Assembly: GCA_017307855.1 (NCBI GenBank)
Contig: JAFKGD010000011.1
Coordinates: forward strand, 62,001-126,000
Direction of reading: 5' to 3'
DNA from: Burkholderiales bacterium
Lineage (GTDB): Bacteria > Pseudomonadota > Gammaproteobacteria > Burkholderiales > Burkholderiaceae_C
Length of the DNA: 64,000 bases
The first letter of the stretch is position 1. Each line of letters opens with the position of its first letter. The translations under genes were made by a program, and so were the position numbers. The notes beneath the pieces were generated by a model. It had not been told where the DNA came from. It searched no databases and saw only the letters and a program-made list of their open reading frames with translations. Below are positions 1 to 64,000 of this stretch, one piece after another.

Positions 1-1
1 C

Positions 2-1222
2 CAGATGCGAACCGAGGCCATGCATGTGGTGGCCGAGTCGGGCGTGGCCGCTCATTGGCTCTACAAGGCCAACGAGCCCGGCAGCGCCAATGCCGAGCGC
101 ATGGGCACGAAGTGGCTTCAGTCGCTGCTCGACATTCAGAGCGAGACCATCGATTCGGCCGAATTCTGGGATCACGTCAAGGTCGACCTGTTCCCCGATG
201 CCGTCTACGTCTTCACGCCCAAGAGCCAGATCATGGCGCTGCCGCGGGGTGCCACCGTGGTCGACTTCGCCTATGCGATCCACAGCAACGTGGGCGACCA
301 GACGGCAGCCGCGAGGATCAACGGCGAGCAGGTGCCGCTGCGCACCGAACTCAAGAATGGCGACGTGGTCGAGATCATCACCGCGCCGCTATCCAAACCC
401 AACCCGGCCTGGCTGGGCTTCGTTCGCACGGGCCGTGCACGCTCCAAAATCCGCCACTACCTCAAGACGCTGGCGCAGGCCGAATCCCAGGGCCTGGGCG
501 AGAAGCTGCTGGTGCAGGCGCTGCGCGCCGAGGGCATGGAGAAGCTACCCAGCGAGGATCCGCGCCGAGCCGTCATCTGGGAGAAGTTGCTGCGTTTCAC
601 CGGCAGCCGCAACCGGGCCGAACTGCTCACCGACATCGGGCTGGGCAAGCGCATCGCGAGCATCGTTGCCAAGCGGCTGGTGGCCTACATGGCCGAAGAA
701 GGCCTGCGCCCTGATGCCCTGCTTCTGACGCGGGAACGCTATACCGCGCACGAGAATGTGTCGCAAGGCGCGGTGATGCTCGACGGCAGCGAGAACTCCT
801 CGGTCCAGTATGCGCACTGTTGCCGTCCGATCCCTGGCGACGACATCATCGGCTACCTCGGCCACGGCGAAGGACTGGTCGTCCATACGGCCGAATGCAG
901 CGTGGGCCGCCGACTGCAGCAGAAGGACGCCGAGCGTTTCTTCGCAGTGGAATGGTCAGACGAGCCAGTGCGCGCGTTCGAAACCGGCGTGATCGTCACC
1001 GTGGCGCAGTCGAAAGGCGTGCTGGCGCGCGTGGCCGTGGCGATTGCGGGTGCGGAAGCCGACATCACCCATGTCGACATGCCCGAGGACACGGCACAGG
1101 ATGCAGCCGACCTGAGCTTCGTGGTTGCCGTGCGCGACCGCAGCCACCTCGACGGCATCCTGCGGCAACTGCGCCGCACCCCGTCGGTACTTGGCGCACG
1201 GCGCGCCGTTCCGGCCAGTTGA
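2..1222 (+). CDS. spoT: (p)ppGpp synthetase/hydrolase SpoT/RelA, C-terminal part
   Basis: Stringent-response enzyme that makes and/or degrades (p)ppGpp. The gene enters from the left edge, so the HD hydrolase and most of the synthetase domain are outside the window. Visible in order are the end of the synthetase region (RTEAMHVVAESGVAAHWLYK), a TGS domain (from about DLFPDAVYVFTPKSQIMALP), a helical/zinc-finger region with YAHCCRPIPGDDIIGYLGHG, and a C-terminal ACT domain (VIVTVAQSKGVLARVAVAIA). These parts regulate the enzyme through the ribosome or ACP. In betaproteobacteria the bifunctional copy next to greB is usually named spoT. Without the N-terminus it cannot be separated with certainty from RelA. 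Confidence 0.93.
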   Translation, partial: QMRTEAMHVVAESGVAAHWLYKANEPGSANAERMGTKWLQSLLDIQSETIDSAEFWDHVKVDLFPDAVYVFTPKSQIMALPRGATVVDFAYAIHSNVGDQTAAARINGEQVPLRTELKNGDVVEIITAPLSKPNPAWLGFVRTGRARSKIRHYLKTLAQAESQGLGEKLLVQALRAEGMEKLPSEDPRRAVIWEKLLRFTGSRNRAELLTDIGLGKRIASIVAKRLVAYMAEEGLRPDALLLTRERYTAHENVSQGAVMLDGSENSSVQYAHCCRPIPGDDIIGYLGHGEGLVVHTAECSVGRRLQQKDAERFFAVEWSDEPVRAFETGVIVTVAQSKGVLARVAVAIAGAEADITHVDMPEDTAQDAADLSFVVAVRDRSHLDGILRQLRRTPSVLGARRAVPAS

Positions 1223-1238
1223 GGACGGCAGCCGCCGC

Positions 1239-1805
1239 TCAGGCCTTCGCGGGGTAGCTGACGGCAAGCACCTCGATATCGCGCGGCCCGGTCGGTGTGA
1301 CCAGCCTGACCACATCACCTTCGCGCGACTTGAGCAAGGCCCTGGCGATCGGCGAGATCCAGCTCACCTGACCCTGCGCACTGTCGGCCTCGTCGATGCC
1401 CATGATGGTCACCGTGCGTTCGACGCCATCGGCCTCGTCGACATAGGTGACAGTGGCACCGAAGAACACTTGGTCGCTGCCGTGGTGGACACTCGGATCG
1501 GCCACCTCGGCAAGATCGAGGCGACGCGTCAGGAAGCGGATCCGGCGATCGATCTCGCGCAGGCGCTTCTTGCCATACAGGTAGTCGCCGTTCTCCGAAC
1601 GGTCGCCATTGCCAGCCGCCCAATGCACGACGTCGACGATCCTGGGGCGCTCGTTATCCAGCAAATCGAGCAGTTCGGCGCGCAACCGGGCATGCCCGGC
1701 TGGCGTGATGTAGTTCTTGCTGCCTGCCGGAAGCGGCGGCAGGCCTGCATCGCCGTCATCTCCGTCGTCGTCCTGATCGGTCTCGCGCGTGAACGCCTTG
1801 CTCAT
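1239..1805 (-). CDS. greB: Transcription elongation factor GreB
   Basis: Rescues backtracked RNA polymerase by stimulating transcript cleavage. The 188-residue protein has an acidic N-terminal tail (DQDDDGDDGD) typical of betaproteobacterial GreB, the coiled-coil region (AAGNGDRSENGDYLYGKKRL, with the tip residues GDRSEN.DY), and a C-terminal FKBP-like domain ending in ISPIARALLKSREGDVV. The start at MSKAFTRE was chosen over longer frames because upstream residues match no Gre protein. It converges with spoT with a 16-bp gap, a common Burkholderiales arrangement. Confidence 0.95.
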   Translation of the reverse strand: MSKAFTRETDQDDDGDDGDAGLPPLPAGSKNYITPAGHARLRAELLDLLDNERPRIVDVVHWAAGNGDRSENGDYLYGKKRLREIDRRIRFLTRRLDLAEVADPSVHHGSDQVFFGATVTYVDEADGVERTVTIMGIDEADSAQGQVSWISPIARALLKSREGDVVRLVTPTGPRDIEVLAVSYPAKA

Positions 1806-1867
1806 GGTGATCGGTAGCCCTTCGAACCACATGCCGGCCAACGCGGGGGATAGCGACGGCCCAGACG

Positions 1868-1897
1868 AAAAAGCCCGCAACTTGCGTTGCGGGCTTT
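1868..1897 (-). terminator. Orphaned terminator of the original tRNA-Arg gene
   Basis: A perfect 10-bp stem (AAGCCCGCAA / TTGCGGGCTT) with a 6-nt loop is followed on the minus strand by a short T run. It lies just beyond the 3' end of the tRNA-Arg fragment at attL. It therefore looks like the original terminator of the tRNA gene, now separated from the rebuilt gene by the 44.7-kb prophage. Confidence 0.75.
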
Positions 1898-1902
1898 CGT
1901 GT

Positions 1903-1947
1903 TGGTGCGGCTGGCAGGATTCGAACCCACGACCCCTTGGTTCGTAG
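1903..1947 (-). repeat. attL: 45-bp copy of the tRNA-Arg 3' half
   Basis: Identical to 46559-46603. It spans the tRNA-Arg(ACG) gene from the anticodon loop to the encoded CCA. The flanking bases differ at both ends (T versus G outside, T versus C inside), which defines the core. It is the left boundary of prophage 1. Confidence 0.93.
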
Positions 1948-2116
1948 TTTCCCCGCCGAACGCAAGCTGTTGATTCTATTAGCAACTGGGCCGTCCGTTC
2001 CAACTCATTATGCTCAGTATTGCACTGAACCGAATTCGCGCATCCCCCATAAGTCCCCCAGCGGGCTGATGCCGGCGATCGGCTGAAGTCGTGCTGCACA
2101 ACGCGAGGAGCTGTCA

Positions 2117-2140
2117 GACCTTCTGCTCCGTCAGAAGGTC
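2117..2140 (-). terminator. Stem-loop at the 3' end of the cargo operon
   Basis: A perfect 9-bp inverted repeat (GACCTTCTG, 6-nt loop, CAGAAGGTC) overlaps the stop codon of the last gene of the TIGR04255-type operon. No T run follows on the minus strand, so it may act as an RNA-stabilising or rho-assisted end rather than a strict intrinsic terminator. Confidence 0.45.
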
Positions 2141-2609
2141 AAGCGTGGCACTCGTGGCTCTCGAGCCCGCTACCCGAAAAATGCTGAGCTAGCATATGTC
2201 TCAGTTCAGCTCTGTGCGCTTTCCTCAGCGTATCGGCACCTGCTTGTCTGAAAGAGACATGAGCATGATGAATGCCTTCTGAAGGCACGTGATCGACGGC
2301 AAAACCGTCCCCAACGGCGTTCTTAAGTGCTCGAACATCGCCTGCAGACGCTGAATAGAACCCTTGGTATCTGAAGCCAGCATTGCCTCGATCACGCAAC
2401 GATGATTGACGCGCACAACCGAGAAGATGAACCTCGGCAGGCGTAGCGGCATACTTGCGCCAGACCAATGACTCAGCACCGCTATTCAGCAAGAAAAGAT
2501 TCTGCGCGATAAGTGCCTGCGTCTTTGCGTCCCACATGAAGGGCGCATTGACATGACGCGCAACAAAATTATCGTCAGGGATAACTTCGACGACCGCCTC
2601 GTGGGTCAC
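2139..2609 (-). CDS. Unknown cargo protein, third gene of the TIGR04255-type operon
   Basis: A 156-residue protein of unknown function beginning with GTG, 4 bp after the stop of the preceding gene, so it is probably co-translated. No signal peptide, membrane segment or recognisable catalytic motif is seen. The middle holds a basic stretch (GCARQSSLRDRGNAGFRYQG), and the C-terminal third is rich in histidine (SEGIHHAHVSF, KAHRAELRHML, SHECHA). The local DNA looks less GC-rich than the surrounding phage genes, which suggests a late addition to the prophage. It could be an effector or partner of the TIGR04255-like protein, but nothing in the sequence says which. Confidence 0.6.
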   Translation of the reverse strand: MTHEAVVEVIPDDNFVARHVNAPFMWDAKTQALIAQNLFLLNSGAESLVWRKYAATPAEVHLLGCARQSSLRDRGNAGFRYQGFYSASAGDVRALKNAVGDGFAVDHVPSEGIHHAHVSFRQAGADTLRKAHRAELRHMLAQHFSGSGLESHECHA

Positions 2610-2613
2610 GGAT

Positions 2614-3153
2614 TCAAACGGCGTTGAAAAGGGACTGGAGTTCCGCAGGGAGTCGCCCAGGACGAAACGCCAAATCGTGCAGGTGCACCGCTTGCTTAGT
2701 TCCTGGCGATGCTACTGCGTGCAGATTCCATCCATCGACCACCACAATAACTTCAGTATCCCCTGCTTTCCAGAGCAGCTGAAGCCCTCCTTCACCATCG
2801 GGGGCCATCGTAGGCACGCCGGCATTGGGCGAGAGAAGGTCAAGCAGATGATGAGAGGCCTCACCTGCCTGCTTGGAAATCTTCACGTGAGAAATATTTC
2901 CGGAGTGATCCAACTGGGCCAAGCCACGATGCACGAGAAATTTCACGAGCGCAGTAGCGGCTGGCAAGCCCCGGGTCGGTGAAGGCTCAAGGCGACCCGT
3001 TGTTGACGCTGATCCCGGCGACAAGACTATGTCATCCGAGTAAGACGTAGCTGATGAGCGGCCAACCCGATTCGAGCGGCGCAGCGGCGCCGGGGCATCA
3101 TGTTCAATGCTGTCGAACTCACACGGTTCATAAGTAGCAGAGCTGAAAGTCAT
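2614..3153 (-). CDS. Unknown cargo protein, second gene of the TIGR04255-type operon
   Basis: A 179-residue protein whose ATG overlaps the stop of the upstream gene by 4 bp (ATGA), a sign of translational coupling. The first 60 residues are polar and probably disordered. The C-terminal half holds a region (GGLQLLWKAGDTEVIVVVDG) resembling a small beta-rich domain often found in short proteins of accessory operons. That resemblance is from memory of family patterns and is only suggestive. No membrane segments. Function unknown. Confidence 0.6.
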   Translation of the reverse strand: MTFSSATYEPCEFDSIEHDAPAPLRRSNRVGRSSATSYSDDIVLSPGSASTTGRLEPSPTRGLPAATALVKFLVHRGLAQLDHSGNISHVKISKQAGEASHHLLDLLSPNAGVPTMAPDGEGGLQLLWKAGDTEVIVVVDGWNLHAVASPGTKQAVHLHDLAFRPGRLPAELQSLFNAV

Positions 3154-3968
3154 AGCGACCTCTTCCACAAATGAGTTTGGGCAGCAGCGCTTGTGACGTC
3201 TGCGAACCCATGCGTTACCCAGTCGTGACCAAGCCACTGCCAACGTTTCAGACCTTCATCTGAGCAATCCAGAGGAAGTCCACGCGCAGTGAGTTCAAGA
3301 CGAACCAGTGGTTCACGAGTGGATGTCTTCATCGCCGTCTGCGCCACGACATGAAGGCGACCCTGATCGTCAGGCAGTCGATAGGATGTCTGCCAATTAA
3401 TTCGCTCTGGAAGGGGCAGAAAACGCGAGGAATCCTGATGGACTTGGTGATCCGTCAAAAGCGCCCCCACGTCAAAACCCGTGGCGTGCTCAAGCGCATT
3501 GATGTAGGTAACTTCAGCCTGAAGAATGGTAGGAGCGCCGAGGTCGCCGCTTGCAGCGAAAGCAGCGAACTTCTCCCAGCCGCCCCAGAATCCTTCCATG
3601 ACCGCCTCGAAACCGGGATATACCTCGGCACCGTCTTCAGGCAGACGTCTCCAATTGAAGATGAATCTGTCGTCCTGAAGCTGCGCGAGGAATCTGCCGT
3701 CAGGGGAGATGAACCAGGACCTCCGCAGAGGAGGCATGTCTACAAATTCAGCTCCAAGAACCGGCTGTTGAAACTCACTGAGATTTTCAATGACCGGCGG
3801 CAATGGGGCGACTTCCTGCAACGTCGGGAAGCTGCCGTCGATCTGCCCCCAAAACTTGCCAACGTCAGCTGTGCGCATTGCACGGGGCAAACTGAACGCC
3901 ACTCCACAAACCACCTCCATGACCGGAGGGCTAGCGAATTTCACGCGCGGACGTGCGTCTTGTGACAT
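3150..3968 (-). CDS. TIGR04255-like family protein, first gene of the cargo operon
   Basis: A 272-residue soluble protein with the layout of the sporadically distributed TIGR04255 family: an N-terminal PPVMEVVCGVAFSLP segment, a WGQIDGSFPTLQEVAPLPP segment, a central RSWFISPDGRFLAQLQDDRFIFNWRRL strand pair, and a tyrosine/asparagine region (EVTYINALE). The biochemical role of this family is unknown to me, and its members turn up in accessory and mobile regions. A good ribosome site (GAGGAG) precedes the ATG. It heads a three-gene operon next to attL, the usual place for prophage cargo such as phage-exclusion genes. The upstream region carries three DnaA-box-like sites. Defence is an inference from position only. 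Confidence 0.7.
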   Translation of the reverse strand: MSQDARPRVKFASPPVMEVVCGVAFSLPRAMRTADVGKFWGQIDGSFPTLQEVAPLPPVIENLSEFQQPVLGAEFVDMPPLRRSWFISPDGRFLAQLQDDRFIFNWRRLPEDGAEVYPGFEAVMEGFWGGWEKFAAFAASGDLGAPTILQAEVTYINALEHATGFDVGALLTDHQVHQDSSRFLPLPERINWQTSYRLPDDQGRLHVVAQTAMKTSTREPLVRLELTARGLPLDCSDEGLKRWQWLGHDWVTHGFADVTSAAAQTHLWKRSL

Positions 3969-4008
3969 GGACTCCTCAGATGATCAACAAAGTCTATACA
4001 GCAAATTG

Positions 4009-4049
4009 TGTGGATACTGTGGATAACCTTGCTTTTTTTCTGTGGATAA
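4009..4049. promoter_or_regulatory. Cluster of three DnaA-box-like 9-mers upstream of the cargo operon
   Basis: On the minus strand, TTATCCACA occurs exactly twice (4018-4026 and 4041-4049) and once with a single mismatch (4009-4017, GTATCCACA), all in the same orientation. A T-tract lies between two of them. A weak -10-like TATAGA (minus strand, 3993-3998) sits just downstream, so the boxes cover the -35 and upstream region of the operon starting at 3968. Confidence 0.6.
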
Positions 4050-4265
4050 CCCTAGATTGTAGGGGCTGATCCAAATGCCGCCAGATCCCATTTCCAACGC
4101 CCTTAGCACGTCAGCGAGATTCAGCAGGACTGTGGAATATCGCATCGGCTTCGGCAGGCGTGCTGAGGCAGCACTTTGAAGCGGCACCACCCATACGTTT
4201 CATAGCCCTAGCAGTGCGCAGGCTGCCCCTCTAGATCTGCACCAGCCGACATAATTGCTGCTGCC

Positions 4266-4529
4266 ATGCCTAACACCGTCACATTCATCGAAGAACGCAA
4301 AGTTGGCCACTGGCATCTGAAGTTCTCACACATGAACGACTTCGACGGTGCACCGTTGGGCGTCTTATGCGAACTGAGCAAAGACAGTCAGACATTTGGC
4401 CGTCTTTCCGGTAGCGCAAGCGGTGGCGACGCTCGAGCGATCGAACGCCTATTCACGCGTGCCGAGGAATGGATTCGTGAGTATCAGGAGAGAAAGCATT
4501 CGGGACACGCTGGTTTGGGCGACCTCTGA
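4266..4529 (+). CDS. Small unknown cargo protein
   Basis: An 87-residue soluble protein read toward the Dam-like methylase gene, with which it converges (3-bp gap). It has a beta-like N-terminal half (TVTFIEERKVGHWHLKFSH) and a helical charged C-terminal half (ARAIERLFTRAEEWIREYQE). No clear ribosome site and no family recognised. It could be an isolated cargo gene. Roughly 215 bp between it and the DnaA boxes hold no convincing gene. Confidence 0.45.
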   Translation: MPNTVTFIEERKVGHWHLKFSHMNDFDGAPLGVLCELSKDSQTFGRLSGSASGGDARAIERLFTRAEEWIREYQERKHSGHAGLGDL

Positions 4530-4532
4530 GAT

Positions 4533-5318
4533 TCAGAAAAGGCCCGCAGGCTCGGCATTCCGATCCCACGAGTAGATGATCAGCTCGCCGCGCCGCGCAC
4601 GATCGGCGCCCCCGACTGTGTACTCGATGTCCAAGGTCTCCATCTGGAAGCCATCGAACACCCGGCGGATGTCCGGGTGGTCGTTGATGCTGAGGATCGC
4701 CTTTCCGCGCAGGCCACGCATCAGCTCGGCCATGCGCTCGTACTGGGTGAACTCGAAGACGACCCCGTAGCCTTCGGTCTGCCAGTACGGCGGATCCAGA
4801 TAGAAGAGCGTGTGCGGCCGATCGTAGCGGCCGATGACCTCGTACCAGGGCAACTGCTCGATGAAGGTGCTGGCGAGCCGCAGATGGGCCGCCGAGAGCG
4901 TTTCCTCAAGCCGCAGCAGGTTGATCGCGGGCGTCGTGGTGGCCGTGCCCCACGTCTGCCCCTGAACCTTGCCGCCGAAGCAGTGGTGCTGCAGGTAGAA
5001 GAAGCGCGCGGCACGCTGGATATCGGTGAGCGTCGCCGGCGGCGTGTCCTGCGTCCAGCGGAACACCTCACGGCTGGACAGCGCCCATTTGAACTGGCGC
5101 ACGAACTCTTCGAGGTGGTGCTTGACGACGCGGTAGAGATTCACCAGCTCGCCGTTGATGTCGTTGATGACCTCCACCGCCGCCGGCGGCCGAAGGAAAT
5201 ACAGCGCCGCGCCGCCGGCGAAGACCTCGACGTAGCACTCGTGCGACGGGAAGCGCTGCAGGATGGTGTCCGCGAGGCGGCGCTTGCCGCCGATCCACGG
5301 GATGATGGGTGTTGCCAT
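4533..5318 (-). CDS. D12-class DNA adenine methylase (Dam-like), copy 2
   Basis: N6-adenine DNA methyltransferase of the D12 class, 261 residues. It has the N-terminal PWIGGKRRL segment, the SAM-binding FAGGAALYFLRP motif and the catalytic LFYLDPPYWQ (DPPY) motif around residue 170. It lies downstream of the lysis genes in the cargo zone, after a 138-bp leader with two hairpins, so it may be expressed separately. It differs markedly from the prophage's other D12 enzyme (30310-31170), so the two were probably acquired independently. Likely role: shielding phage DNA from restriction, or marking it. Confidence 0.88.
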   Translation of the reverse strand: MATPIIPWIGGKRRLADTILQRFPSHECYVEVFAGGAALYFLRPPAAVEVINDINGELVNLYRVVKHHLEEFVRQFKWALSSREVFRWTQDTPPATLTDIQRAARFFYLQHHCFGGKVQGQTWGTATTTPAINLLRLEETLSAAHLRLASTFIEQLPWYEVIGRYDRPHTLFYLDPPYWQTEGYGVVFEFTQYERMAELMRGLRGKAILSINDHPDIRRVFDGFQMETLDIEYTVGGADRARRGELIIYSWDRNAEPAGLF

Positions 5319-5346
5319 AGTGGGCTCCAGGGGGTGGTTACACTGC

Positions 5347-5436
5347 CCCCGCCTGTACAGGTGGGCGGGGCCTTGGCTGGGCTCACAGGCGCGTTCTGTG
5401 GGTTCGGTGGCCGTCCGGGGTGTTCCAGCACCCCGG
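5347..5436. promoter_or_regulatory. Two hairpins in the leader of the Dam-like gene
   Basis: Between the lysis genes and the methylase are two stem-loops: 5347-5370 (CCCCGCC / GGCGGGG) and 5415-5436 (CCGGGGTG / CACCCCGG, 6-nt loop). Neither has a proper T run on the minus strand. They could limit read-through from the lysis operon or regulate the methylase. Confidence 0.35.
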
Positions 5437-5456
5437 GCGGTCGCCTCGTTCTTTTT

Positions 5457-6011
5457 TCAGGGGGCCGGCTGACCCCTCACCGTGTAGACGTCTGCACGGC
5501 ACTGGGCATAGGCCTCATTCACTTCGTCGGCTTCACGCAGGAGCCGGTCGAGTAGGTCAGAAAGCTGCAGAGAAAGTAGCCCGCCGGCTTGGGCTGGAGG
5601 GCTTGCACCTTCACCGGTACGGCCGGTGGTTGCGGCTTCGGCGCTACCACCACCGCGCCCACATCCACCGGCTTCTGCGTGAGGGTCGTACAGCCGGCCG
5701 CCATTGCGAAGACGCTCAGCGCGCAGAGCATCCTGAGCATCAGCAAGTTTTTTCTCGTTGTCGACATTCTTCTTCTCCTGAGCTGCGCGCATCTCGCGCA
5801 TGGTTTGTTCGGCCGCGGCAGCGCGTGCCGTCTCGGTGGCGAGCGTGGCTGCGGCATCTAGCTTCTGCCGATCTATCGCGCGCTCGTAGGTGGTGGTGGC
5901 CTCGGCCTTGCCACGGTCGTACTGGCCGGCCCCGTACGAACGAATGGCGAGCAGCGCCCCTGTCATGAGCCCCGCCGCCAGCAACGCACCGACGATGAGT
6001 TCGCGGGCCAC
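5457..6011 (-). CDS. Inner-membrane spanin, Rz-like
   Basis: An i-spanin for the last lysis step, outer-membrane disruption. The 184-residue protein has one N-terminal membrane segment (LIVGALLAAGLMTGALLAI) followed by a long alanine/glutamate-rich coiled coil (about residues 35-110), the classical Rz plan. It starts 2 bp after the holin-transglycosylase gene. A second gene in a different frame (Rz1, 5519-5767) lies wholly inside it. Rz is recognised by architecture because this family diverges strongly. Confidence 0.82.
   Translation of the reverse strand: MARELIVGALLAAGLMTGALLAIRSYGAGQYDRGKAEATTTYERAIDRQKLDAAATLATETARAAAAEQTMREMRAAQEKKNVDNEKKLADAQDALRAERLRNGGRLYDPHAEAGGCGRGGGSAEAATTGRTGEGASPPAQAGGLLSLQLSDLLDRLLREADEVNEAYAQCRADVYTVRGQPAP
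5519..5767 (-). CDS. Outer-membrane spanin lipoprotein Rz1, nested in Rz
   Basis: An 82-residue lipoprotein encoded in an alternative frame completely inside the Rz gene. It has a basic N-terminus, a hydrophobic stretch and a lipobox (VFAMAAGC) that predicts lipid attachment to the cysteine. A proline-rich mature part follows (VVAPKPQPPAVPVKVQALQP), as in known o-spanins. A ribosome site (AGGAG) lies about 7 nt upstream of the chosen ATG; a later in-frame ATG at 5740 is possible. It should pair with Rz across the periplasm to fuse the inner and outer membranes. Confidence 0.8.
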   Translation of the reverse strand: MSTTRKNLLMLRMLCALSVFAMAAGCTTLTQKPVDVGAVVVAPKPQPPAVPVKVQALQPKPAGYFLCSFLTYSTGSCVKPTK

Positions 6012-6013
6012 GG

Positions 6014-6967
6014 CTACACCCCCAGCCAGGCGAGATACTTCCCGCGCCTGGGCGCCAACGGCACCGTGCTGGCGACGTGCTCACGGTTGATGTCGAACGC
6101 GCTCTGTCCATACCCCTGCCACTTCGTCCGGCTCTTGCTGCTGGTGTGCTCGACGTGCCCAAACCACTGCCCGGCGTCGCAACCAGGCTTCAGAGCGCAC
6201 AGTCGACGGTCCTGCTGCAGCCCACCCCACCCGCCGTTGTAGGCAGCGTCACAGAAGGCCACGCGGACGAGGGGCTCGAAGCTGCCGAGCCGCTTCAACC
6301 GGTCGTCGCAGTCTTCCAGCTTCACCAGGATCGCGCGGATCCCGAGATCCGCACGGATGTACACCGACGTCCAGTTCAGCTCGGCGAGATCTTGCGGAGC
6401 CATTGCGCGGGTCTCGGCCAGCGCGTCGAATCGCAGCGCTCCGTCCGCGGTCCACGCTCGCGTGATCTGGCCGAGCCCGGCGCCTTCCTCGCGACTGGTC
6501 TTCAGCCGCGCCGACGTGCTCCAGCAGCTGCGGTGCGTGAGGGTGATGCACGTCTCCTTCTCGATCAGCGCGCCGATGTAGCTGCGCCGCGGGATCTCCG
6601 GCCATCGGCGCTCGATCTCGTCCACCACCAGGGGCGCGAGCGTCTTCGCCGGCGCTGGAACATCTGCACGCGCGAAGCCCACCAGACCGATGAATAGCGC
6701 CGCGCTCACGAGGCAGAGCCCCAGGAACGCCAAGCCAGCGCCGATCGGATGCTCCAAGGCCTTGAGCCAGGCTTCACGTCCGTGCGCGTAGTCAAACATG
6801 GCTTTGCGGCCGGAATGCGCCAGCGCGACACACAGCGCCGACCAGGACAGCCAGATCAGTCGCACCAGCGGCTCACGCCAGCCGTCGGGGCCGAAGCTGT
6901 TGACAGCGATCACGAGCAGCGGCAGGGCCAGTACGGCCCACCAGCGCCAACGCTTGAGGGGATTCAT
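6014..6967 (-). CDS. Holin-like membrane domain fused to an SLT-type transglycosylase
   Basis: Lysis protein of 317 residues. The first 100 residues hold about three hydrophobic segments (WWAVLALPLLVIAVNSF, WLSWSALCVALAHSG, GAGLAFLGLCLVSAALFIGL) like the putative holins of Burkholderiales phages. The remainder resembles a lysozyme-fold transglycosylase (IEKETCITLTHRSCW, then REEGAGLGQITRAW, with a plausible catalytic Glu in IEKET and the GLGQIT signature). In related phages these are normally two adjacent genes. Here one frame reads through, so either a true fusion or a repaired frame joins them. It degrades peptidoglycan, probably while membrane-anchored. Confidence 0.75.
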   Translation of the reverse strand: MNPLKRWRWWAVLALPLLVIAVNSFGPDGWREPLVRLIWLSWSALCVALAHSGRKAMFDYAHGREAWLKALEHPIGAGLAFLGLCLVSAALFIGLVGFARADVPAPAKTLAPLVVDEIERRWPEIPRRSYIGALIEKETCITLTHRSCWSTSARLKTSREEGAGLGQITRAWTADGALRFDALAETRAMAPQDLAELNWTSVYIRADLGIRAILVKLEDCDDRLKRLGSFEPLVRVAFCDAAYNGGWGGLQQDRRLCALKPGCDAGQWFGHVEHTSSKSRTKWQGYGQSAFDINREHVASTVPLAPRRGKYLAWLGV

Positions 6968-7041
6968 AGGATGCTCCAGGTTGAGGACGAAGAACGGCCC
7001 GCCGCGTCGCCGCGGCGGGCCAATGAAATGGCGAAACGGAT

Positions 7042-7272
7042 CTAGACCTCGATGTCTTCGAACGGCAGCACCGGTGCCGGCCCCTCGATCACGCCGTTGC
7101 GGACGAACACGCGGTCGCCCGTCGACACGTCGGCGCCTCGTACCCGCTGCTCGCCACCACCAGGAAACGTGACGGTGATGGATCCGTCGAGGTTGAGCGT
7201 GGAGACATCGCCCACCAGCAGCGGCGCCTCCGGCAAGATCTCGCGCAACGCGCGGTAGAGGTTCGTGGTCAC
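7042..7272 (-). CDS. Small tail-tip protein
   Basis: A 76-residue protein starting with GTG, overlapping the stop of the preceding tail gene by 4 bp (GTGA), so translationally coupled. The sequence is beta-rich (STLNLDGSITVTFPGGGEQR, DRVFVRNGVIEG), suggesting a small OB- or SH3-like fold. It sits between the large hub-like tail protein and the lysis cassette. No function beyond tail assembly can be assigned. Confidence 0.65.
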   Translation of the reverse strand: MTTNLYRALREILPEAPLLVGDVSTLNLDGSITVTFPGGGEQRVRGADVSTGDRVFVRNGVIEGPAPVLPFEDIEV

Positions 7273-9092
7273 AGGTGGCGCTCCAACGTGAAGTTCTGTC
7301 GCGCTTTCGGCGCCTGGTAGCTGACGCTCACGGAGCGCACGACGCCGCGCCACGGGGAAGGCGCATTGATCTCGACCAGCTGGTCGACGTCGAGCACCCC
7401 CGGCTGTCCCGGGCCGGTGAGCACCGGCGCCTGCAGTCGCACCGTGTGCTTGGCGCCGGCCGCACCCAGCACCGACAACCCACGCTGCCGCGCCGCCACG
7501 ACGTGCGTGTTGAGCGCATCGGTCACCATCGACGCCTGCTTGTCTGCGGCAGTTCCAGCTCGGCGCACGCGGGCCAAGATGCCCTGGTTCACACCGCTGA
7601 CGTGAACGGCGTTGATGTCTGGCCCGTCGGTGCGCTCGATGCCGAGCGTGATCAGAGCGTCCTCAGAGATCACAACCGCGGGGGTTTCAGCCCCCCACAG
7701 CCAGGGAGCCACGGAATACGGGTGGCGAACCAATAGGGTGGCCGCGCTGCGGTGACTGAGAACATGGCCGCCGGCGGCCTCAGCGACGGCCTGGACCGCC
7801 GCCAGCGGCGTGCCCGCGAAGCTCCAGGCCCCGGCCGGCACCAGCCAGTCATCAATGTCCCAATCTAGCCCCACGCCGGTCGACGCCAGCGCCGCCTCGG
7901 CCAGCTGCTGGGCGGTGCGGGCCTCCGCGTTGTTCCAGTTACCTGCGCGAGTCCAAGGGGCGCCGAGCAGCGCGGTGTTGCTGCGACCGGTGATCGAAAC
8001 ACGCCGGCGAGCGAAAGAAACGTCGCGGCGTAGCCCCTCAATCGCAAACACCCACTCCATGCCATCGAGATCGAGCAGGATGGACGTGGGCAGGCCGGAC
8101 GAGGGTGCCAGCAGCGAGAACAGCTCGTCGGGGCCCGTGGCTTGAAGGCTCCAGGCGAACGAACCACGGTCGGCAGACATCGTGACGTCGAGCAGGGTGA
8201 TCGGCGCCATATCGGGCAACCGCCAGGCGGTGATTTCGTGCGATGACATGTAGAACCTCGCGGGAAGAATGACGAGCTGCCCGCCGGGATCCGGACCCAG
8301 GCAGTCATCACCGAACACCAGGACATAGGGCGCAACCATCGGCGGGCATGCGAACACCAGGTGCGCCTCGTGATAAACGGGATCGCCCGGATCGATCGGC
8401 GGCACAACCCGCTGCGTCGACGGCGCGTAGCGGCCCAGGCCCCAGGGCACGGCGTGCCATTGGCGCCCGATCCGGACGAACGACGGCCGGAAGCCGCCAA
8501 GCCATGCGCGGCCGACCCGCCCGGCCAGTTGCCATCCGCCACCGCGCTGCTGCCGCAGATTCGTGCCACGCTGGAAGCTGAAGTCGTACTGCGCGCGCTC
8601 GGCGCTGGCCAGCTGCCAGCTGCCGCCGCGATGAGGGCGGTGGGACGTCCCCACCTGGAACGATGACTGTCCCTGGACTGACCGGTCACCGGTGCCCAAC
8701 TGCCACCGCTGGGCAGTACGCTGCATCTGCGGGGTGCCCGGCGCGAATCCCGCCCCTTGGTCGCGCCCCGCGCGCGCTGCCCGCGACCAGGGCGTAGCAA
8801 TGGCAGGGTGCGTCTTCTGACCGCGATCCCAGCCGGCCGAACCACCCCCTGCAGCTCGATCGCCCACCTGGAAGCCATCGGGAACGCGCACCTCGCGGTA
8901 GCGGGTCACCCGGTTGTCGTACAGCACGGCACCGTGCATCCAAGGTGCGGCCACCAACAGCAGCCGCGCGCTCACCGTGACCGGATCGATGACCGGTGTA
9001 TCGGTCTCGCCGAAGACCAGCTCGGCCGGCCCCTCGGGCGTCGGTACGCCCTCGAAGAGCAGCTCGACGTTGAGCGCGTCCACTTCCTCCAT
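7269..9092 (-). CDS. Tail-tip / baseplate hub-like protein
   Basis: A 607-residue structural protein. The C-terminal half (about 290-607) looks like a hub domain: a beta-rich stretch with FSLLAPSSGLPTSILLDLDG, then AAVQAVAEAAGGHVLSHRS, a pattern seen in baseplate hub proteins, and ends in SVSYQAPKARQNFTLERHL. The N-terminal half contains an unusual low-complexity region (about 110-190) with degenerate W-Q-L and F-Q-x-G-T repeats rich in Gln, Gly and Arg. It is tightly coupled to the genes on both sides. It presumably contributes to the tail tip and cell-envelope penetration. Confidence 0.6.
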   Translation of the reverse strand: MEEVDALNVELLFEGVPTPEGPAELVFGETDTPVIDPVTVSARLLLVAAPWMHGAVLYDNRVTRYREVRVPDGFQVGDRAAGGGSAGWDRGQKTHPAIATPWSRAARAGRDQGAGFAPGTPQMQRTAQRWQLGTGDRSVQGQSSFQVGTSHRPHRGGSWQLASAERAQYDFSFQRGTNLRQQRGGGWQLAGRVGRAWLGGFRPSFVRIGRQWHAVPWGLGRYAPSTQRVVPPIDPGDPVYHEAHLVFACPPMVAPYVLVFGDDCLGPDPGGQLVILPARFYMSSHEITAWRLPDMAPITLLDVTMSADRGSFAWSLQATGPDELFSLLAPSSGLPTSILLDLDGMEWVFAIEGLRRDVSFARRRVSITGRSNTALLGAPWTRAGNWNNAEARTAQQLAEAALASTGVGLDWDIDDWLVPAGAWSFAGTPLAAVQAVAEAAGGHVLSHRSAATLLVRHPYSVAPWLWGAETPAVVISEDALITLGIERTDGPDINAVHVSGVNQGILARVRRAGTAADKQASMVTDALNTHVVAARQRGLSVLGAAGAKHTVRLQAPVLTGPGQPGVLDVDQLVEINAPSPWRGVVRSVSVSYQAPKARQNFTLERHL

Positions 9093-9099
9093 GTGCTGC

Positions 9100-9504
9100 C
9101 TAGAGGTAAATCGCGGCAGAGACCAGCGACGCCTCGCCGCCAGCGTAGACCTGAAGCTGGCTCATCACCAGGCCGTACTGTTCCTCCGGGTCATCGGTGA
9201 CAGGCCAGTCGCGGATTCCAACGCCGGCCGCGTCCACGAGTCGGGCCCATCCCACGATGCCCGTGTTTGCGACCAGGTTGACGCGCGGAACTGTGAGCTG
9301 CAAGAGCGCAAACCCGTCCAGGTCCGACACCTCGCCGCATGGCACCGCCAGCGCAATCGAGAAGCATGGCGAGCCACCTGGGGGCATTTCAGGCTGTGCC
9401 GGCGGGAAGCCCTCGTAGAACAGCAGCGCGCCGCCGCCGCCGGCATCGACGAGCGACCGGACAGTCGCCAGCACTGCGCGGCGCGCGTAGAGGGAGAGCG
9501 TCAT
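9100..9504 (-). CDS. Tail-associated protein of unknown function
   Basis: A 134-residue soluble protein whose start overlaps the end of the LamG-type fibre gene (ATGA) and which ends 7 bp before the hub-like gene. Beta-rich, with several aromatic and proline residues (LLFYEGFPPAQPEMPPGG). Position within the tail-tip block implies a structural or assembly role; no family recognised. Confidence 0.6.
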   Translation of the reverse strand: MTLSLYARRAVLATVRSLVDAGGGGALLFYEGFPPAQPEMPPGGSPCFSIALAVPCGEVSDLDGFALLQLTVPRVNLVANTGIVGWARLVDAAGVGIRDWPVTDDPEEQYGLVMSQLQVYAGGEASLVSAAIYL

Positions 9505-10979
9505 GCGAGCGCCGGCGTGACGCGATCGGCGATCACGCCCCGGTAGGAGCCAGTGTGGTCGAACGAGATCACCGTGTACTTGATCTCAGGATCGAGTTCC
9601 GTGAAGGCGAAGCTGCCAGTCACCGCGTCGCTCCAGGTCTCTGCCACCAGATAGCCGTCGCCCTCGCGGAACAGGCGCACCTTGCGGCCAACAGGCGTGT
9701 TGGACGGCGTGCCCTTGTTCTTGGTGGAGCCGTAGATCACGCCCCGACCACCATACATGCTGTAGCCGCGAAAGTTCCGACCGCTGCCGATCGTGGACGG
9801 CGGCCAATCACTTGTCGCGCCCACCGGCAGAGGACGTGGTCCGGTCTTTACTCGCCGGAAGGCCCGAGCACCCGAGAAGCCCATGCGCAGAGCCGGCGCG
9901 CGGTCCGGCGGCGTGAAATTCGCGTCAGGGTAGCGAGCAGCCCCAACGGTGAGGCGATATCCATCGAGGTAGTTGACGGCGCCTTCACCCGAGGTGTCGG
10001 GAGCGGTGCCAATGTGCTGCTGGATCGAGCCAGCTTGCCCGATCGAGAGGCCAGCGGCGATGGTGGCTGTAGCGCGAAGCTGCCCATCTTCGTGGATGGT
10101 CAATTTCGTGGCAGTGGGGCGCTGCAGCACCATGTGCTGCCACGTGTTGGCGGGGGCGACGTTCGTGGAGGCCACGAGTGTCCCTGCCGAGTTGTTGGAG
10201 TAGTAGTACGTGCCATAGCCCGTTCCATACTTGAGCACGCCCCCGCTCGCTTGCGTGCCCAGAACCCAGTAGGCGCCGTAGGTACCTGGCGCCGAGACGT
10301 GGTACCTCCAGAACTCCAGCGTGAACAGCTGCGTCAGCGGGTTCAGCTCATTGTTGGCGGGGCAGCTGAAGCGCGTGCTGATGGCGCCAAGGTATGCGGC
10401 ACCACTCCCGAATCGCCTCTGGGAGGTTGACACGTAGGCCGAAGCCGCGTTGTTCGACGTGAAGGTCCGACCGGAGACGGTGTCGACAGCAGCCAACGCG
10501 CCGTTGTCTTCCTCGAAGTTGAGAATCAGTCGGGTCTGCGCAGCGAGCGGGTCGAGGTTGCCCACCTGTGCCGTGCTGCTGGTGCCCGGCCAGGTGACTC
10601 CGAGAGCCTCATACAGGCCAACCCAGCCTATGCCGTCCGTGCTGTACGACAAGACAAACGAGTACGGGAACAGCTCCTGCAACAGGCCCGATCCGATCAG
10701 CACCGACAGCGCATCCGCGCTTCCAGTCGAGCCGAGGTCCCACTGAATCCAGAAGGGGGCCGCTCCGCTGACATCGAGCGCCGACCAGGTTGCCGAGGCT
10801 GAGGTGTCCCCGTCGCTGAGCGCCGCCAAGCTGCCACCGCTGGGCGCGTGCGAGCTGGTGATCGTGGCGGTGGTGTCTACCCGCCCAGCCGCGTCCCAGA
10901 GCTGCAGCTCCGTCAGCGAAAGGTCTCCCCCGCCGACGCTCTCGAAGGCGGAGACACGCCAGTAACGAGCAGCAGGCAT
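9501..10979 (-). CDS. Receptor-binding tail protein with discoidin-like and LamG-like domains
   Basis: A 492-residue protein. The N-terminus (RYWRVSAFESVGGGDLSLTE, then SASATWSALDVSGAAPFWIQ and WDLGS) matches the F5/8-type (discoidin) carbohydrate-binding pattern. A middle region (about 150-340) has the laminin-G/concanavalin-like pattern (FEEDNGALAAVDTVSGRTFT, FTLEFWRYH, WQHMVLQRP, LTIHEDGQL). The C-terminal part (FREGDGYLVAETWSDAVTGS) resembles a small Ig/CNA-like linker domain. Together these suggest binding to cell-surface glycans, that is host recognition. Assignment rests on motif patterns only. Confidence 0.7.
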   Translation of the reverse strand: MPAARYWRVSAFESVGGGDLSLTELQLWDAAGRVDTTATITSSHAPSGGSLAALSDGDTSASATWSALDVSGAAPFWIQWDLGSTGSADALSVLIGSGLLQELFPYSFVLSYSTDGIGWVGLYEALGVTWPGTSSTAQVGNLDPLAAQTRLILNFEEDNGALAAVDTVSGRTFTSNNAASAYVSTSQRRFGSGAAYLGAISTRFSCPANNELNPLTQLFTLEFWRYHVSAPGTYGAYWVLGTQASGGVLKYGTGYGTYYYSNNSAGTLVASTNVAPANTWQHMVLQRPTATKLTIHEDGQLRATATIAAGLSIGQAGSIQQHIGTAPDTSGEGAVNYLDGYRLTVGAARYPDANFTPPDRAPALRMGFSGARAFRRVKTGPRPLPVGATSDWPPSTIGSGRNFRGYSMYGGRGVIYGSTKNKGTPSNTPVGRKVRLFREGDGYLVAETWSDAVTGSFAFTELDPEIKYTVISFDHTGSYRGVIADRVTPALA

Positions 10980-10982
10980 GGC

Positions 10983-12197
10983 TTACCTCCAGGGGCCCGT
11001 CACGTCGAAGAACACCGACCCCATGCCCGCGCCGCTCGGTTGCCCTGGACGCTCGTGCATCAGCACCCGGCCGGTGAAATCACCCTGGCCGTCGACCTTG
11101 ATGTTGAGGTTGAAGAAGTTATTGCCGGCCACATCCTGCGCAGCATGAAGAATGCCGGGCCAGTAGCCTCTGATGTGGCCGGCGCCCGTAGCCAGCTGCC
11201 CTGTGGGCCCCACAACCATCGCGCGATTCAGGATCAGCGCGTTGTCCGGAACATGGGGGAACTGGCCGATGCCGTAGCCGGCCATGCCGCTATAGGTCTG
11301 AGGCGCAGCAGCCCACGCAGCGACTTGGCCAGCGCCGAACGTCTGGCAGTTGATGCTCGCGCCCATGCCGTTGTGAAGGCGGGGCACGAAGACGCCCCTG
11401 GACTGGGCGTTGGTGCGGTCGCTGATTGCGACGCAGCCGAGGGGATACCCATTGAGGCCGGACGACTCAGCGAAGTGGCCCGACAAGGCGCAGGCGTAAG
11501 GGTCATTGGGCCTGGTGGCGATCAGATCGCCAAAGCCGTGGACCGTGTAGTTGTAGATCGAAGTGCCGGGCGCGCTGCAGAAGAAGAAGGTCCGGTCGTC
11601 ACCAACAATGAGCCACCGCCGTGCGGTCGCGTTTGCTGTGGCGCTCTTGCTCCAGAACAGCCCGCCATCGATCCAGCCCGACAGCGGGAACGGGAAACGA
11701 CCGGTGCTGATGTCCGTCATGCCCTCGTAGCCGAGGACGCGGCCGCTGGTCGTGCCGGTGTCGTTGAGGTACAGCACCATGCCCGTGCTGGCGCTGTTGG
11801 CGCTCTTGTAGGCCCGGGTGTTGGTGCCGGTGAACAGCTTTGTCCACCCCAGCGAGGCATTCTTGACCGTGGCCGTGCTCAGGGTGGCCGTGCCGTCCGG
11901 CGCCGACGTGGCGAAGCTGACGCTGTTGGTGCCGGTGCTGATCGCGCGCTGCCGACCATTGAGCGCTCCCGGCGTAGCGACGCCGATGATCTCGATGGCC
12001 ACGTCGGGCTCGAAGGTCTGCGTTCCCGAGAACGTGACGGTGGCCACGCCGGCCGCCACGACGATGCTGGCGATTGTTTTGGTGCCCCAGCCGTCGCAGA
12101 GCACCGCGTCCAGGATGGTGGCCAGTGAACCCGCCTGGCCCGTCAAGACGGGCGCGCCAGCGAGCTGCGAGTGTGCATAGGTGACTTCGTGTGCCAT
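10983..12197 (-). CDS. Tail fibre-like protein
   Basis: A 404-residue protein between the two largest tail-tip genes. Rich in Gly, Ala, Ser and Thr with beta-strand periodicity (IASIVVAAGVATVTFSGTQT) and no membrane or enzymatic motif. Such composition fits an elongated fibre or a capsid/tail decoration. It ends 3 bp before the LamG-type gene and starts 9 bp after the 1136-residue tail protein, within one operon. Confidence 0.6.
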   Translation of the reverse strand: MAHEVTYAHSQLAGAPVLTGQAGSLATILDAVLCDGWGTKTIASIVVAAGVATVTFSGTQTFEPDVAIEIIGVATPGALNGRQRAISTGTNSVSFATSAPDGTATLSTATVKNASLGWTKLFTGTNTRAYKSANSASTGMVLYLNDTGTTSGRVLGYEGMTDISTGRFPFPLSGWIDGGLFWSKSATANATARRWLIVGDDRTFFFCSAPGTSIYNYTVHGFGDLIATRPNDPYACALSGHFAESSGLNGYPLGCVAISDRTNAQSRGVFVPRLHNGMGASINCQTFGAGQVAAWAAAPQTYSGMAGYGIGQFPHVPDNALILNRAMVVGPTGQLATGAGHIRGYWPGILHAAQDVAGNNFFNLNIKVDGQGDFTGRVLMHERPGQPSGAGMGSVFFDVTGPWR

Positions 12198-12206
12198 GTT
12201 CTTCCT

Positions 12207-15200
12207 TTACGGTGTGTCGACATCGCCGCGGAAGGCGAGCGTGAACTGATCGCTGGCCAGCGTCGCCGGCCCCTGCAAGATCGTGCGCGCGACCCAGAAC
12301 GGGCGGCCGCACGCATCGGTGTTGAAGCGCAGCACATTGCCGGTGGCCCAGCCGCTACCCCATCCAGCGGCGGGGATCGTGAAGTACGGCACACCGGTGC
12401 TGGGATTGATTGGCGCGCAAGGGCCGCCCGTGCTGCCTTCGATGATCTGCCCCACCGATTCCCCGACGATGCGGAAGCTGGTGGTGTTGGTGAAGATCGC
12501 AGCCCAGCGCTCGCGGATCGAGCCCGCGTTCGTCACCACGATGGGGTTGACCGCCTCGTTGAAGTTGGCGGTGGGCGCTCCACCGATGCGGCTGTCCGAC
12601 CAGGCGCCGGTCCAGGTGGTCTGCTCGATGTAGTTGTAGGCGCGAGCGAACACGTCGCCGAAAACGAGTGCGCCTGAGACGAAGCTCTCTTCGGCCGGGT
12701 AGTTGTGCGTGAGGCTGCGCGTGAAGCGCAGTCGGCCGCTGATGTCCGCCTCGGTCAACACGGCGATGTCCTCGATGCGGTGCTTCACCTTGAACGGCTG
12801 GGTGTAGCCTGCCAAGTCGGAGCCTGTCTTGAAGTTGACGCTGGCGGCGTCGTGGTTCACGTCGTACAGGCCCGAGGGCACCAGGACCTTGAGCGAATCC
12901 CGCACCTCGACAGCCGCCACGCGGGCCCGCCCGAGCGAGTAGTCCACGCCCTTGGTGATCGACGACGCCAGCGTGAGCTCGGCCGTGTGATGAACCACGA
13001 CCAGCATGCCGTTCTTGAAGATCGGCACACGCCCATCGAGGGGAAGTCGCGCCGTGTCCAGACCGAGCAGCTCGGGGTCGAGCGGCATGGCCTGCAGGAA
13101 CACCGTGTTGTACGTGACGGCGCTGGCGTCGATCTCGTCGCCAGGCGCGCGCTCCCAGAACACCACGCCGCGCTGCGCATCCACCCAGCCGCCGAAGCCG
13201 TCGCCCGACAGGTCGCCGGCGCCGTCGGCGCTTCCCGCACTGCTGCCGGCCATGATCTGGAACACGCCCGGCTTGAGCGGAGCGCTCGCCGTGCGGAACA
13301 CGCCAGACGCAACCCTCTCTGCGTTCAGATCGAGCGCGACATTGATCCATGTGGGAGTGGTGCTGCCGTTGGCCGGGAGGCTGGTGACGCTCACCACGCC
13401 GCTGGATGACACGGAGCCAGCGGCCACCGCCACTGACAGGTCCACGCCGCGCCGCAGGTTGCCTGCCGCGCAGGTGTAGAGCTCGCCGCCCATCATGAAC
13501 GTGAGCCCATTGGGCACGACGCCCCAGCCCGGGCCCACCGGAATCTGCGCCGACCAGGCCAGGGGTTTGTTCTCGGTGTGCGCCACTGGCGTGCCGGTGC
13601 CGTACTGCACGCCGGAGTGCACGCCGCTGAAGGAGACGGTCCGGTTGGCCACCACGCGGCGCTGGTAGTCCGTCATGCCGGGGATGGGCCAGATCGGCGC
13701 CGTGTCGCCGGGACCGTAGTACACGACTCGGCTGTAGAGCATGGTGCTGGCCATCGTGATGGCGCCAGTGGCGTAGTTGATGCCGCCCACGACCGTGCCC
13801 GTAGCCACGCTGATGATGTTGCCCACGCCGTCATCGCGCATGGCGAGGGTTCCCGGCAGCTCGTAGTAGCTCTGCGCGACCACGCCTAGATTGAAGCGCA
13901 CCGTGCCCGGCCGCACGGGCGTCGCGGACAGCGTGAGGTTGTTTCCGCTGCCGGTGTAGGTGTCCTGCGGTACCGGCGCGGAGGTCCAGGCCACCTGAAC
14001 CACGCCTGAAGTCGGCTTCACCGAGGGACGGAAATGCAGCACGCCATCGAGCACCTTGCCGGTGGCATGGCCGCTGAGCGTGCCGCTGCTGTTCGTCGTC
14101 GCGGTGTAGTTGTTGGCGCCCGCCGACCAAGTCACGACGATGCTGCCTAGGTCCGTGTAGGCATCCAGCGGGATCAGTGCCTCGAACTCGTCGGGCATGG
14201 TCACCAGCGGGATGCCGTCGACGGCGCCATACGCCTCGCCCCACTGGTACAACAGGCCGCTGCCCACGTCCGGCAGTGCGCCAAGGGTGAGCGAGACGCT
14301 GCCCGAGGAATAGCTCATGGTGCCGGCACCGTAGGAGCTGTCCGCGCCGGCCATCTTGCCGCCGCCCGTGTCCTGAAGGCTGTACCAGCGGCCTTGGGCC
14401 ATGTAGCTCACCACCAGCGTGCCAGGCGCCGGAGCAGGCTTGATGCTGCGCACCCAGCTCAAGCCCTGATTCAGCAAGGTCACCTCGTCGTAGGCGCTCT
14501 TCGTGCTGGCTTGGCTCGCCGTGGCAGGCCGGTAGGTGAAAGTCGTGCCCGCGACGCCGTAGGCCGGGCTCGTCGCCAGGAAGGTCAGAAGCCCGGTGGC
14601 GTAGTCGATGTTGGCCACCGCCGTGCTGCCGTCCTTCACGACCCCGGCAAAGTCATCGACGAGGGAGAGGCCGGCGCGCGTGGCTGCCAAGGTGCCCGGC
14701 TGCACGGGTGTCATGAGCTGCACGCTGATCCCAGGGTTCAGCGCGACGATCGCGGTGTACGACAGCGCGCTGTTCGCCGTGCTGTGCACGCCTTGACGAG
14801 GTGCGAGGGGGTACTGGTCGATCAGCGGAGATTCAAGTGTCGCCGCCGGCACCAGCGGCGCAAAGATGCCGTCTGCGATCACCTCGTAGTCGCCCAGCGC
14901 CGCCGACGCGGTCAGCTTCTTGACGCCGAAGAACTGCGCCCCTGCGGCGGCGCTGGTGCTGAACGGCAGTGCCCAAGCGCCGACAGGCATGGCGCGGGCC
15001 GCAGGAGGGCCGTTGAAGTCGTAGGCCAGCTCCGAGCCCAGGTCGCATGTGGCCACGAAGGCGTTGAAGGTCACAGTGCTGCTGCCTTCGAGCACAGTGA
15101 ACGTCTCGTTGCTCACCGCGATCTTCAGGATGCGCAGATACTGCTCGCCCACGCCAGTCTGGCTCAGCACCAGCACCTCGCCCCCGGCAGGGAAGTCGGT

Positions 15201-15617
15201 GCCCGTCATCGAGAACAAGCGCACCACCAGTGTGCCGGCGTAGTGGTTATCCAGCAGGCGACACCCGAAGCGCGGCCCCTTCACCAGGAAACGCTCGACC
15301 CGGAGGCGCGCGGCATCGCGCGTCTCGGCCCAGTCGCTGGCCTCCATCAGCAGGCAGTTCACCAGCGGGTCGCCAGGCGCCTCGGTGAGGATCGCGTGCG
15401 CGCCCATCAGCGTGTCGGTGTCCGCGGACTGCGCCACGCCGAACACCTTGCGCGCCTGCCAGCGGCCGATGGCGCGGTCGATCTCCGACGAGTCGGGGAA
15501 CATGTTGTTGGACTGGCCGCCGACGATCTCGACGCCTGTCATGGCGCCGCCGCCGTCGGTGGTGTCGGCCATGACGGCCGACTTCACCAGCTTGATGTCT
15601 TCGCTTTGAATGGGCAT
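12207..15617 (-). CDS. Large tail structural protein (1136 aa)
   Basis: The second-largest structural protein, starting at MPIQSEDIKLVKSAVMADTT. Its N-terminal region is helical/acidic. The body is beta-rich and repetitive, with many short strand-turn segments of the type TVRFNLGVV, GTVVGGINYATGAITMAS and GVVKDGSTAVANIDYATGLL. The recurring INYATGxxT / IDYATGLLT signature suggests internally repeated beta domains such as those in central tail fibres. It lies directly after the tape measure and a small distal-tail-like gene, where lambda would carry M-L-K-I-J. No clear homology to lambda J is seen. Confidence 0.65.
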   Translation of the reverse strand: MPIQSEDIKLVKSAVMADTTDGGGAMTGVEIVGGQSNNMFPDSSEIDRAIGRWQARKVFGVAQSADTDTLMGAHAILTEAPGDPLVNCLLMEASDWAETRDAARLRVERFLVKGPRFGCRLLDNHYAGTLVVRLFSMTGTDFPAGGEVLVLSQTGVGEQYLRILKIAVSNETFTVLEGSSTVTFNAFVATCDLGSELAYDFNGPPAARAMPVGAWALPFSTSAAAGAQFFGVKKLTASAALGDYEVIADGIFAPLVPAATLESPLIDQYPLAPRQGVHSTANSALSYTAIVALNPGISVQLMTPVQPGTLAATRAGLSLVDDFAGVVKDGSTAVANIDYATGLLTFLATSPAYGVAGTTFTYRPATASQASTKSAYDEVTLLNQGLSWVRSIKPAPAPGTLVVSYMAQGRWYSLQDTGGGKMAGADSSYGAGTMSYSSGSVSLTLGALPDVGSGLLYQWGEAYGAVDGIPLVTMPDEFEALIPLDAYTDLGSIVVTWSAGANNYTATTNSSGTLSGHATGKVLDGVLHFRPSVKPTSGVVQVAWTSAPVPQDTYTGSGNNLTLSATPVRPGTVRFNLGVVAQSYYELPGTLAMRDDGVGNIISVATGTVVGGINYATGAITMASTMLYSRVVYYGPGDTAPIWPIPGMTDYQRRVVANRTVSFSGVHSGVQYGTGTPVAHTENKPLAWSAQIPVGPGWGVVPNGLTFMMGGELYTCAAGNLRRGVDLSVAVAAGSVSSSGVVSVTSLPANGSTTPTWINVALDLNAERVASGVFRTASAPLKPGVFQIMAGSSAGSADGAGDLSGDGFGGWVDAQRGVVFWERAPGDEIDASAVTYNTVFLQAMPLDPELLGLDTARLPLDGRVPIFKNGMLVVVHHTAELTLASSITKGVDYSLGRARVAAVEVRDSLKVLVPSGLYDVNHDAASVNFKTGSDLAGYTQPFKVKHRIEDIAVLTEADISGRLRFTRSLTHNYPAEESFVSGALVFGDVFARAYNYIEQTTWTGAWSDSRIGGAPTANFNEAVNPIVVTNAGSIRERWAAIFTNTTSFRIVGESVGQIIEGSTGGPCAPINPSTGVPYFTIPAAGWGSGWATGNVLRFNTDACGRPFWVARTILQGPATLASDQFTLAFRGDVDTP

Positions 15618-15627
15618 TGCGTGGTTC

Positions 15628-16026
15628 TCACAAGGTGATGAAGCGCAGCGTCGGCACGTACTGGTCCGTGCTGTCGATGCTGGGATCGGCGTAATGGATG
15701 AGGGGCTCGGCCTCGAAGGCCACGTCCTCGCGGTCCCATGCGACAGTGAGCACCTCGCCACGGATCTGCAGCTCGAGCGAGATGCCGGGCAAGCGGGACC
15801 ACGCGCTCAACGTCTCGCACATGGCGCGCGAGATCCAGCCGAAGTCCTCCCCAGCCGAAAGGTGCACGGGCCGGCCCGCCTGCTTGAGCCCTTCGTCGAT
15901 GATCAGCGCGCCCGTGCTGGAGTACTCGCGCGACTGCTGGACAGGCTCCCACTGGAACTCGTTGGCCCAGAGCAGGTCTTCCGGCAGCGTTGCGGTGGTG
16001 CCGTTGTAGGTCAAGGTGATGGACAT
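15628..16026 (-). CDS. Small tail protein downstream of the tape measure
   Basis: A 132-residue beta-rich protein (MSITLTYNGTTATLPEDLLW at its start), starting 5 bp after the tape-measure gene. Its position is that of a lambda gpM- or distal-tail-like protein, but sequence similarity cannot be shown by eye. Probably caps the tape measure or links tube and tip. Confidence 0.6.
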   Translation of the reverse strand: MSITLTYNGTTATLPEDLLWANEFQWEPVQQSREYSSTGALIIDEGLKQAGRPVHLSAGEDFGWISRAMCETLSAWSRLPGISLELQIRGEVLTVAWDREDVAFEAEPLIHYADPSIDSTDQYVPTLRFITL

Positions 16027-16031
16027 GGTGA

Positions 16032-19000
16032 TCAGGCGCCCGCGTTGGATTTCGCCTGCTTCAAGGCATTGATGACAACTTCGGCACCCGCGTCGTCCGT
16101 GTTGAAACTGCTGGTGCCACCGTTGGAACGGAGATCGACCTTCACGGTCTTGTTCGTGCGACCCTGGGCTGAGATGAACTGCTTCAGTAACTCTGCGACC
16201 ACCTGCATCTCATTCCTGCTCTGCAGGCCCTGCGTGCTGATGCCACCCGGATTGCTGCGATCAAGATCTCGGAACACGGACTCGTTCTGAGCCAACGCGG
16301 CGAGCACGGCCTCGACATCGCCGGTATCGTCAGCGCCCAGCTTGCCCTCGCGCATCTTCGCGATGACGTCGTAGAGCAAGGTGTTGTCGACGGCGTTCTG
16401 ACCGGACAGCCGCTCGTCCCGAGTGGCGCCGACAATGCTTGCCCCGTCCGGTCGAGCGTATCGGTCCTGCATCGCCTGGAATGCCTCGACCTGTGCGGCG
16501 GTCGCTGCGACTGTCTCGCCGATACGCCGCCAGCCGTGCTCCAGGCGTCCTAGGCGATCTACCCCCTTGTCGATGGCCTCGACGGTGGCCTGCCCCAGCT
16601 CGTCTGTCGTGATCTTCACGTCACGAATCGCCGCCTCGGTGGCAAGCCAGGCCGGCGCGATGCCCTTGTTGGCAGCGATCGCCTCCTGTGCAACGCGGAC
16701 GAATGCGCTTCGCAGCTGCTCGGCAGTCGCGGTGCCGCTGGACCTGAGCACCTCGTACGCCTCGGCCGACTCCCTGGCTGTCCGCTGCAGCTCCGCCTGG
16801 CCCTTCAGCCCGAAGAAGGAGAAGGCCTCTGCCGTGGACTGGATTCCGGCACGGAGCCGATCCATGCGCAGACGAAGATCGTCCGACTGCCGGCTGATCT
16901 GCTCCAGCAGCCCCGAGGTCACACGCTCGCCGAGAGACCCCTTCAGATCCTCCACACGCGATCGAAGAGCATCCAGCGCCGCCTGCGAGTCGGCGGTGCG
17001 GATCGCGCGCTCAAGGCTCTGGCCGAGCACAAGGCCGGTGTCGACGCCTTGCTGCTTGAGCCGATCCATCCCCTGGACGATCGCCTCGACATCGTTGATC
17101 GCGCTGCGCGAGGCAGCGCTGATCCCGCCCTTGAGCAGATCGAAGTCGAGCCCCGTGCGTCGGACGGCCTCGCGCACCGACGCGTCCAACACCTGCTGGA
17201 GGCGCTCCGCCTCGCGCGCACTTCCCGCGAACGCTGCGCGCGCCATCACCTCGAACTGGGCGAGATCCTGGCCGCTCAGCGCCGTCTTCCACGCCTGCTC
17301 GAACTGATCGGCGCTGATCTTGCCGTCGGCGGCCAGCTTGTCCAGCACGGCCGAGGCGTCCCGGATCCCGGGGATGCTGGCGAGATCGAAGTCCTTGCCA
17401 ATCTTCTCGATCGCCTGGGCCGTGGCCGTCCCTTCCTTCCGGAGCTTGTCGAACTCGGCCACGAGGCCCATCGCGGCCTTGGACAGTTCGAACTGTCGAT
17501 CACGCGCTTCGGCAAACAGCTGATTGCCACGCGCCATCTGCTCGGCCTGCGCCTTGATGGCTTCCTCCTGGGTGCGCAGCTGCGCCTCGTTCTCGCGCAG
17601 CATCTTTCCCCAGCTCGTCCAGGACGCCAGCTGCTCACCGAGCGCACGGCCAAGACCAAGGATCTCGGGTGTCAGCGCTGCAACTGCAATTCCCCACGGG
17701 CCGACCAGGCTGGAGGCTGCACGCCAGACAATGCCGGCCTTGGCCGCCTGGGCGGCGTTGCCGGCCAGCGCAGCCGTGTTCTGGACGACGGCTGTCGTGG
17801 CAGCCGCCTGGGCACCAGCTGCAGCGCGCGTGAACACGCCCACATCTGCCCAAGCCTTCGCGTTACCTGCGCGCGCAGCCGTGTTGGCAACGCTCGCAGC
17901 GGTATTGGCGCGCTGCGCAACCGCGTTCTCGGCCTGCGCAGCGCTGTTGGCACGCTGGGCCGCCGTGTTCGCAGCAGCTGCCACCGTGTTCGCTTCCATC
18001 GCCTTCGTGGCCGTGAGCGTCGAAGTGGCCCAGCGGGTGAAGTCGGCGACCAGCCCGGCGACCTTGATCGCGGCCCAGGCCTTGCCGGCGGCCGTCAGCG
18101 ATCCGACCACCATGTCCAGGTTGCCGGCAAGTGCGTTGATCACCTTGGCGACGTTGGCGCTGCTGAGCAGGCCCTTGTCGGCCTGGCCGACATAGAGCGT
18201 CCACTGCGTCGATAGATCCTGCAACGCGCGGCCCACGGTGGGCGGCAGCTTCTGGAACTCGCCGGCCACAACATCTGCCTGCCCGCGTAGCGCCTTGATC
18301 ACGACATCCGTCGTCAAGGCGCCCTGCTGCGCCAGGTTGCGCAGTTCGCCGGTCGTGACGCCGAGGCCATTGGCAAGCGCCTGAGCCAGTCGTGGCGCCT
18401 GCTCCATCACGGAGTTGAATTCTTCGCCGCGCAGCACCCCGGACTGGAAGCCCTGGATGAGCTGCGTGAGCGCTGCGCGCGCGGACTCGGCCGACCCTCC
18501 CGAGAGCTGCGTCGCCTGATTGATGGTCTGAGTGAGCTGCAGCGCCTGCTGCTGTGCCGCCAGCGAGGCCATGCCGGCTTCCTCGCCGGCCTTCGTGATG
18601 CGCGCGAACAGCGTGGCGGTGCCTTCGAGCGCACTGTGCGTATCGAGCGCGACCTGCTGCACGCCCTTGAAGGACTCGGCGAAACCACCGCCCTCCCCCG
18701 TCGCCAGCTTTACCCGCGCTTCGAGGTTGCGGAACTCGTCGGCCGTGTCCGCGACGTCCTTGATCAGGCCCGTGAAGTAGTTGCCGCCGACCGCGATGGT
18801 CGCGATCTGCTGGATGCGCTGAAGCTGCGTGCTGATGGACGTCATGCCATCACGCAACGTGCGCTGGTTCTGTGCCTGTGTTCGCGTGGCTGCAGAGGAC
18901 GCAGCCGCGGCCTGCTGATAGGCCGGCGCCATCGCCGCCACCTCTTTGCGAACCTCCGCTACCGCGCCCTGGAGATTCCGCTCGGCCTGCACCAGCCCCG

Positions 19001-19670
19001 TGGTGCTGACGCCCATGCCCTGCAGCTGCTGCCGCGAGACTTCGAGCGCCCGATTCTTGTTGCCGACCTCGGCCGACAGCTTCTGCGCGCTGCCCACCGC
19101 CAACTCATATTCCTTGCGCAGACCCGCCTCTGCGCCTTGCGCCTTCGCCGCTTCCTGCGCAGTGACCCTGAGCCCCGATTGCTGCAGCTTGATGTCGGCG
19201 TTCAGCGCCTTGATGCCATCCTTCAGCGCAGTGACGGTCTGGCGGTACTCGTCGGTTCGCTTGTTGACCGCGGTGGTGTCGGTCTGCAAGCTCTTGAGCG
19301 CCGCCTTCTTGCGGTCGAGATCCTGTACAGACGTTTGGACAGCGGTTGCTGCCGCACGCTCAGCATCCGCCAGGATCTGCGTGTTTGCCGCCGCCTGAGG
19401 CAGCTCGTTGGCCAGGCGGTCTACAGTCGAGGTGGCCTGCTGGAGGGCGGCTGATAGCCCCTCGCTTTCGCGCTTGAGCGTGCCGAAGCTCTCGATCGCC
19501 CGTTGCTTGCCGGCCAAGGTATCGAGCGCTGCCGCAGCGTTCCGGGCGCTCGACTGCAGATCGCCTTCAAGGACATCGCCGACATCGCGCAACGCCTTCG
19601 CCAGCTCCTCTGCCTCCGCCTCACCCTTGACAGCCGCCTCAAGGTCGTATTTGATCTTCGGCTCAGTCAT
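16032..19670 (-). CDS. Tail tape measure protein
   Basis: A 1212-residue protein that sets tail length and helps DNA ejection. The first 300 residues are a long coiled coil rich in Ala, Glu, Gln and Lys. About residues 300-480 carry the tape-measure N-terminal signature (GVLRGEEFNSVMEQAPRLAQ, then GLGVTTGELRNLAQQGALTT). An Ala/Asn-rich heptad-like repeat follows (TVAAAANTAAQRANSAAQAE), and then one hydrophobic segment (LVGPWGIAVAALTPEILGLG). It is the longest gene of the prophage, as expected for a phage with a long non-contractile tail. Confidence 0.93.
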   Translation of the reverse strand: MTEPKIKYDLEAAVKGEAEAEELAKALRDVGDVLEGDLQSSARNAAAALDTLAGKQRAIESFGTLKRESEGLSAALQQATSTVDRLANELPQAAANTQILADAERAAATAVQTSVQDLDRKKAALKSLQTDTTAVNKRTDEYRQTVTALKDGIKALNADIKLQQSGLRVTAQEAAKAQGAEAGLRKEYELAVGSAQKLSAEVGNKNRALEVSRQQLQGMGVSTTGLVQAERNLQGAVAEVRKEVAAMAPAYQQAAAASSAATRTQAQNQRTLRDGMTSISTQLQRIQQIATIAVGGNYFTGLIKDVADTADEFRNLEARVKLATGEGGGFAESFKGVQQVALDTHSALEGTATLFARITKAGEEAGMASLAAQQQALQLTQTINQATQLSGGSAESARAALTQLIQGFQSGVLRGEEFNSVMEQAPRLAQALANGLGVTTGELRNLAQQGALTTDVVIKALRGQADVVAGEFQKLPPTVGRALQDLSTQWTLYVGQADKGLLSSANVAKVINALAGNLDMVVGSLTAAGKAWAAIKVAGLVADFTRWATSTLTATKAMEANTVAAAANTAAQRANSAAQAENAVAQRANTAASVANTAARAGNAKAWADVGVFTRAAAGAQAAATTAVVQNTAALAGNAAQAAKAGIVWRAASSLVGPWGIAVAALTPEILGLGRALGEQLASWTSWGKMLRENEAQLRTQEEAIKAQAEQMARGNQLFAEARDRQFELSKAAMGLVAEFDKLRKEGTATAQAIEKIGKDFDLASIPGIRDASAVLDKLAADGKISADQFEQAWKTALSGQDLAQFEVMARAAFAGSAREAERLQQVLDASVREAVRRTGLDFDLLKGGISAASRSAINDVEAIVQGMDRLKQQGVDTGLVLGQSLERAIRTADSQAALDALRSRVEDLKGSLGERVTSGLLEQISRQSDDLRLRMDRLRAGIQSTAEAFSFFGLKGQAELQRTARESAEAYEVLRSSGTATAEQLRSAFVRVAQEAIAANKGIAPAWLATEAAIRDVKITTDELGQATVEAIDKGVDRLGRLEHGWRRIGETVAATAAQVEAFQAMQDRYARPDGASIVGATRDERLSGQNAVDNTLLYDVIAKMREGKLGADDTGDVEAVLAALAQNESVFRDLDRSNPGGISTQGLQSRNEMQVVAELLKQFISAQGRTNKTVKVDLRSNGGTSSFNTDDAGAEVVINALKQAKSNAGA

Positions 19671-19681
19671 GGAGGTTTCCG

Positions 19682-19861
19682 ATGAAGGGTCTGGTCTGGT
19701 GCATCGCGTTGGTCGCGGCAGGCGTGCCGATGGCGATGCTCGGCCTGGTGCTGGACTGGGAGCGACTCATGGCGCTGGGTGCAGGCGCGATTGCCACGGC
19801 GGTGCTGGGGTGGCCGGTGCTGTTGTTGATGGGTGCTGCGAGCAAGCCGCGTCAACCCTGA
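19682..19861 (+). CDS. Small two-helix membrane protein, opposite strand in the tail operon
   Basis: A 59-residue protein (MKGLVWCIALVAAGVPMAML at its start) with two predicted membrane helices (about residues 4-24 and 33-52) and a short basic tail. A strong ribosome site (GGAGG) lies about 7 nt before the ATG, and codons end in G or C as in neighbouring genes. It is the only plus-strand gene in the head-tail block and fills the gap between tail tube and tape measure where tail assembly chaperones usually lie. It resembles a lysogenic-conversion 'moron'; a role such as superinfection exclusion is speculation. Confidence 0.6.
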   Translation: MKGLVWCIALVAAGVPMAMLGLVLDWERLMALGAGAIATAVLGWPVLLLMGAASKPRQP

Positions 19862-19885
19862 GGCGACGCGGCTCGGCCGGCCTGA

Positions 19886-20644
19886 TCAGTTCTTCAGGCG
19901 CACCACGTAGGGCTCGGTCTTGCCGGCCGGCACCACCAGCGTGCCGGTCAGTTCGATCCCGTTGAAGTCATCGGCCAGGAAGTCGAACTCGTTGCTCGCG
20001 GTAAGCACCGCCTCCCACACCTCGCACTCGACTTCCTTGTCGTCCACCTTGTTGACGCCGTCGAACAGCGCATGCACGCGCACCTGCGGGCGCACGCCGC
20101 CGCGGATCTGCGAGCCGTCGATGGCGGCTGCGGCACGGGTGACCTTCAGCGCCTGGTCGGCTTCGATATCCCCCGTCGAGAGCGGCTTGATCTCGCCCGA
20201 CCAGTAGTTGACTTCGTAGTCGGTGCCCAGCTCGTAGGTGGTGGTGCCCGCGGCATTCTTCACGGCGAAGCCCGCGCCGATTGCGTTGCGCACGCCGACC
20301 GAGATCCACTTGTCCAGCTTCGCCGTCACATCGACCTCGGCAGAGACCACCGCACCTTGGGTCCAGGGCGCGAGCACGCCCTGGAACTGGGCGGCGAGCG
20401 CGTCACGATCCAGCGCGGACAACGTGATCGCGATCTGCGTGGGTTGCGAGATCACGACCGAAGCCACGGCCTGGCCGTAGTTTTCCTTGCGCTTGGAGGT
20501 CTTCTCGCGCGTTTCCGACTGCGGCGTGATCGAGAAGCGATCCGCGCCGACCGGATCACCGAGGCCAGGCCAGGTCTGCGTGTCGGGGTTGTAGATGCTC
20601 AGCCGGACGCTGCCGGCACCGAGGATGGCTTGTGCAATGCTCAT
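19886..20644 (-). CDS. Major tail tube protein
   Basis: A 252-residue protein forming the tail tube. The start at MSIAQAILGAGSVRLSI was chosen because GGAG lies at proper distance; a start 12 bp upstream is less likely. It has the tube-like region FSITPQSETREKTSKRKENY followed by strands around VASVVISQPTQIAITLSALD, and a C-terminal NEFDFLADDFNGIELTGTLV segment typical of siphophage tail tubes. It lies between the tail terminator-like and tape-measure genes. A hairpin terminator-like element lies upstream. Confidence 0.8.
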   Translation of the reverse strand: MSIAQAILGAGSVRLSIYNPDTQTWPGLGDPVGADRFSITPQSETREKTSKRKENYGQAVASVVISQPTQIAITLSALDRDALAAQFQGVLAPWTQGAVVSAEVDVTAKLDKWISVGVRNAIGAGFAVKNAAGTTTYELGTDYEVNYWSGEIKPLSTGDIEADQALKVTRAAAAIDGSQIRGGVRPQVRVHALFDGVNKVDDKEVECEVWEAVLTASNEFDFLADDFNGIELTGTLVVPAGKTEPYVVRLKN

Positions 20645-20661
20645 GGCATTCTCCAAATGAA

Positions 20662-20690
20662 AAGCCCGCGACGGAATCGGGCGGGCCTTG
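20662..20690 (-). terminator. Hairpin before the tail tube gene
   Basis: Stem AGCCCGC / GCGGGC with an 11-nt loop, followed on the minus strand by TTTTCATTT. It lies between the gpU-like and tail tube genes and could attenuate head-gene transcripts before the tail genes. Confidence 0.5.
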
Positions 20691-20709
20691 TGATGAAATC
20701 GACTCGGAC

Positions 20710-21138
20710 TCAGTCCGGGTCGCGGTAGTCGACAGTGAAGGTTCCCAGCACGAGGCTGCCCCCCACGTCGATGTTTTCCAGCCTGAAGATGACCTCGCCT
20801 TCCCTGACGGGAGTTCCCGGCTGCACAACCTCAGCGATGCCCTTGATGGCATCACGCACCAGGCGCTTGGCCCGGCGGTAGTCCGTATGTGCACCCAATC
20901 GCGCCTCGGCCGTACGATTGATGACGCCCACCGCGAACGAGAAGACACGTCGGTTCTTCTCGATCGCGCGGTCGGGCTGATCCTCGTAGAAGACGATGCG
21001 CTGGCCGTCGCTCAGATCGGCGGCGCGGACCGGGTTGTCCAGGACGCGCACTTCCTGTGCAGAGAAGCCCGACCGCAGCGACTCGACGACTGCCTCGCCG
21101 ATCGCGAAGGGCGCGCCTCGCAACAGCACGTCGCTCAT
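20710..21138 (-). CDS. Tail terminator-like protein (gpU-like)
   Basis: A 142-residue protein whose start overlaps the previous gene by 4 bp. The segment VRDAIKGIAEVVQPGTPVRE followed by FRLENIDVGGSLVLGTFTVD is typical of minor tail proteins of the gpU type that stop tube growth and connect the tail to the head. Its position just before the tail tube gene supports this. Similarity is recognised from pattern and order only. Confidence 0.6.
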   Translation of the reverse strand: MSDVLLRGAPFAIGEAVVESLRSGFSAQEVRVLDNPVRAADLSDGQRIVFYEDQPDRAIEKNRRVFSFAVGVINRTAEARLGAHTDYRRAKRLVRDAIKGIAEVVQPGTPVREGEVIFRLENIDVGGSLVLGTFTVDYRDPD

Positions 21139-21464
21139 TGCGGCACCCCACCGAGAAGCGCGCGAAACTCGCGTCCGTCAACCACGCGCGCACCCTCCAG
21201 CACCTTGAAGCGGGTGCCGATGGGCATCGACGCGTCGACCGCGGCCAGCGCCTCCAGCTCGTCGCCAACGCGAACATCGGCTGACGCCGGCATCTGCGCG
21301 GTACGTTGAGCTGCCAGGACGCGGCCTTCGAACTCCTCGGCGTCCACGACCCCGACGATGGCCCACACCGGTGCCGGCTCCACCGCAGGGCGGTGACGCC
21401 GAAACGGAGTGGCCACGTCGGGGCCGTAGAACACGGCCGCGAGATCGTCTTCCAGCGAGTCCAT
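21135..21464 (-). CDS. Head-tail joining protein (FII-like)
   Basis: A 109-residue protein with the layout of lambda FII-type joining proteins: a helical start (MDSLEDDLAAVFYGPDVATP) followed by a beta barrel (VWAIVGVVDAEEFEGRVLAA) and the end FKVLEGARVVDGREFRALLG. It lies between the capsid block and the gpU-like gene as in lambda. It should seal the head-tail interface. Confidence 0.7.
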   Translation of the reverse strand: MDSLEDDLAAVFYGPDVATPFRRHRPAVEPAPVWAIVGVVDAEEFEGRVLAAQRTAQMPASADVRVGDELEALAAVDASMPIGTRFKVLEGARVVDGREFRALLGGVPQ

Positions 21465-21469
21465 GACGT

Positions 21470-21844
21470 TCAGGTCAGCGTGCTCTGCGAAGCGGCACCG
21501 TTGGGTTGCTGGCTGGTGTCAGCAGCGGGCTTGCCGGCGGGATCGGACTTGTCCTCGTCCGATGCCGGCTTGCCGCCCCCATCGCCTGAAGGACCGCCCG
21601 CACCTTGCCCGCCATTCCCAGCGTCGCTATCGCCACCCGTCTTCCCGCCGGCGCCAGCGTCGCCCGTAGAGCCCTGGCCGCCCTTATCAGCGCTGCCGCC
21701 AGAGCCCTTCTGCGCCTTCTCGGCCACCACGGGTTCGACCGCGTGCGCAACACCAGCAGCTTCCTTGGCAGTCAGCTCGATGCGCGCGCCGGGCTCGTAC
21801 CGCTTGCCCTTGAACTTGATGGGTTCTTTGCAGGTGAACTGCAT
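21470..21844 (-). CDS. Small head-completion-region protein with a Gly/Ser/Asp-rich tail
   Basis: A 124-residue protein. The first 45 residues are compact (MQFTCKEPIKFKGKRYEPGA, then IELTAKEAAGVAHAV). The remaining 75 residues are a low-complexity linker rich in Gly, Ser, Asp, Ala and Lys. It starts 2 bp after the capsid gene. Small proteins with an FKGKRYEPG-type start are common between capsid and head-tail genes in siphophages. The long disordered tail is unusual. Confidence 0.6.
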   Translation of the reverse strand: MQFTCKEPIKFKGKRYEPGARIELTAKEAAGVAHAVEPVVAEKAQKGSGGSADKGGQGSTGDAGAGGKTGGDSDAGNGGQGAGGPSGDGGGKPASDEDKSDPAGKPAADTSQQPNGAASQSTLT

Positions 21845-21846
21845 GA

Positions 21847-22782
21847 TCAGCTCACTGCGCCGGTGAACAGGAAGCCCGCCGTGGCGCCCACCAGCAGGGG
21901 CTGGTAGGCATCGGCGACCGGGTAGAACCAGGTCTGGGGGTTGCGCTCGAAGTACGGCTCTTCCACCACCGGGCGGTCTTCCAGCTGATAGGTGTAGCCG
22001 AAATTCGGCGCACCACGTTGCTGGACGCTGGCCGGCGTGACGTACGCCAGGATCGCGTCCTTGCCCCACATGTCCGTGAAGCCGGAGGCGTCCTCGTAGT
22101 ACGTCGATTCGCCCTCGATGATGCGGTCCAGCTCGAACAGCCGGGCCAGCTGCTCGATGGTCGCCGGCGGACGATCCGTTGCGGTGCTGAGGCGATCCAG
22201 CACCTTCGGGTGGCTGCGAAGGGCCGTCAGCACGTCCGGGCCCAAGGTCAGCACGTTGGGACGCCGACCGATCTTCGAACGCACCGCGCTCTTGGCATCG
22301 TTGATGTCCTCGAACGGGTCGCTGCTCGAGTTGTCCCACTTCGTGGCCAGCGTCACCTTGTTGCCGGTCGGATAGTTCGCGGGATTGCGCGCGAGATCAG
22401 CGGCCTGCTTCTCGCGCTCGTTGCCCATCACGTCCTGGACCGCGTTCACGGCGTGCTGGCCCAGATCGATGCCGGGGACGGCTGCGGCTTCCTCTTCGTT
22501 CTCGATGGGGACCGCGCCCTCCAGCCGATGATCGACGAGGGAGTACTTCCCGGACGAGTAGCCGAACTGCACGCGCTTGGTGTTGGCGCCCGGTGCACGC
22601 GCAGAATTGACCAGGCGGAAGGAGTCGGGGCCGAACACCAGGATGGTGCCGGCACGGACGTTGACGGGAACGATCGGGAAGAGAACGTTGGCCACGCGCG
22701 CCGAGGGGCGACCGTAGCCACGAGCCACGGCGGTGAGGATCGGATCCACAACGCGGGCTTGGGAGGTGGTTTGTTGCGACAT
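21847..22782 (-). CDS. Major capsid protein
   Basis: A 311-residue HK97-fold-type capsid protein. Telling segments are the start RVVDPILTAVARGYGRPSAR, the middle YSLVDHRLEGAVPIENEEEA, the P-loop region NVLTLGPDVLTALRSHPKVL, and the C-terminal VVEEPYFERNPQTWFYPVAD followed by PLLVGATAGFLFTGAVS. It lies after the decoration protein and before the head-tail joining genes, the expected order. Similar proteins are annotated as major capsid proteins of Burkholderiales siphophages. Confidence 0.87.
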   Translation of the reverse strand: MSQQTTSQARVVDPILTAVARGYGRPSARVANVLFPIVPVNVRAGTILVFGPDSFRLVNSARAPGANTKRVQFGYSSGKYSLVDHRLEGAVPIENEEEAAAVPGIDLGQHAVNAVQDVMGNEREKQAADLARNPANYPTGNKVTLATKWDNSSSDPFEDINDAKSAVRSKIGRRPNVLTLGPDVLTALRSHPKVLDRLSTATDRPPATIEQLARLFELDRIIEGESTYYEDASGFTDMWGKDAILAYVTPASVQQRGAPNFGYTYQLEDRPVVEEPYFERNPQTWFYPVADAYQPLLVGATAGFLFTGAVS

Positions 22783-22829
22783 GAGGTGTTGCTCCTGAAA
22801 TTGACTGGGTGTGCCGAGAGACTGGGCGC

Positions 22830-23198
22830 TCAGGACGCGGCGGTGGGAATGCCGTTGCTCGGGAGCAGCAGCACTTCGACCTTCTGGCCAGCTGCCGTCG
22901 CGGCCTGCATGGCGCGCGCCACGCCGTGCTTGGCGCCGACCGTCAGCGCGATCGCTCGACCGGAAGCGTCGCTCTGCAGATCGGCGTCCTTCGCGAACGC
23001 GGCGCCGGCCTCGACGATGGCGGTGCCCAGCACGTCGCAGGGCACCAGGTCGCCTTCGGCGCTGGCACTGGTGCGCGTGACGCCGAAGCTTTTGCCACCG
23101 GCTGCGGGATACGCGCCGGCCTGCGTCACGAAGCGGTCCTCGGCCAGCGCGCCAGCGGCGGCGATGGTGAGGGTGAGGAGGGAGATGTTTCCTTGCAT
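22830..23198 (-). CDS. Head decoration / capsid cement protein (DUF2190-like)
   Basis: A 122-residue protein with the DUF2190-type pattern: VLGTAIVEAGAAFAKDADLQ followed by SDASGRAIALTVG and an end in small residues. These proteins sit on the outside of phage heads and stabilise them, like lambda gpD. Position between protease/scaffold and major capsid genes fits exactly. Confidence 0.8.
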   Translation of the reverse strand: MQGNISLLTLTIAAAGALAEDRFVTQAGAYPAAGGKSFGVTRTSASAEGDLVPCDVLGTAIVEAGAAFAKDADLQSDASGRAIALTVGAKHGVARAMQAATAAGQKVEVLLLPSNGIPTAAS

Positions 23199-23236
23199 GT
23201 GGTTCTCCTGTGGAGTTTCGATCTCAGCGCCGCGCC

Positions 23237-23662
23237 TTAGGCGTAGCCGAGTTCCTTGAGGGCCGCGACCAGCGGGATGCCCTTTTCCTTGGCGTACGCC
23301 TGGGCTTCCTCGACCTTCTGCTGCTTGGTCTTCTCAGACTTGTCCGCCGGCGCTGCGCTGGGGGCAGCAGCAGCGGGGGCGTCGTCCGCGTGTGCCTGTG
23401 CCGCCGCAGCGCGCGCCGCACGTTCAGCGCCCAGGACCTGCACCGATGCTTCGGCCGCAGTCGTCTTGCCGTCGTAGGCCAGCGTCGTGAGCAGCTTCTC
23501 GTGGCCGGGCAGGCCTGCGCCGACGGCGAGGACCGCCTGGATGCGATCGCGCTCTTGCGTGGCACCGAGGGTGGTGAACTCCGCCTTGAGTTGGGCGAAG
23601 AGGGGCGCGTGGTCCTGCTCGAAAGACGCACGCGTGAGGGGCTGCTTGTCATCTTCAGGCAT
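23237..23662 (-). CDS. Internal-start scaffold protein (Nu3-like), nested in the protease gene
   Basis: Within the protease gene an in-frame ATG (MPEDDKQPLTRASFEQDHAP) is preceded by a strong ribosome site (AAAGGAAA) about 5 nt upstream. This would give a separate 141-residue scaffold identical to the protease C-terminus. It is rich in Ala, Lys, Glu and Gln and probably helical. Lambda expresses Nu3 from gene C in the same way, so the nested product is an inference with good precedent. Confidence 0.65.
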   Translation of the reverse strand: MPEDDKQPLTRASFEQDHAPLFAQLKAEFTTLGATQERDRIQAVLAVGAGLPGHEKLLTTLAYDGKTTAAEASVQVLGAERAARAAAAQAHADDAPAAAAPSAAPADKSEKTKQQKVEEAQAYAKEKGIPLVAALKELGYA

Positions 23663-24601
23663 GACGATTTCCTTTTCACGGGTTTGAGGTTTGTCTTTGG
23701 GCGCAGCACCGGCGCTTGGGGACGGGAGGGCCGCAGCGGCGAAGACAGCCTTTCGGCGCTTCGAGAACGCGGCGGGATCTGTGGCCAGCTGGTCGATCAG
23801 CGCATCGATCGTGGAAACACCGTCCACGAGTCCTGCGTCGATCGCCTGCTGGCCCACGAACGTGCGGCCGTCGGCCATCCGTTCGAGTACTTCATCCGCC
23901 GACACGCCCCGCTGCGAAGCGACCGTGTCGACGAACACGGTGTAGAGGTAATCCACCCGCTCCTGCAGGTGGACGCGACCTTCTTCGGTCAACGGCGCTG
24001 TGTCGCTTGCGATGCGCTTGTATCGGCCGGCCGAGATCTCGGAGGTGGTGCCACCATCACGACGAGGCGTGAAGTCATGCGCCATCACGACACCGATGGA
24101 GCCGACGTGGACGGTGGCGCCGGTGATGTAGACGGCGTTCGCCGCAGAGCCGATCCAGTACGCCGCGCTCGCGAGCGTGCCCGGGCTGATCGTCACGATC
24201 GGCTTCTCCGCCGACGCTTCACGAATGAAGGCCCCCAGTTCCGGCATGCCGAACACGCTGCCGCCAGGAGAGTCGAGAACAAGGAGGATTGAGCGCACGC
24301 GGGCATCGGCCATCGCGCTCTCAAGTTGTCGCTGGGCCAGCTGCGTGCTGATCCCGCCGCTGATGCGCATGAAGAGGTTCGCTTTGGGCGCCATGACGCC
24401 TTCCAGCTCGAGGACAGCGACGCCGCCGGAGTGGACGGTGTACTCCTGCTGATCGCTCGACAGCGGCCGGCCGAGCCGGGCTTCGACTGCATCGATGTCG
24501 ATCTTCTCGCCACGCATGTGCGTCGCATAGATCTCGCGGATCTCGTGCAGCTTGTCGGGCGTGATGGCCCAGGGGCTTGTGATCAGGTCGATCAGCGTCA
24601 T
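23237..24601 (-). CDS. S49-family head maturation protease with C-terminal scaffold domain
   Basis: A 454-residue protein combining a ClpP/SppA-like serine protease (residues 1 to about 280) and a scaffold-like C-terminus. Key segments are VLELEGVMAPKANLFMRISG, LVLDSPGGSVFGMPELG and PGTLASAAYWIGSAANAVY (nucleophile serine likely in LASAAY), then VGSIGVVMAHD. The last 140 residues are charged and alanine-rich and are also encoded by an internal gene. The plan matches lambda gpC/Nu3. The start overlaps the previous gene by 4 bp (ATGA). Confidence 0.88.
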   Translation of the reverse strand: MTLIDLITSPWAITPDKLHEIREIYATHMRGEKIDIDAVEARLGRPLSSDQQEYTVHSGGVAVLELEGVMAPKANLFMRISGGISTQLAQRQLESAMADARVRSILLVLDSPGGSVFGMPELGAFIREASAEKPIVTISPGTLASAAYWIGSAANAVYITGATVHVGSIGVVMAHDFTPRRDGGTTSEISAGRYKRIASDTAPLTEEGRVHLQERVDYLYTVFVDTVASQRGVSADEVLERMADGRTFVGQQAIDAGLVDGVSTIDALIDQLATDPAAFSKRRKAVFAAAALPSPSAGAAPKDKPQTREKEIVMPEDDKQPLTRASFEQDHAPLFAQLKAEFTTLGATQERDRIQAVLAVGAGLPGHEKLLTTLAYDGKTTAAEASVQVLGAERAARAAAAQAHADDAPAAAAPSAAPADKSEKTKQQKVEEAQAYAKEKGIPLVAALKELGYA

Positions 24602-24912
24602 GGACGCATCCTTTCCACCGCGCTCGTGTTGCGGCTCAGATCGTTGACAGAGCGCTGCAGCTCCTTCATGTCGGTCTTCAGCTCGCCGAGCGCGGCATTG
24701 AGTCGCATCTCCTGCGCGCGGGCGTTCTCGACGACGAAGGTCATCTGCTGCTCGTACACGGACTGGCGCTTGTCCAGCGTGCTGTACGCAGAGAATCCGG
24801 CCACCATGAACCCCACGAAGGTGAGCACGTGGCCGAGGTTGATCGTTGGATCGAACGACACCCTGCGGCGCGGCCGACCGTTTTCCAGCGGAACGATGTC
24901 GCTGTCTCTCAT
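24598..24912 (-). CDS. Single-pass membrane protein with a coiled coil, between portal and protease
   Basis: A 104-residue protein with one hydrophobic segment (LGHVLTFVGFMVAGFSAY, about residues 27-44) followed by a coiled coil (about 60-100). It overlaps both neighbours by ATGA. A membrane protein is unexpected inside the head module. It could act in lysis control or superinfection exclusion, or be a small structural accessory. No family recognised. Confidence 0.65.
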   Translation of the reverse strand: MRDSDIVPLENGRPRRRVSFDPTINLGHVLTFVGFMVAGFSAYSTLDKRQSVYEQQMTFVVENARAQEMRLNAALGELKTDMKELQRSVNDLSRNTSAVERMRP

Positions 24913-26510
24913 GCTTGAGCTTCCTTGCTGGGGGCAGCATCAGCAGGAGCAGCGGCCCCTGCTTTCGGGACTGGCAACATGCCGTCCGCCTTGAGCCGGG
25001 TGTGCTCGGAGAGCTTCTGCTCGTAGGTGTCGTTCCAGTCCGTGCCCCACAGCTCCCACTCAGCCCGCTCGCGTGTCATCAGGCGGGCGTCGATCGCAGC
25101 GGAGTACGCCGCCACCTCGTCCTTCGGGTTGATCGAGCCCATGCTGTCGCCTGGCCAGGCCGCGCGGCTGTAGGCCCATCGAATCAGAGGGTCGGAGAAG
25201 AAGCCCGGCGCAGGCACGCGGCCGATCGCCACCGCTTCGGCGAGCCAGGTCTCATACACGGCCTGGCAGAAGCTGAGGGCGAGCCATGTGCGCACGCTCC
25301 GGAAATAGACCCATGCGTCCAGCAGGGCGGCCTTGCTGGCCGAGAAGCTGCTGTTGAACTGCTTGATCAGCAGCTCGTAGGGAATGCCCAGCGCCATCCC
25401 CATCTGCTTGATGACGGCCAGGATGAAGGGCTCGAAGTTCGGATTGGGGCGCCCCGGATTGACGAAGCTGGGCTTCTCACCAGGGGCCAGACCCACCACC
25501 GCACCCATGCCCAAACCGATCTCCTGCCCCGGTGCACCAGCGCCTGGGCTCGTTCCGTCGAAGACCGGCGCCGCGTTGCCGCTCGGCGTCTCGATGAAGA
25601 CCGTGAGGTAGGACGTGAGGACAGCGGACATGATTTCGGCCTCGCTGTAGCGCGCGATCTGCTTGATGCAGTCGATGATCGGTGCCAGGTAGGGCATGCC
25701 ACGCGGCATACCTGGGCGCAGCTTGCGGAAGTGGTGCAGCATGCGCCGACGGCCACTGCGTCCGAGCCGCTCCACCCACTGTCCGGAGTGCGGAGACTTT
25801 CCCCTGCCAGGCAGATAGTTGCCAGGGTGCTGGTCGTACAGGAAGAACTTCTCGGGAGCACCGCCCTTGCCGAAAAGAACGCCACCTGCCATCGAGGGCG
25901 AGTCCAGCTGACCGGCTGGGTTGCCTACCCGATCGGCCTCCATCAACTGGATGCGCAGCGCGTACGGTTGGGTCGACGTGCGCTCACCATCGGGCAGCAA
26001 GGTGAAAGCGTCGCCGCTCTCCAGCACCGCGCGCAACAGCAGCCCCTGCTGCTGATAGAAGGTCAGGCTCCCTTCGATATCGCTCTCGGTGCTGTCCGCC
26101 CACAGACTGAACTCGTTCTGCGTGTGCGCCTTCCATTCGAGCGCCCGCTCCGGATCCCATCCCAGCACCTTCAGGTTGGGCTGTGCGCTGAGCGCCAGAC
26201 CCGTGCCGACCACGCGGTCGATGTTCGTGTTGATGGCGCCCGCCGCGATCGGGCTGGTACGAGAAAGCTCCCGAGACTGTGCGCGCTGATCCGGCAGTTG
26301 CCGCAGCGTGTCCGAGCGAGCGTCACGCGGCCGTGGCCGCCACCAGCGGTTGGCCGGCGTGGTGGGGCCGCCCGGGGAGTTCTCTTCGGCCACCGCAGAA
26401 ATGGATGGCAGCGCCGCGAGCGCGCTGAGTTGCACACGCGCCTTCATGCGATCAGCCGCCCAGGACGGCGCCACCGCTGCGATCGCGCGGTCGAGTACGT
26501 TCTGCTCCAT
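24909..26510 (-). CDS. Portal protein (lambda gpB family)
   Basis: A 533-residue portal, the dodecameric ring through which DNA enters and leaves the head. The sequence carries family signatures: LSRTSPIAAGAINTNIDRVV, then WDPERALEWKAHTQNEFSLW, later RQMLHHFRK-like segments, AIKQMGMALGIPYELLIKQF-type text (VIKQMGMALGIPYELLIKQF) and SFSASKAALLDAWVYFRSVR. Start MEQNVLDRAIAAVAPSWAAD is 5 bp after the gpW-like gene. Size and gene order match lambda. Confidence 0.93.
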   Translation of the reverse strand: MEQNVLDRAIAAVAPSWAADRMKARVQLSALAALPSISAVAEENSPGGPTTPANRWWRPRPRDARSDTLRQLPDQRAQSRELSRTSPIAAGAINTNIDRVVGTGLALSAQPNLKVLGWDPERALEWKAHTQNEFSLWADSTESDIEGSLTFYQQQGLLLRAVLESGDAFTLLPDGERTSTQPYALRIQLMEADRVGNPAGQLDSPSMAGGVLFGKGGAPEKFFLYDQHPGNYLPGRGKSPHSGQWVERLGRSGRRRMLHHFRKLRPGMPRGMPYLAPIIDCIKQIARYSEAEIMSAVLTSYLTVFIETPSGNAAPVFDGTSPGAGAPGQEIGLGMGAVVGLAPGEKPSFVNPGRPNPNFEPFILAVIKQMGMALGIPYELLIKQFNSSFSASKAALLDAWVYFRSVRTWLALSFCQAVYETWLAEAVAIGRVPAPGFFSDPLIRWAYSRAAWPGDSMGSINPKDEVAAYSAAIDARLMTRERAEWELWGTDWNDTYEQKLSEHTRLKADGMLPVPKAGAAAPADAAPSKEAQA

Positions 26511-26514
26511 AACT

Positions 26515-26745
26515 TCAGCCGAAAGGTCGGAGGTAGACGGTCCGCCGGGCGCGCTGCGTCGCCGCTTCCAGCTGGGAGATCTGGGCGCTCAGGCGCTGGA
26601 TCTCGGCACGGACTTCACCGAGATCCGCACGCGTGAGGCGGCGAGCTGTGGAGCCCTGGCCCACCACATATTCCTGAGCTGCCAGGATCTTGGTCTCGGC
26701 TTCGAGATATGCGGCAAGGCGCGCCCGGAGTTCTTCCAACGTCAT
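26515..26745 (-). CDS. gpW-like head-tail connector (DUF6148-like)
   Basis: A 76-residue helical protein (MTLEELRARLAAYLEAETKI) containing a short hairpin and the ARRLTRADLGEVRAEIQRLS motif, as in gpW/DUF6148-type proteins that lie directly before the portal gene. It probably completes the head after packaging. It overlaps the preceding gene by 4 bp. Confidence 0.75.
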   Translation of the reverse strand: MTLEELRARLAAYLEAETKILAAQEYVVGQGSTARRLTRADLGEVRAEIQRLSAQISQLEAATQRARRTVYLRPFG

Positions 26746-27512
26746 GCGCGACCTCCCCGTGCGAAGCGAGCCGCGATCTGCGGCACCGCCTTCTCGAACT
26801 CGGGCCTGAAACGCTCACGTGCAACCTGCTGGACAGCTCCGTCGAAGTCGAAGCGCTGGCCATACTGCGGCGCTTGACTGGTGAAGATGAACAGCGGGCG
26901 CAGACGCGAACTCTCGCGATTCGTTCGCGATCCTTCGCGGCGCCAGATACCTTCGGGGCGATTGCCGCCGTTGGGCTTTCCCACGAACAGGTCGTTCTTC
27001 AGTCGCCGACCCTTCCCAGCCTTCTGTCCCTCGGCGCCTACGCCACCACGAATCGACTTCATCGCCGACAGAATGGTGCGGATCTGCGCGCCGCTGACGT
27101 TCCCGTTCTTGTCCATCGTCGCGCCACCCGCGGGCATGGCGTACTGGCCCGTGCGCAGCACGCCGGCGTACCGCAGCGCGTTCTCGAAGCGCTTGCCCTT
27201 GCGCGGCCCGCCCTCGACCTGCGGAAACAAGAAGTTCTCGGGCGCCACACCGGCGCCGGAATCGTTCTTCACCAGGACTCGGGCGCTCAACTTGTCCTTC
27301 GTGGCGGGTTCCACGCGAAGCGAGTTGAGGGTGTAGGCCACCGGGCCGGAGAACGATCGCCGCATCTCCTGGGGCAGAGCCGTCTTCGCCGCGTACTGCA
27401 CGGTGCGCGTGAGCGCCGTCGAGGCGGCATACGGCACCACGGCACGGGGCACGTTGGCCACGTTGGCGGCAGCGTCCGTGGCGCTGATGCCTCGGCGCTT
27501 GATGGTGAGCAT
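26742..27512 (-). CDS. Phage structural protein of unknown type
   Basis: A 256-residue basic protein. The N-terminus is alanine-rich and helical (AVVPYAASTALTRTVQYAAK); the remainder is Arg/Lys-rich. It resembles, in composition and position near the portal, the minor tail/head proteins annotated in Burkholderiales prophages, but I cannot name a family. Translation is coupled to the gpW-like gene (ATGA overlap). The hairpin at 27532-27562 lies directly upstream. Confidence 0.6.
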   Translation of the reverse strand: MLTIKRRGISATDAAANVANVPRAVVPYAASTALTRTVQYAAKTALPQEMRRSFSGPVAYTLNSLRVEPATKDKLSARVLVKNDSGAGVAPENFLFPQVEGGPRKGKRFENALRYAGVLRTGQYAMPAGGATMDKNGNVSGAQIRTILSAMKSIRGGVGAEGQKAGKGRRLKNDLFVGKPNGGNRPEGIWRREGSRTNRESSRLRPLFIFTSQAPQYGQRFDFDGAVQQVARERFRPEFEKAVPQIAARFARGGRA

Positions 27513-27531
27513 GTACGGTTCCCCAAAAGAA

Positions 27532-27562
27532 GAGCCCCGGCTCCTTTCGGAGGCCGGGGCTC
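27532..27562 (-). terminator. Strong hairpin upstream of the head genes
   Basis: A 13-bp GC-rich stem (GAGCCCCGG-CTCC / GGAGGCCGGGGCTC, one bulge, TTTC loop) is followed on the minus strand by TTCTTTT. It lies between the HTH gene (27714-28217) and the first head gene, so it could be a terminator overcome by antitermination. Confidence 0.7.
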
Positions 27563-27713
27563 ACGCTTCACAACTGCGTTGTGGTGTATCTCGATCGGTA
27601 GGCGCAGTTACTAGACCTACCGTTATGAGCACGAATTTTCGGGGAAAGTGTCACCTGTTCGCCAGTCCTTTTTTGTCACCTGTGGAGGTGACAAAACAGC
27701 GCTTGACACACTG

Positions 27714-28217
27714 CTACGCGCCAGACACCGGAACGTAGTGCGGCAACGCATCCCGCGCGGTCTCGTTCTCACCCTGCACGGCCTGAGCTGCGGCATGCAC
27801 ACGGCGCCGAAACTCGGACAGGACGCTGTAGAAGTGCTTTCGCGAAATCCCGAGCGCCGTCGCAGCGGCCTTGATCGGCTTGACCCGATGAACGTAGTAC
27901 AGATCGAACACCTGCTTGTCCAGGGCATCAGGCTGGCACAGGTATGCGATGTGAAAGGCCGCCAGCTCGGCGCTCGTCGCGGCATCCATGCCGCCAGCGC
28001 GCGGAGGGCGACGGCGCCCAGCGAGCTGACCGAGGATGGAAACGTAGGTGGGCGCCGGTGCGTACAGCCGACGCGTAGCGCACCACGCCACCCAGCGTTC
28101 ACAGAGAACGTCGAGATCACGATCTTGGCCGCTCAGTGCGGCCTCTTCGGGCTCATCCGCGCCAGGTGAAGGCGCTGCGAACTGGATGCCCTGGTCGGGG
28201 CAGTAGGGGTGAGTCAT
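27714..28217 (-). CDS. HTH protein, sigma-70 region 4 / antiterminator Q-like
   Basis: A 167-residue protein with a C-terminal helix-turn-helix (YYVHRVKPIKAAATALGISR, then KHFYSVLSEFRRRVHAAA) of the sigma region-4 type, as in several phage late regulators. Its start overlaps the terminase large-subunit stop (ATGA). The next element downstream is a strong terminator and then the head genes. This order (regulator, terminator, late genes) recalls lambda Q and tR', so an antitermination role is a reasonable guess. Direct evidence is lacking. Confidence 0.55.
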   Translation of the reverse strand: MTHPYCPDQGIQFAAPSPGADEPEEAALSGQDRDLDVLCERWVAWCATRRLYAPAPTYVSILGQLAGRRRPPRAGGMDAATSAELAAFHIAYLCQPDALDKQVFDLYYVHRVKPIKAAATALGISRKHFYSVLSEFRRRVHAAAQAVQGENETARDALPHYVPVSGA

Positions 28218-30313
28218 CGAACACCTCGGGAAAGAATGCGGCGGCCCATAGGGCTCGGGTTCGGCTGTACAAACGTTTGGACAACCGGTGCGCGGGCAGG
28301 CGCGGGAGCTTCGGGAGGTCGCACAGGTTGATGCGCCTCCTCTCTTGAGGTCTGGTCAGGGAGAGACGATTCGTCCGGCGCGGATGGCACGTCCGGAGGG
28401 GATTCCTCGGCGCCGGCAGCAGCTGGGGGCGCGGCCACAGGCGCGAACAGCTCCAGCGTGGGCGGGATCAGCTTCTCACGCAGGTGCTTCCAATCCAGCG
28501 CGGACCATTTGTGCAGGCCCAGCTGGTAGGCAATGGCCAGGTTGTAGACCGACACGTCCCAGGCTTCGTTGCGCGCCCCGTTGGGCTTGATCCACTCACG
28601 GATGGCTCGCCCCTTCGTGTAGCGCACGCGCGGCTGCTCGGTCACCATCTGCTCGAACCACTCGGGTGGCAGTTGGTCGTGGAAGTGCATCGCCCCCGGG
28701 CCATCCCCCAGCTGCAGGCGCGCTGAGAGATAGTCCTTCGCCACGTCGGTACCGACCTGCCAGAGCTCGACGCCGTTCGGTGTCTTCGTGCCGCCCCACT
28801 CGATGTCCACGCGGTTGGGCGCACTGCCCATGATCGGCTTGTTGGGTCGCGTGGCGCCGTGGAGCACCGTGCAGTTGAACGCGCGGCGCTGCGAGCCGTA
28901 GTTGTAGACGTCCTGCGTGTTGGCGCCGCCCGCGTCGATACCGTAAGCGCTGATCATGATCGGGCGACCACTGGCGTGCAGCACCGGCGTGCGCCGGATC
29001 TCGTCCAGGCGCTCCCAAACGCTGCCGGGCGTTTCGGGCGACTCGCTCGGCGAGCCTATGAGGGTGATGTAGTCGAGTACCCAGTGCTCCAGCCCCGGGC
29101 CCCACGCCTCGATCTGAACTTCGAGTCGGTTGGGCTGCGTGTCTACCGCCATCGTGATGACCAAGGCCGGCTCGGGCGACACGCGCGGCGCATAGCGCTC
29201 GGCGCGGTCTTGCAGCTGCTTGGCCGTGGTGGTGGTCTCGCTGTTGCGATAGCTCAGGCCCAGGCGAGTGTTGTAGAACACCTGCATCAGCGTGTGGTCG
29301 CCACGCTGAAGCGCGGTGCGGGCCCGCTCGTACTGGCGTGCCAGGCTCAACCAACCGATCGCGCCGATCGGCATGTAGAACGCCGACATGGTGAAGCTGA
29401 CGGTCTCACCGTCACCCTTTGCCGTCGCGTGCCAGTGCGCCGTGCCGCCGGCGGCGGGGTCGAGGAACATGCTGGACTTGTAGCGCTCTTCGATCTCGCT
29501 GCCGCACTCGGGGCACACGAACCACGCGGCGTCCATGAATCCAGTGTCGGGATCTCGTCGGTACCGGAAGTTCGCCAGCTCGAGCTGGTGGTGATGGCCG
29601 CAGTGCGGGCACGGCACCAGGTATACCTCCTGCGTTCCCATGAGGAACAGCTCGTCGATCTTGGAGAAGCCTTCGAGCGTCGGGCTGCTGACCTCGTAGA
29701 ACTTGCAGTCACGCTCATGCTGTGTCGCCCGGGCTTCCGCGATTTCGACCGAGTCGCCCTCCACCAGAGGCGGGAGCCGGTCCACCTCGTCGATGAAGAG
29801 GTACCGCACGGTGATCTCGGCCAAGTTGGCCGCGGCGCCAGCGGTGTTGATGTACAGCGTGGCGTCGCCCTTGAAGTCCTTCGCCTGGGTCGTGTTGCGT
29901 TTGTCTCGGCTTCGCTGGGCGGAAACGCATTCGCGCAGCTCCTTCACGTTGCGGATGGCCTGCGACACGCGGGCGCTGAAGCGCTTGGCCAGCCCATCGG
30001 TGGGCTGCAGCGCCAGGATGTTGGCCGGAGCGCGATGGATGCAGGCCCCGATCCAGTTGATCGCGGTCTGCGTCTTGAACATCTGCGACGCCACCTTCGC
30101 CACCACGCGCTTGCATGGGTGGCCGGGCGAGAGCACCTGTGCGACGCGGCGCGCGTACGGCGTACGCTCGAACCGGAAGTCTCCAGGGGCGGCCGCCGAC
30201 TTCGGCAGCTTCATGAACTCCTCAGACCATTCGTCGACGCGCAGTTCAGGATCTGGCCGCGCGGCGGAGACCGCGGTCATCACAACGAGTTCGAAGCCAT
30301 CGGCGATGTTCAA
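28214..30313 (-). CDS. Terminase large subunit (GpA family)
   Basis: Packaging motor and nuclease of the lambda gpA type, 699 residues. Visible are the ATPase region (KRVVAKVASQMFKTQTAINW, an atypical Walker A as in the GpA family), the Walker B-like YLFIDEVDRLP, a zinc-binding pair (VPCPHCGHHHQ, FVCPECGSE), and the nuclease region (ALVITMAVDTQPNRLEVQIE, ISAYGIDAGG). A Pro/Ala-rich tail closes the protein. It starts with TTG coupled to the upstream methylase stop (TTGA); an ATG at 30280 is the alternative. Confidence 0.93.
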   Translation of the reverse strand: MNIADGFELVVMTAVSAARPDPELRVDEWSEEFMKLPKSAAAPGDFRFERTPYARRVAQVLSPGHPCKRVVAKVASQMFKTQTAINWIGACIHRAPANILALQPTDGLAKRFSARVSQAIRNVKELRECVSAQRSRDKRNTTQAKDFKGDATLYINTAGAAANLAEITVRYLFIDEVDRLPPLVEGDSVEIAEARATQHERDCKFYEVSSPTLEGFSKIDELFLMGTQEVYLVPCPHCGHHHQLELANFRYRRDPDTGFMDAAWFVCPECGSEIEERYKSSMFLDPAAGGTAHWHATAKGDGETVSFTMSAFYMPIGAIGWLSLARQYERARTALQRGDHTLMQVFYNTRLGLSYRNSETTTTAKQLQDRAERYAPRVSPEPALVITMAVDTQPNRLEVQIEAWGPGLEHWVLDYITLIGSPSESPETPGSVWERLDEIRRTPVLHASGRPIMISAYGIDAGGANTQDVYNYGSQRRAFNCTVLHGATRPNKPIMGSAPNRVDIEWGGTKTPNGVELWQVGTDVAKDYLSARLQLGDGPGAMHFHDQLPPEWFEQMVTEQPRVRYTKGRAIREWIKPNGARNEAWDVSVYNLAIAYQLGLHKWSALDWKHLREKLIPPTLELFAPVAAPPAAAGAEESPPDVPSAPDESSLPDQTSREEAHQPVRPPEAPAPARAPVVQTFVQPNPSPMGRRILSRGVR

Positions 30314-31170
30314 GCCGAGCCCTCCGAGAACAAGTCGCCGCGCGCGCGTTCAAGCGAGGCCCTGCAGGCAGGATTCAGCCATACGACCTCAGTACGAATC
30401 GACGTGCCACGACCGCCGGAGATGCGTGCCTCCGTATCAAACCGCTGCCACCCCGCCACCTCCAGCTGCGAATACAGTTCGCTGGCGTATCCGCAGAGCA
30501 CGACCATTCCGTCGACGGCATGCAGCACGTCGATCAGACGCTGATGCCCGGCATCGTCGAGTTCACAGCGATACCCGCCCTTGTTGCGCATGTGCCGCGT
30601 GGCATGCACGTACGGCGGGTCAACGAAATGCAGGGCGTCCGGACCGTCGTGCGCCTGGATCACCTCTACGGCGTCGCGGTTCTCGATCAGCACGCCGGCG
30701 AAGCGCTCACCGATAGCCGAGAGCGCGGCCGGGTAGTCGGCCCAGTTGTGCTGTGCAGTGCCGTACTTCCGCCGGGTGTCAGTCCGAAACCCCGTGGTGG
30801 CCTTCGTCGCCCCTGCACTACCGAAGCCCATTGCCGCGCGCACGCACGTGCGGCGTGCGCGTTCAAGCGGATCGTCGGTGGATTCGTAGGCAAGATCGAA
30901 CTCGTCGCGTGCATAAGGCGTCAGCCGACAGGCCTGCACCAGGTCCTCTCGCAGCACTGGATCGCGCAGAACGCGGAAGAAGTTGACGATGTCGGAGTCC
31001 AGGTCGTTGTAGACCTCGGCATACACCCTCGGTTTGCGCAGCAGCACACCGGCCGCTCCACCGAAGGGTTCCACGTAGCACGCGTGCGGCGGGAAGAACT
31101 GGAGGATCCACGGGGCCAGCCGAAACTTCCCACCGTGATAGCGCAATGCAGGCCGCGTCACCTCAGTCAT
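30310..31170 (-). CDS. D12-class DNA adenine methylase (Dam-like), copy 1
   Basis: A 286-residue N6-adenine methyltransferase. Motifs: PALRYHGGKFRLAPWI at the N-terminus, the SAM-binding VEPFGGAAGVLLRKP, and catalytic LHFVDPPYVHATRH. It lies between the terminase subunits and overlaps both by 4 bp, so it is expressed with packaging genes. Methylation of adenines could protect packaged DNA from restriction or influence terminase site recognition. The second D12 enzyme (4533-5318) differs in sequence and context. Confidence 0.9.
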   Translation of the reverse strand: MTEVTRPALRYHGGKFRLAPWILQFFPPHACYVEPFGGAAGVLLRKPRVYAEVYNDLDSDIVNFFRVLRDPVLREDLVQACRLTPYARDEFDLAYESTDDPLERARRTCVRAAMGFGSAGATKATTGFRTDTRRKYGTAQHNWADYPAALSAIGERFAGVLIENRDAVEVIQAHDGPDALHFVDPPYVHATRHMRNKGGYRCELDDAGHQRLIDVLHAVDGMVVLCGYASELYSQLEVAGWQRFDTEARISGGRGTSIRTEVVWLNPACRASLERARGDLFSEGSA

Positions 31171-31736
31171 ACCGCCTCCTTCGAGGGCAGGCGTTCCAGC
31201 ATGCGCTGCTCCCACCCGGCAAACGCCTTGCGTTGCTCATCCTCGATCACACGCTCGACCTCGCGAACATCCGCCAGGCCGAGCAGCTTCGGGGCGGCGC
31301 GCTGGGCCGAGGTCATGACAGCGTCGCGCAGCTGACGGAAGGCATCAAAGATCGCGCGCTCAGTCGTGTCGCGGTCGATCAGCCGCCCGGCCAGCCTCGC
31401 CGCTTCGAACTCGGATTTTTCGGCTTCGGCCTTCTCCCTGCGCGTGCGGAACTCGTTGTAGCCAGGTGCTGCCGGCGGCGCCTCGGCAACCACGGGCGCG
31501 GTTTCAGCCGCAGGGCCACCTGCCCCTTCGACCTCGGCCGATGTCGCGCCTGCGCGGCGGCTATCGGCACGCGCGCGGGTGTTCTTCTCCCACTGGATGT
31601 CGGCCACGGCCGGATCGATCTTGCCGTCGATGAGCGAGATGCGGCCCTCGGCAACAGCCTTCGCCACGGCGGACTTCGCAACGCCGCGCTGACGCGCGTA
31701 TGCCGCCTGCGTGATCAGCTCGACCCGTGCGTTCAC
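31167..31736 (-). CDS. Terminase small subunit (Nu1/DUF1441-like)
   Basis: A 189-residue DNA-recognition subunit of the packaging enzyme. The N-terminus has a helix-turn-helix (LITQAAYARQRGVAKSAVAK, AVAEGRISLIDGKIDP), followed by a Pro/Ala linker and a long helical region (YNEFRTRREKAEAEKSEFEA) as in Nu1-like proteins. It begins with GTG; no better ATG is in frame. It precedes the methylase and the large subunit in one operon. Confidence 0.82.
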   Translation of the reverse strand: MNARVELITQAAYARQRGVAKSAVAKAVAEGRISLIDGKIDPAVADIQWEKNTRARADSRRAGATSAEVEGAGGPAAETAPVVAEAPPAAPGYNEFRTRREKAEAEKSEFEAARLAGRLIDRDTTERAIFDAFRQLRDAVMTSAQRAAPKLLGLADVREVERVIEDEQRKAFAGWEQRMLERLPSKEAV

Positions 31737-32196
31737 TTTGCAGGCCCCCGTTCACCACAACGTTCACTTTTCCCCAGGCCAGCCACTGGCGACCGCGCGG
31801 GGGCTGAATTACCCCGGTGATCTGCGGTGCCAGGAGTACCTATAGGCCCCCCTCTGGTGCACGCCGGCACGAGCCAGAAGCGGCGCGCGGGCGCGCAGCC
31901 AGGGAACGGGTCGGCCAGGCCAGAGGTGCAGAAGACTTTCATTTCTCTTTTCCTTCAGAAGAAAGACGATGGAGTTACGCGGTTGCGCGCGCGCGTAACC
32001 CGTGAACCCGCGCCCCGCCTAGCGAGTTGCACGGTTACGCGGTTACACCGGCATCGCATGTGCATGCCTGCACGCACGCACACGCACACCCGCATGCACA
32101 CATGTGGGGGACGCGTAACCGCGTAACCGCGTAACTCCCCGCGCCGTTGCTTGCTCTCGGAGTTACACCGCCATGCAACCGCGTAACCGGCTCGCG
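31737..32196. repeat. Iteron-like GCGTAACC cluster, candidate phage origin
   Basis: This 460-bp gap between terminase and helicase holds no convincing gene. It contains the 8-mer GCGTAACC or its complement about eight times: 31974-31986, 31993-32000, 32033-32046 (two inverted units), 32113-32135 (three tandem units 8 bp apart) and 32175-32188. An A/T-rich patch (about 31930-31970) lies beside it, and a CACGCA-rich stretch separates the blocks. Clustered iterons next to an A/T-rich patch and the helicase gene suggest a replication origin. Confidence 0.5.
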
Positions 32197-33804
32197 TCAT
32201 TCATCCCCTCCCGGCCCTGATTCACGTTCACCGGGGGAGCGGGGCGTCCAGCCCAGGTAGACCTTCAGGTGCTCCTCGAAGGCAGAGACACAGTCGGTCG
32301 CCCAGTCGCCCTGGCGCTCGTCAGGCGGCTCGACCACCAGGAACATGCGCTCCACCTTCTTCGCCCCCACCGTCGCCAGCTTCATCGGCTTGACGCGTGT
32401 GGGCCTGTCGTTGGCCTCGGAAAAGCGCAGCACCGTGGGCGTGAACTGCTCGCGCTTGAAGGGGTAGCGCTCGCCCGTGCGCTGGCACCACTTCAGGTAC
32501 GCCTGGTACGCCTGCGCCATCGAGCAGCTTGAGTACGGAAGATCCAGCTCACCCCCGGACCACTCCTGCCAGAACAGCTCGGGGCTCTTGCGGTTGAGCC
32601 CGATCAGCGCCACCTTCGCGTCCGTGATGGGTGCGGGCGCATAGGGGTTGAAGTCGTCCAGCGGATAGTTCATGAGGTAGTGCATGAACGCCTCGACGCC
32701 CCCGTTTTCACGCCACGCGCTCAGGGCTTTGTAGTACTCGAAGCCCTTGGCGCGGGGGGTATAGACCACCAGGTAGCGGCGATCGCTGTTGTCCAGCGCC
32801 AGCGGCTGTAGCTCGTTGGACAGGAAGACGATGTTGATGTGGTTCGTTTCTTCCCGCCGAGGCAGGTTCTTCGGGTTGATCTGCACCGTCGGACTCGTGA
32901 TCAAGGCCTTGAGTCGATTCTTGTTGTGCACCAGCTCGGCCCGGCTCGACACTTCATCACCGACGACGAACAGCTTGCAGCTGCGCCAATCGTTGAACTT
33001 GTCCTCCAGCTCGTCCTGACCCACCAGGGCGCCGTACTTGCCGTAGATCGACACCACCGTGTCGAACAGGAAGTTTTTCCCGGCACCTTCGTCGCCGTGC
33101 ATCACGACGGAGGTGCGAAGCTTTGCCCCCGGCCGCTGCAGTGGATAGGCCAGCCAGCACAGCAACCAGTGCATGACCTCCTCGCACGCATCGGCGTTGT
33201 CGCTCGCCCGGCTGGTGAGGAACCGAATGAGGTCAAGCATCGGGTCGACGTTCCCTGCAACAGGCTCCATCGCAAGCCCGTCGAACAGATTGACCGTCGT
33301 CTCCGGATCCACCTTCATCGTCGGATCGAACACCACGTCCGACTGGCGGACCGTGCGCCGGCGCTCGCTGCCCTTCCACATCCGCACCATGTCAGACCCG
33401 TGAGCGTGGCCCATGTTGGCGATCTTCATGATCAGCCGCTCTGTCGCGTCCCACACCGTGTCAGTGCCGTAGATCAGGACGAAGTTCTCGCACAGGCCGT
33501 TGAACTTGCCCCAGTCGATGGTCTTCTCGGTCTTCTTGGCAGGCGCGGCCTTGCCTCCCCCATCCCCCGAGGGTTGCGCAACTGCGCTTTTTGGGGGGGT
33601 CGGGGGTCCGGAGGTCGTCGCAGAATCGCCCCTTGCGGCGCCCTTTGCTGCCTCTTCCCTGCGCGATCCACCCCGCTTTGCCTTGAGAGACACAACGTTG
33701 TCTTGCGGCGCTTCCGCGCCGTGTGCTTTGGCCGATGCCGCACTTGCGGCATCGGATCGCGGCGATGGTGGGCTTTCGGGCTCAGGCAGCTCGTCATCAA
33801 CCAT
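32197..33804 (-). CDS. Phage replicative helicase, SF3/DUF5906-type
   Basis: A 535-residue replication protein. The N-terminal 100 residues are low-complexity and charged. The ATPase core has a Walker A (VVMHGDEGAGKNFLFDTVVS), a Walker B-like CKLFVVGDEVSSRAELVHNK and a sensor-like NIVFLSNELQPLAL, as in phage SF3/D5-type helicases. The start at MVDDELPEPE overlaps the primase gene by 8 bp. The two proteins should act together at the phage replication fork. Confidence 0.85.
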   Translation of the reverse strand: MVDDELPEPESPPSPRSDAASAASAKAHGAEAPQDNVVSLKAKRGGSRREEAAKGAARGDSATTSGPPTPPKSAVAQPSGDGGGKAAPAKKTEKTIDWGKFNGLCENFVLIYGTDTVWDATERLIMKIANMGHAHGSDMVRMWKGSERRRTVRQSDVVFDPTMKVDPETTVNLFDGLAMEPVAGNVDPMLDLIRFLTSRASDNADACEEVMHWLLCWLAYPLQRPGAKLRTSVVMHGDEGAGKNFLFDTVVSIYGKYGALVGQDELEDKFNDWRSCKLFVVGDEVSSRAELVHNKNRLKALITSPTVQINPKNLPRREETNHINIVFLSNELQPLALDNSDRRYLVVYTPRAKGFEYYKALSAWRENGGVEAFMHYLMNYPLDDFNPYAPAPITDAKVALIGLNRKSPELFWQEWSGGELDLPYSSCSMAQAYQAYLKWCQRTGERYPFKREQFTPTVLRFSEANDRPTRVKPMKLATVGAKKVERMFLVVEPPDERQGDWATDCVSAFEEHLKVYLGWTPRSPGERESGPGGDE

Positions 33805-34795
33805 AGAGCCGCTCCATCGCGTTGAGCACGCCACACAACTGGCGGCGCGCGACCTCGATGCCCTGTCGCTGCCTGAGATCGTCGAAGTCCGTGTCCTTCG
33901 GGTCGCGCTGACCGCCGGCAAACACCGGCCACACCAGGTCGCAACCCGGCACCTCGCGCGCGACCTTGCGGGCGACCGTTCTTCCTGGATTCGAGAGGCG
34001 CCCGGTTTGCGGATCTCGCGTGCGCCAGTCGTCGTCGGCGCAGATGAGAAGACGAGCCTCGGGATACAGCGCTCGAAGCTGCGGCACCACGTGCACCAGG
34101 TTGCCGGCATCGAATGCTACGAACACGGGGTATTGCCGGTCCGTCGCCACGCGCAAGGTCAATCCCGTGGCATACCCCTCGCACACGAGCAGCAACGTAT
34201 CGATGCCGAGCACGGGCGCCGGGCCCAGACGGACTGCGCAGCCGGGCTTGGTGAAGCCCTTGGTGTAGAACTTCCGCCCGTTCGGCAAGATGCGCTGCAC
34301 GGCCTGCAGCCGCTCGTCGACGGGCAGGTCGTAACGCATCATCGGGATCACCAGCGTCCCATCGGCCATGTAGCGACACGACTCGCCTTCGAGGCCCTTC
34401 GCCTCAAGGTAGGGCGACCGCCCGCTGCGGCCAGCTGCTGCCAACCACTCGGCGGCCGACATGGCCGCCTGGGCGGCTGCATGGCGGCGCGCCACCTCCG
34501 ACGCGGCGCGCGCGGCGTCTCGCTGCGCGGCCAGCCTCTTGCGCTCCGCCTCGGACAACGGGGCCCAGTCGACCTCGACCTTCTGGAACGACCCGCCGTG
34601 ACGGTACGTCCCGAAGCTGCCCGTGATGTAGGTGCCGCCGGCATTGGGCTGGAACGTGTAGAAGCGGTACCAGTCCTTGCCCTTCTCGCCACACGTCACT
34701 CGACGCTCGGTGTCGAGCTTCAGCGGCGTGTCCTTGGCACGCAGGACGATCCCGAACTCCTCCATCTGCTGGAGGACCTGTAGGTAGTTGTCCAT
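33797..34795 (-). CDS. Toprim-domain DNA primase
   Basis: A 332-residue primase-like protein. The N-terminal third is a DNA-binding region with several Trp/Tyr/Cys residues (RVTCGEKGKDWYRFYTF). The C-terminal half carries a Toprim domain: the glutamate motif LLVCEGYATGLTL and the acidic motif RLLICADDDWRTRDP. It overlaps the helicase gene and follows the CII-like gene by 9 bp. It should make RNA primers for phage DNA synthesis. Confidence 0.88.
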   Translation of the reverse strand: MDNYLQVLQQMEEFGIVLRAKDTPLKLDTERRVTCGEKGKDWYRFYTFQPNAGGTYITGSFGTYRHGGSFQKVEVDWAPLSEAERKRLAAQRDAARAASEVARRHAAAQAAMSAAEWLAAAGRSGRSPYLEAKGLEGESCRYMADGTLVIPMMRYDLPVDERLQAVQRILPNGRKFYTKGFTKPGCAVRLGPAPVLGIDTLLLVCEGYATGLTLRVATDRQYPVFVAFDAGNLVHVVPQLRALYPEARLLICADDDWRTRDPQTGRLSNPGRTVARKVAREVPGCDLVWPVFAGGQRDPKDTDFDDLRQRQGIEVARRQLCGVLNAMERLYG

Positions 34796-34804
34796 GCTGA
34801 GCGG

Positions 34805-35191
34805 TCAGGCGTCCTTGTCCTGCATCCGCTCCAGCCTCGCCATCTGCCGGTTCAGTTGCTCCATGCCCGCGGCGATGGCCGCCTGAAGATCCTGCTTCTG
34901 TCGCTCTGCGTCGATCGGGGCGGCCTTGTAGCCAGTGTCGGCCGCAACGAAGTTCATGAGCGCGTGGAACCCGGCCTGCCGTGCCATCCTGACGATGAAC
35001 AGCAGCTGCTCCGGGCTGAGCTTCTCGCGGCGGCTGGGGTTCAGACAGTCGCGCAGCCGCTGGGCCGCCTGCTCGGGCGGCAGTTCCCCCCACAGTTGCG
35101 CGCCGATCTTCTTGAACCCGCCGAGAGCTGCGACGGTTGCGGTCAGCGCATCGTTCAATGACTCGTAAAACTCACCGAAATTTAGCTGCAT
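34805..35191 (-). CDS. CII-like phage regulatory protein
   Basis: A 128-residue protein with the segment ALGGFKKIGAQLWGELPPEQ, then AAQRLRDCLNPSRREKLSPE and FIVRMARQAGFHALMNFVA. This is the pattern of the phage regulatory CII (CP76-like) family, which activates lysogeny promoters. It starts just after a 17-bp perfect palindrome and a strong terminator, as lambda cII follows tR1. A C-rich ribosome site (GGGGG) precedes the ATG. Confidence 0.6.
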   Translation of the reverse strand: MQLNFGEFYESLNDALTATVAALGGFKKIGAQLWGELPPEQAAQRLRDCLNPSRREKLSPEQLLFIVRMARQAGFHALMNFVAADTGYKAAPIDAERQKQDLQAAIAAGMEQLNRQMARLERMQDKDA

Positions 35192-35212
35192 TGCATCCCC
35201 CTTTCCGGCGCC

Positions 35213-35229
35213 GTCCGTGATTCACGGAC
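35213..35229. promoter_or_regulatory. 17-bp perfect palindrome before the CII-like gene
   Basis: GTCCGTGA-T-TCACGGAC has 8-bp arms around one base, 22 bp upstream of the CII-like start codon. Such a dyad suits a dimeric regulator; it differs from the AGGCAWTGCCT operators, so another protein would bind it. Confidence 0.5.
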
Positions 35230-35253
35230 AGGCACGTACAGACTCAAACGGAC

Positions 35254-35286
35254 AAAAAAAAGAGACTGCATCCATGCGATGCAGTC
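35254..35286 (-). terminator. Intrinsic terminator between Cro-like and CII-like genes (tR1-like)
   Basis: A perfect 9-bp stem (GACTGCATC / GATGCAGTC) with a 5-nt loop is followed on the minus strand by TCTTTTTTTT. It is the clearest intrinsic terminator in the prophage and lies where lambda has tR1, so read-through of it would decide expression of the replication genes. Confidence 0.85.
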
Positions 35287-35435
35287 CGATGAAGAAAGCC
35301 CCCCGCCGCCAGCGCACGTCCAAGGCCTCGCACCTGCCCGTGCGTGGCCCGTCTCAGGGAGGGAGAAGACGTGAAGGAGCAGACGCGCGCCCTGTTTGGG
35401 CGGCGGGGGAAAACCGGTGCGTGGACCATGTGCGC

Positions 35436-35744
35436 TCACGAGTTCTGAGCTGTGTTCGCAGGCTGCGAGGCCGGTGCCAGCTCTGGCCAGATCTCGGCGT
35501 ACGTGTCCGGCCAGAGATCGCGCCGACCAACAACACCGTTGGCCGCCCGCTCGAACCGAGCCCCCCTGGCCGGCGGCACGGCGCGCTTTTCGTCACGCCA
35601 TTCCGTCACGGTCGTCGTCGACACGTTCATGAGCCGCGCGAATGCCGCCGGCCCGCCGCCTTCAACGATTCCCTTGCCGATCGCCGCAAGGATCTGCTCG
35701 CGCAGGTGCGGAGGATAGAGGGGTCTGTAGTTCATCGGCGGCAT
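35436..35744 (-). CDS. YdaS/Cro-like regulator
   Basis: A 102-residue DNA-binding protein. The helix-turn-helix (GGPAAFARLMNVSTTTVTEW followed by RDEKRAVPPARGARFERAAN and GVVGRRDLWPDTY) matches the YdaS-type Cro family. It is transcribed leftward, divergent from the repressor gene, and heads the replication operon, the position of lambda cro. The start at 35744 or, 9 bp later, at 35735 cannot be decided because neither has a clear ribosome site. Both lie next to the first operator. Confidence 0.8.
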   Translation of the reverse strand: MPPMNYRPLYPPHLREQILAAIGKGIVEGGGPAAFARLMNVSTTTVTEWRDEKRAVPPARGARFERAANGVVGRRDLWPDTYAEIWPELAPASQPANTAQNS

Positions 35745-35748
35745 GATA

Positions 35749-35817
35749 AGGCATTGCCTAATCATGAGCAAGGCATTGCCTTTCAAAGGCACCTTCGGCG
35801 AGAGTAAGGCAATGCCT
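35749..35817. promoter_or_regulatory. Three operators between repressor and Cro-like genes
   Basis: The palindrome AGGCAWTGCCT occurs at 35749-35759, 35771-35781 and 35807-35817. The first two are exactly 22 bp apart, about two helical turns; the third overlaps the chosen repressor start codon. A leftward promoter with TTGAAA as -35 would have the second operator in its spacer. This is the immunity operator of prophage 1. Confidence 0.82.
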
Positions 35818-36237
35818 AAGCCGCTGAAGGTGATCGACACCTCGCACCCCCTTGGCGCCAAGATCAACGAGGTCATGGCGGCAAAGGACATGGCCGGCGA
35901 CTACGCGGCGCTCGCCCGCACCTTCGACGTCAAGCCACCATCGGTGCGCGACTGGGTCGAGCACGGCCGCCTGGGCAAAGAACGCTACCCCAGGCTCGTG
36001 GAATGGTCGGGGCGCTCCCTGGACTGGTGGTTCGACGTGCCGGCGAACTACGTCACGCTGAGCGCGAGCGCGAGCGCGACGGCCGAGCAGGCCGCGCCAT
36101 CACCGTGGCCCTTCCACACCATCAGCGGCGGCGAGTACTCGTTGCTGTCAGAGTTTCAGCGGGGTGAGGTCGAAGGCTTCGTTCGCGGACTGCTGGCCCA
36201 GGCCGGAAGCAAAAAAAGAACCGGCACTTCGGGCTAG
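35812..36237 (+). CDS. Phage repressor (CI-like)
   Basis: A 141-residue DNA-binding protein likely maintaining lysogeny. The N-terminal helix-turn-helix runs from DYAALARTFDVKPPSVRDWV through EHGRLGKERYPRLVEWSG; the C-terminal part is a short helical region with no S24 protease domain visible. The start at MPKPLKVIDT was chosen because operator 3 and a GAGAG site lie just upstream. Starts at 35764 or 35743 would put operators inside the coding part. It lacks a self-cleavage domain, so induction may need an antirepressor. Confidence 0.72.
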   Translation: MPKPLKVIDTSHPLGAKINEVMAAKDMAGDYAALARTFDVKPPSVRDWVEHGRLGKERYPRLVEWSGRSLDWWFDVPANYVTLSASASATAEQAAPSPWPFHTISGGEYSLLSEFQRGEVEGFVRGLLAQAGSKKRTGTSG

Positions 36238-36328
36238 GTCCGCCACGGCACGGATCTACGATTTTCGCGCGTACCAGCCTCGCCGGCCAAGCGGCGATTC
36301 CAGCGCACCTACAGAGGGAAATTGACGA

Positions 36329-36844
36329 TCAGAGTGGCGTGCAACTGAGCGTTGCGCACTCTTTCACGAGCTGCTCGTGTGCTTCCTTGAGTTCGCGTTC
36401 TCTCGTGTCGCACCGCGACGTGAGCGTGGCTATCTCGCTGGCCATCTGCGCCGCATGCGTCTTGCCGTACAGGTTCTGGACGTACCGGCCCTTCTCCTGC
36501 TCCAGGCGTCGAATGTCAGCATCGCACTGCGCCCGGTGACGGCTGATTGCCGTGCGCGCCTGCGGCACGAGCCGCTCGCCCAGATCCTGCTTGCGGCGAT
36601 CGCGCTGACTCGACTCGACGATCGCCTCCAGTCGCTGGGCTTCCGATTGGGACGGCACGCTGGCTGACGGTGCGGCACCAGCGGCAGGGCGCACCTGCAC
36701 CGTTTCGCCTCTTCCGGCACATGGCGCGTCCTGGAACACCGTCCGGCCATCGCTCCCCTCGCACTTATTCACGGCCACGGCTGGTCCAGCCACAGCCACC
36801 AGCACCATGAGCACTAGGTGTTTGGTTTTCAAATTCCGCTCCAT
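36329..36844 (-). CDS. Secreted DUF4124-like protein
   Basis: A 171-residue periplasmic protein. It has a signal peptide (LVLMVLVAVAGPAVA) and then the short DUF4124-type motif (NKCEGSDGRTVFQDAPCAGR), with the C-terminal half forming a charged coiled coil. Start 36844 (MERNLKTKH) was chosen because it begins the signal peptide; a longer frame is possible. It is read divergently from the early operon, and one operator (36881-36891) lies in its probable promoter, so it may be under repressor control. It could be a lysogenic-conversion gene. Confidence 0.7.
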   Translation of the reverse strand: MERNLKTKHLVLMVLVAVAGPAVAVNKCEGSDGRTVFQDAPCAGRGETVQVRPAAGAAPSASVPSQSEAQRLEAIVESSQRDRRKQDLGERLVPQARTAISRHRAQCDADIRRLEQEKGRYVQNLYGKTHAAQMASEIATLTSRCDTRERELKEAHEQLVKECATLSCTPL

Positions 36845-36880
36845 CCTGTAACAACCCACTGTTACAAGTGATCTATAAAA

Positions 36881-36918
36881 AGGCAATGCCTTGCTTTAAC
36901 AAAGGCAATGCCTAATAA
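36881..36918 (+). promoter_or_regulatory. Early rightward promoter with two repressor operators
   Basis: AGGCAATGCCT occurs at 36881-36891 and 36903-36913, again 22 bp apart. Between them lies a promoter for the rightward early operon: TTGCTT (36891-36896), 16-bp spacer and TAATAA (36913-36918), with the second operator inside the spacer. A minus-strand promoter for the secreted protein gene can be drawn through the first operator. Confidence 0.75.
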
Positions 36919-36954
36919 TCCGCCGAACGCCCATCCCGGGCGCTTGGAGGTCAA

Positions 36955-37224
36955 ATGCAAACCGCTGCCCCGCGCGCGACCGTGGCCCGAACGGCGCCGC
37001 CGCGCCTTACCCCGCGCCAGCCATTCCGCTCGATGCACGCCGACGACTATGTCTCGGTGCTGGACCAATCGCTCAAGCCGGTCTACGCCGGCATCAGGCT
37101 GCGCGAGCCCGGAACGCAGTGGCACGTGACGCTGCGCATGGAGGATCAGCAGGGGCGGGAATGGCGTCACAGCTACGACGCTGTGATGGATGACTTCGGC
37201 AGCCTGGTGGAGGTCACGTGCTGA
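36955..37224 (+). CDS. Unknown early phage protein
   Basis: An 89-residue protein opening the rightward early operon (GGAGG about 7 nt before the ATG). The first 30 residues are basic and disordered, and the remainder has beta strands around YVSVLDQSLKPVYAGIRLRE and WHVTLRMEDQQGREWRHSYD. No family recognised. Confidence 0.65.
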   Translation: MQTAAPRATVARTAPPRLTPRQPFRSMHADDYVSVLDQSLKPVYAGIRLREPGTQWHVTLRMEDQQGREWRHSYDAVMDDFGSLVEVTC

Positions 37225-37661
37225 ACGCGCAGCACACCCACGGCGCCGCCTGCACGCGCTGCGAAGGTTTCTGCCTGGCCGACAAGCCCGCGCTGCCGAG
37301 TGTGGGGATGGCACCTGCGTTGCACATCGGCCAGCGCGTGCGCCATTGCCGCGACTACGGCGCGCAGCGCGTCATCGGCGTCATTCGCACCCTGACTTGG
37401 CACACCGAGGAGGGCACGCTCAAGGCCGACATCCTCCTCGATGACCCCATCGTCATCCCTGCCAGCGAACACTACGGCGAAACGCGCATCTGGTCGCAGT
37501 TCGTGCCCGCGCATGAACTCACCCCCTACGACGAGCGCGACGACCTCATCGCCGAGCTGCTCGCGTCCCTCATGCACTGCACGACGGATGAAGGCCCAGA
37601 TCAGGCGCAACTCGACTGCGCTCGCGCCCTCATCGCCAAGGCCACCGGAGCTCCAGCATGA
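37218..37661 (+). CDS. Unknown early phage protein
   Basis: A 147-residue protein starting with GTG, overlapping the previous gene by 7 bp and the next by 4 bp. Its N-terminus has four cysteines close together (ACTRCEGFC plus others) that might bind a metal. The middle is beta-rich (HIGQRVRHCRDYGAQRVIGV). Helical C-terminus. Function unknown. Confidence 0.65.
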   Translation: MLNAQHTHGAACTRCEGFCLADKPALPSVGMAPALHIGQRVRHCRDYGAQRVIGVIRTLTWHTEEGTLKADILLDDPIVIPASEHYGETRIWSQFVPAHELTPYDERDDLIAELLASLMHCTTDEGPDQAQLDCARALIAKATGAPA

Positions 37662-37849
37662 GAACCGACGGCACCACCAGCGTGCGCACGGTCACCGCAC
37701 CGATGCTGAAGATTCAGATCAAGGTGCCCGGCTTCCTCACCTACGAGGGCATCTTCCCAAGCCAGCAGGCAGCGACGGCTGATGCCGAGCAGCGCTTCCC
37801 GCAGGCGTGGGCCGTACAGACGCGTGTACTGCGGAGGCCGTTCCAATGA
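37658..37849 (+). CDS. Small unknown early phage protein
   Basis: A 63-residue protein overlapping both neighbours by ATGA. It has a single beta-like segment (LKIQIKVPGFLTYEGIFPSQ) and a short helix (QQAATADAEQRFPQ). Function unknown. Confidence 0.6.
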   Translation: MRTDGTTSVRTVTAPMLKIQIKVPGFLTYEGIFPSQQAATADAEQRFPQAWAVQTRVLRRPFQ

Positions 37850-38025
37850 ATCGTCTGTTCACCCGCCCGGGCGGCCTGCGAGTGGATACACGCCAGCCGT
37901 TGCCGCTGGAAGGCCCCTTCGTGTCCGTGAAGGTCCGCCGACGCAGGCGCATCGCACTCGTCTGCGCCATCGCGGTGCTGCTGCCGGTGCTCACAGCCAC
38001 GCTGATCGCGTGGCTCCAGGCTTGA
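37846..38025 (+). CDS. Small membrane protein of the early operon
   Basis: A 59-residue protein with a basic stretch (VKVRRRRR) followed by one membrane helix (IALVCAIAVLLPVLTATLIAWL). It overlaps the previous gene by 4 bp, which sets its start. Such proteins in early operons can modify the host membrane, but no family is recognised. Confidence 0.6.
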   Translation: MNRLFTRPGGLRVDTRQPLPLEGPFVSVKVRRRRRIALVCAIAVLLPVLTATLIAWLQA

Positions 38026-38035
38026 GGCCACGATC

Positions 38036-38353
38036 ATGCCGGCCGCAACCGCCGCGCCCCTGGTCGAGTTCACCGGTGTGCTGATGGAGCCTGCCAAGGC
38101 CGTCTCGCGCGCCGCTGACCGTCTCGGCCACTTCGAGCCCGTGCTGTGCCTGGTGCTCGAACTCGAAGACGAGCACCGCACGCGCATGGTGGTGCAGCAG
38201 CCGTTCCCACCCCACGCATTCGCCCAGGCCGAGGCGGCGGCTCGCCGTCACAAGCCGGGCGAGCGCGTGCGCGTCGAAGTCCCCCTCGGCGGCCTGCGCC
38301 TCATGGCGCCGAACGCCGCCCACATCCACGTTCTCAAACCTCAACAGGAGTAA
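38036..38353 (+). CDS. Unknown early phage protein
   Basis: A 105-residue soluble protein, 10 bp after the membrane-protein gene. Beta-rich N-terminal half (LVEFTGVLMEPAKAVSRAAD; CLVLELEDEHRTRMVVQQPF) and a strand-turn end (VPLGGLRLMAPNAAHIHVL). The fold could be OB-like, but no function is claimed. Confidence 0.6.
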   Translation: MPAATAAPLVEFTGVLMEPAKAVSRAADRLGHFEPVLCLVLELEDEHRTRMVVQQPFPPHAFAQAEAAARRHKPGERVRVEVPLGGLRLMAPNAAHIHVLKPQQE

Positions 38354-38359
38354 GCGCCC

Positions 38360-39040
38360 ATGCGCAAATCATTTCGCCTTGTCGGCCTCACCGGGCTGCA
38401 TGGTGCAGGGAAAGACACGGTCGCAGACATTCTCGTAGCCCACTGCGGCTTCACGAAGATCTCGTTTGCCCAGCCGCTGTACAGCGAAGTCGCCGAAGCT
38501 TTCGAGCTGGACCTCTCGGCGCTCATCGATCGCGCGACGAAAGAGATTCCGACCGCCGCGCTCGCGCTGCAGCGATGCGTGTCGAAACCGTTCATCAACG
38601 CAATCACCTCGGACCACTTCCTTCGCAAGGCTGCGATGGACACCGCCGAACCGCGTAGCCCACGGCAGATTCTCCAGTGGTGGGGAACCGAGTTTCGGCG
38701 CCGCCACTTCGGGGTGTGGTACTGGACGGACATCGCTCGACGACGCATGACGTACATGCTGCGTGAACGTCTCGCGCAGCGCTTCGTGATCTCGGACTGT
38801 CGTTTCGAGAACGAAGTTGCGATGGTGAGGAACGACTTCGGTGGCGTGCTGTGGCAGATCGTCGGTCAGGCGCCAGTCGATGCTGGCCAGCACGCGAGCG
38901 CGGTCGACGGCTCAGCCTTCAAGCCGGACCTGATCCTCAACAACAGCCACACGATCCGGCACCTACAACAGCTTGTGCTCGCCGAGGTGTGGGCTGCTGA
39001 CGCAGGCCTGAAGAAGGTTCGTGTCGAGATCGAGGACTGA
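38360..39040 (+). CDS. Deoxynucleoside monophosphate kinase-like protein
   Basis: A 226-residue P-loop kinase of the T4 gp1/AAA_ADK type. The Walker A motif is GLHGAGKDTVADIL, followed by FAQPLYSEVAEAFELDLSAL, the ILQWWGTEFRR segment and the conserved FVISDCRFENEVAMVR region. It should phosphorylate dNMPs to raise nucleotide supply during phage DNA synthesis, or modified nucleotides. It sits in the early operon, 6 bp after the previous gene. Confidence 0.82.
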   Translation: MRKSFRLVGLTGLHGAGKDTVADILVAHCGFTKISFAQPLYSEVAEAFELDLSALIDRATKEIPTAALALQRCVSKPFINAITSDHFLRKAAMDTAEPRSPRQILQWWGTEFRRRHFGVWYWTDIARRRMTYMLRERLAQRFVISDCRFENEVAMVRNDFGGVLWQIVGQAPVDAGQHASAVDGSAFKPDLILNNSHTIRHLQQLVLAEVWAADAGLKKVRVEIED

Positions 39041-39041
39041 C

Positions 39042-39473
39042 ATGGGCCAGGCGCACCCCCTCACCATCGACGTCCTGCGTCATCTGCAGGTGCACGGCAT
39101 CTCGTCGCGGTCACAAGTCGAGGCCGTCCTGGGCAAGAAGCTGCCAGGTCACACCCTGAGCAACCTCGTGATGCTCGGCTACGCCGCCGTCAATCGCGAG
39201 CAGCACGACCCGCGGTACTACATCACCGGCAGGGGGCAGGAGAAGCTGCGTAACCCGAACGCCCCACGGCCGCGTCCGGATCGGCTGCGCCCCCACCCTC
39301 CGTACGCCACGGCCCGGGACCACCTGGTCGTCGGCCGCGACTACATCCCGCGCGAACTGGTCCCCAGCCATCGCCCGGGCGCCAACACAGCCGCCTCGCT
39401 GCCCAGCCGCGTCGGTGATCGCCTGTACTGGCCCGACGGCCGCACCACCGATCTTTCCTCCAACCCACTGTGA
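39042..39473 (+). CDS. Winged-helix-like phage protein
   Basis: A 143-residue protein. The N-terminal 65 residues (LTIDVLRHLQVHGISSRSQV, then TLSNLVMLGYAAVNRE) look like a winged helix; the remainder is Pro/Arg-rich. Start at MGQAHPLT follows a GAGGA site. The stop overlaps the GTG upstream of the ParB-like gene. Probably a DNA-binding accessory; the target is unknown. Confidence 0.6.
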   Translation: MGQAHPLTIDVLRHLQVHGISSRSQVEAVLGKKLPGHTLSNLVMLGYAAVNREQHDPRYYITGRGQEKLRNPNAPRPRPDRLRPHPPYATARDHLVVGRDYIPRELVPSHRPGANTAASLPSRVGDRLYWPDGRTTDLSSNPL

Positions 39474-39481
39474 GACCTCAT

Positions 39482-41491
39482 ATGCAAGACCTGCAGACCA
39501 CCACGGAGGCAACGACCTCCGAACACACCGAAGGCAGCGGCGCGGATCGCTTCGAGCGCATCGACCTGGACCTGATCGTTCCCAGCCCGACCAACCCGCG
39601 CAAGCACTTCGACGAGGAGAAGCTGCGTGAACTCGCTGTGAGCATCCGTGTCGCCGGCGTTCATCAGCCCATCCTGGTGCGCCCGCTTCCCGCCGATCGG
39701 GTCGAAGAGACCAGCTACGGCGGCGTGCGGCCGGCATATGAGATCGTCGCCGGCGAGCGCCGCTACCGGGCCTGCATCAAGGCCGAGCAGACAACCATTC
39801 CGGCGCTGATTCGTCCGCTCACCGATGCGCAGGTCGTCGAGATCCAGATCGTCGAAAACCTTCAGCGTGATGACCTCACCGAGCTGGAGGAAGCCGAGGG
39901 CTACTCGCAGCTCATCCGCACGACTGGCGTCAACGCCGAGGAGGTTGCGACGCGCATCGGCCGCAGTCGGGCCTACGTCTACGGGCGCCTGAAGCTGCTG
40001 GACCTTTGCCAGCAAGCTCGCACCGCGCTCTCCGAGAGAAAGATCACCGCTGGTCATGCCGACATCATCGCGCGCATCCCCAGCGAAAAGCTTCAGCTGA
40101 AGGCGCTGAAGGAGTTCACCGAGACCACGGGCGAAGGCGATCCGCGCATGAGCCTTCGCGAGGCGAAGCGCTGGTCGCGCAACAACGTGATGCTGCGCCT
40201 GGACCAGGCCGGCTTCGACCAGTCCTCGACCGAGCTGTGCGAGGGCATCGGTGCTTGCGGCGACTGCCCGAAGCGCACGGGCGCCGCGCCCGAGCTGTTC
40301 GCCGACGTGGACAGCCCGGACCTTTGCACCGATCCGGCATGCTTCCACTCGAAGGAAGACGCCACACGCCAGATCACGATCACACGTGCGCGCGATCGTG
40401 GCCAGGAAGTGATCGAGGGGCGCGAAGCGAAGGAGGCCAAGCCCACGGAGTACGGCCCCATGAGGGGCCTGCACGACGTCGATCAGGTCACCATCCCCGG
40501 CAAAGGCGGAAAGTCGATCCAGCTGCGCAACGCGCTGACGAAGGAACAGCTGAAGAGCGCCGTGAAGGTGTTCGTGGATCCGCACACCAAGCAGGTCAAG
40601 GAGGTGGTGGACGAGGCCGCGCTCCAGCAGGCGATCGCCGCTCACAAGTCCAAGACCGACCAGCGCGCCGATGCGAAGGAGCATGCCGCCCGCGAGGAAG
40701 AGGACCGTGTCCAAACGCTCGCACGCCGGTACAACGAAGCGTGGCGCAACGATGCGATCTCCACGATCGAAGAAGCGCTGGCCGCAGGCGCGCTCGCAGC
40801 GTTCACGCCGCCGATGCTCCGGCTGCTGCTCCAGCATCTGAGCTGGAGTCCGGTGATGGAGGAGTCCGATCTGTACCGAGTGCTCAGCATCCCCGAAGGC
40901 TCCCTCGACTTGACCGACGAGGAGACCCTGAAGCGTGTTGTCGCCGACATCCCAGAACTGGAGCTGGGCGGTCGCGTGTGCCGATTCTTGCTCTACATGG
41001 ACCGCAAGCCGCAGTACACGTATGTCTCCGGCGAGGGGCGCTACACCGAAGAGGCTCCCGCGATCGAGGCACTCGCAGCTGCTGCAGGCATCGATTTGGC
41101 CTCCATCAAATCTGCCGCGCGCGCTGAACTTGAAGCCGCCATCGCCCCACCCCAGCAGCAACAGGCGGCAACGAAGAAGCCCAAGTCGAAGGCCACCAAG
41201 ACCACACCGGCAGAGGCAGCAGCCGCCATAGCAGCAGAGCTTCAGGCTGCGGAAAGCGCGCCGATCGTTGGCCTGGAACTCGGGCAGCGCGTTCGTTTCA
41301 AGATGGACGTCAAGGACGCGCAAGGCAAGCTGCAGAAGGTAAATGGAAAAGAAGGCGTGCTCATCAGCCGCATCGGCGATCGCGGCTGGAGCGTCAGTGT
41401 CGAGATCAAGGGCAAGCTGATCGAGATCTGCGCCGACCACACCGAGCTGGAGCATGTCGAGCCGACCGAGGAGGCTGCATGCAGTTCGTGA
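39482..41491 (+). CDS. ParB-like nuclease/CTPase domain protein
   Basis: A 669-residue protein with an N-terminal ParB/Srx fold. Signatures: NPRKHFDEEKLRELAVSIRV, AGVHQPILVRP, GERRYRAC (nucleotide-binding) and ENLQRDDLTELEEAEGY, then a helix-turn-helix (EEVATRIGRSRAYVYGRLKL). The middle has a cysteine cluster (CEGIGACGDCPKR ... CTDPACFHSK) that may bind zinc, and the C-terminal half is long and unlike chromosomal ParB. There is no ParA next to it, so true partitioning is unlikely. It may act in phage DNA transactions or regulation. Confidence 0.82.
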   Translation: MQDLQTTTEATTSEHTEGSGADRFERIDLDLIVPSPTNPRKHFDEEKLRELAVSIRVAGVHQPILVRPLPADRVEETSYGGVRPAYEIVAGERRYRACIKAEQTTIPALIRPLTDAQVVEIQIVENLQRDDLTELEEAEGYSQLIRTTGVNAEEVATRIGRSRAYVYGRLKLLDLCQQARTALSERKITAGHADIIARIPSEKLQLKALKEFTETTGEGDPRMSLREAKRWSRNNVMLRLDQAGFDQSSTELCEGIGACGDCPKRTGAAPELFADVDSPDLCTDPACFHSKEDATRQITITRARDRGQEVIEGREAKEAKPTEYGPMRGLHDVDQVTIPGKGGKSIQLRNALTKEQLKSAVKVFVDPHTKQVKEVVDEAALQQAIAAHKSKTDQRADAKEHAAREEEDRVQTLARRYNEAWRNDAISTIEEALAAGALAAFTPPMLRLLLQHLSWSPVMEESDLYRVLSIPEGSLDLTDEETLKRVVADIPELELGGRVCRFLLYMDRKPQYTYVSGEGRYTEEAPAIEALAAAAGIDLASIKSAARAELEAAIAPPQQQQAATKKPKSKATKTTPAEAAAAIAAELQAAESAPIVGLELGQRVRFKMDVKDAQGKLQKVNGKEGVLISRIGDRGWSVSVEIKGKLIEICADHTELEHVEPTEEAACSS

Positions 41492-42003
41492 TCACCAGCC
41501 CGACTCGCGCCAGCGTCAAATCGCCCAAGGAAGTCCAGCGCGCACCCAGCCCAACACCGGCGTGCGTGGATCTATCCATACTGCCGCGGTCGCACTTCAC
41601 CGCCATCCTGTTCTCTGCTCGCCTGCCCGCGGCGGACGTGAACGCGATCCTCGTGCCCGCGCGCGTCGCGCTCCAGGCCATGCGTCAGGGAGCCGCCACC
41701 GAGGAGCATTGGGCGATGCTGGCCGGCGCGATGAACCTCGCCCACGCCATCGAACAGATCGGCATCGTGCGCGGCCTGGGCGAGCACCTCCAAGTCGCGA
41801 ACAGGGTACTGCTGGAGATTCATCAGAAGGCCACCACAGCGGACGGCAGCAAGTGGTGCGCGCACTTCCCGTCCTGGTACCAGCTCGAATCGCTCGACAC
41901 GGCCATCGACCTTCACCAGTTCCAGCTCGAAAACCTCAGCCGCGGCGAGCTGCGCCGCGCTGTGCGTCGGGCAGTTTCCAACACCACCAAGGTGGCGACA
42001 TGA
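41479..42003 (+). CDS. Unknown early phage protein
   Basis: A 174-residue, mostly helical protein overlapping the ParB-like gene by 13 bp and the Lar-like gene by 4 bp. The helical core includes EEHWAMLAGAMNLAHAIEQI and LGEHLQVANRVLLEIHQKAT; the end is basic (GELRRAVRRAVSNTTKVAT). Similar proteins occur in Burkholderiales prophages, but no function is known to me. Confidence 0.65.
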   Translation: MQFVITSPTRASVKSPKEVQRAPSPTPACVDLSILPRSHFTAILFSARLPAADVNAILVPARVALQAMRQGAATEEHWAMLAGAMNLAHAIEQIGIVRGLGEHLQVANRVLLEIHQKATTADGSKWCAHFPSWYQLESLDTAIDLHQFQLENLSRGELRRAVRRAVSNTTKVAT

Positions 42004-42458
42004 CCTCCCCACTCCTACACGCCCTGTTAGAGCTGGAGCCCTGCCCATTCTGCAAGGGCATCGCCGACACCGACCAACCCAACCTTGGCCACTACGTGGT
42101 GTACTGCAAGGATTGCGGCGCGACCATCGGCAACGACGATCCCGACCACGCTCGTGCAGCATGGAACCGTCGCGAGCCGAACCGGCACGACGTGCTGGAG
42201 AAGCTCAGCTATCACGCGCTGGAGCGGGACGACTTGTCCCTCGAAGAATGCCTGACCTACTTGCGCACGGGCGGTTGGCACGAAGTGCCAGGCCGCGCCG
42301 ACCGCGCGATGGTGTTGCAGATCACTGCCTTGCTCGCCGGACACCAACCCGAGCGCACCGCTGATTGCGCGGGCAGCACGCCGCCCGTGATGCACACCGC
42401 ATCCGCCGACTGCGCTGGCCATGCCTTCCCCCTTCCGAAGGCCGGCCATGCTGCGTGA
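42000..42458 (+). CDS. Lar-like restriction alleviation protein
   Basis: A 152-residue protein. The first 60 residues match the Lar family: LEPCPFCKG, VVYCKDCGA and HARAAWNRRE, that is two CxxC pairs forming a zinc ribbon followed by the AAWNRR motif. Lar of Rac prophage modulates type I restriction. The C-terminal region (ERDDLSLEECLTYLRTGGWH and beyond) is extra and of unknown role. Its start overlaps the upstream gene by ATGA and its end overlaps the C5 methyltransferase gene by 11 bp, linking two anti-restriction functions. Confidence 0.72.
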   Translation: MTSPLLHALLELEPCPFCKGIADTDQPNLGHYVVYCKDCGATIGNDDPDHARAAWNRREPNRHDVLEKLSYHALERDDLSLEECLTYLRTGGWHEVPGRADRAMVLQITALLAGHQPERTADCAGSTPPVMHTASADCAGHAFPLPKAGHAA

Positions 42459-44352
42459 CGTCGAAATCCGCCACGGGCACCTGTTCTGCGGCCTCGCCGG
42501 CGGCGCCAAGGGCTTCAACCGCGCGCGGCCGCGCGTGGGCAACCTGCAGGCCCGCTTCCGCTGCATCGGCGGCATCGACAATGACCCGGCGGCGATCCGC
42601 GACTTCGGCACCATCGCCGGCGTCCCGGGCACGGTCCTGGACCTGTTCGACCGCTCCCAGTACATCGCCTTCCACGGCCGCGAGCCCGGGCCCGAGTGGC
42701 GTGAGGCCACCACGGCCGATATCCACCGCGCCTTCGGCTACGAGCGGCCGCACATCGTGTTCCTGTCGGCGCCGTGCAAGGGCTTCAGCGGGCTGCTGTC
42801 GCAGACGAAGAGCGAGACCGACAAGTACCAGGCGCTCAACCGCCTCACGCTGCGCGGCATCTGGCTCACGCTGGAAGCGTTCAAGGACGACCCGATCGAG
42901 ATGCTGCTGTTCGAGAACGTGCCGCGCATCGCCACGCGCGGCCGGCAGCTGCTCGACCAGATCGTCGCGCTGCTGCGCGCCTACGGCTACGCGGTAGCCG
43001 AGACCACCCACGACTGCGGCGAGCTGGGCGGGCTGGCCCAGAGCCGCAAGCGCTTCCTGCTGGTGGCGCGCCACATGGAGAAGGTGCCGCACTTCCTGTA
43101 CGAGCCGACGAAGCGGGCGCTGCGCGCGGTGGGCGACGTGCTCGACCGCATGCTCATGCCGGGCGACGAGCGCGCCGGTCCCATGCACCGCGTGCCGTCG
43201 CTGCAGTGGAAGACCTGGGTGCGCCTGGCGTTCGTCGAGGCCGGCAGCGACTGGCGCAGCCTGAACAGGCTGGCCGTGGAGAACGGGCACCTGCGCGACT
43301 ACCTGATCGTGCCGGAGATGCACAACGGCGTGCTGGGCGTGCAGGCCTGGGACAAGCCGAGCGGCACGGTGGCGGGCGCCTCGCGTCCTGGCAATGGCAC
43401 CTTCTCGGTGGCCGACCCGCGCCAGCAGCTGTACTCGGCCGGCTACGGCGTCAACCAGTGGGATGCGCCGATGGGCGCGGTGTCCGGCGAGTCGCTCCCC
43501 AGCAACGGGCGCTTTTCCGTGGCAGACCCCCGGTTCAGCCAGTCGGCCAAGTGGAGCGACGGCCAGGCCTACGGCGTCCGCCGCTGGGATGACACCAGCG
43601 GCGCGATCGCCGGCCAGCAGAACCCTGGCCAAGGCGCGTACACCGTGGCCGACCCGCGGCACGCCGGCCCGGCGAAACACTCGAACGAGTTCCGCATCGT
43701 GCCCTGGGACGGCAACTCGATGGCAGTCACCAGCGCCCACGGCACCGGCCAATCCGTGGCCGACCCGCGGCCCGATTGGGACGGCCGGCACGGCCACTTG
43801 CACGTCGGCGCGTGGGACCGCTCGAGCCGCACGGTCACGGCCGGCGGCAAAGGCGTGCAAGGCGGCTACCTGTCAGTGGCGGACCCTCGCCCGGGCATGA
43901 AGCGCGGCGCGGGCGACCACTACCTCACGGCCGGCCACTATGGCGTGGTGCCGTGGGCCAGCGCCGCCGGCGCGGTGAGCGCGGCCGCCGGCCACGACAA
44001 CGGCCGCTGGAGTGTTGCTGACCCGCGCCTCATGCCCGCACCTGCTCAGAAGCTGGTGTGCCGCATCCGCGCCCTGGACGGCACGTGGCACCGCCCGTTC
44101 ACCACGCTGGAGCTAGCCGCCCTGCAATCGCTGGTCGACCCCGAGGAGCAGCTCGAGCTGGACGGCCTGAGCGACCAGGCATGGCGCGAGCGCATTGGCA
44201 ACGCCGTGCCGCCCGCGGCGGCCGAGGCGATCGCCAACGTGATGGGCGAGACCCTGCTGCTGGCCATGTCCGGCGAGACCTTCATGCTCTCGGCCCAGCC
44301 GATCTGGGTACGTAACGTGGCTGTTGCGATTAGCGTCCAGGGGGCCACATGA
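42448..44352 (+). CDS. C5-cytosine DNA methyltransferase with six internal repeats
   Basis: A 634-residue cytosine-C5 methyltransferase. Motif I is HLFCGLAGGAKGF near the N-terminus; the catalytic cysteine is in APCKGFSG (about residue 110); motif VI is ENVPRI (about 156), motif VIII is QSRKRFLLVAR, and the C-terminal motif X is RIGNAVPP. Between motifs VIII and X, where the target-recognition domain should be, lie six repeats of about 40 residues ending in VADPR. The start at 42448 has AAGG seven nt upstream; 42421 is the alternative. It may protect phage DNA from restriction, with the repeats setting sequence specificity. Confidence 0.88.
   Translation: MLRDVEIRHGHLFCGLAGGAKGFNRARPRVGNLQARFRCIGGIDNDPAAIRDFGTIAGVPGTVLDLFDRSQYIAFHGREPGPEWREATTADIHRAFGYERPHIVFLSAPCKGFSGLLSQTKSETDKYQALNRLTLRGIWLTLEAFKDDPIEMLLFENVPRIATRGRQLLDQIVALLRAYGYAVAETTHDCGELGGLAQSRKRFLLVARHMEKVPHFLYEPTKRALRAVGDVLDRMLMPGDERAGPMHRVPSLQWKTWVRLAFVEAGSDWRSLNRLAVENGHLRDYLIVPEMHNGVLGVQAWDKPSGTVAGASRPGNGTFSVADPRQQLYSAGYGVNQWDAPMGAVSGESLPSNGRFSVADPRFSQSAKWSDGQAYGVRRWDDTSGAIAGQQNPGQGAYTVADPRHAGPAKHSNEFRIVPWDGNSMAVTSAHGTGQSVADPRPDWDGRHGHLHVGAWDRSSRTVTAGGKGVQGGYLSVADPRPGMKRGAGDHYLTAGHYGVVPWASAAGAVSAAAGHDNGRWSVADPRLMPAPAQKLVCRIRALDGTWHRPFTTLELAALQSLVDPEEQLELDGLSDQAWRERIGNAVPPAAAEAIANVMGETLLLAMSGETFMLSAQPIWVRNVAVAISVQGAT
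43348..44028 (+). repeat. Six in-frame repeats in the C5 methyltransferase
   Basis: Six units start at the Trp codons at 43348, 43459, 43585, 43705, 43813 and 43954. The spacing is 108-141 bp, always a multiple of three. The common protein pattern is W-D-x-x-S-x-T/A-V ... G-x-x-S/T-V-A-D-P-R, usually preceded by Y/H-G-V-x-x. The DNA is diverged enough that only the protein pattern repeats. Confidence 0.9.
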
Positions 44353-44692
44353 ACTGCGATGCCGACAAGACAAATGCGGCGAACGCAATCACGATGCCGA
44401 TCCTGGCATCCCTTCGCGCACGCGCCGCCTCTCGAACCGCGTCAGCGGCACTGGCCGCCTGTGCCTCTGCAGCAGCCACAGAGCGGCGGACTAACGCGCG
44501 ATCCTCGCTCTTCTCCTGCGCGGCGAGGACACCGGCATTGATCCGATCGTCCCGATCCGACCATGCGTTGACCCAGCGTTGCGATTCAGTGTCGAGCGCC
44601 TGGGCAGTCAGCAACAGAACCAGCTTGCCGACGTCGCCCTGCTCTCGTACGTATCTGTCCACGTCATTCATCGAACGAAATCTCTCAGCCAT
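44330..44692 (-). CDS. Membrane protein with coiled coil, opposite to the early operon
   Basis: A 120-residue protein with a soluble helical N-terminus (VGKLVLLLTAQALDTESQRW), a long Ala/Glu/Arg coiled coil (about residues 60-100) and a C-terminal membrane helix (IGIVIAFAAFVLSASQFMW). The start at MAERFRSMND has GGAGAGG just upstream; an ATG 12 bp earlier is less likely. It is read against the surrounding rightward operon and overlaps the methyltransferase end by 23 bp, so it probably has its own promoter and could be a lysogenic gene. Confidence 0.6.
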   Translation of the reverse strand: MAERFRSMNDVDRYVREQGDVGKLVLLLTAQALDTESQRWVNAWSDRDDRINAGVLAAQEKSEDRALVRRSVAAAEAQAASAADAVREAARARRDARIGIVIAFAAFVLSASQFMWPPGR

Positions 44693-44770
44693 ATCCCTCT
44701 CCATGCCGACAGGAACTCAGTATGCCGGAGGCTGCTCGTGGCACATCCAGTCGATCAATGGAGCGCCAGC

Positions 44771-45073
44771 ATGAAGAGAACGCTGCAGCTATCCCTCAAG
44801 GCCGAGTACTTCGACGCGATTCGCGACGGCAGGAAGACGGAAGAGTTCCGCCTGGCCACGCCGTTCTGGCGGCAGCGCATCGAGGGCAAGGACTTCCACC
44901 GCATCGTGCTCACGAAGGGCTACCCGCCGCGCGCTGACGCATCGCGCCGGCTGGAGCTGCCGTGGCGCGGATACGTGCTCAAGACCATCACGCACCCGCA
45001 CTTCGGCCGGCGGCCGGTGACGGTGTATGCGATCGATGTCCGCCGAGATCCGACTGAAGGCCCCCAGACATGA
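44771..45073 (+). CDS. ASCH-domain protein
   Basis: A 100-residue protein matching the ASCH fold: a start with LQLSLKAEYFDAIRDGRKTE, the conserved G-x-K-x-x-E-x-R motif (GRKTEEFR), a strand-rich middle (IVLTKGYPPRA) and the end VTVYAIDVRRDP. ASCH proteins are related to PUA domains and bind or process RNA or nucleosides. The frame upstream was discarded because GGAG lies 7 nt before this ATG. It overlaps the excisionase-like gene by 4 bp. Phage-encoded copies are common; their role is mostly unknown. Confidence 0.75.
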   Translation: MKRTLQLSLKAEYFDAIRDGRKTEEFRLATPFWRQRIEGKDFHRIVLTKGYPPRADASRRLELPWRGYVLKTITHPHFGRRPVTVYAIDVRRDPTEGPQT

Positions 45074-45465
45074 CGAAGCGCGGCTTCACCCAGCAGGAGG
45101 CGATGGACTACGTCGGCGTGAAGCGCCGCACATGGGAGCAGCGCTGGCTGCCCCGACTCGTCGGGATTCCCCAGGGGGTGTCCCTGATCTTCGATCGACA
45201 GGATCTCGACCGCGTCTTCGAGGAGTTCAAGCGCGAAGCCGCGGGGCAGCCGGCAGCCGCAAATGACAGCAGCACCCCCGCGGTGCAGAATGGCCAGCGG
45301 AACGGATGGCCCGAACAAGAGAAAGGAAGGATCTCATGGGCCAGAAATCAATGTCGGGCATCTACGCCGACAACAACGCAACGTGGCAAGTCGATCGACA
45401 GTGGAAAAAGACTCGACTTCGCCAGCGCGGCTTCACAAGTTATGAAGAAGCGGAAGGCTGGCTGA
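45070..45465 (+). CDS. Excisionase-like DNA-binding protein
   Basis: A 131-residue protein whose first 65 residues form a MerR/AlpA-type helix-turn-helix (QQEAMDYVGVKRRTWEQRWL ... FDRQDLDRVFEEFKRE). Small proteins of this type placed directly before an integrase usually act as excisionases or integrase regulators. The last 43 residues overlap the start of the integrase gene in another frame by 130 bp, which is long; the true end is not in doubt because no earlier stop exists. Confidence 0.7.
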   Translation: MTKRGFTQQEAMDYVGVKRRTWEQRWLPRLVGIPQGVSLIFDRQDLDRVFEEFKREAAGQPAAANDSSTPAVQNGQRNGWPEQEKGRISWARNQCRASTPTTTQRGKSIDSGKRLDFASAASQVMKKRKAG

Positions 45466-46520
45466 TCAAGCAGCTGGCGGCGCGGCGCGCCGTCGTGCTG
45501 CATGGGGAGCGGGCCGAACGCACCTTCGACGAGGTTGCCGCGCACTACCTGGTCAGTCACCAGGACAAGCCATCGCTGGAAACCGAAACGTTCCTGCTCA
45601 AGTCCATCATGTCGCACATCGGATCACTGCCGCTGCACCAGGTGCACGACTCAACGCTGGCGCCTTACATCACGGAACGTCTGGCGAAGGGCCGTTCGCA
45701 CAAGACGGTGAACCTTGCACTCGGCGTGGTGCGGCGCATCCTCAATCTCGCTGCCTCCAGCTGGCGCGATGAGCAGGGGCGCACGTGGCTCCCTCAGGCA
45801 CCGACGATCACGTTGTTGCCGCTGGTGGGGCATCAGCGCGAGCCGAGGCCCATCTCGTGGCACCAGCAGCGGGCGCTTCTACCGAAGCTGCCGGATCACC
45901 TTGCCCGCATGTCGCTGTTCGTTCTGAACACCGGCGTGCGTGACAACGTGGTCTGCAGCCTGAGGTGGGAGTGGGAGATCAAGGTTCCACAGCTCGGGAT
46001 CTCGGTCTTCGAGGTGCCTGCAGAGCATGTGAAGGGCCGCAGGCGGTCGAGGATCGTGGTGTGCAACAGCGTCGCCCAGTCGGTGATCGAGTCCGTGCGC
46101 GGCCAGCATGTGGACTTCGTCTTCGTCTGGCGACGCGAGCGGAAGAAGAACCTCGATCGGGCACCTGCGATGGAGTACCGACCGCAGCTCACCATGAACA
46201 ACACCGCCTGGCAGAACGGCCGCAAGGCCGCAAGCCTGGGCGACCTGCATGTTCATGATCTGCGGCACACGGTCGGCATGCGGCTGCGCGAAGCGGGAGT
46301 GACCGAGAGCACGATCAGCGACATCCTGTGGCACACCAGCCCGTCGATGACGCGTCACTACAGCGTGGCGCAGATCGTCGAGCTGCATGCGGCCCTGGAA
46401 CTGATCAAGGCCGACAGCGGCCGGTGGAACCTGAGCCTGGCTTCCCTCAGGCTCGAACAAGAGGCGGCGCGGGGGACGACGAGTCCCCCAAAAGTCACCC
46501 AGGAAAGAAAAACGGCCTAG
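45336..46520 (+). CDS. Tyrosine-type phage integrase
   Basis: A 394-residue site-specific recombinase that inserts the phage at tRNA-Arg(ACG). The catalytic arginine lies in NTGVRDNVVCSLRW, the HxxR box in HDLRHTVGMRLREAGV, and the tyrosine in WHTSPSMTRHYS. The N-terminal arm-binding region (QVDRQWKKTRLRQRGFTSYE) and core-binding helices precede it. The start at MGQKSMSG was chosen because AGGAAGG lies 7 nt upstream. Its stop codon lies in the terminator at 46511-46541, 38 bp from attR, typical of intact integrated prophages. Confidence 0.95.
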   Translation: MGQKSMSGIYADNNATWQVDRQWKKTRLRQRGFTSYEEAEGWLIKQLAARRAVVLHGERAERTFDEVAAHYLVSHQDKPSLETETFLLKSIMSHIGSLPLHQVHDSTLAPYITERLAKGRSHKTVNLALGVVRRILNLAASSWRDEQGRTWLPQAPTITLLPLVGHQREPRPISWHQQRALLPKLPDHLARMSLFVLNTGVRDNVVCSLRWEWEIKVPQLGISVFEVPAEHVKGRRRSRIVVCNSVAQSVIESVRGQHVDFVFVWRRERKKNLDRAPAMEYRPQLTMNNTAWQNGRKAASLGDLHVHDLRHTVGMRLREAGVTESTISDILWHTSPSMTRHYSVAQIVELHAALELIKADSGRWNLSLASLRLEQEAARGTTSPPKVTQERKTA

Positions 46521-46541
46521 AGCTTATGGCTCTAGACCGTT
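46511..46541. terminator. Bidirectional hairpin at the end of int
   Basis: AACGG-C-CTAGAGC / GCTCTAG-A-CCGTT, an almost perfect 13-bp stem, overlaps the int stop codon. On the minus strand it is followed by a T-rich stretch. It ends int transcription and can also terminate the rebuilt tRNA-Arg, replacing the terminator left at attL. Confidence 0.75.
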
Positions 46542-46558
46542 GAAATCACTTAGAAAAG

Positions 46559-46603
46559 TGGTGCGGCTGGCAGGATTCGAACCCACGACCCCTTGGTTCG
46601 TAG
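46559..46603 (-). repeat. attR: 45-bp direct repeat
   Basis: Identical copy of 1903-1947, forming the 3' part of the intact tRNA-Arg gene. Right boundary of prophage 1. Confidence 0.93.
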
Positions 46604-46635
46604 CCAAGTACTCTATCCAACTGAGCTACAGCCGC
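46559..46635 (-). tRNA. tRNA-Arg(ACG), rebuilt at attR
   Basis: A full cloverleaf: acceptor GCGGCTG / CAGCCGC, D-arm GCTC...GAGT, anticodon stem-loop CTTGG-CTACGAA-CCAAG (anticodon ACG), variable loop, T-arm with TTCGAAT, discriminator A and an encoded CCA. The 5' half is host DNA, and the 3' half from the anticodon loop comes from the phage attP. A -10-like TACAAT lies about 10 bp upstream on the minus strand. Confidence 0.96.
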
Positions 46636-46754
46636 GAAGACATAAATTGTAGCATGGAAAAATGGCGCTCGAAAGAGGGCCTGCGAACCGAGCACTGCGT
46701 GCACTCACGCGGCGCCGTCACATCGGTGATGCGCGCACGTTTCTTTAGGAGTAT

Positions 46755-46783
46755 TTGACACAAAAAGACGACCGGTCTATTTT
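46755..46783 (+). promoter_or_regulatory. Promoter and operator of the TetR gene
   Basis: A near-consensus promoter, TTGACA (46755-46760), 17-bp spacer, TATTTT (46778-46783). The palindrome GACCGGTC (46770-46777) fills the end of the spacer, extended to GACCGGTCTA, resembling the half-sites of NemR-type operators. It suggests autorepression by the TetR protein. Confidence 0.75.
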
Positions 46784-46799
46784 CATCGACAATTCGGTC

Positions 46800-47435
46800 A
46801 TGCGCACCTTGACCGCAAAAGCAGAAACCACGCGCCAGCACATTCTGGATACGGGGCGAGGACTCGTACTGAGCAAGGGCTTCGCGGGGCTGGGACTGCA
46901 GGAAATCCTGTCGACGTCCGGCGTGCCCAAAGGCTCGTTCTATCACTACTTCCCTTCGAAGGAAGCCTTCGGTTGCGCGCTGCTGGAACAGTATGTCGAG
47001 CAGTACCGACAACGCCTGGACACACTGGCCGAGGAAAAGGGCACCGGCCTCGAGCGCCTGATGCGCTACTGGAATCTTTGGCTCGATCAACCCGGCCACT
47101 GCGGCATTGCCGGTCAATGTCTCGTGGTCAAGCTGGCTGCCGAAGTGGCCGATCTGTCGGAAGACATGCGGCGCATCCTGAATGCCGGGGTGGCCAGGCT
47201 GCAAGCCCGGATTGCCGTGCTGATCACGGAGGGTCGCAGCGACGGCTCCCTCCCGCCCGGCACTGATCCGCAGGCACTGGCCCAAGTGCTTCATCAGATG
47301 TGGCTGGGAGCCGCATTGCTAGCCAAGCTGGGACAGGACAGAACCCCGCTGCAACACGCGCTGGCTGCAACCCTGCCGCTGCTGACGTGCCCGGCTCCCA
47401 CGCCGTCATCGCGGCGCACGACCGGGCGCACTTAG
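46800..47435 (+). CDS. TetR/AcrR-family transcriptional regulator (NemR/AcuR-like)
   Basis: A 211-residue repressor. The N-terminal DNA-binding domain is clear (RQHILDTGRGLVLSKGFAGL, LGLQEILSTSGVPKGSFYHY, FPSKEAFGCALLEQYV). The C-terminal region has GHCGIAGQCLVVKLAAEVAD, with cysteines in the place where NemR/AcuR-type proteins sense electrophiles or acrylate. It precedes and presumably controls the MDR oxidoreductase gene 79 bp downstream. The start at 46800 fits the operator/promoter just upstream. Confidence 0.88.
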   Translation: MRTLTAKAETTRQHILDTGRGLVLSKGFAGLGLQEILSTSGVPKGSFYHYFPSKEAFGCALLEQYVEQYRQRLDTLAEEKGTGLERLMRYWNLWLDQPGHCGIAGQCLVVKLAAEVADLSEDMRRILNAGVARLQARIAVLITEGRSDGSLPPGTDPQALAQVLHQMWLGAALLAKLGQDRTPLQHALAATLPLLTCPAPTPSSRRTTGRT

Positions 47436-47514
47436 CCATCACCATCATTCACCAGCCGGCCGAGGCAGTCGCTGCGCGGCCCTATTTTTCATCGCGACAC
47501 CCACAGGAGTCTTC

Positions 47515-48492
47515 ATGCGAAGCGCCATACACGCCACTTTCGGCGACCCCGCCACCGTCCTCACACTCGGCGAACTGCCGCTCCCCCAACCCGCGGCCGG
47601 CGAGGTGCGCGTGCGCACTCTGCTCTCGCCGATTCACAACCACGACCTCTGGACCGTGCATGGCCGGTACGGCTACAAGCCCCAGCTTCCCGCCATCGGC
47701 GGCAGCGAGGCCGCCGGCATCGTCGACGCTCTGGGTGACGGCGTGACAGGCGTCCGCATCGGTCAGCGCGTGGCGATCGCAGGGGTCCACGGCACCTGGG
47801 CCGAGTATTTCCTGGCGCCTGCGGCCGGCCTCGTACCTGTGCCGGACAGCCTGTCCGACGAAGCCGCGGCACAGCTCATCGCCATGCCGTTCAGTGCGCT
47901 GTCGCTGCTGGAGTTCCTGCAGGTCGCGCCCGGCGACTGGATCATCCAGAACACGGCCAACGGCGCCGTTGGCAAGACACTGGCCATGCTTGCCCGTGCG
48001 CGCGGCGTGCATACGGTCAACCTCGTGCGACGCGATGCCGGCGTGGACGAACTGTCGGCGCTCGGCATCGACCACGCCATCTCCACGGCGCAAGCCGGCT
48101 GGCAGGATCGCGTGCGCGCGCTGCTGGGCTCGGCCAGCCTGCGCGCAGCCGTCGACTCCATCGGCGGCCAGGCCAGCGGCGAGCTGCTGTCGTTGCTGGG
48201 CGAAGGCGGCCTGCTGGTTTCGTTCGGCACCATGGCGGGCGAACCCATGCAGATCGCATCGGGCGACCTCATCTTCAAGCAGGCCACGGTCAAGGGCTTC
48301 TGGGGCAGCAAGGTGAGTACCGCCATGCCGGCCCAGACACGCCGCGCCCTGATCGGTGAGCTGCTGCGGCTGGCCACTTCGGGCGAACTGCAGTTGCCGG
48401 TGGAGGCCGTGTACGACATCGCCGACGCAGCTGCGGCGGCTGCGGCCAGCCTGCAACCCGGCCGCCGTGGCAAGGTGCTGCTCAAGCCCTGA
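47515..48492 (+). CDS. MDR-family NAD(P)H-dependent oxidoreductase (quinone/enoyl reductase type)
   Basis: A 325-residue medium-chain reductase without zinc ligands. It has the N-terminal GroES-like domain (GELPLPQPAAGEVRVRTLLS; GGSEAAGIVDALGDGV) and a Rossmann domain with the nucleotide-binding WIIQNTANGAVGKTLAMLAR segment, an enoyl reductase-type signature (NTANGAVG). The substrate may be quinones, enals or enoyl thioesters. The NemR/AcuR-like regulator suggests detoxification of reactive electrophiles. AGGAG lies upstream of the ATG, and a strong terminator follows. Confidence 0.85.
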   Translation: MRSAIHATFGDPATVLTLGELPLPQPAAGEVRVRTLLSPIHNHDLWTVHGRYGYKPQLPAIGGSEAAGIVDALGDGVTGVRIGQRVAIAGVHGTWAEYFLAPAAGLVPVPDSLSDEAAAQLIAMPFSALSLLEFLQVAPGDWIIQNTANGAVGKTLAMLARARGVHTVNLVRRDAGVDELSALGIDHAISTAQAGWQDRVRALLGSASLRAAVDSIGGQASGELLSLLGEGGLLVSFGTMAGEPMQIASGDLIFKQATVKGFWGSKVSTAMPAQTRRALIGELLRLATSGELQLPVEAVYDIADAAAAAAASLQPGRRGKVLLKP

Positions 48493-48510
48493 GGGAGAGC
48501 GCCGGCCAGC

Positions 48511-48540
48511 AAAAAAGCCGCCTTGGAGGCGGCTTTTTCT
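48511..48540 (+). terminator. Terminator of the oxidoreductase gene
   Basis: Stem AGCCGCC / GGCGGCT, extended by A-T pairs, with a 5-nt loop and a T run on the plus strand. A similar A run makes it usable from the opposite strand for the adjacent tRNA. Confidence 0.88.
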
Positions 48541-48544
48541 GGGG

Positions 48545-48621
48545 TGGTAGGGCGTGTTGGACTTGAACCAACGACCAAAGGATTATGAGTCCTCTGCTCT
48601 GACCAACTGAGCTAACGCCCC
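48545..48621 (-). tRNA. tRNA with CAU anticodon (elongator Met or Ile2)
   Basis: Complete cloverleaf with encoded CCA. Acceptor GGGGCGT / ACGCCCT, D-arm GCTC...GAGC, anticodon loop CTCATAA (anticodon CAT), T-loop TTCAAGT. The variable/T-arm text (TTGGTCGTTGGTTCAAGTCC) is closer to E. coli tRNA-Ile2, whose C34 becomes lysidine, than to elongator tRNA-Met, so the decoding identity is open. A -10-like TACAAT lies upstream (minus strand, 48632-48637). Confidence 0.93.
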
Positions 48622-48652
48622 ACGGGCCGCGATTGTAGAGTGCCGCCCCAGG

Positions 48653-49654
48653 CTACTTGTGGCTGAGCGCGTTGCTCACGAGCCGCGACGTGATGTCCAC
48701 GATCTCTATCATGCGGTCGTAGTGCATGCGCGTCGGGCCGATCACACCCAACGTCCCGACCACCTGCCCGTCGACTTCGTAGGGCGCGCTCACGATCGAC
48801 AGGTCCTCCACCGGCACGGTGTGGCTCTCTCCGCCGATGTAGATGCGAACGCCTTCGGCCTTGCTGGAAATGTCCAGCAAACGGATGAGCTGGGCCTTCT
48901 GCTCGAACAGGTCGAAGGCGCGCCGCAACTGGCCCATATCGCTGGAGAAGTCACTCACCGCCAGCAGGTTGCGCTCGCCAGATACCACCACGTCGTCCTG
49001 CTCTTGCGACAGCGCCTCGGTGCTGGCAGCAACCGCCGCCTGCATCAGCGCCGCGATCTCGCCGCGCAGCTGTTCGACTTCACCCTGGAGGCGCTCGCGC
49101 ACGTGCTCCATCGCGAGGCCCGCATAGTGGGCATTGAGGTAATTGGCAGCCTCGACCAGTTGCCCCTGCGTGTAGTCGGCGTCGGTGAAGATGACGCGGT
49201 TCTGCACATCGCCTTCGGGTGACACGATGATCACCAGGATTCGGCGCTCCGAAAGACGCAGGAATTCGATCTGCCGGAACACCGAACTGCGCCGCGGCGC
49301 CATGACCACGCCGACGAACTGCGACAGGCTGGATAGCAGTTGCGCTGCATTGGCGATCACCTTCTGCGGCTGGTCCGGCCGCAGCGTCGGGGCCGCCAGA
49401 TGTCGGCGCTCGGCGGTGAGCATGGTGTCGACGAACAGCCGATAACCGCGCGCCGTGGGCACGCGCCCGGCCGAGGTGTGCGGGCTGGCGATCAGGCCCA
49501 GTTCCTCGAGGTCGGACATCACGTTGCGGATGGTCGCGGGCGAGAGTTCGAGCCCCGATGCCCGCGAGAGCGTGCGAGATCCGACCGGCTGTCCGTCCGC
49601 GATGTAGCGCTCGATCAGCGCTTTGAGCAACAACCTGGCACGATCATCGAGCAT
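48653..49654 (-). CDS. hrcA: Heat-inducible transcription repressor HrcA
   Basis: Repressor that binds CIRCE elements at groESL/dnaK promoters until heat stress. The 333-residue protein has the expected winged-helix N-terminus ([60 protein letters not shown]), the GAF-like middle, and [20 protein letters not shown] at the C-terminus. Its start lies only about 15 bp from the inovirus attachment site, so its native upstream region has been replaced by phage DNA. No CIRCE element is seen in the window. Confidence 0.97.
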
Positions 49655-49673
49655 CGAAACATTCTACCGATCT
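49652..49673. repeat. Candidate attachment site, left end of the inovirus
   Basis: This 22-bp stretch matches 57124-57145 at 17 positions, sharing CATCG at one end and GATCT at the other. It includes the hrcA start codon. The last 5 bp (GATCT) are identical and may be the crossover region. Confidence 0.55.
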
Positions 49674-50242
49674 GTTGCCCATTTGCCACGTTTCTCAGCC
49701 CTCCAGATCGTCTCCCGCATGCACTGAAGCGAGACACCGAACATTTCGGCCAGCGTCCGCTGATATCCCCAGCCCTCACGCCACATCGCCACCACCGTAG
49801 CCGCCTCGTCGGCCGTGAACGCGCGAGATCTTCCCCAAGCCTGCCCACGTGCCCTCGCCGCTATCTGGCCCGCCATGCAGCGCTCCCGGATCAGTTCCCT
49901 CTCGAACTCTGCGAATACCGCCAACAGGCCCAGGAACATGCGGCCCTGCGCGGTCTCCGTCTCGATAGCCTCTGTGAGCGAGCGAAAGCCAATGCCCTTC
50001 GCGCGTAGACGCTCGAACACAGAGACGAAATGGGACATGGACCGCGCGAGGCGGTCAAGCTTGTAGACCACGAGAACATCGCCGGGGCCTAGCTCTGCTA
50101 GCACCTGATCCAGCACGGGGCGTGTCTTCACCGCCGAACGCTTTTCTTCGTAGACCTTATCGACCCCTGCGCGCCGGAACGCAGCCAACTGGACCGATGT
50201 GTTTTGTTCAGCGGTGGACACGCGGGCGTATCCCACCAGCAT
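49664..50242 (-). CDS. Serine recombinase (resolvase/invertase family)
   Basis: A 192-residue small serine recombinase. The catalytic serine is in GYARVSTAEQNTS, and the arginine region is VVYKLDRLARSMSHFVSVFE followed by TETAQGRMFLGLLAVFAEFE. A C-terminal helix-turn-helix follows (DEAATVVAMWREGWGYQRTL). It lies at the left end of the inovirus and is the likely integrase. Its last codons and stop cross the candidate attachment site, so the integrated and circular forms should differ in the final residue. The start at MLVGYARVST was chosen; a TTG three bases upstream is possible. Confidence 0.88.
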   Translation of the reverse strand: MLVGYARVSTAEQNTSVQLAAFRRAGVDKVYEEKRSAVKTRPVLDQVLAELGPGDVLVVYKLDRLARSMSHFVSVFERLRAKGIGFRSLTEAIETETAQGRMFLGLLAVFAEFERELIRERCMAGQIAARARGQAWGRSRAFTADEAATVVAMWREGWGYQRTLAEMFGVSLQCMRETIWRAEKRGKWATDR

Positions 50243-50285
50243 CAATACATCCTCTCCAACTCCGGCACGTTTGTAGCAGAGCGCG

Positions 50286-51287
50286 CTAACCCGATTCAGC
50301 CGCCAGGCTGAACCACTCCCCCCACCTGTCCAGGCGCGCATTGGTGACCTCGTGCTGTTCACCCATGAGCCCATACACCAGCACCACCGCATCTGCGAGC
50401 TGATCGACCTGGCCAAGCACATGCGCAGCAGGCACAACCGAGCGCCACATGCCCGCGCCCTGAGGCTTGGAGGGGTCAACCGGGACCCACGTGCGCGCCC
50501 CGTAGCTCGTCCAGCGATTCGACCACTTGTCGCCTTCAGCGAACGCCTTCGTGATGTACTTCGAGATGTAGGCAGCAACCTGAGCAGGTGACTTTTGGCT
50601 ATGACGCTTGCGCCGGGACACATCAATGTTGCCGCCCCGATCCTTCGTGACGCTACGCCAGATCGCCCGGAGCACATCAAACGACTTCACCAGAATGGGG
50701 ACTCCACCGGTTGCGAACTTGAGGAACGACCGGGGGATGTTGCCGGTGGCCATGTGCACGTGCCAGGCACCGCGCTTTTGCTTTTCGAAGCCTGCGACGA
50801 AGCGGAAGCCGGGCAGGACGCGCTGGACCCGGCGATTGAATTCCTTCAGGTCGGCCTTGCAGCGGGCCAAATCCGCCTCACAGGCGCGATAAGTGAGCGT
50901 GAGCAGGGTGGTGCACCCCATGGCCTTGCAAAGCCGCCTGATGGCCGTTCTGGCGCGTTTGGCGGCCCTTTGGAGGTTGCGCTCCCTGATTTCCTCAGCA
51001 TGCTCCTCGCGGTAACGCTCCATCATCTCCAGGTGATCGGCGATCACCTGCGGCGACCAGTCCAGCTCCTTAGCCGTGGACTTACGCACGGCTGACGCTT
51101 CCAGATGCCCATTGCCGAGATCGTGCGCCTTGACTTCGAACGGACCATCGCGCTTGACCTGATAGGCCACACCATCAAGAATTTGAATCACATCAACCCC
51201 GTTACGGTTGTTTGTCCCGAAGCCCGGACTGTTTCCAGCAGTCGCGGGCTTCACCTTTTTCAGGGCCTTGCAGCCCCGATGTACCAA
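50286..51287 (-). CDS. Inovirus replication initiator (HUH endonuclease)
   Basis: Rolling-circle initiator of 333 residues. HUH-family motifs are visible: motif 1 TTLLTLTYRA, the metal-binding HxH in KRGAWHVHMATGN, and a catalytic tyrosine motif in VAAYISKYITKAFAE with two tyrosines. It begins with a TTG, which is uncertain because no ATG is in frame nearby. It nicks the double-stranded form to start single-strand synthesis. Its place at the end of the operon, after zot, is less usual than the rep-first order of many inoviruses. Confidence 0.85.
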   Translation of the reverse strand: MVHRGCKALKKVKPATAGNSPGFGTNNRNGVDVIQILDGVAYQVKRDGPFEVKAHDLGNGHLEASAVRKSTAKELDWSPQVIADHLEMMERYREEHAEEIRERNLQRAAKRARTAIRRLCKAMGCTTLLTLTYRACEADLARCKADLKEFNRRVQRVLPGFRFVAGFEKQKRGAWHVHMATGNIPRSFLKFATGGVPILVKSFDVLRAIWRSVTKDRGGNIDVSRRKRHSQKSPAQVAAYISKYITKAFAEGDKWSNRWTSYGARTWVPVDPSKPQGAGMWRSVVPAAHVLGQVDQLADAVVLVYGLMGEQHEVTNARLDRWGEWFSLAAESG

Positions 51288-51305
51288 AGTGTCATAGAGA
51301 TAAAT

Positions 51306-52445
51306 CTAGGGCGCGCTGCGCGCGCCCGTCGCGGCCGCGCCTCCGGCCTGCGTCTCGCGAACGGGCGCCACATAGGCGGCCAGGCTCTGAGCAGCCGGCG
51401 GGCGATACGACAGCTCAGCATGGGGTTGCACCCCATACCCCGTGGACGTGCCGTCCCCCGGCTTTGCCGGCCCCCCCTGGCGAAGACCGCTTTCTAGGGA
51501 GTGGCTCGCGGGAATGTCATCCCGGAAGAAACCACCCGCCACGATCTGCGCACACAGCTCCCGCGGCACCGCCATCAGCGTGGCCTGCTGCGAATAGCAC
51601 TGGCACCTGGCCACCGTCTGGACGCATGCCACGGGCATCGGGGCCTGCTGCGGAGCCGTCACACCGTCGTAGCGCGGCGCGGTATGGGGCAAGCCAGGGA
51701 CACGGGGCTTGAAGCTCTGCGCGTACTCGTCGGCTGACATCGGCCCTTGACGTCCGGCGGGTGCGGCCGTGGCAATCGGTTGAGCCTCAGCCTTTTCCGT
51801 GAGCTTCGTTTTGCCCACCCTCTGCCAGGCGAACCAGCCGAACACAGGGATGGCCACCGCCACCGCGCACAAGATCCAGAACTGCCGCGGCAGCTTTTTC
51901 TTGCCCGTGTGCAGCGAGGCCGACCGATACCAGTTGTAGACCTCTTTCGGGTACAGCCTGGTGGTGACCGTGCCCTTATCACCAGAGCCTGGCTTGTCGC
52001 AATCAACGTTGACGAAATTGAACTTCAGCTCGCTGACAACGTCAGCACCGAAATTGCGCTTCAGATGCCGGTGCCAGCTGGGCGATTCGATCAACCGGCG
52101 GATGAATACATCGAGCAGCCGCGGGTGAGGCGTGACCATCCAGAAATCAAAGCCGCGCTTACGACGGAACTGCGCGATGGCGTTCACGTAGTCGGGCACG
52201 GCCGAGCCCGCCTGCCGCATGGGGAACTCGTTCTGCGCCTCATCCATCACGCAGATGGACCCATCCGGCAGCGCCTGCCATTCCTTCGGATCGAACTTTT
52301 GCCAGCCCCAGTCCAGCAACTGCTGACCGGCCTCAAAACCATTGAAGTAGACGGGGCGATTCTCTTTCAACTGCTGCGCGCGAACGTCATAGAGCGTCAG
52401 CAGCGTTTTACCAGCGCCATTAGCGCCTGAGGTGAGATAGATCAC
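51306..52445 (-). CDS. Zot/pI-type phage assembly ATPase
   Basis: Assembly ATPase of filamentous phages, 379 residues. Walker A is GANGAGKT (residues 7-14), Walker B-like ICVMDEAQNEFPM is around residue 66, and a single membrane helix (FWILCAVAVAIPVFGWFAW) is near 190-208. The C-terminal periplasmic part is Pro/Ala-rich with three cysteines (ACVQTVARCQCYS). It extrudes phage through the envelope together with the pVI-like and pIII-like proteins. The overlap of 4 bp with the pVI-like gene supports its start. Confidence 0.93.
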   Translation of the reverse strand: MIYLTSGANGAGKTLLTLYDVRAQQLKENRPVYFNGFEAGQQLLDWGWQKFDPKEWQALPDGSICVMDEAQNEFPMRQAGSAVPDYVNAIAQFRRKRGFDFWMVTPHPRLLDVFIRRLIESPSWHRHLKRNFGADVVSELKFNFVNVDCDKPGSGDKGTVTTRLYPKEVYNWYRSASLHTGKKKLPRQFWILCAVAVAIPVFGWFAWQRVGKTKLTEKAEAQPIATAAPAGRQGPMSADEYAQSFKPRVPGLPHTAPRYDGVTAPQQAPMPVACVQTVARCQCYSQQATLMAVPRELCAQIVAGGFFRDDIPASHSLESGLRQGGPAKPGDGTSTGYGVQPHAELSYRPPAAQSLAAYVAPVRETQAGGAAATGARSAP

Positions 52446-52741
52446 GTCTTCGTCCAGCGCTTAAACGTGCCACCGCTGAAGCCATTGAGTGTGGCGCGCA
52501 TCACCATCGCGGAGAACACCATGTTCAGCGCAACGCCCACCTTGAGCACCGAGAGGATGCCAAACACCGAAGGCGGCAGCAGGTTGAAATTCGCGATGGC
52601 CTGCGTCTTCAACCAGGCGAGCGAGGCATCGAGACCGACGTAGCTCACCGTAGCAATGCCGAGTGCAACTAAGACCTGGCGAACGATGCCAGGCGCGATT
52701 TGCAGAAGCATGCCACCGAGCGTGGCGAGGATCACCGGCAT
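52442..52741 (-). CDS. Minor coat protein pVI-like (DUF2523-type)
   Basis: A 99-residue hydrophobic protein with about three membrane segments (VILATLGGMLLQIAP, IVRQVLVALGIATVSYVG, VFGILSVLKVGVALNMVFSA). This pattern and the position between pIII and Zot genes match DUF2523-type pVI proteins. It should cap the end of the virion with pIII. Confidence 0.82.
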   Translation of the reverse strand: MPVILATLGGMLLQIAPGIVRQVLVALGIATVSYVGLDASLAWLKTQAIANFNLLPPSVFGILSVLKVGVALNMVFSAMVMRATLNGFSGGTFKRWTKT

Positions 52742-52742
52742 T

Positions 52743-54179
52743 TCATCCCCTCATGACGATGCGAGCACAGAGAACGAACGTGCACGCCAAAAGCACGTTG
52801 CCCATGATGACCAGGTACGGGTTCAGGTTCGAGAACGGCAGCGTCAGATCACGGCCCCACACCTGAACATTCAGGTCAGCGACGCCAACACCGCCGCCGC
52901 CGCCAAGCGCATCGGTCGTATCGAATGCACCAGGCGCGAGACTCACCGTGCTACTTCCTGGCAGGTCGGCCGTTTGATCCCCAGTCCGGGTTTTGTCGGC
53001 CTGGTACCTTGCGTACTCCGCAGAGCTGGTGTCGTTCCACTTGCAGTTTTGCCGGTGGATTTCCTGCGCGACAGCGCATTGCACCGCATCGCCCGTGCAG
53101 GTGAAGCCCGCCCCACAGCTACCGCCAAAGCTGGAGTCGGCAGGCCCATCGCATTGCGCGTTGCCAGGGTTCTCCGCGCAGAACTGACCCTTTGGCGCGG
53201 TCCCCTGCGAGGTCGTTGATGACGTGCCCGTCACCGTCCCGCTGGAATTGATATTCGTCACCGTCGTGGTAGTTGACGTCGTGCATTGGCCCGCGCTGCA
53301 TTGCGTCGTCCGCTCGACGTCAGTCTTGACCTTCGTGCCGTCTGGGTTTGTGACGGTCTTGCTTGAGCCCTCAGTGCCGGCCGTCGTAATGCCCGAAGGC
53401 ATGGGCAAGCACACGGTCACGCCGTTGACCTGACCTGGCTGTCCATTCGGACACGGGTTCGAAGCACCAACAGGCGCTGACGCAGGAGACAGTGGCGGAG
53501 TGGCTCCGCCATTAACCGGCGTCGTCGACGAGCCTTGACAAACAGCGCCGGTGTATCGCGCCGTGCCATGCGTGGTCCATACACCAGTGGCCTCGTCTTT
53601 GAAAGACATCTTGATACCACCAATCTCCACGACGCAGCCACCACCGTAGCTACCGGCCAAGCCCTCTTCGTCACACGCCGTATTGACCTGATAGCCGCCA
53701 GCCGCGAACGGCCAAGGCGATGCATCCTCTTTCAGTTGTGCGCACAACTGTTCTTTCTGTGATGGCTCCTGCACACACGCTGTAGCGGACGGGTTCTGCT
53801 GCCAACCACTGTTGCATTGACAACCACCACTGACGGCAGTGCTGTTCACTGGGCAAAGGGCCGTGCCTCGACCAATCGAGTCGTAGAGGTAGCAGTACCC
53901 GATGGTGCAAGTACTGCGCTGCAAGATATGACAGTACGTATTCGCGGCGCAATTGCCAGGTGTACCACCAGACATCGGCAAGGCATAAACCCGGTAGACA
54001 CACGGCCCACCGGTGCCAGTTGAATAGGTACTGACGCAACCATTTACCTGCGCCTGCGTAAACACACCGACAGCCGACGATGTCGGAGCCTCGCCCGTTT
54101 GAAAAGGGATCAACGCATGCGCTGCAGGTGTGAACCACAAGGCAAGCAACAGGAGCGCTACGCGGTAAAGATCAGCCAT
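52743..54179 (-). CDS. pIII-like adsorption protein (TspB family)
   Basis: A 478-residue minor coat protein. It has a signal peptide (LYRVALLLLALWFTPAAHA), a cysteine-rich N-terminal region (about 30-180), a Thr/Ser-rich middle (TTSTTTTVTNINSSGTVTGT), and one C-terminal membrane helix (YLVIMGNVLLACTFVLCARI). The layout is that of Neisseria-type TspB/pIII proteins. It should bind the host pilus or co-receptor. Start 54179 begins the signal peptide; it overlaps a very small upstream gene. Confidence 0.83.
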   Translation of the reverse strand: MADLYRVALLLLALWFTPAAHALIPFQTGEAPTSSAVGVFTQAQVNGCVSTYSTGTGGPCVYRVYALPMSGGTPGNCAANTYCHILQRSTCTIGYCYLYDSIGRGTALCPVNSTAVSGGCQCNSGWQQNPSATACVQEPSQKEQLCAQLKEDASPWPFAAGGYQVNTACDEEGLAGSYGGGCVVEIGGIKMSFKDEATGVWTTHGTARYTGAVCQGSSTTPVNGGATPPLSPASAPVGASNPCPNGQPGQVNGVTVCLPMPSGITTAGTEGSSKTVTNPDGTKVKTDVERTTQCSAGQCTTSTTTTVTNINSSGTVTGTSSTTSQGTAPKGQFCAENPGNAQCDGPADSSFGGSCGAGFTCTGDAVQCAVAQEIHRQNCKWNDTSSAEYARYQADKTRTGDQTADLPGSSTVSLAPGAFDTTDALGGGGGVGVADLNVQVWGRDLTLPFSNLNPYLVIMGNVLLACTFVLCARIVMRG

Positions 54180-54217
54180 GCGGCCCCCAGCACTGCGATC
54201 AGGATAAACAAGCCCAT
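54158..54217 (-). CDS. Putative 19-residue membrane peptide
   Basis: A tiny reading frame (MGLFILIAVLGAAWLIFTA) that is almost entirely one membrane helix, with AAAGG 8 nt upstream. It lies between pVIII and pIII genes, where inoviruses often carry very small minor coat proteins such as pIX or pVII. It overlaps the pIII gene by 22 bp. Real expression cannot be shown from sequence. Confidence 0.4.
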   Translation of the reverse strand: MGLFILIAVLGAAWLIFTA

Positions 54218-54255
54218 GGCATCGACCTTTGCGAAGCACCGGACACGGCGCTTTG

Positions 54256-54280
54256 AAAAGGCCCCCCAAGCTGGGGAGCC
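54256..54280 (-). terminator. Terminator downstream of the major coat gene
   Basis: Stem GGCTCCCC / GGGGGGCC with a 5-nt loop followed by TTTT on the minus strand, 8 bp after the pVIII stop codon. In filamentous phages a terminator at this place raises coat protein output relative to downstream genes. Confidence 0.85.
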
Positions 54281-54287
54281 CACGCGA

Positions 54288-54518
54288 TCAGGACATCGCG
54301 CGACGAACCCACTTGAAGGCCTTGATGCCGACCATCAGGAGCAGCACCGCGCCGCCGATCAGGCCCACGGGCACCGCTTGAGCAGCGATGTCGGCGACCA
54401 GGTCGTCGACGTCGATTGCCGCGGCATGCGACAGCACCGGCAGCAGCGAAGCACCGGCAGCGACCACGACGGCCGACAGATTGCGGGGGTTGCGAATGAG
54501 AGCGAAACGCTTGTTCAT
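54288..54518 (-). CDS. Major coat protein pVIII
   Basis: A 76-residue preprotein. A long signal peptide ends in LLPVLSHA; the mature protein of about 45 residues has an acidic start (AIDVDDLVADIAAQAVP), one membrane helix (VGLIGGAVLLLMVGI) and a basic end (KAFKWVRRAMS) for contact with the DNA. This is the classical pVIII plan. GAGGAAA lies directly upstream of the ATG. A terminator follows, as in other inoviruses. Confidence 0.9.
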   Translation of the reverse strand: MNKRFALIRNPRNLSAVVVAAGASLLPVLSHAAAIDVDDLVADIAAQAVPVGLIGGAVLLLMVGIKAFKWVRRAMS

Positions 54519-54600
54519 GTTTTCCTCGTTGAGATACGGTGCGGGATTGCACCGGAGAGGCCCACGACGTTTCACAACGCTGGCAGGCTCCCCGCTGAAA

Positions 54601-54816
54601 TCACTCCCTGCTGTCGTCAACCTGTCCTTTGTCATCCACGTGGAGCGTGCGGATCAACATCCGGAAGCCGAACGCGACACCCCACACGAGCAAGATCGCC
54701 CCAGCTATGGCACCAGCCTCGCCCGGCGTGAGCTGAAGCGGCGGCAGCGATAACTCATGCACCACCGTCACCGTGCAGGCCTGCGTGGCGCAATTGATGA
54801 CGGTAGGCTCTGCCAT
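54601..54816 (-). CDS. Small membrane protein of the inovirus
   Basis: A 71-residue protein with one membrane helix (GAIAGAILLVWGVAFGFRML) and a charged end. Its ATG shares one base with the stop of the previous gene. It is probably a minor coat protein of the pVII/pIX type or a morphogenesis factor, judged by position just before pVIII. Confidence 0.65.
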   Translation of the reverse strand: MAEPTVINCATQACTVTVVHELSLPPLQLTPGEAGAIAGAILLVWGVAFGFRMLIRTLHVDDKGQVDDSRE

Positions 54817-55058
54817 TACGCGAGACCCTTCAGACGGCGAATACGACGCTCGGCCATGGCGCGAACACGCTCAGCATGTCGCAACTGGTCTTCCAGGCTT
54901 TGCGGGCGCACAGTGATCCGACGGTGCGCCCAGGCGAGGAAGCCAGCCAGCGTCCAGACAACGGCGTAGCCGAGAGCGCCAAGGCCGATGGCCGCAATCA
55001 CCAGTTGCCGGAAGATGACTTCCAACTGCTCAGGCGTGACCTCAGTGACGAGCATCAC
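54816..55058 (-). CDS. Membrane protein with basic coiled coil
   Basis: An 80-residue protein with a membrane helix (LVIAAIGLGALGYAVVWTLA) followed by a basic helix (HRRITVRPQSLEDQLRHAER). It overlaps the gV-like gene by 4 bp. Position suggests a minor coat or assembly protein. No family recognised. Confidence 0.65.
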   Translation of the reverse strand: MMLVTEVTPEQLEVIFRQLVIAAIGLGALGYAVVWTLAGFLAWAHRRITVRPQSLEDQLRHAERVRAMAERRIRRLKGLA

Positions 55059-55351
55059 GACGCCGCCGGTGCCGCCGCCTGGCGCTTCGTTGCGTAGGGC
55101 GCAAGGCCGGTGAGGACGGCCTCGATACGCCGCGTGCGGAGATCAGCCTTGAGCGCAAACGTGCCGGTGTACGTGCCGGGATTCACGCCCTTTTCGCGCA
55201 GCTCTTTCGGGATCGGCAGGACACCGACCTGGCTGGGCGTGCCGTCGTCGTTGAGCAGGATGCACTCGCTGTCCTGCATTTCCCACGCGCGGCCGTCCTT
55301 CGAACCGGTGCGTTTCTCGTTCACTTTGATGATCTGGATGATTGCTTGCAT
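55055..55351 (-). CDS. Single-stranded DNA-binding protein (gV-like)
   Basis: A 98-residue protein coating phage ssDNA. It has the strand pattern of inovirus helix-destabilising proteins: MQAIIQIIKVNEKRTGSKDG, then WEMQDSECILLNDDGTPSQV, and PGTYTGTFALKADLRTRRIE. It heads the block of small coat genes. Upstream lies a long hairpin. Similar proteins in Burkholderiales inoviruses are annotated as DNA-binding proteins. Confidence 0.8.
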   Translation of the reverse strand: MQAIIQIIKVNEKRTGSKDGRAWEMQDSECILLNDDGTPSQVGVLPIPKELREKGVNPGTYTGTFALKADLRTRRIEAVLTGLAPYATKRQAAAPAAS

Positions 55352-55386
55352 TTGGGTAGCTCCGGGTTATCAGCGGTCAACATGAG

Positions 55387-55425
55387 CGCTGTCCGAAAGG
55401 GCGGCTCGCGCCCCTTGAGACAGCG
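55387..55425. promoter_or_regulatory. Bipartite hairpin, candidate ori or packaging signal
   Basis: CGCTGTC (55387-55393) pairs with GACAGCG (55419-55425), and inside it AAGGG pairs with CCCTT, giving a 39-nt stem-loop with no T run. It fills the gap before the gV-like gene. Filamentous phages use such hairpins as origins or packaging signals; a transcription role is also possible. Confidence 0.45.
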
Positions 55426-55671
55426 TTAATCGGCCTCGTCGGACTCCTCGTCGTCGCCGTCGTCGTCATCACCGTCGCCGTCTTCAACCGCCCACATTTC
55501 CTCGTAATCAGCATGCTTTGCGGCATCGCTGTCGAGCTCATCCATGCTGGCAACGCTGCCCGAGCCACAGTCCGGACAAGTGACGTGATCGGGATCGCGA
55601 TCAAAGGGATCGAAGACCACGCCGCAGTCCTGGCAGAACCAGTCCGAAAACTCATCGATGTCGGTGCTCAT
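55426..55671 (-). CDS. Zinc-ribbon protein with an acidic tail
   Basis: An 81-residue protein with two CxxC pairs (WFCQDCG and VTCPDCG) forming a zinc ribbon, and a tail of almost only Asp and Glu (about the last 20 residues). The ATG overlaps the previous gene by 4 bp. The acidic tail may mimic DNA or bind basic proteins. Function unknown. Confidence 0.7.
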   Translation of the reverse strand: MSTDIDEFSDWFCQDCGVVFDPFDRDPDHVTCPDCGSGSVASMDELDSDAAKHADYEEMWAVEDGDGDDDDGDDEESDEAD

Positions 55672-55766
55672 GAGAAGACCTTTGCGAGAAGGGAGACGAG
55701 GGCCACAGCGGCGATAGCGCCGAGACGCCAGCCGAAGCCGCGGACGATGGTTCGCCAGAGGTTCAT
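55668..55766 (-). CDS. 32-residue membrane peptide
   Basis: A very short gene (MNLWRTIVRGFGWRLGAIAA at its start) with a basic N-terminus and one membrane helix (LGAIAAVALVSLLAKVF). It overlaps both neighbours by ATGA, which supports real translation. It may be a minor coat protein. Confidence 0.6.
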   Translation of the reverse strand: MNLWRTIVRGFGWRLGAIAAVALVSLLAKVFS

Positions 55767-55912
55767 GCGACACCTAACGCGACCACGACCGCGCCAAGGA
55801 AGAAGCACCCGGCAACAGCGATGACTGGGGCGCGTGCAATGCCAGGCGGAAACAGACCGGCGAGGCAAAGCACACAGACGCCGGTGAGGGCAAAGCCGAG
55901 TGCCTGACTCAT
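55763..55912 (-). CDS. 49-residue two-helix membrane peptide
   Basis: A short hydrophobic protein (MSQALGFALTGVCVLCLAGL at its start, then VIAVAGCFFLGAVVVALGVA) with two membrane helices. It overlaps its neighbours by ATGA at both ends. Likely a coat or membrane protein of the inovirus. Confidence 0.6.
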   Translation of the reverse strand: MSQALGFALTGVCVLCLAGLFPPGIARAPVIAVAGCFFLGAVVVALGVA

Positions 55913-56202
55913 GCGGTACTCCCCACGCCGGGGAGCGGCTCATACCGGGCCGCATACGCCAAAGGCGACACGAACAGGTCGCGCGTCTTCACGTCGGCGA
56001 CCGTCGGCCTGGCGCCCCAAGCCGCGTACGTATCGCAGACACCGCCCTGCCGAACCTCAAACCCGTGCTGCCGACACGACCAGTACGTCGCGAGCCCGAG
56101 ACCGTATTCCTCGCTAGCCTGCAGGTGACGGCAAGTCCGACACGAAGCACGCTTTTGCGGCTCAACGTAGCCAGCTTCCCCATGCCGGGGAATTAGCCTC
56201 AC
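55909..56202 (-). CDS. Cysteine/histidine-rich small protein
   Basis: A 97-residue protein with a possible zinc site (RASCRTCRHLQ ... YWSCRQHGFE ... GGVCDTYA). It overlaps both neighbours by 4 bp. Such small zinc proteins are frequent in inoviruses; function unknown. Confidence 0.65.
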   Translation of the reverse strand: MRLIPRHGEAGYVEPQKRASCRTCRHLQASEEYGLGLATYWSCRQHGFEVRQGGVCDTYAAWGARPTVADVKTRDLFVSPLAYAARYEPLPGVGSTA

Positions 56203-56405
56203 GCTGCACCTCGCGGCGGTTGAACACGGCCAAGCGTGCGATTGACAACGAGGCGCGTGGTGCGCTCGAACGTGTCAGCGCCGCTGATCCAGTGGACGGA
56301 GGCCGACCCCTTGGCGACGGAGAGAACACGTCCCACGGAAGCGCCGAGGCGCACCGTGTGGCCACTACGGACCACCATGCCGGATTGATCGCGGTTCGAT
56401 GTCAT
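56199..56405 (-). CDS. Small unknown inovirus protein
   Basis: A 68-residue protein, beta-rich (GMVVRSGHTVRLGASVGRVL, SASVHWISGADTFERT). The start at MTSNRDQ is set by an ATGA overlap with the previous gene. Unknown function; similar in size to early inovirus regulators. Confidence 0.6.
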   Translation of the reverse strand: MTSNRDQSGMVVRSGHTVRLGASVGRVLSVAKGSASVHWISGADTFERTTRLVVNRTLGRVQPPRGAA

Positions 56406-56716
56406 TGCACGCACCCGAAGTGCAGCAAGACCCCGGCGTCACGGCAAAGCTCAACGTCTTCGCGATACTCACGATCCAATGCGCAATAGGCCGACCAAAG
56501 GTCATCAGGGCAGTCGAAAACGGCAGACCGCTTCCGTGCCGCAGTGCAGCGCTTATCCATCGAGGCCACATAACCAGCGCGACGTTGAGCACGTTGCACG
56601 CAGCGGACGCGCCAGTCAGAGAGGGTGGCCACCCCCCGGCCGGGCTCTCCGGGTGAGCTACCACGCGGGTCGCCGTTTGCACCGGGGGGGAGGCCGTGAG
56701 ACTGTGAAGATTGCAT
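56402..56716 (-). CDS. Unknown inovirus protein, first gene of the operon
   Basis: A 104-residue protein. The N-terminal 30 residues are Gly/Pro/Ser-rich; the rest is helical and cysteine-containing (WRVRCVQRAQRRAGYVASMD, CPDDLWSAYCALDREYREDV). The start at MQSSQSHG has GGAG 6 nt upstream. It is divergent from the repressor gene and is the first gene of the phage operon. Function unknown. Confidence 0.6.
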   Translation of the reverse strand: MQSSQSHGLPPGANGDPRGSSPGEPGRGVATLSDWRVRCVQRAQRRAGYVASMDKRCTAARKRSAVFDCPDDLWSAYCALDREYREDVELCRDAGVLLHFGCVQ

Positions 56717-56742
56717 GGGTAGCTCCATGAGAGTGATAGAGT

Positions 56743-56779
56743 TAATCCGTGACAGTTAACAGTAATCCGTCACGGATTA
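56743..56779. promoter_or_regulatory. Operator of the inovirus repressor
   Basis: A perfect 17-bp palindrome, TAATCCGTCACGGATTA (56763-56779), with a matching half-site TAATCCGT at 56743-56750. It lies between the repressor and the divergent phage operon, the expected place for lysogeny control. Confidence 0.8.
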
Positions 56780-56809
56780 ACACCCACTGTAACCCATGGA
56801 GGATTACTT

Positions 56810-57139
56810 ATGCAAGCGAAAGAAGCGCCTACGCCAGACTACGCCCGCATCAAACGCCTAGTGGAAGCTGCAGCGGACAAGCAAGGCGGCCTTACACAGC
56901 TAGCCCAAGTTCTCGGCGTCACCGTCCAACTAGTGAGCAACTGGAAGCAAGGCGTGAAGACACCATCGCCTGAAGCACAGGCAGAACTCGCGCACTTCGC
57001 TGGGCAGAACGCCCTAGTCGCACCGCTTATGGCCATGATCGAGAAATCAACCGGACCGAGAAAGCAGCACCTGCAGGTGATCTACCGCGACTGGATGCGG
57101 ACGCAAGGGCGCGCAATGGAGACCATCGGAAAACTCTAA
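56810..57139 (+). CDS. Inovirus repressor, HTH (YdaS/Cro-like)
   Basis: A 109-residue DNA-binding protein. The helix-turn-helix is GGLTQLAQVLGVTVQLVSNW followed by KQGVKTPSPEAQAELAHFAG. It is transcribed away from the phage genes, with a strong ribosome site (GGAGG) upstream, and a 17-bp palindrome in the shared promoter region. It should keep the inovirus quiet. The stop is 2 bp before the candidate attachment core, so transcription may run on into nadK. Confidence 0.8.
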   Translation: MQAKEAPTPDYARIKRLVEAAADKQGGLTQLAQVLGVTVQLVSNWKQGVKTPSPEAQAELAHFAGQNALVAPLMAMIEKSTGPRKQHLQVIYRDWMRTQGRAMETIGKL

Positions 57140-57145
57140 TGATCT
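57124..57145. repeat. Candidate attachment site, right end of the inovirus
   Basis: Partner of 49652-49673 (17 of 22 positions identical, GATCT at the end). It contains the last codons of the repressor gene and ends 11 bp before nadK. Confidence 0.55.
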
Positions 57146-57156
57146 AATCTCCGGCG

Positions 57157-58053
57157 ATGAAGTCGAAATTCCGCCATGTCGCCCTGATCGGCAAGTACCA
57201 CGCCGCACCTGCCAGCGGGCAGGCCGCTTCTTCGCGCCGGGTGCTGCAGGACATCATCGACTTCCTGCACGGCAAGGGCTGCGATGTCTCGCTGGAACAG
57301 GACACGGCTGCCAATTCGGGGCTGACCGGGCACCCGGCGCTCGACGTCGTGGCCATCGGTGCGCACTGCGACCTCGGTCTGGTGGTGGGCGGCGACGGCA
57401 CGATGCTGGGTATCGGCCGGCAGCTCGCGCCCTTCGGTGTTCCTCTCATCGGCATCAACCAGGGCCGCCTGGGCTTCGTGACCGACATTCCGCTGGACAG
57501 CTATCGCGCCACGCTCGAACCCATGCTGGCTGGCGATTACGAGGAAGACCTGCGCAGCCTGATGCATGCGCGCGTGATCCGCGAAGGCGAATGCGTCTTC
57601 GAGGCGCGGGCAATGAACGACGTGGTGGTCAATCGCGGCGCCACCTCGGGGATGGTCGAACTGCGCGTCGAGGTGGATGGACACTTCGTGGCCAACCAGC
57701 GCGCCGACGGCCTGATCGTCGCCACGCCCACCGGCTCTAGTGCATACGCCCTCTCGGCCGGTGGGCCGATGCTGCATCCGTCGATTCCGGGATGGGTGCT
57801 GGTGCCGATTGCGCCGCACACGCTGTCCAACCGCCCCATCGTGCTGTCCGATGCCGCCGAGATCGTGATCGAGGTGGTGGCCGGCCGCGATGCCAGCGCC
57901 AATTTCGACATGCAGTCGCTCGCGTCGCTCCTGCACGGCGACCGCATCTCGGTGTGCCGCTCGCAACACCGGGTCAAATTCCTCCATCCCCGCGGCTGGA
58001 GCTATTTCGACACGCTGCGCAAGAAACTGCACTGGAACGAGGGAGCGTACTGA
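57157..58053 (+). CDS. nadK: NAD kinase
   Basis: Phosphorylates NAD to NADP. The 298-residue protein has the conserved [13 protein letters not shown] motif, then [23 protein letters not shown] and the glycine-rich [16 protein letters not shown] motif. It lies 11 bp from the candidate inovirus attachment site and starts the nadK-recN-rapZ direction. Its native upstream region has been displaced by the phage. Transcription may now come from the phage repressor gene. Confidence 0.97.
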
Positions 58054-58057
58054 CGCC

Positions 58058-59710
58058 ATGGCCCTTCGACGCATCACCCTGCGCGATTTCGTGATCGTGC
58101 GCGAACTCGAGCTCGATCTGGAGGCCGGCTTCACGGTGCTCACGGGAGAAACCGGTGCTGGCAAGTCCATCCTGATCGACGCGCTGCAACTGGTGCTCGG
58201 CAGCCGCGCCGATGCGGGCGTCGTGCGTGAAGGTGCGGCCCGCACCGAGATCAGCGCCGAGTTCGATACACCCGCACCGCTCGGCAGTTGGCTGGCAGAC
58301 GCCGGATTCGACAGCAGTGACGCCTTGCTGCTGCGCCGCACGATCGACGCGCAAGGCAAGAGCCGTGCCTGGATCAATGGCAGCCCGGCCACGGCGACCC
58401 AGTTGCGCGAGCTCGGCGAATCCCTGCTCGACATTCATGGTCAACATGCGTGGCAGAGCCTGACCCGGCCCGACGCCGTACGCGCGCTGCTCGATGCCTA
58501 CGCTGGCGTCGACGGCCACGCGCTGCAGGCACCGTGGCAGCAGTGGCGTGAGGCAACGAAGGCGGTCGCAGAAGCACGCAACGCACAGGAGTCGCTCCAA
58601 CGCGAGCGTGATCGCCTGGCCTGGCAGATCGGCGAGCTCGACAAGCTGGCGCCCGGGGCCGACGAGTGGGCCGAGCTCAACGCCCTGCACACACGCCTGT
58701 CCAATGCACAGACGCTGCTCGATACCGCAACGTCGGCGCTCGCCGCGCTGGAAGACGAAGAGTCTGGCGGTGCGGTCGGCCTGCTCGCACGCGCGCGCGA
58801 GCAGCTCGGCGATCAGTCGCCGGTCGAGCCCGAATTCGCGTCCCTGGCTGAAGTGCTCTCCAGCAGTCTGGCGCAGGCCGAAGATGCCGCGCACAGCCTG
58901 CACGCTTACCTGCGGCGTACCGAGCTCGATCCGCAGCGGCTCGCCGAGCTTGACGAACGCGTGGGATCCTGGATGGCGCTGGCGCGCCGTTACCGCCGGC
59001 CGCCCGAGGAATTGCCCGCGCTGCTGGCCGGCTGGCGCGCCGAGCTCGGCCGGCTCGATGCAGCCACCGACCTCGACGCGCTCGAGCGCGCCGAAGCCGC
59101 TACCCGCCAGGCCTTCCTGAAGTCCGCACAGACCGTCTCCGACCAGCGCTCGCGCGCCGCGCCCCGACTGGCGGCTGCCATCACGCAGGCCATGCAGGGC
59201 CTGGGCATGACCGGCGGCCGCTTCGAGGTCAAGCTGCATCGGCTCGACGAACCTGCGCGCGACGGCCTCGAAGACGTCGAATTCCTCGCTGCCGGTCACG
59301 CCGGCAGCACGCCACGGCCCGTGGCCAAAGTAGCCTCTGGCGGCGAACTCTCGCGCATCGCGCTGGCCATCGCCGTCACCACAAGCGAGCTGGGCCCGGC
59401 GCAGACGCTGATCTTCGACGAGGTCGACGCCGGCGTGGGTGGCGCCGTTGCCGAGACGGTAGGCCGCCTGATGAAACAGCTGGGCCGTGACCGCCAGGTG
59501 TTGGCCGTCACGCACCTGCCGCAGGTGGCTGCCTGCGCTGACCACCACCTGCTGGTGTCCAAGCGCCCGGAAGACGGACGCACGCTGAGCGATGTCGCCG
59601 CCGTTGCAGGCGAGCAGCGCGTGGCCGAGATCGCCCGCATGCTAGCGGGCGAGAGGCTTTCGGGGACTTCGCTGGCGCATGCGCGTGAAATGCTGGGGAC
59701 GCGGAACTGA
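58058..59710 (+). CDS. recN: DNA repair protein RecN
   Basis: SMC-like ATPase that handles double-strand breaks. The 550-residue protein has an N-terminal Walker A ([19 protein letters not shown]), a long coiled coil (about 160-370) and the C-terminal ABC signature with Walker B ([20 protein letters not shown], then [20 protein letters not shown]). The start at [10 protein letters not shown] is 4 bp after the nadK stop, giving an operon. Expression is commonly under LexA in other bacteria; no LexA site was recognised here. Confidence 0.97.
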
Positions 59711-59712
59711 TC

Positions 59713-60624
59713 ATGGACCGGCCCCGTCCTGCGCCTGCGCTGGGTACCGAACTCGTGCTGATCAGCGGCATGTCGGGCTCCGGCAAGTCGGTGGCCCTGC
59801 ATGCGATGGAAGACGCCGGGTACTACTGCGTCGACAACCTGCCCCCTGAGCTGCTGAAACCTCTGATCGAGCTGGAGCAGGGGCAGCAGGCCCACCAGAT
59901 CGCCATCGCAGTCGACGTACGCAGCGCCACTTCGCTGCCAATGCTCCCGCCGCTGCTGGCCAGCCTGCGTGCGCAAGGCGTGACTGTGCGGTCGCTGTTT
60001 CTCGACGCGACCACCGACACACTGGTACGACGCTATTCGGAGACCCGGCGTCTGCACCCGCTCTCCCGGCCGTCGCGGCGCATCGACGCCATGGAGCAGC
60101 AACGCGCGCTGGTCGATGCGATCGAACTCGAACGCGAACTGCTCGCCGACATCCGCGATCAGGCCCACGTGGTCGACACCAGCCTGATCCGATCGGCGCA
60201 GCTACAGAGCTACGTGAAGTCGCTGGTCTCGGCGCCTGCCAGTGCAATGACGCTGGTGTTCCAATCTTTCGCTTTCAAGCGTGGCATCCCGCTCGACGCC
60301 GACTACGTGTTCGACGTGCGCATGCTGCCCAATCCGCATTACGAGCCGGCGCTGCGGCCGCTCACCGGACGTGACAGGCCGGTGGCCGATTGGCTGCGTG
60401 GGCATGAATCGGTGGGCGAGATGTTCGGCCAGATCGAACGTTTTCTCGCTCACTGGCTGCCATCGCTGGCGGGCGATCACCGCAGCTACGTGACCGTCGC
60501 CATCGGCTGCACGGGCGGTCAACACCGCTCGGTATTCCTTGTGGAGCAGCTGGCGCGGGTCTTCGCCGGGCAGTGGGTGACGCTGCGCCGGCACCGCGAG
60601 CTCGACGGCATCGACGGTCGCTGA
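59713..60624 (+). CDS. rapZ: RNase adapter protein RapZ
   Basis: Nucleotide-binding adapter protein; in E. coli it directs RNase E to the sRNA GlmZ. The 303-residue protein has a P-loop ([20 protein letters not shown]), the segment [12 protein letters not shown] and a C-terminal region [20 protein letters not shown], all conserved. It starts 2 bp after recN. In Burkholderiales its RNA targets are not established. Confidence 0.95.
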
Positions 60625-60654
60625 CGCGGCGCGCCCGGCGCGCTTTCTTCCGCG

Positions 60655-61704
60655 TCAGTCAGGTGCCACGGTCGCCTGCAGCAGGCGCCGCACAGGCGCA
60701 GGCAAGCCCAATGCAGGCCATTGCTGCGCACTGACCCACGCGCCCTCGCCTCCAGGCTGCTGGCCCGCAGACATCTGCACGCGCACCGGATGCAGGTGCA
60801 GGTCGCGATGGGTGAGCACGTGCACGAATGCCGGAAAATCGATGGCGGATTCGCGCAGAGACGGCGGCACCGTGGCGTTCAGGTCTTCAACGTTATCGAA
60901 GGCAGGCAGCGAGTACAGGCCGGCCCACACGCCGCGCGCTGCGCGTTTGTGCAGCCAGACGGCGCCGTCTTCGCGCCAGGCCCACAGAAGCCACAGCGAC
61001 ACCGAACTGCGCCGCAGCGTGCGCGTGCGCACCGGGTAGTCCTGCACGCGTCCCTGCAGGCGCGCTACGCAATCGGATGCGACTGGACACACGAGGCACG
61101 ATGGCGATCTGGACAGGCAGACCGTGGCTCCCAGATCCATGATGCCCTGCGTGTAGGACGGCATGTCGGCCGAACGCTCCGGCAACAGCCGGCTGGCGCC
61201 GTCCCACAGCTCACGCTCGTTGGCCGCTCGCGCCAGATCGGCCTCGAAGCCGAGCCAGCGCGTCAGCACCCGCTTGACGTTTCCGTCGAGTATGGCGACC
61301 CGCTCGCCGAAGCAGAACGAGGCGATGGCAGCTGCCGTCGAGCGACCGATTCCGGGCAGCGTCTGCAACTGGGCCGCCGTGGACGGGAAGTGACCCGCGA
61401 AGCGCTCAACCACGTCCTGCGCGCACCGGTGCAGGTTGCGCGCACGGCTGTAATACCCCAGGCCGCTCCACAGGCCCAGCACGTCGTCCTGGTCGGCCGC
61501 CGCCAGCGCCTTCACGTCGGGGAAGCGTGCCAGGAAGCGGTCGAAGTATTCCAGCACCGTCGCAACCTGGGTCTGCTGCAGCATGATCTCGGACAGCCAC
61601 ACGCGATATGGATCGCGCGTGTTCTGCCACGGCAGGTGGTTGCGGCCATGGCTGCGTTGCCAACGCACGAGCCGCGTGGCGAAACTCTCTCCGGCAGTGG
61701 TCAT
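60655..61704 (-). CDS. mutY: Adenine DNA glycosylase MutY
   Basis: Removes adenine opposite 8-oxoguanine. The 349-residue protein has LPWQNTRDPYRVWLSEIMLQ (catalytic Glu), the helix-hairpin-helix LQTLPGIGRSTAAAIASF, the catalytic Asp in ILDGNVKRVLTRW, four iron-sulphur cysteines (CLSRSPSCLVCPVASDC), and a C-terminal NUDIX-like domain (WAGLYSLPAF). It overlaps the upstream GTPase gene by 4 bp and converges with rapZ. MutM lies nearby, so two enzymes of the 8-oxoG system are close together. Confidence 0.96.
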   Translation of the reverse strand: MTTAGESFATRLVRWQRSHGRNHLPWQNTRDPYRVWLSEIMLQQTQVATVLEYFDRFLARFPDVKALAAADQDDVLGLWSGLGYYSRARNLHRCAQDVVERFAGHFPSTAAQLQTLPGIGRSTAAAIASFCFGERVAILDGNVKRVLTRWLGFEADLARAANERELWDGASRLLPERSADMPSYTQGIMDLGATVCLSRSPSCLVCPVASDCVARLQGRVQDYPVRTRTLRRSSVSLWLLWAWREDGAVWLHKRAARGVWAGLYSLPAFDNVEDLNATVPPSLRESAIDFPAFVHVLTHRDLHLHPVRVQMSAGQQPGGEGAWVSAQQWPALGLPAPVRRLLQATVAPD

Positions 61705-63695
61705 GCCGCGGCGGGCACCGCGTGCGCGGCCGGCGGTGCGACAAGATGCGACGTCAGCTCGACCAGGCGCTCCTCGATGTCGTCGATCTGCTTCTTGTGC
61801 AGGTCGATCTCGCCCAGGCGCTCGTCAAGGCCGCTGGCCGCCTGCTGGATGCGTTCGATGGCCTCGAGCCTGCGCGTGAAGTTTCGGCGGCGCTCGCGCA
61901 ACTGGGCATCGAGCTGGGCCGCGGCGCTCTTGCTCCACAGTTCGATGTCGCCCTGCACGCTGTCGTACAGCACACGCAGGCGAGTGAAGAGAGCGCGCAC
62001 CAGCCGATCGGAGAACTCGGGCTGGGCCAGCCGCAGGATGTTGCCGACACCCAGATAGCGCAGGTGGCTCTGCTCGATGTCGCGTAACTCCTGCTGCACT
62101 TGTGCCATGTCTGGCTCGGTGGGCACTTGCAGGGAGAAGCTGTACTCGGCGTTGAGCTGGCGGAACATCGCCACCAGCATCGACTGGATTTCCGAAGTGA
62201 GCCGCGCCACGCGGTCCAGGCTCTCGCCCAGCTTGCCGAAGGCGTCGTCATAGGCACGTCGCACACCGAGCTTGATGCCGGGCTGGCGCAGCGCATGGTT
62301 CAGTTCCTCGAGCAGTTTTCTGAGCGTGGACGAGTCGAGAAGATCGAACACCTCGCGCAGCAGCTTGAGATGCACGGCGCGCACGGCCTGGATCTTGGCG
62401 CCGCTCACTTCGAACTCCACCTGCTCCTGCTCGATGCGCGCGCGCATGTGGCGGATCACCGACACGTTCTTGCCGCGCAGTCCCCCGAGCTCCATCACCT
62501 GCTCGGCCAGATCGCGGCGCCGGATGTTGAGGATGCGCGCCGCTTCGGTTCTGAGCTCGGCGATGCCGTCGTCCACCGCCAGCCGCAGGATCGCTTCGCG
62601 GCGACCCATCATGTCCTCACCCAGCGCGTGCTCGAGCGCGGGCAGGTTGCTGGCGTTGAGCAGCGGCTTGTCGCGCGAAATCTTGGCCAGCAGGCCTTTC
62701 TGCGCCGACACGGGCAACACGCGCGCGGGCGGCAGACCCAGCATGGTGGCCGTACCTTCGCGCTGGCGCCCGATCTGCGCAGCCACTTCGTCGGTGGTGC
62801 TCAGTTCATCCCAGAGGGTGTCGATCTTGTTGAGCACGACCATGCGGGCCTCGCTGCGGCCCGTCTCCGTGATGAGGTGCTCGCGCCAGATCGCCATGTC
62901 GGATTTGGTCACGCCCGTGTCGGCTGCCAGGATGAAGACGACAGCATGCGCCTGCGGGATCAGGCTCACCGTCAGCTCGGGCTCGGCACCGATGGCGTTG
63001 AGTCCCGGCGTGTCGAGGATGACCAGCCCCTGCTTGAGCAGCGGGTGCGCGATGTTGATGAGGGCGTGCCGCCAGCGCGGCACCTCCACCAGGCCATCCT
63101 CGCCGATCATGGGATTGTCTTCAGGCGTTTCATCGCTCCAGAAGCCCAGCGCGGCGGCCTGCTCGCGCGTCACGCGCTGTACTTCGGCCACCTTCTGCAT
63201 GGCGCTGGCCAGCTGCGAGGCATCGCTGGTGTCCAGGTCGACCTGGGTCCAGCCGCCAGCGGCCTCCCTCCAATCGAGCAGCGTGCGCGATTCAAGGCGC
63301 GTTTCGATGGGTAGCAGGCGCAGGCTGGGTTTGAGCGCGGCGTCATACCCCAGTTCGGTGGGACACATGGTGGTGCGGCCCGCGCTGGCCGGCATGATGC
63401 GGCGCCCATAACCTGCGAAGAACAGCGCGTTGATCAATTCCGACTTGCCGCGCGAGAACTCGGCCACGAACGCGACCATGATCTTGTCCGAACGCACCTG
63501 CGCTTCGAGGCGCCGCAAGCGCTCCTGCACGGCGGCGTCCAGCAGTTCGTGTTCGCTCATCCATTCGGAGAGCAGTTGCAGGCGCAGCGCGAACTGACGC
63601 CGCCATGCGCCGTGCTGGTCGAATTGCTGATGGAACGAAGGGGGCACGGCGTCAGCGCGCGGGGCGCCATGAAGTTTGTTAACAAAATATAGCAT
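61701..63695 (-). CDS. Dynamin-family large GTPase
   Basis: A 664-residue GTPase. The GTPase domain has the P-loop FVAEFSRGKSELINALFF, a conserved switch threonine region (AGRTTMCPTEL), VILDTPGLNAIG (DxxG) and VVLNKIDTLWDEL (NKxD). The C-terminal half is helical with long coiled coils. Bacterial dynamins of this type bind or remodel membranes; the function in this family is not known to me. It precedes mutY in an overlapping operon, common in Burkholderiales. Confidence 0.87.
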   Translation of the reverse strand: MLYFVNKLHGAPRADAVPPSFHQQFDQHGAWRRQFALRLQLLSEWMSEHELLDAAVQERLRRLEAQVRSDKIMVAFVAEFSRGKSELINALFFAGYGRRIMPASAGRTTMCPTELGYDAALKPSLRLLPIETRLESRTLLDWREAAGGWTQVDLDTSDASQLASAMQKVAEVQRVTREQAAALGFWSDETPEDNPMIGEDGLVEVPRWRHALINIAHPLLKQGLVILDTPGLNAIGAEPELTVSLIPQAHAVVFILAADTGVTKSDMAIWREHLITETGRSEARMVVLNKIDTLWDELSTTDEVAAQIGRQREGTATMLGLPPARVLPVSAQKGLLAKISRDKPLLNASNLPALEHALGEDMMGRREAILRLAVDDGIAELRTEAARILNIRRRDLAEQVMELGGLRGKNVSVIRHMRARIEQEQVEFEVSGAKIQAVRAVHLKLLREVFDLLDSSTLRKLLEELNHALRQPGIKLGVRRAYDDAFGKLGESLDRVARLTSEIQSMLVAMFRQLNAEYSFSLQVPTEPDMAQVQQELRDIEQSHLRYLGVGNILRLAQPEFSDRLVRALFTRLRVLYDSVQGDIELWSKSAAAQLDAQLRERRRNFTRRLEAIERIQQAASGLDERLGEIDLHKKQIDDIEERLVELTSHLVAPPAAHAVPAAA

Positions 63696-63746
63696 CGACG
63701 ACGCCGGGCGCAGCTCGCGCCCTGCTCACCATGACCCGTCAGCCCG

Positions 63747-64000
63747 TCAGGGCTTCTGGCACACAGGGCAGTAGTAGGTGGAGCGCTGCCCCTGGCGCAG
63801 CAGGCGGATGGGTGTGGCGCAGGTGCGGCACGGCTCGCCGGCGCGGTCGTACACCATGGCTTCGAGCTGAAAGTAGCCACTCTCGCCGTGGGCATTGGAA
63901 AAATCGCGCAGCGTGCTGCCGCCGCGCGATACGGCGCGGGCCAGTACGTCGCGGATCGCCTCACGCAACCGGTCGGCACGCGGACGGGTCAGGCGCCACG
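63747..64000 (-). CDS. mutM: Formamidopyrimidine-DNA glycosylase MutM (Fpg), C-terminal part
   Basis: Removes oxidised purines such as 8-oxoguanine. Only the last 80 or so residues lie in the window; the gene runs off the right edge. The visible part has the helix region [37 protein letters not shown], and the zinc finger CRTC...CPVC with 16 residues between the pairs, which is diagnostic. The order mutM, dynamin, mutY on one strand links two 8-oxoG repair enzymes. Confidence 0.94.

Follow-up and report, generated by a model that had tools for sequence, protein, structure and literature searches.

A prophage-end gene trio with a TIGR04255-family first protein: a possible toxin-antitoxin-like module related to PDC-M32

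Two described systems stand closest to the gene trio reported here. In CmdTAC a capsid protein outcompetes the antitoxin for its chaperone, the antitoxin is degraded and the ADP-ribosyltransferase (ART) toxin is freed; that report also describes the chaperone of TAC systems as SecB-related (PMC11618068). The other is the PADLOC candidate pair PDC-M32A/B; a Sinorhizobium prophage with matches to both is treated as a hypothetical defence system in its report (PMC12429752).

Our trio, A-B-C, lies at one end of a prophage. It resembles CmdTAC in having three genes, a probable ART-type effector and, as we propose by analogy, a sensor/neutraliser/effector logic, CmdT being compared by description only. 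The CmdTAC chaperone is SecB-related, whereas the fold matches listed for A (50 matches) are guanidino kinases, SerRS and TBP; SecB is not among these, nor CmdT among the matches listed for C, which excludes neither. As for PDC-M32, PDC-M32A ends in a B-type domain and PDC-M32B is a C-type protein; the B core of PDC-M32A is, however, fused behind another N-terminal domain, whereas TIGR04255 is here a separate first gene. The original prediction had called the trio an undescribed module, which is too strong for the B-C pair, PDC-M32 already being a candidate. The string TIGR04255 was absent from the literature searched by full text.

Layout of the locus

Coordinates refer to the window, the whole 64,000-nt stretch of DNA that was analysed, whose base 1 is C1:62001. 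Its relevant features are:

3150..3968, minus strand: gene A, TIGR04255 family, 272 aa, ATG start
2614..3153, minus strand: gene B, 179 aa counted from the ATG overlapping the A stop
2139..2609, minus strand: gene C, 156 aa, GTG start
1903..1947: attL, repeating 45 bp of the 3′ end of tRNA-Arg exactly (blastn 45/45)
46559..46603: attR, inside tRNA-Arg (46559-46635, minus strand)
45903..46364, plus strand: tyrosine-recombinase domain (Phage_integrase, PF00589, E 1.8e-14; G000:C1:107903-108364)
4018-4026 and 4041-4049, minus strand: two exact DnaA-box-type 9-mers, 58 and 81 bp upstream of A

The three genes are tightly coupled, as predicted, with a 4-bp A/B overlap (3150-3153) and a 4-bp B/C gap (2610-2613). 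They start about 190 bp inside the prophage end. The predicted attL beside them was confirmed: the att repeat copies match exactly over 45 bp and lie 44.7 kb apart, with the integrase at the other end beside the tRNA-Arg copy. The trio region is also less GC-rich, as had been noticed, at 0.558 in 2001-3000 and 0.557 in 3001-4000, whereas most 1-kb windows of 5001-46000 have 0.64-0.69. The claim that the trio is read separately from phage genes is not supported: ORFs at 4533-9092 precede A-B-C on the same strand after a gap of about 565 bp, the ORF at 7269-9092 matching tail proteins in 33 phage records, and a sigma-70 scan found neither a sigma-70-like site on the A-B-C strand in 1900-5400 nor a promoter of A's own. 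The trio itself shows no similarity to phage structural families (PHROGs, nothing at E<=1), and B and C match no Pfam family at that threshold either. For comparison with sister prophages, the host genus is represented by the window's own genome alone.

Conservation and distribution of the trio

Named genomes were scanned with an alignment built from four A proteins, the best 80 of 119 relatives were kept, and B and C HMMs were grown from the neighbours of A; tallies leave out the same-place duplicate loci L001, L036, L002, L003 and L128. A, B and C occur together in 74 of the 80 named loci, a share that is overstated because the loci were drawn by likeness to A; A occurs with B in three, with C in one and alone in two. 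Since the three genes are adjacent and in order in those 74 loci, their association is not due to chance, and the co-occurrence that had been proposed as a check is found. The unit recurs as a block in many distantly placed bacteria. The distance matrices of A, B and C correlate over 89 loci (rho 0.61-0.71, host relatedness included), 200 permutations giving at most 0.23. In viral contigs the trio is present at all three loci found; queries A1 and A3 gave the same three, and the window protein alone gave none.

A less biased sample of the phylum yielded 29 other loci, one per genome, second matches in two genomes being left out. B is present at 13 of these 29 TIGR04255 loci (10 A-B-C, one A-B, two B-C), and most of the remainder have different second and third genes. 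By eye, their third proteins fall into three groups (L010, L013, L018, L020 and L035; L011, L014, L022 and L026, plus L039 from the named set; L008 and L009). An HMM from each group recovers its own members only, hhalign leaves the first two groups unjoined, and those third proteins that were scanned belong to no Pfam family. The third proteins of L007 and L027 look C-like by eye, and L015, L023 and L028 are unassigned. Window A is a member of an NCBIfam family that elsewhere also has other second and third genes.

Some of these alternative trios have an HTH-type middle gene. The locus L012:1483-2858 consists of a TIGR04255 gene, a 95-aa gene and a PemK/MazF toxin gene (1.1e-18), one after the other; the frame next to them matches DUF1156 weakly.

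Of 399 genomes of the order, 6 have A at E<=1e-3, one of them being the window's own; among the remaining five, three have a full-length match (3 of the 398 other genomes), in agreement with the patchy distribution predicted. In the phylum sample TIGR04255 is carried by 30 of 398 genomes, again counting the window's own. A quick tree of A mixes phyla (11 groups, 24 label changes, against a least possible 10 and a shuffled mean of 45.9) and pairs window A with L037 (support 91). Phage records, 50,697 in all, hold no A relative at E<=1e-5. Plasmids hold one, from Mycobacterium paragordonae, followed by two small genes scored as B and C. On a Mycobacterium plasmid, an A-B-C trio (L135:5977-7716) comes immediately after a MobF relaxase gene.

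As neighbours we took the closest ORFs with lengths of 110-900 aa at 77 trios (124 of 132 ORFs, eight having been left out beforehand). Integrases are the commonest Pfam family among them (5/124). Of 120 neighbour families 25 were listed, most of them single families of metabolism or housekeeping. Among the 25 of 53 PADLOC families listed near trios, the best-counted reaches 2/124 in this uncontrolled count. The listed families give no strong defence-island signal around the trios.

The three proteins and their relatives

Window A passes the curated TIGR04255 cut-off (42.1 bits against 30, E 8.9e-11, profile 1-244/252), as predicted for the first protein, and scores E 1.1e-69 in a leave-out family HMM test; it also has a sub-threshold DUF1525 match (E 0.091) and no PADLOC match at E<=1. 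Searching PDB sequences with query A1 gave nothing at E<=1, and with query A3 five matches, the best of which (E 0.019) is a designed protein. The A model (pLDDT 92) resembles guanidino-kinase catalytic domains, its similarity to McsB and the phosphagen kinases extending over model residues ~5-267. Phosphagen and protein-arginine kinases carry signature motifs, which were used as a test: they are missing from A in all 77 proteins (0/77). That A is an active guanidino (protein-arginine) kinase marking B for degradation on infection is highly improbable. A relationship between A and C was rejected on comparison.

B and C are, by sequence comparison, distant relatives of PDC-M32A/B. For the B proteins of L069, L115 and L058 the match is to the final ~110 positions of PDC-M32A, at E 1e-11 to 1e-12 (L115: 1.7e-12, profile 257-368/375), and a fourth B tested, that of L054, has no match to it. 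Window B, at 179 aa without the PDC-M32A N-terminal domain, matches only weakly (E 0.002, residues 98-139 on profile 290-331/375); it belongs with its family by leave-out HMM (E 1.6e-4) and hhalign (probability 94), and its NCBIfam match is at chance level (E 0.063). Among the B proteins the initial ~60 alignment columns vary and are lacking in many members, and the C-terminal core is better conserved. A variable N-terminus would fit a labile neutraliser and proves nothing.

PDC-M32A was found in 10 of 398 genomes. In three loci (L120-L122) it is followed by a C-like protein, which PADLOC scores as PDC-M32B (3.6e-56 in L121, 7.3e-49 in L122) and which a leave-out C HMM, whose training set contained neither these loci nor the window, also matches (2.1e-10 in L122, 1.6e-9 in L121, 1.9e-8 in L120). 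With PDC-M32B matched by the C HMM and a B core in PDC-M32A, the first domain ahead of the B-C pair is therefore of at least two kinds. No PDC-M32B match was obtained for window C at E<=1.

The PDC-M32A/B genes of L120-L122 directly follow a gene that, judged by eye, resembles one for a type I DNA methylase subunit. An Acetobacter plasmid gene (L132:5932-7237) has two B cores, and an SspB-family protein (PF04386, 2.5e-11) follows it at the expected place of C. This annotation prompted us to consider C as an SspB-type ClpXP adaptor, which was rejected (hhalign probability 0.1).

The fold of the C family is known from one typical relative, L058 C, which folds at pLDDT 96. Its best matches (VIA-align rows 1-21) are ART folds, namely KptA/Tpt1, the HopF2-type AvrPphF ORF2, Tse2, DarT and TreTu, entries which we in part take to be ARTs; Foldseek alone gave nothing for it at E<=0.001. 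On this model the third protein of the C family probably has the fold of NAD-using toxins, and the earlier remark that no enzymatic motif is visible is superseded. KptA/Tpt1, DarT, Tse2 and TreTu thus share the fold of L058 C, but KptA/Tpt1 and the ART toxins show no sequence similarity to the C profile, and a PDB sequence search with that profile (A2) gave two chance-level matches only (E 0.37 and 1). ART catalytic sets are of R-S-E or H-Y-E type. The C family has neither: R is conserved in 66 of 71 C proteins and S in 71 of 71, and the third conserved residue is His (71/71), giving R-S-H against the R-S-E of ART toxins.

Window C is likely a divergent member of this family, to judge from sequence and position. 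Like its counterparts in the relatives, it comes third after A and B, and its R18, S47, R93 and H115 align with conserved C-family residues. At default filters the leave-out C HMM detects neither window C nor L037 C, the protein nearest to it; hmmsearch --max finds window C at E 0.015 among 9348 ORFs. In hhalign, this pair scores 21.6 (probability 7.4, E 0.0048), colinear over 91 columns, against a maximum of 15.25 in 60 column shuffles. A whole-genome search with the C alignment found 8 of 398 genomes, a search of low sensitivity because it missed the window's own genome.

A possible mechanism and its alternatives

Our best explanation, held tentatively, is a prophage-borne, three-part toxin-antitoxin-like module, most likely serving abortive anti-phage defence or competitor exclusion; confidence in it is lowered by the low hhalign probability of window C and by the genome missed in the C search. 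The operon, att position, A-B-C order, C-family fold, conserved residues and PDC-M32A/B kinship are computed results, whereas toxicity and NAD use by C, neutralisation by B, sensing by A and a role in defence are inferred. A, with its guanidino-kinase-like fold, would act as a sensor or clamp, keeping the B-C complex stable as long as no infection product is bound. B would be a neutraliser or adaptor that holds C inactive via its conserved C-terminal core and, through its variable N-terminus, is easily lost. C would be an ART-fold effector with a conserved Arg-Ser-His set; once freed, it would use NAD+ to modify a nucleic acid or protein of the cell and so stop growth. The original reading of the trio as a defence or exclusion module is partly supported, by the TIGR04255 assignment, the operon, the position at an att end, the sporadic distribution, the conserved association of the three genes and the kinship of B and C with the PADLOC candidate pair; the neighbours listed give no strong defence-island signal.

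The trio could instead be a non-defence regulatory or metabolic module with an ordinary chromosomal function, as the mostly metabolic or housekeeping neighbour families (25 of 120 listed) and the partial clustering of the A tree by phylum (24 label changes against 45.9) would suggest; we think this unlikely, A being sporadic in both the order (6/399) and the phylum sample (30/398, each including the window's own) and the second and third genes differing at other TIGR04255 loci. KptA/Tpt1, a two-lobed protein of ~180 aa, offers another comparison, under which C would process RNA 2′-phosphates or bind RNA and the module would be an RNA repair or counter-defence unit. This is quite unlikely: KptA/Tpt1 is covered at residues ~81-182 only, a C of 136 aa against 177-180 lacks the other KptA lobe, the toxin ARTs Tse2, DarT and TreTu match too, and a MazF-type toxin is the third member of one further TIGR04255 trio.

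A catalytically dead ART fold acting by binding, in a superinfection-exclusion or lysogenic-conversion cargo, would suit the position at a prophage end, the plasmid-borne trio and the integrases among neighbour ORFs (5/124). S and H are, however, invariant in all 71 C proteins, which suits catalysis, and A has no relative in the 50,697 phage records at E<=1e-5 and just three loci in viral contigs; this reading we regard as improbable.

The toxin-antitoxin-like reading would give TIGR04255 a testable role and link this family to a pair that others have put forward as candidate defence genes, and it proposes an enzyme class, ADP-ribosyltransferase, for the third protein. If C is such a toxin, a single mechanism-based system would unite PDC-M32 with the A-B-C trios, and the other TIGR04255 trios would become candidates for new toxins. 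A bolder extension, which we consider rather doubtful, is that TIGR04255 is the common control subunit, with a guanidino-kinase-like fold, of a large, so far unrecognised class of three-part toxin systems in which neutraliser and toxin genes can be exchanged; the version in the window would use an R-S-H class of ADP-ribosyltransferase toxin, which would also unify this version with PDC-M32.

Two minor features lie upstream of A. An 87-aa plus-strand ORF (4266-4529), divergent from A, sits between A and the next ORF. The two DnaA boxes are 23 bp apart and are the sole TTWTNCACA matches in the window (0.56 expected; two were reached in 10 of 100 shuffles). As a conserved operator they were rejected: 98 upstream stretches have three boxes in all (1.1 expected), namely the window's pair and one at L105.
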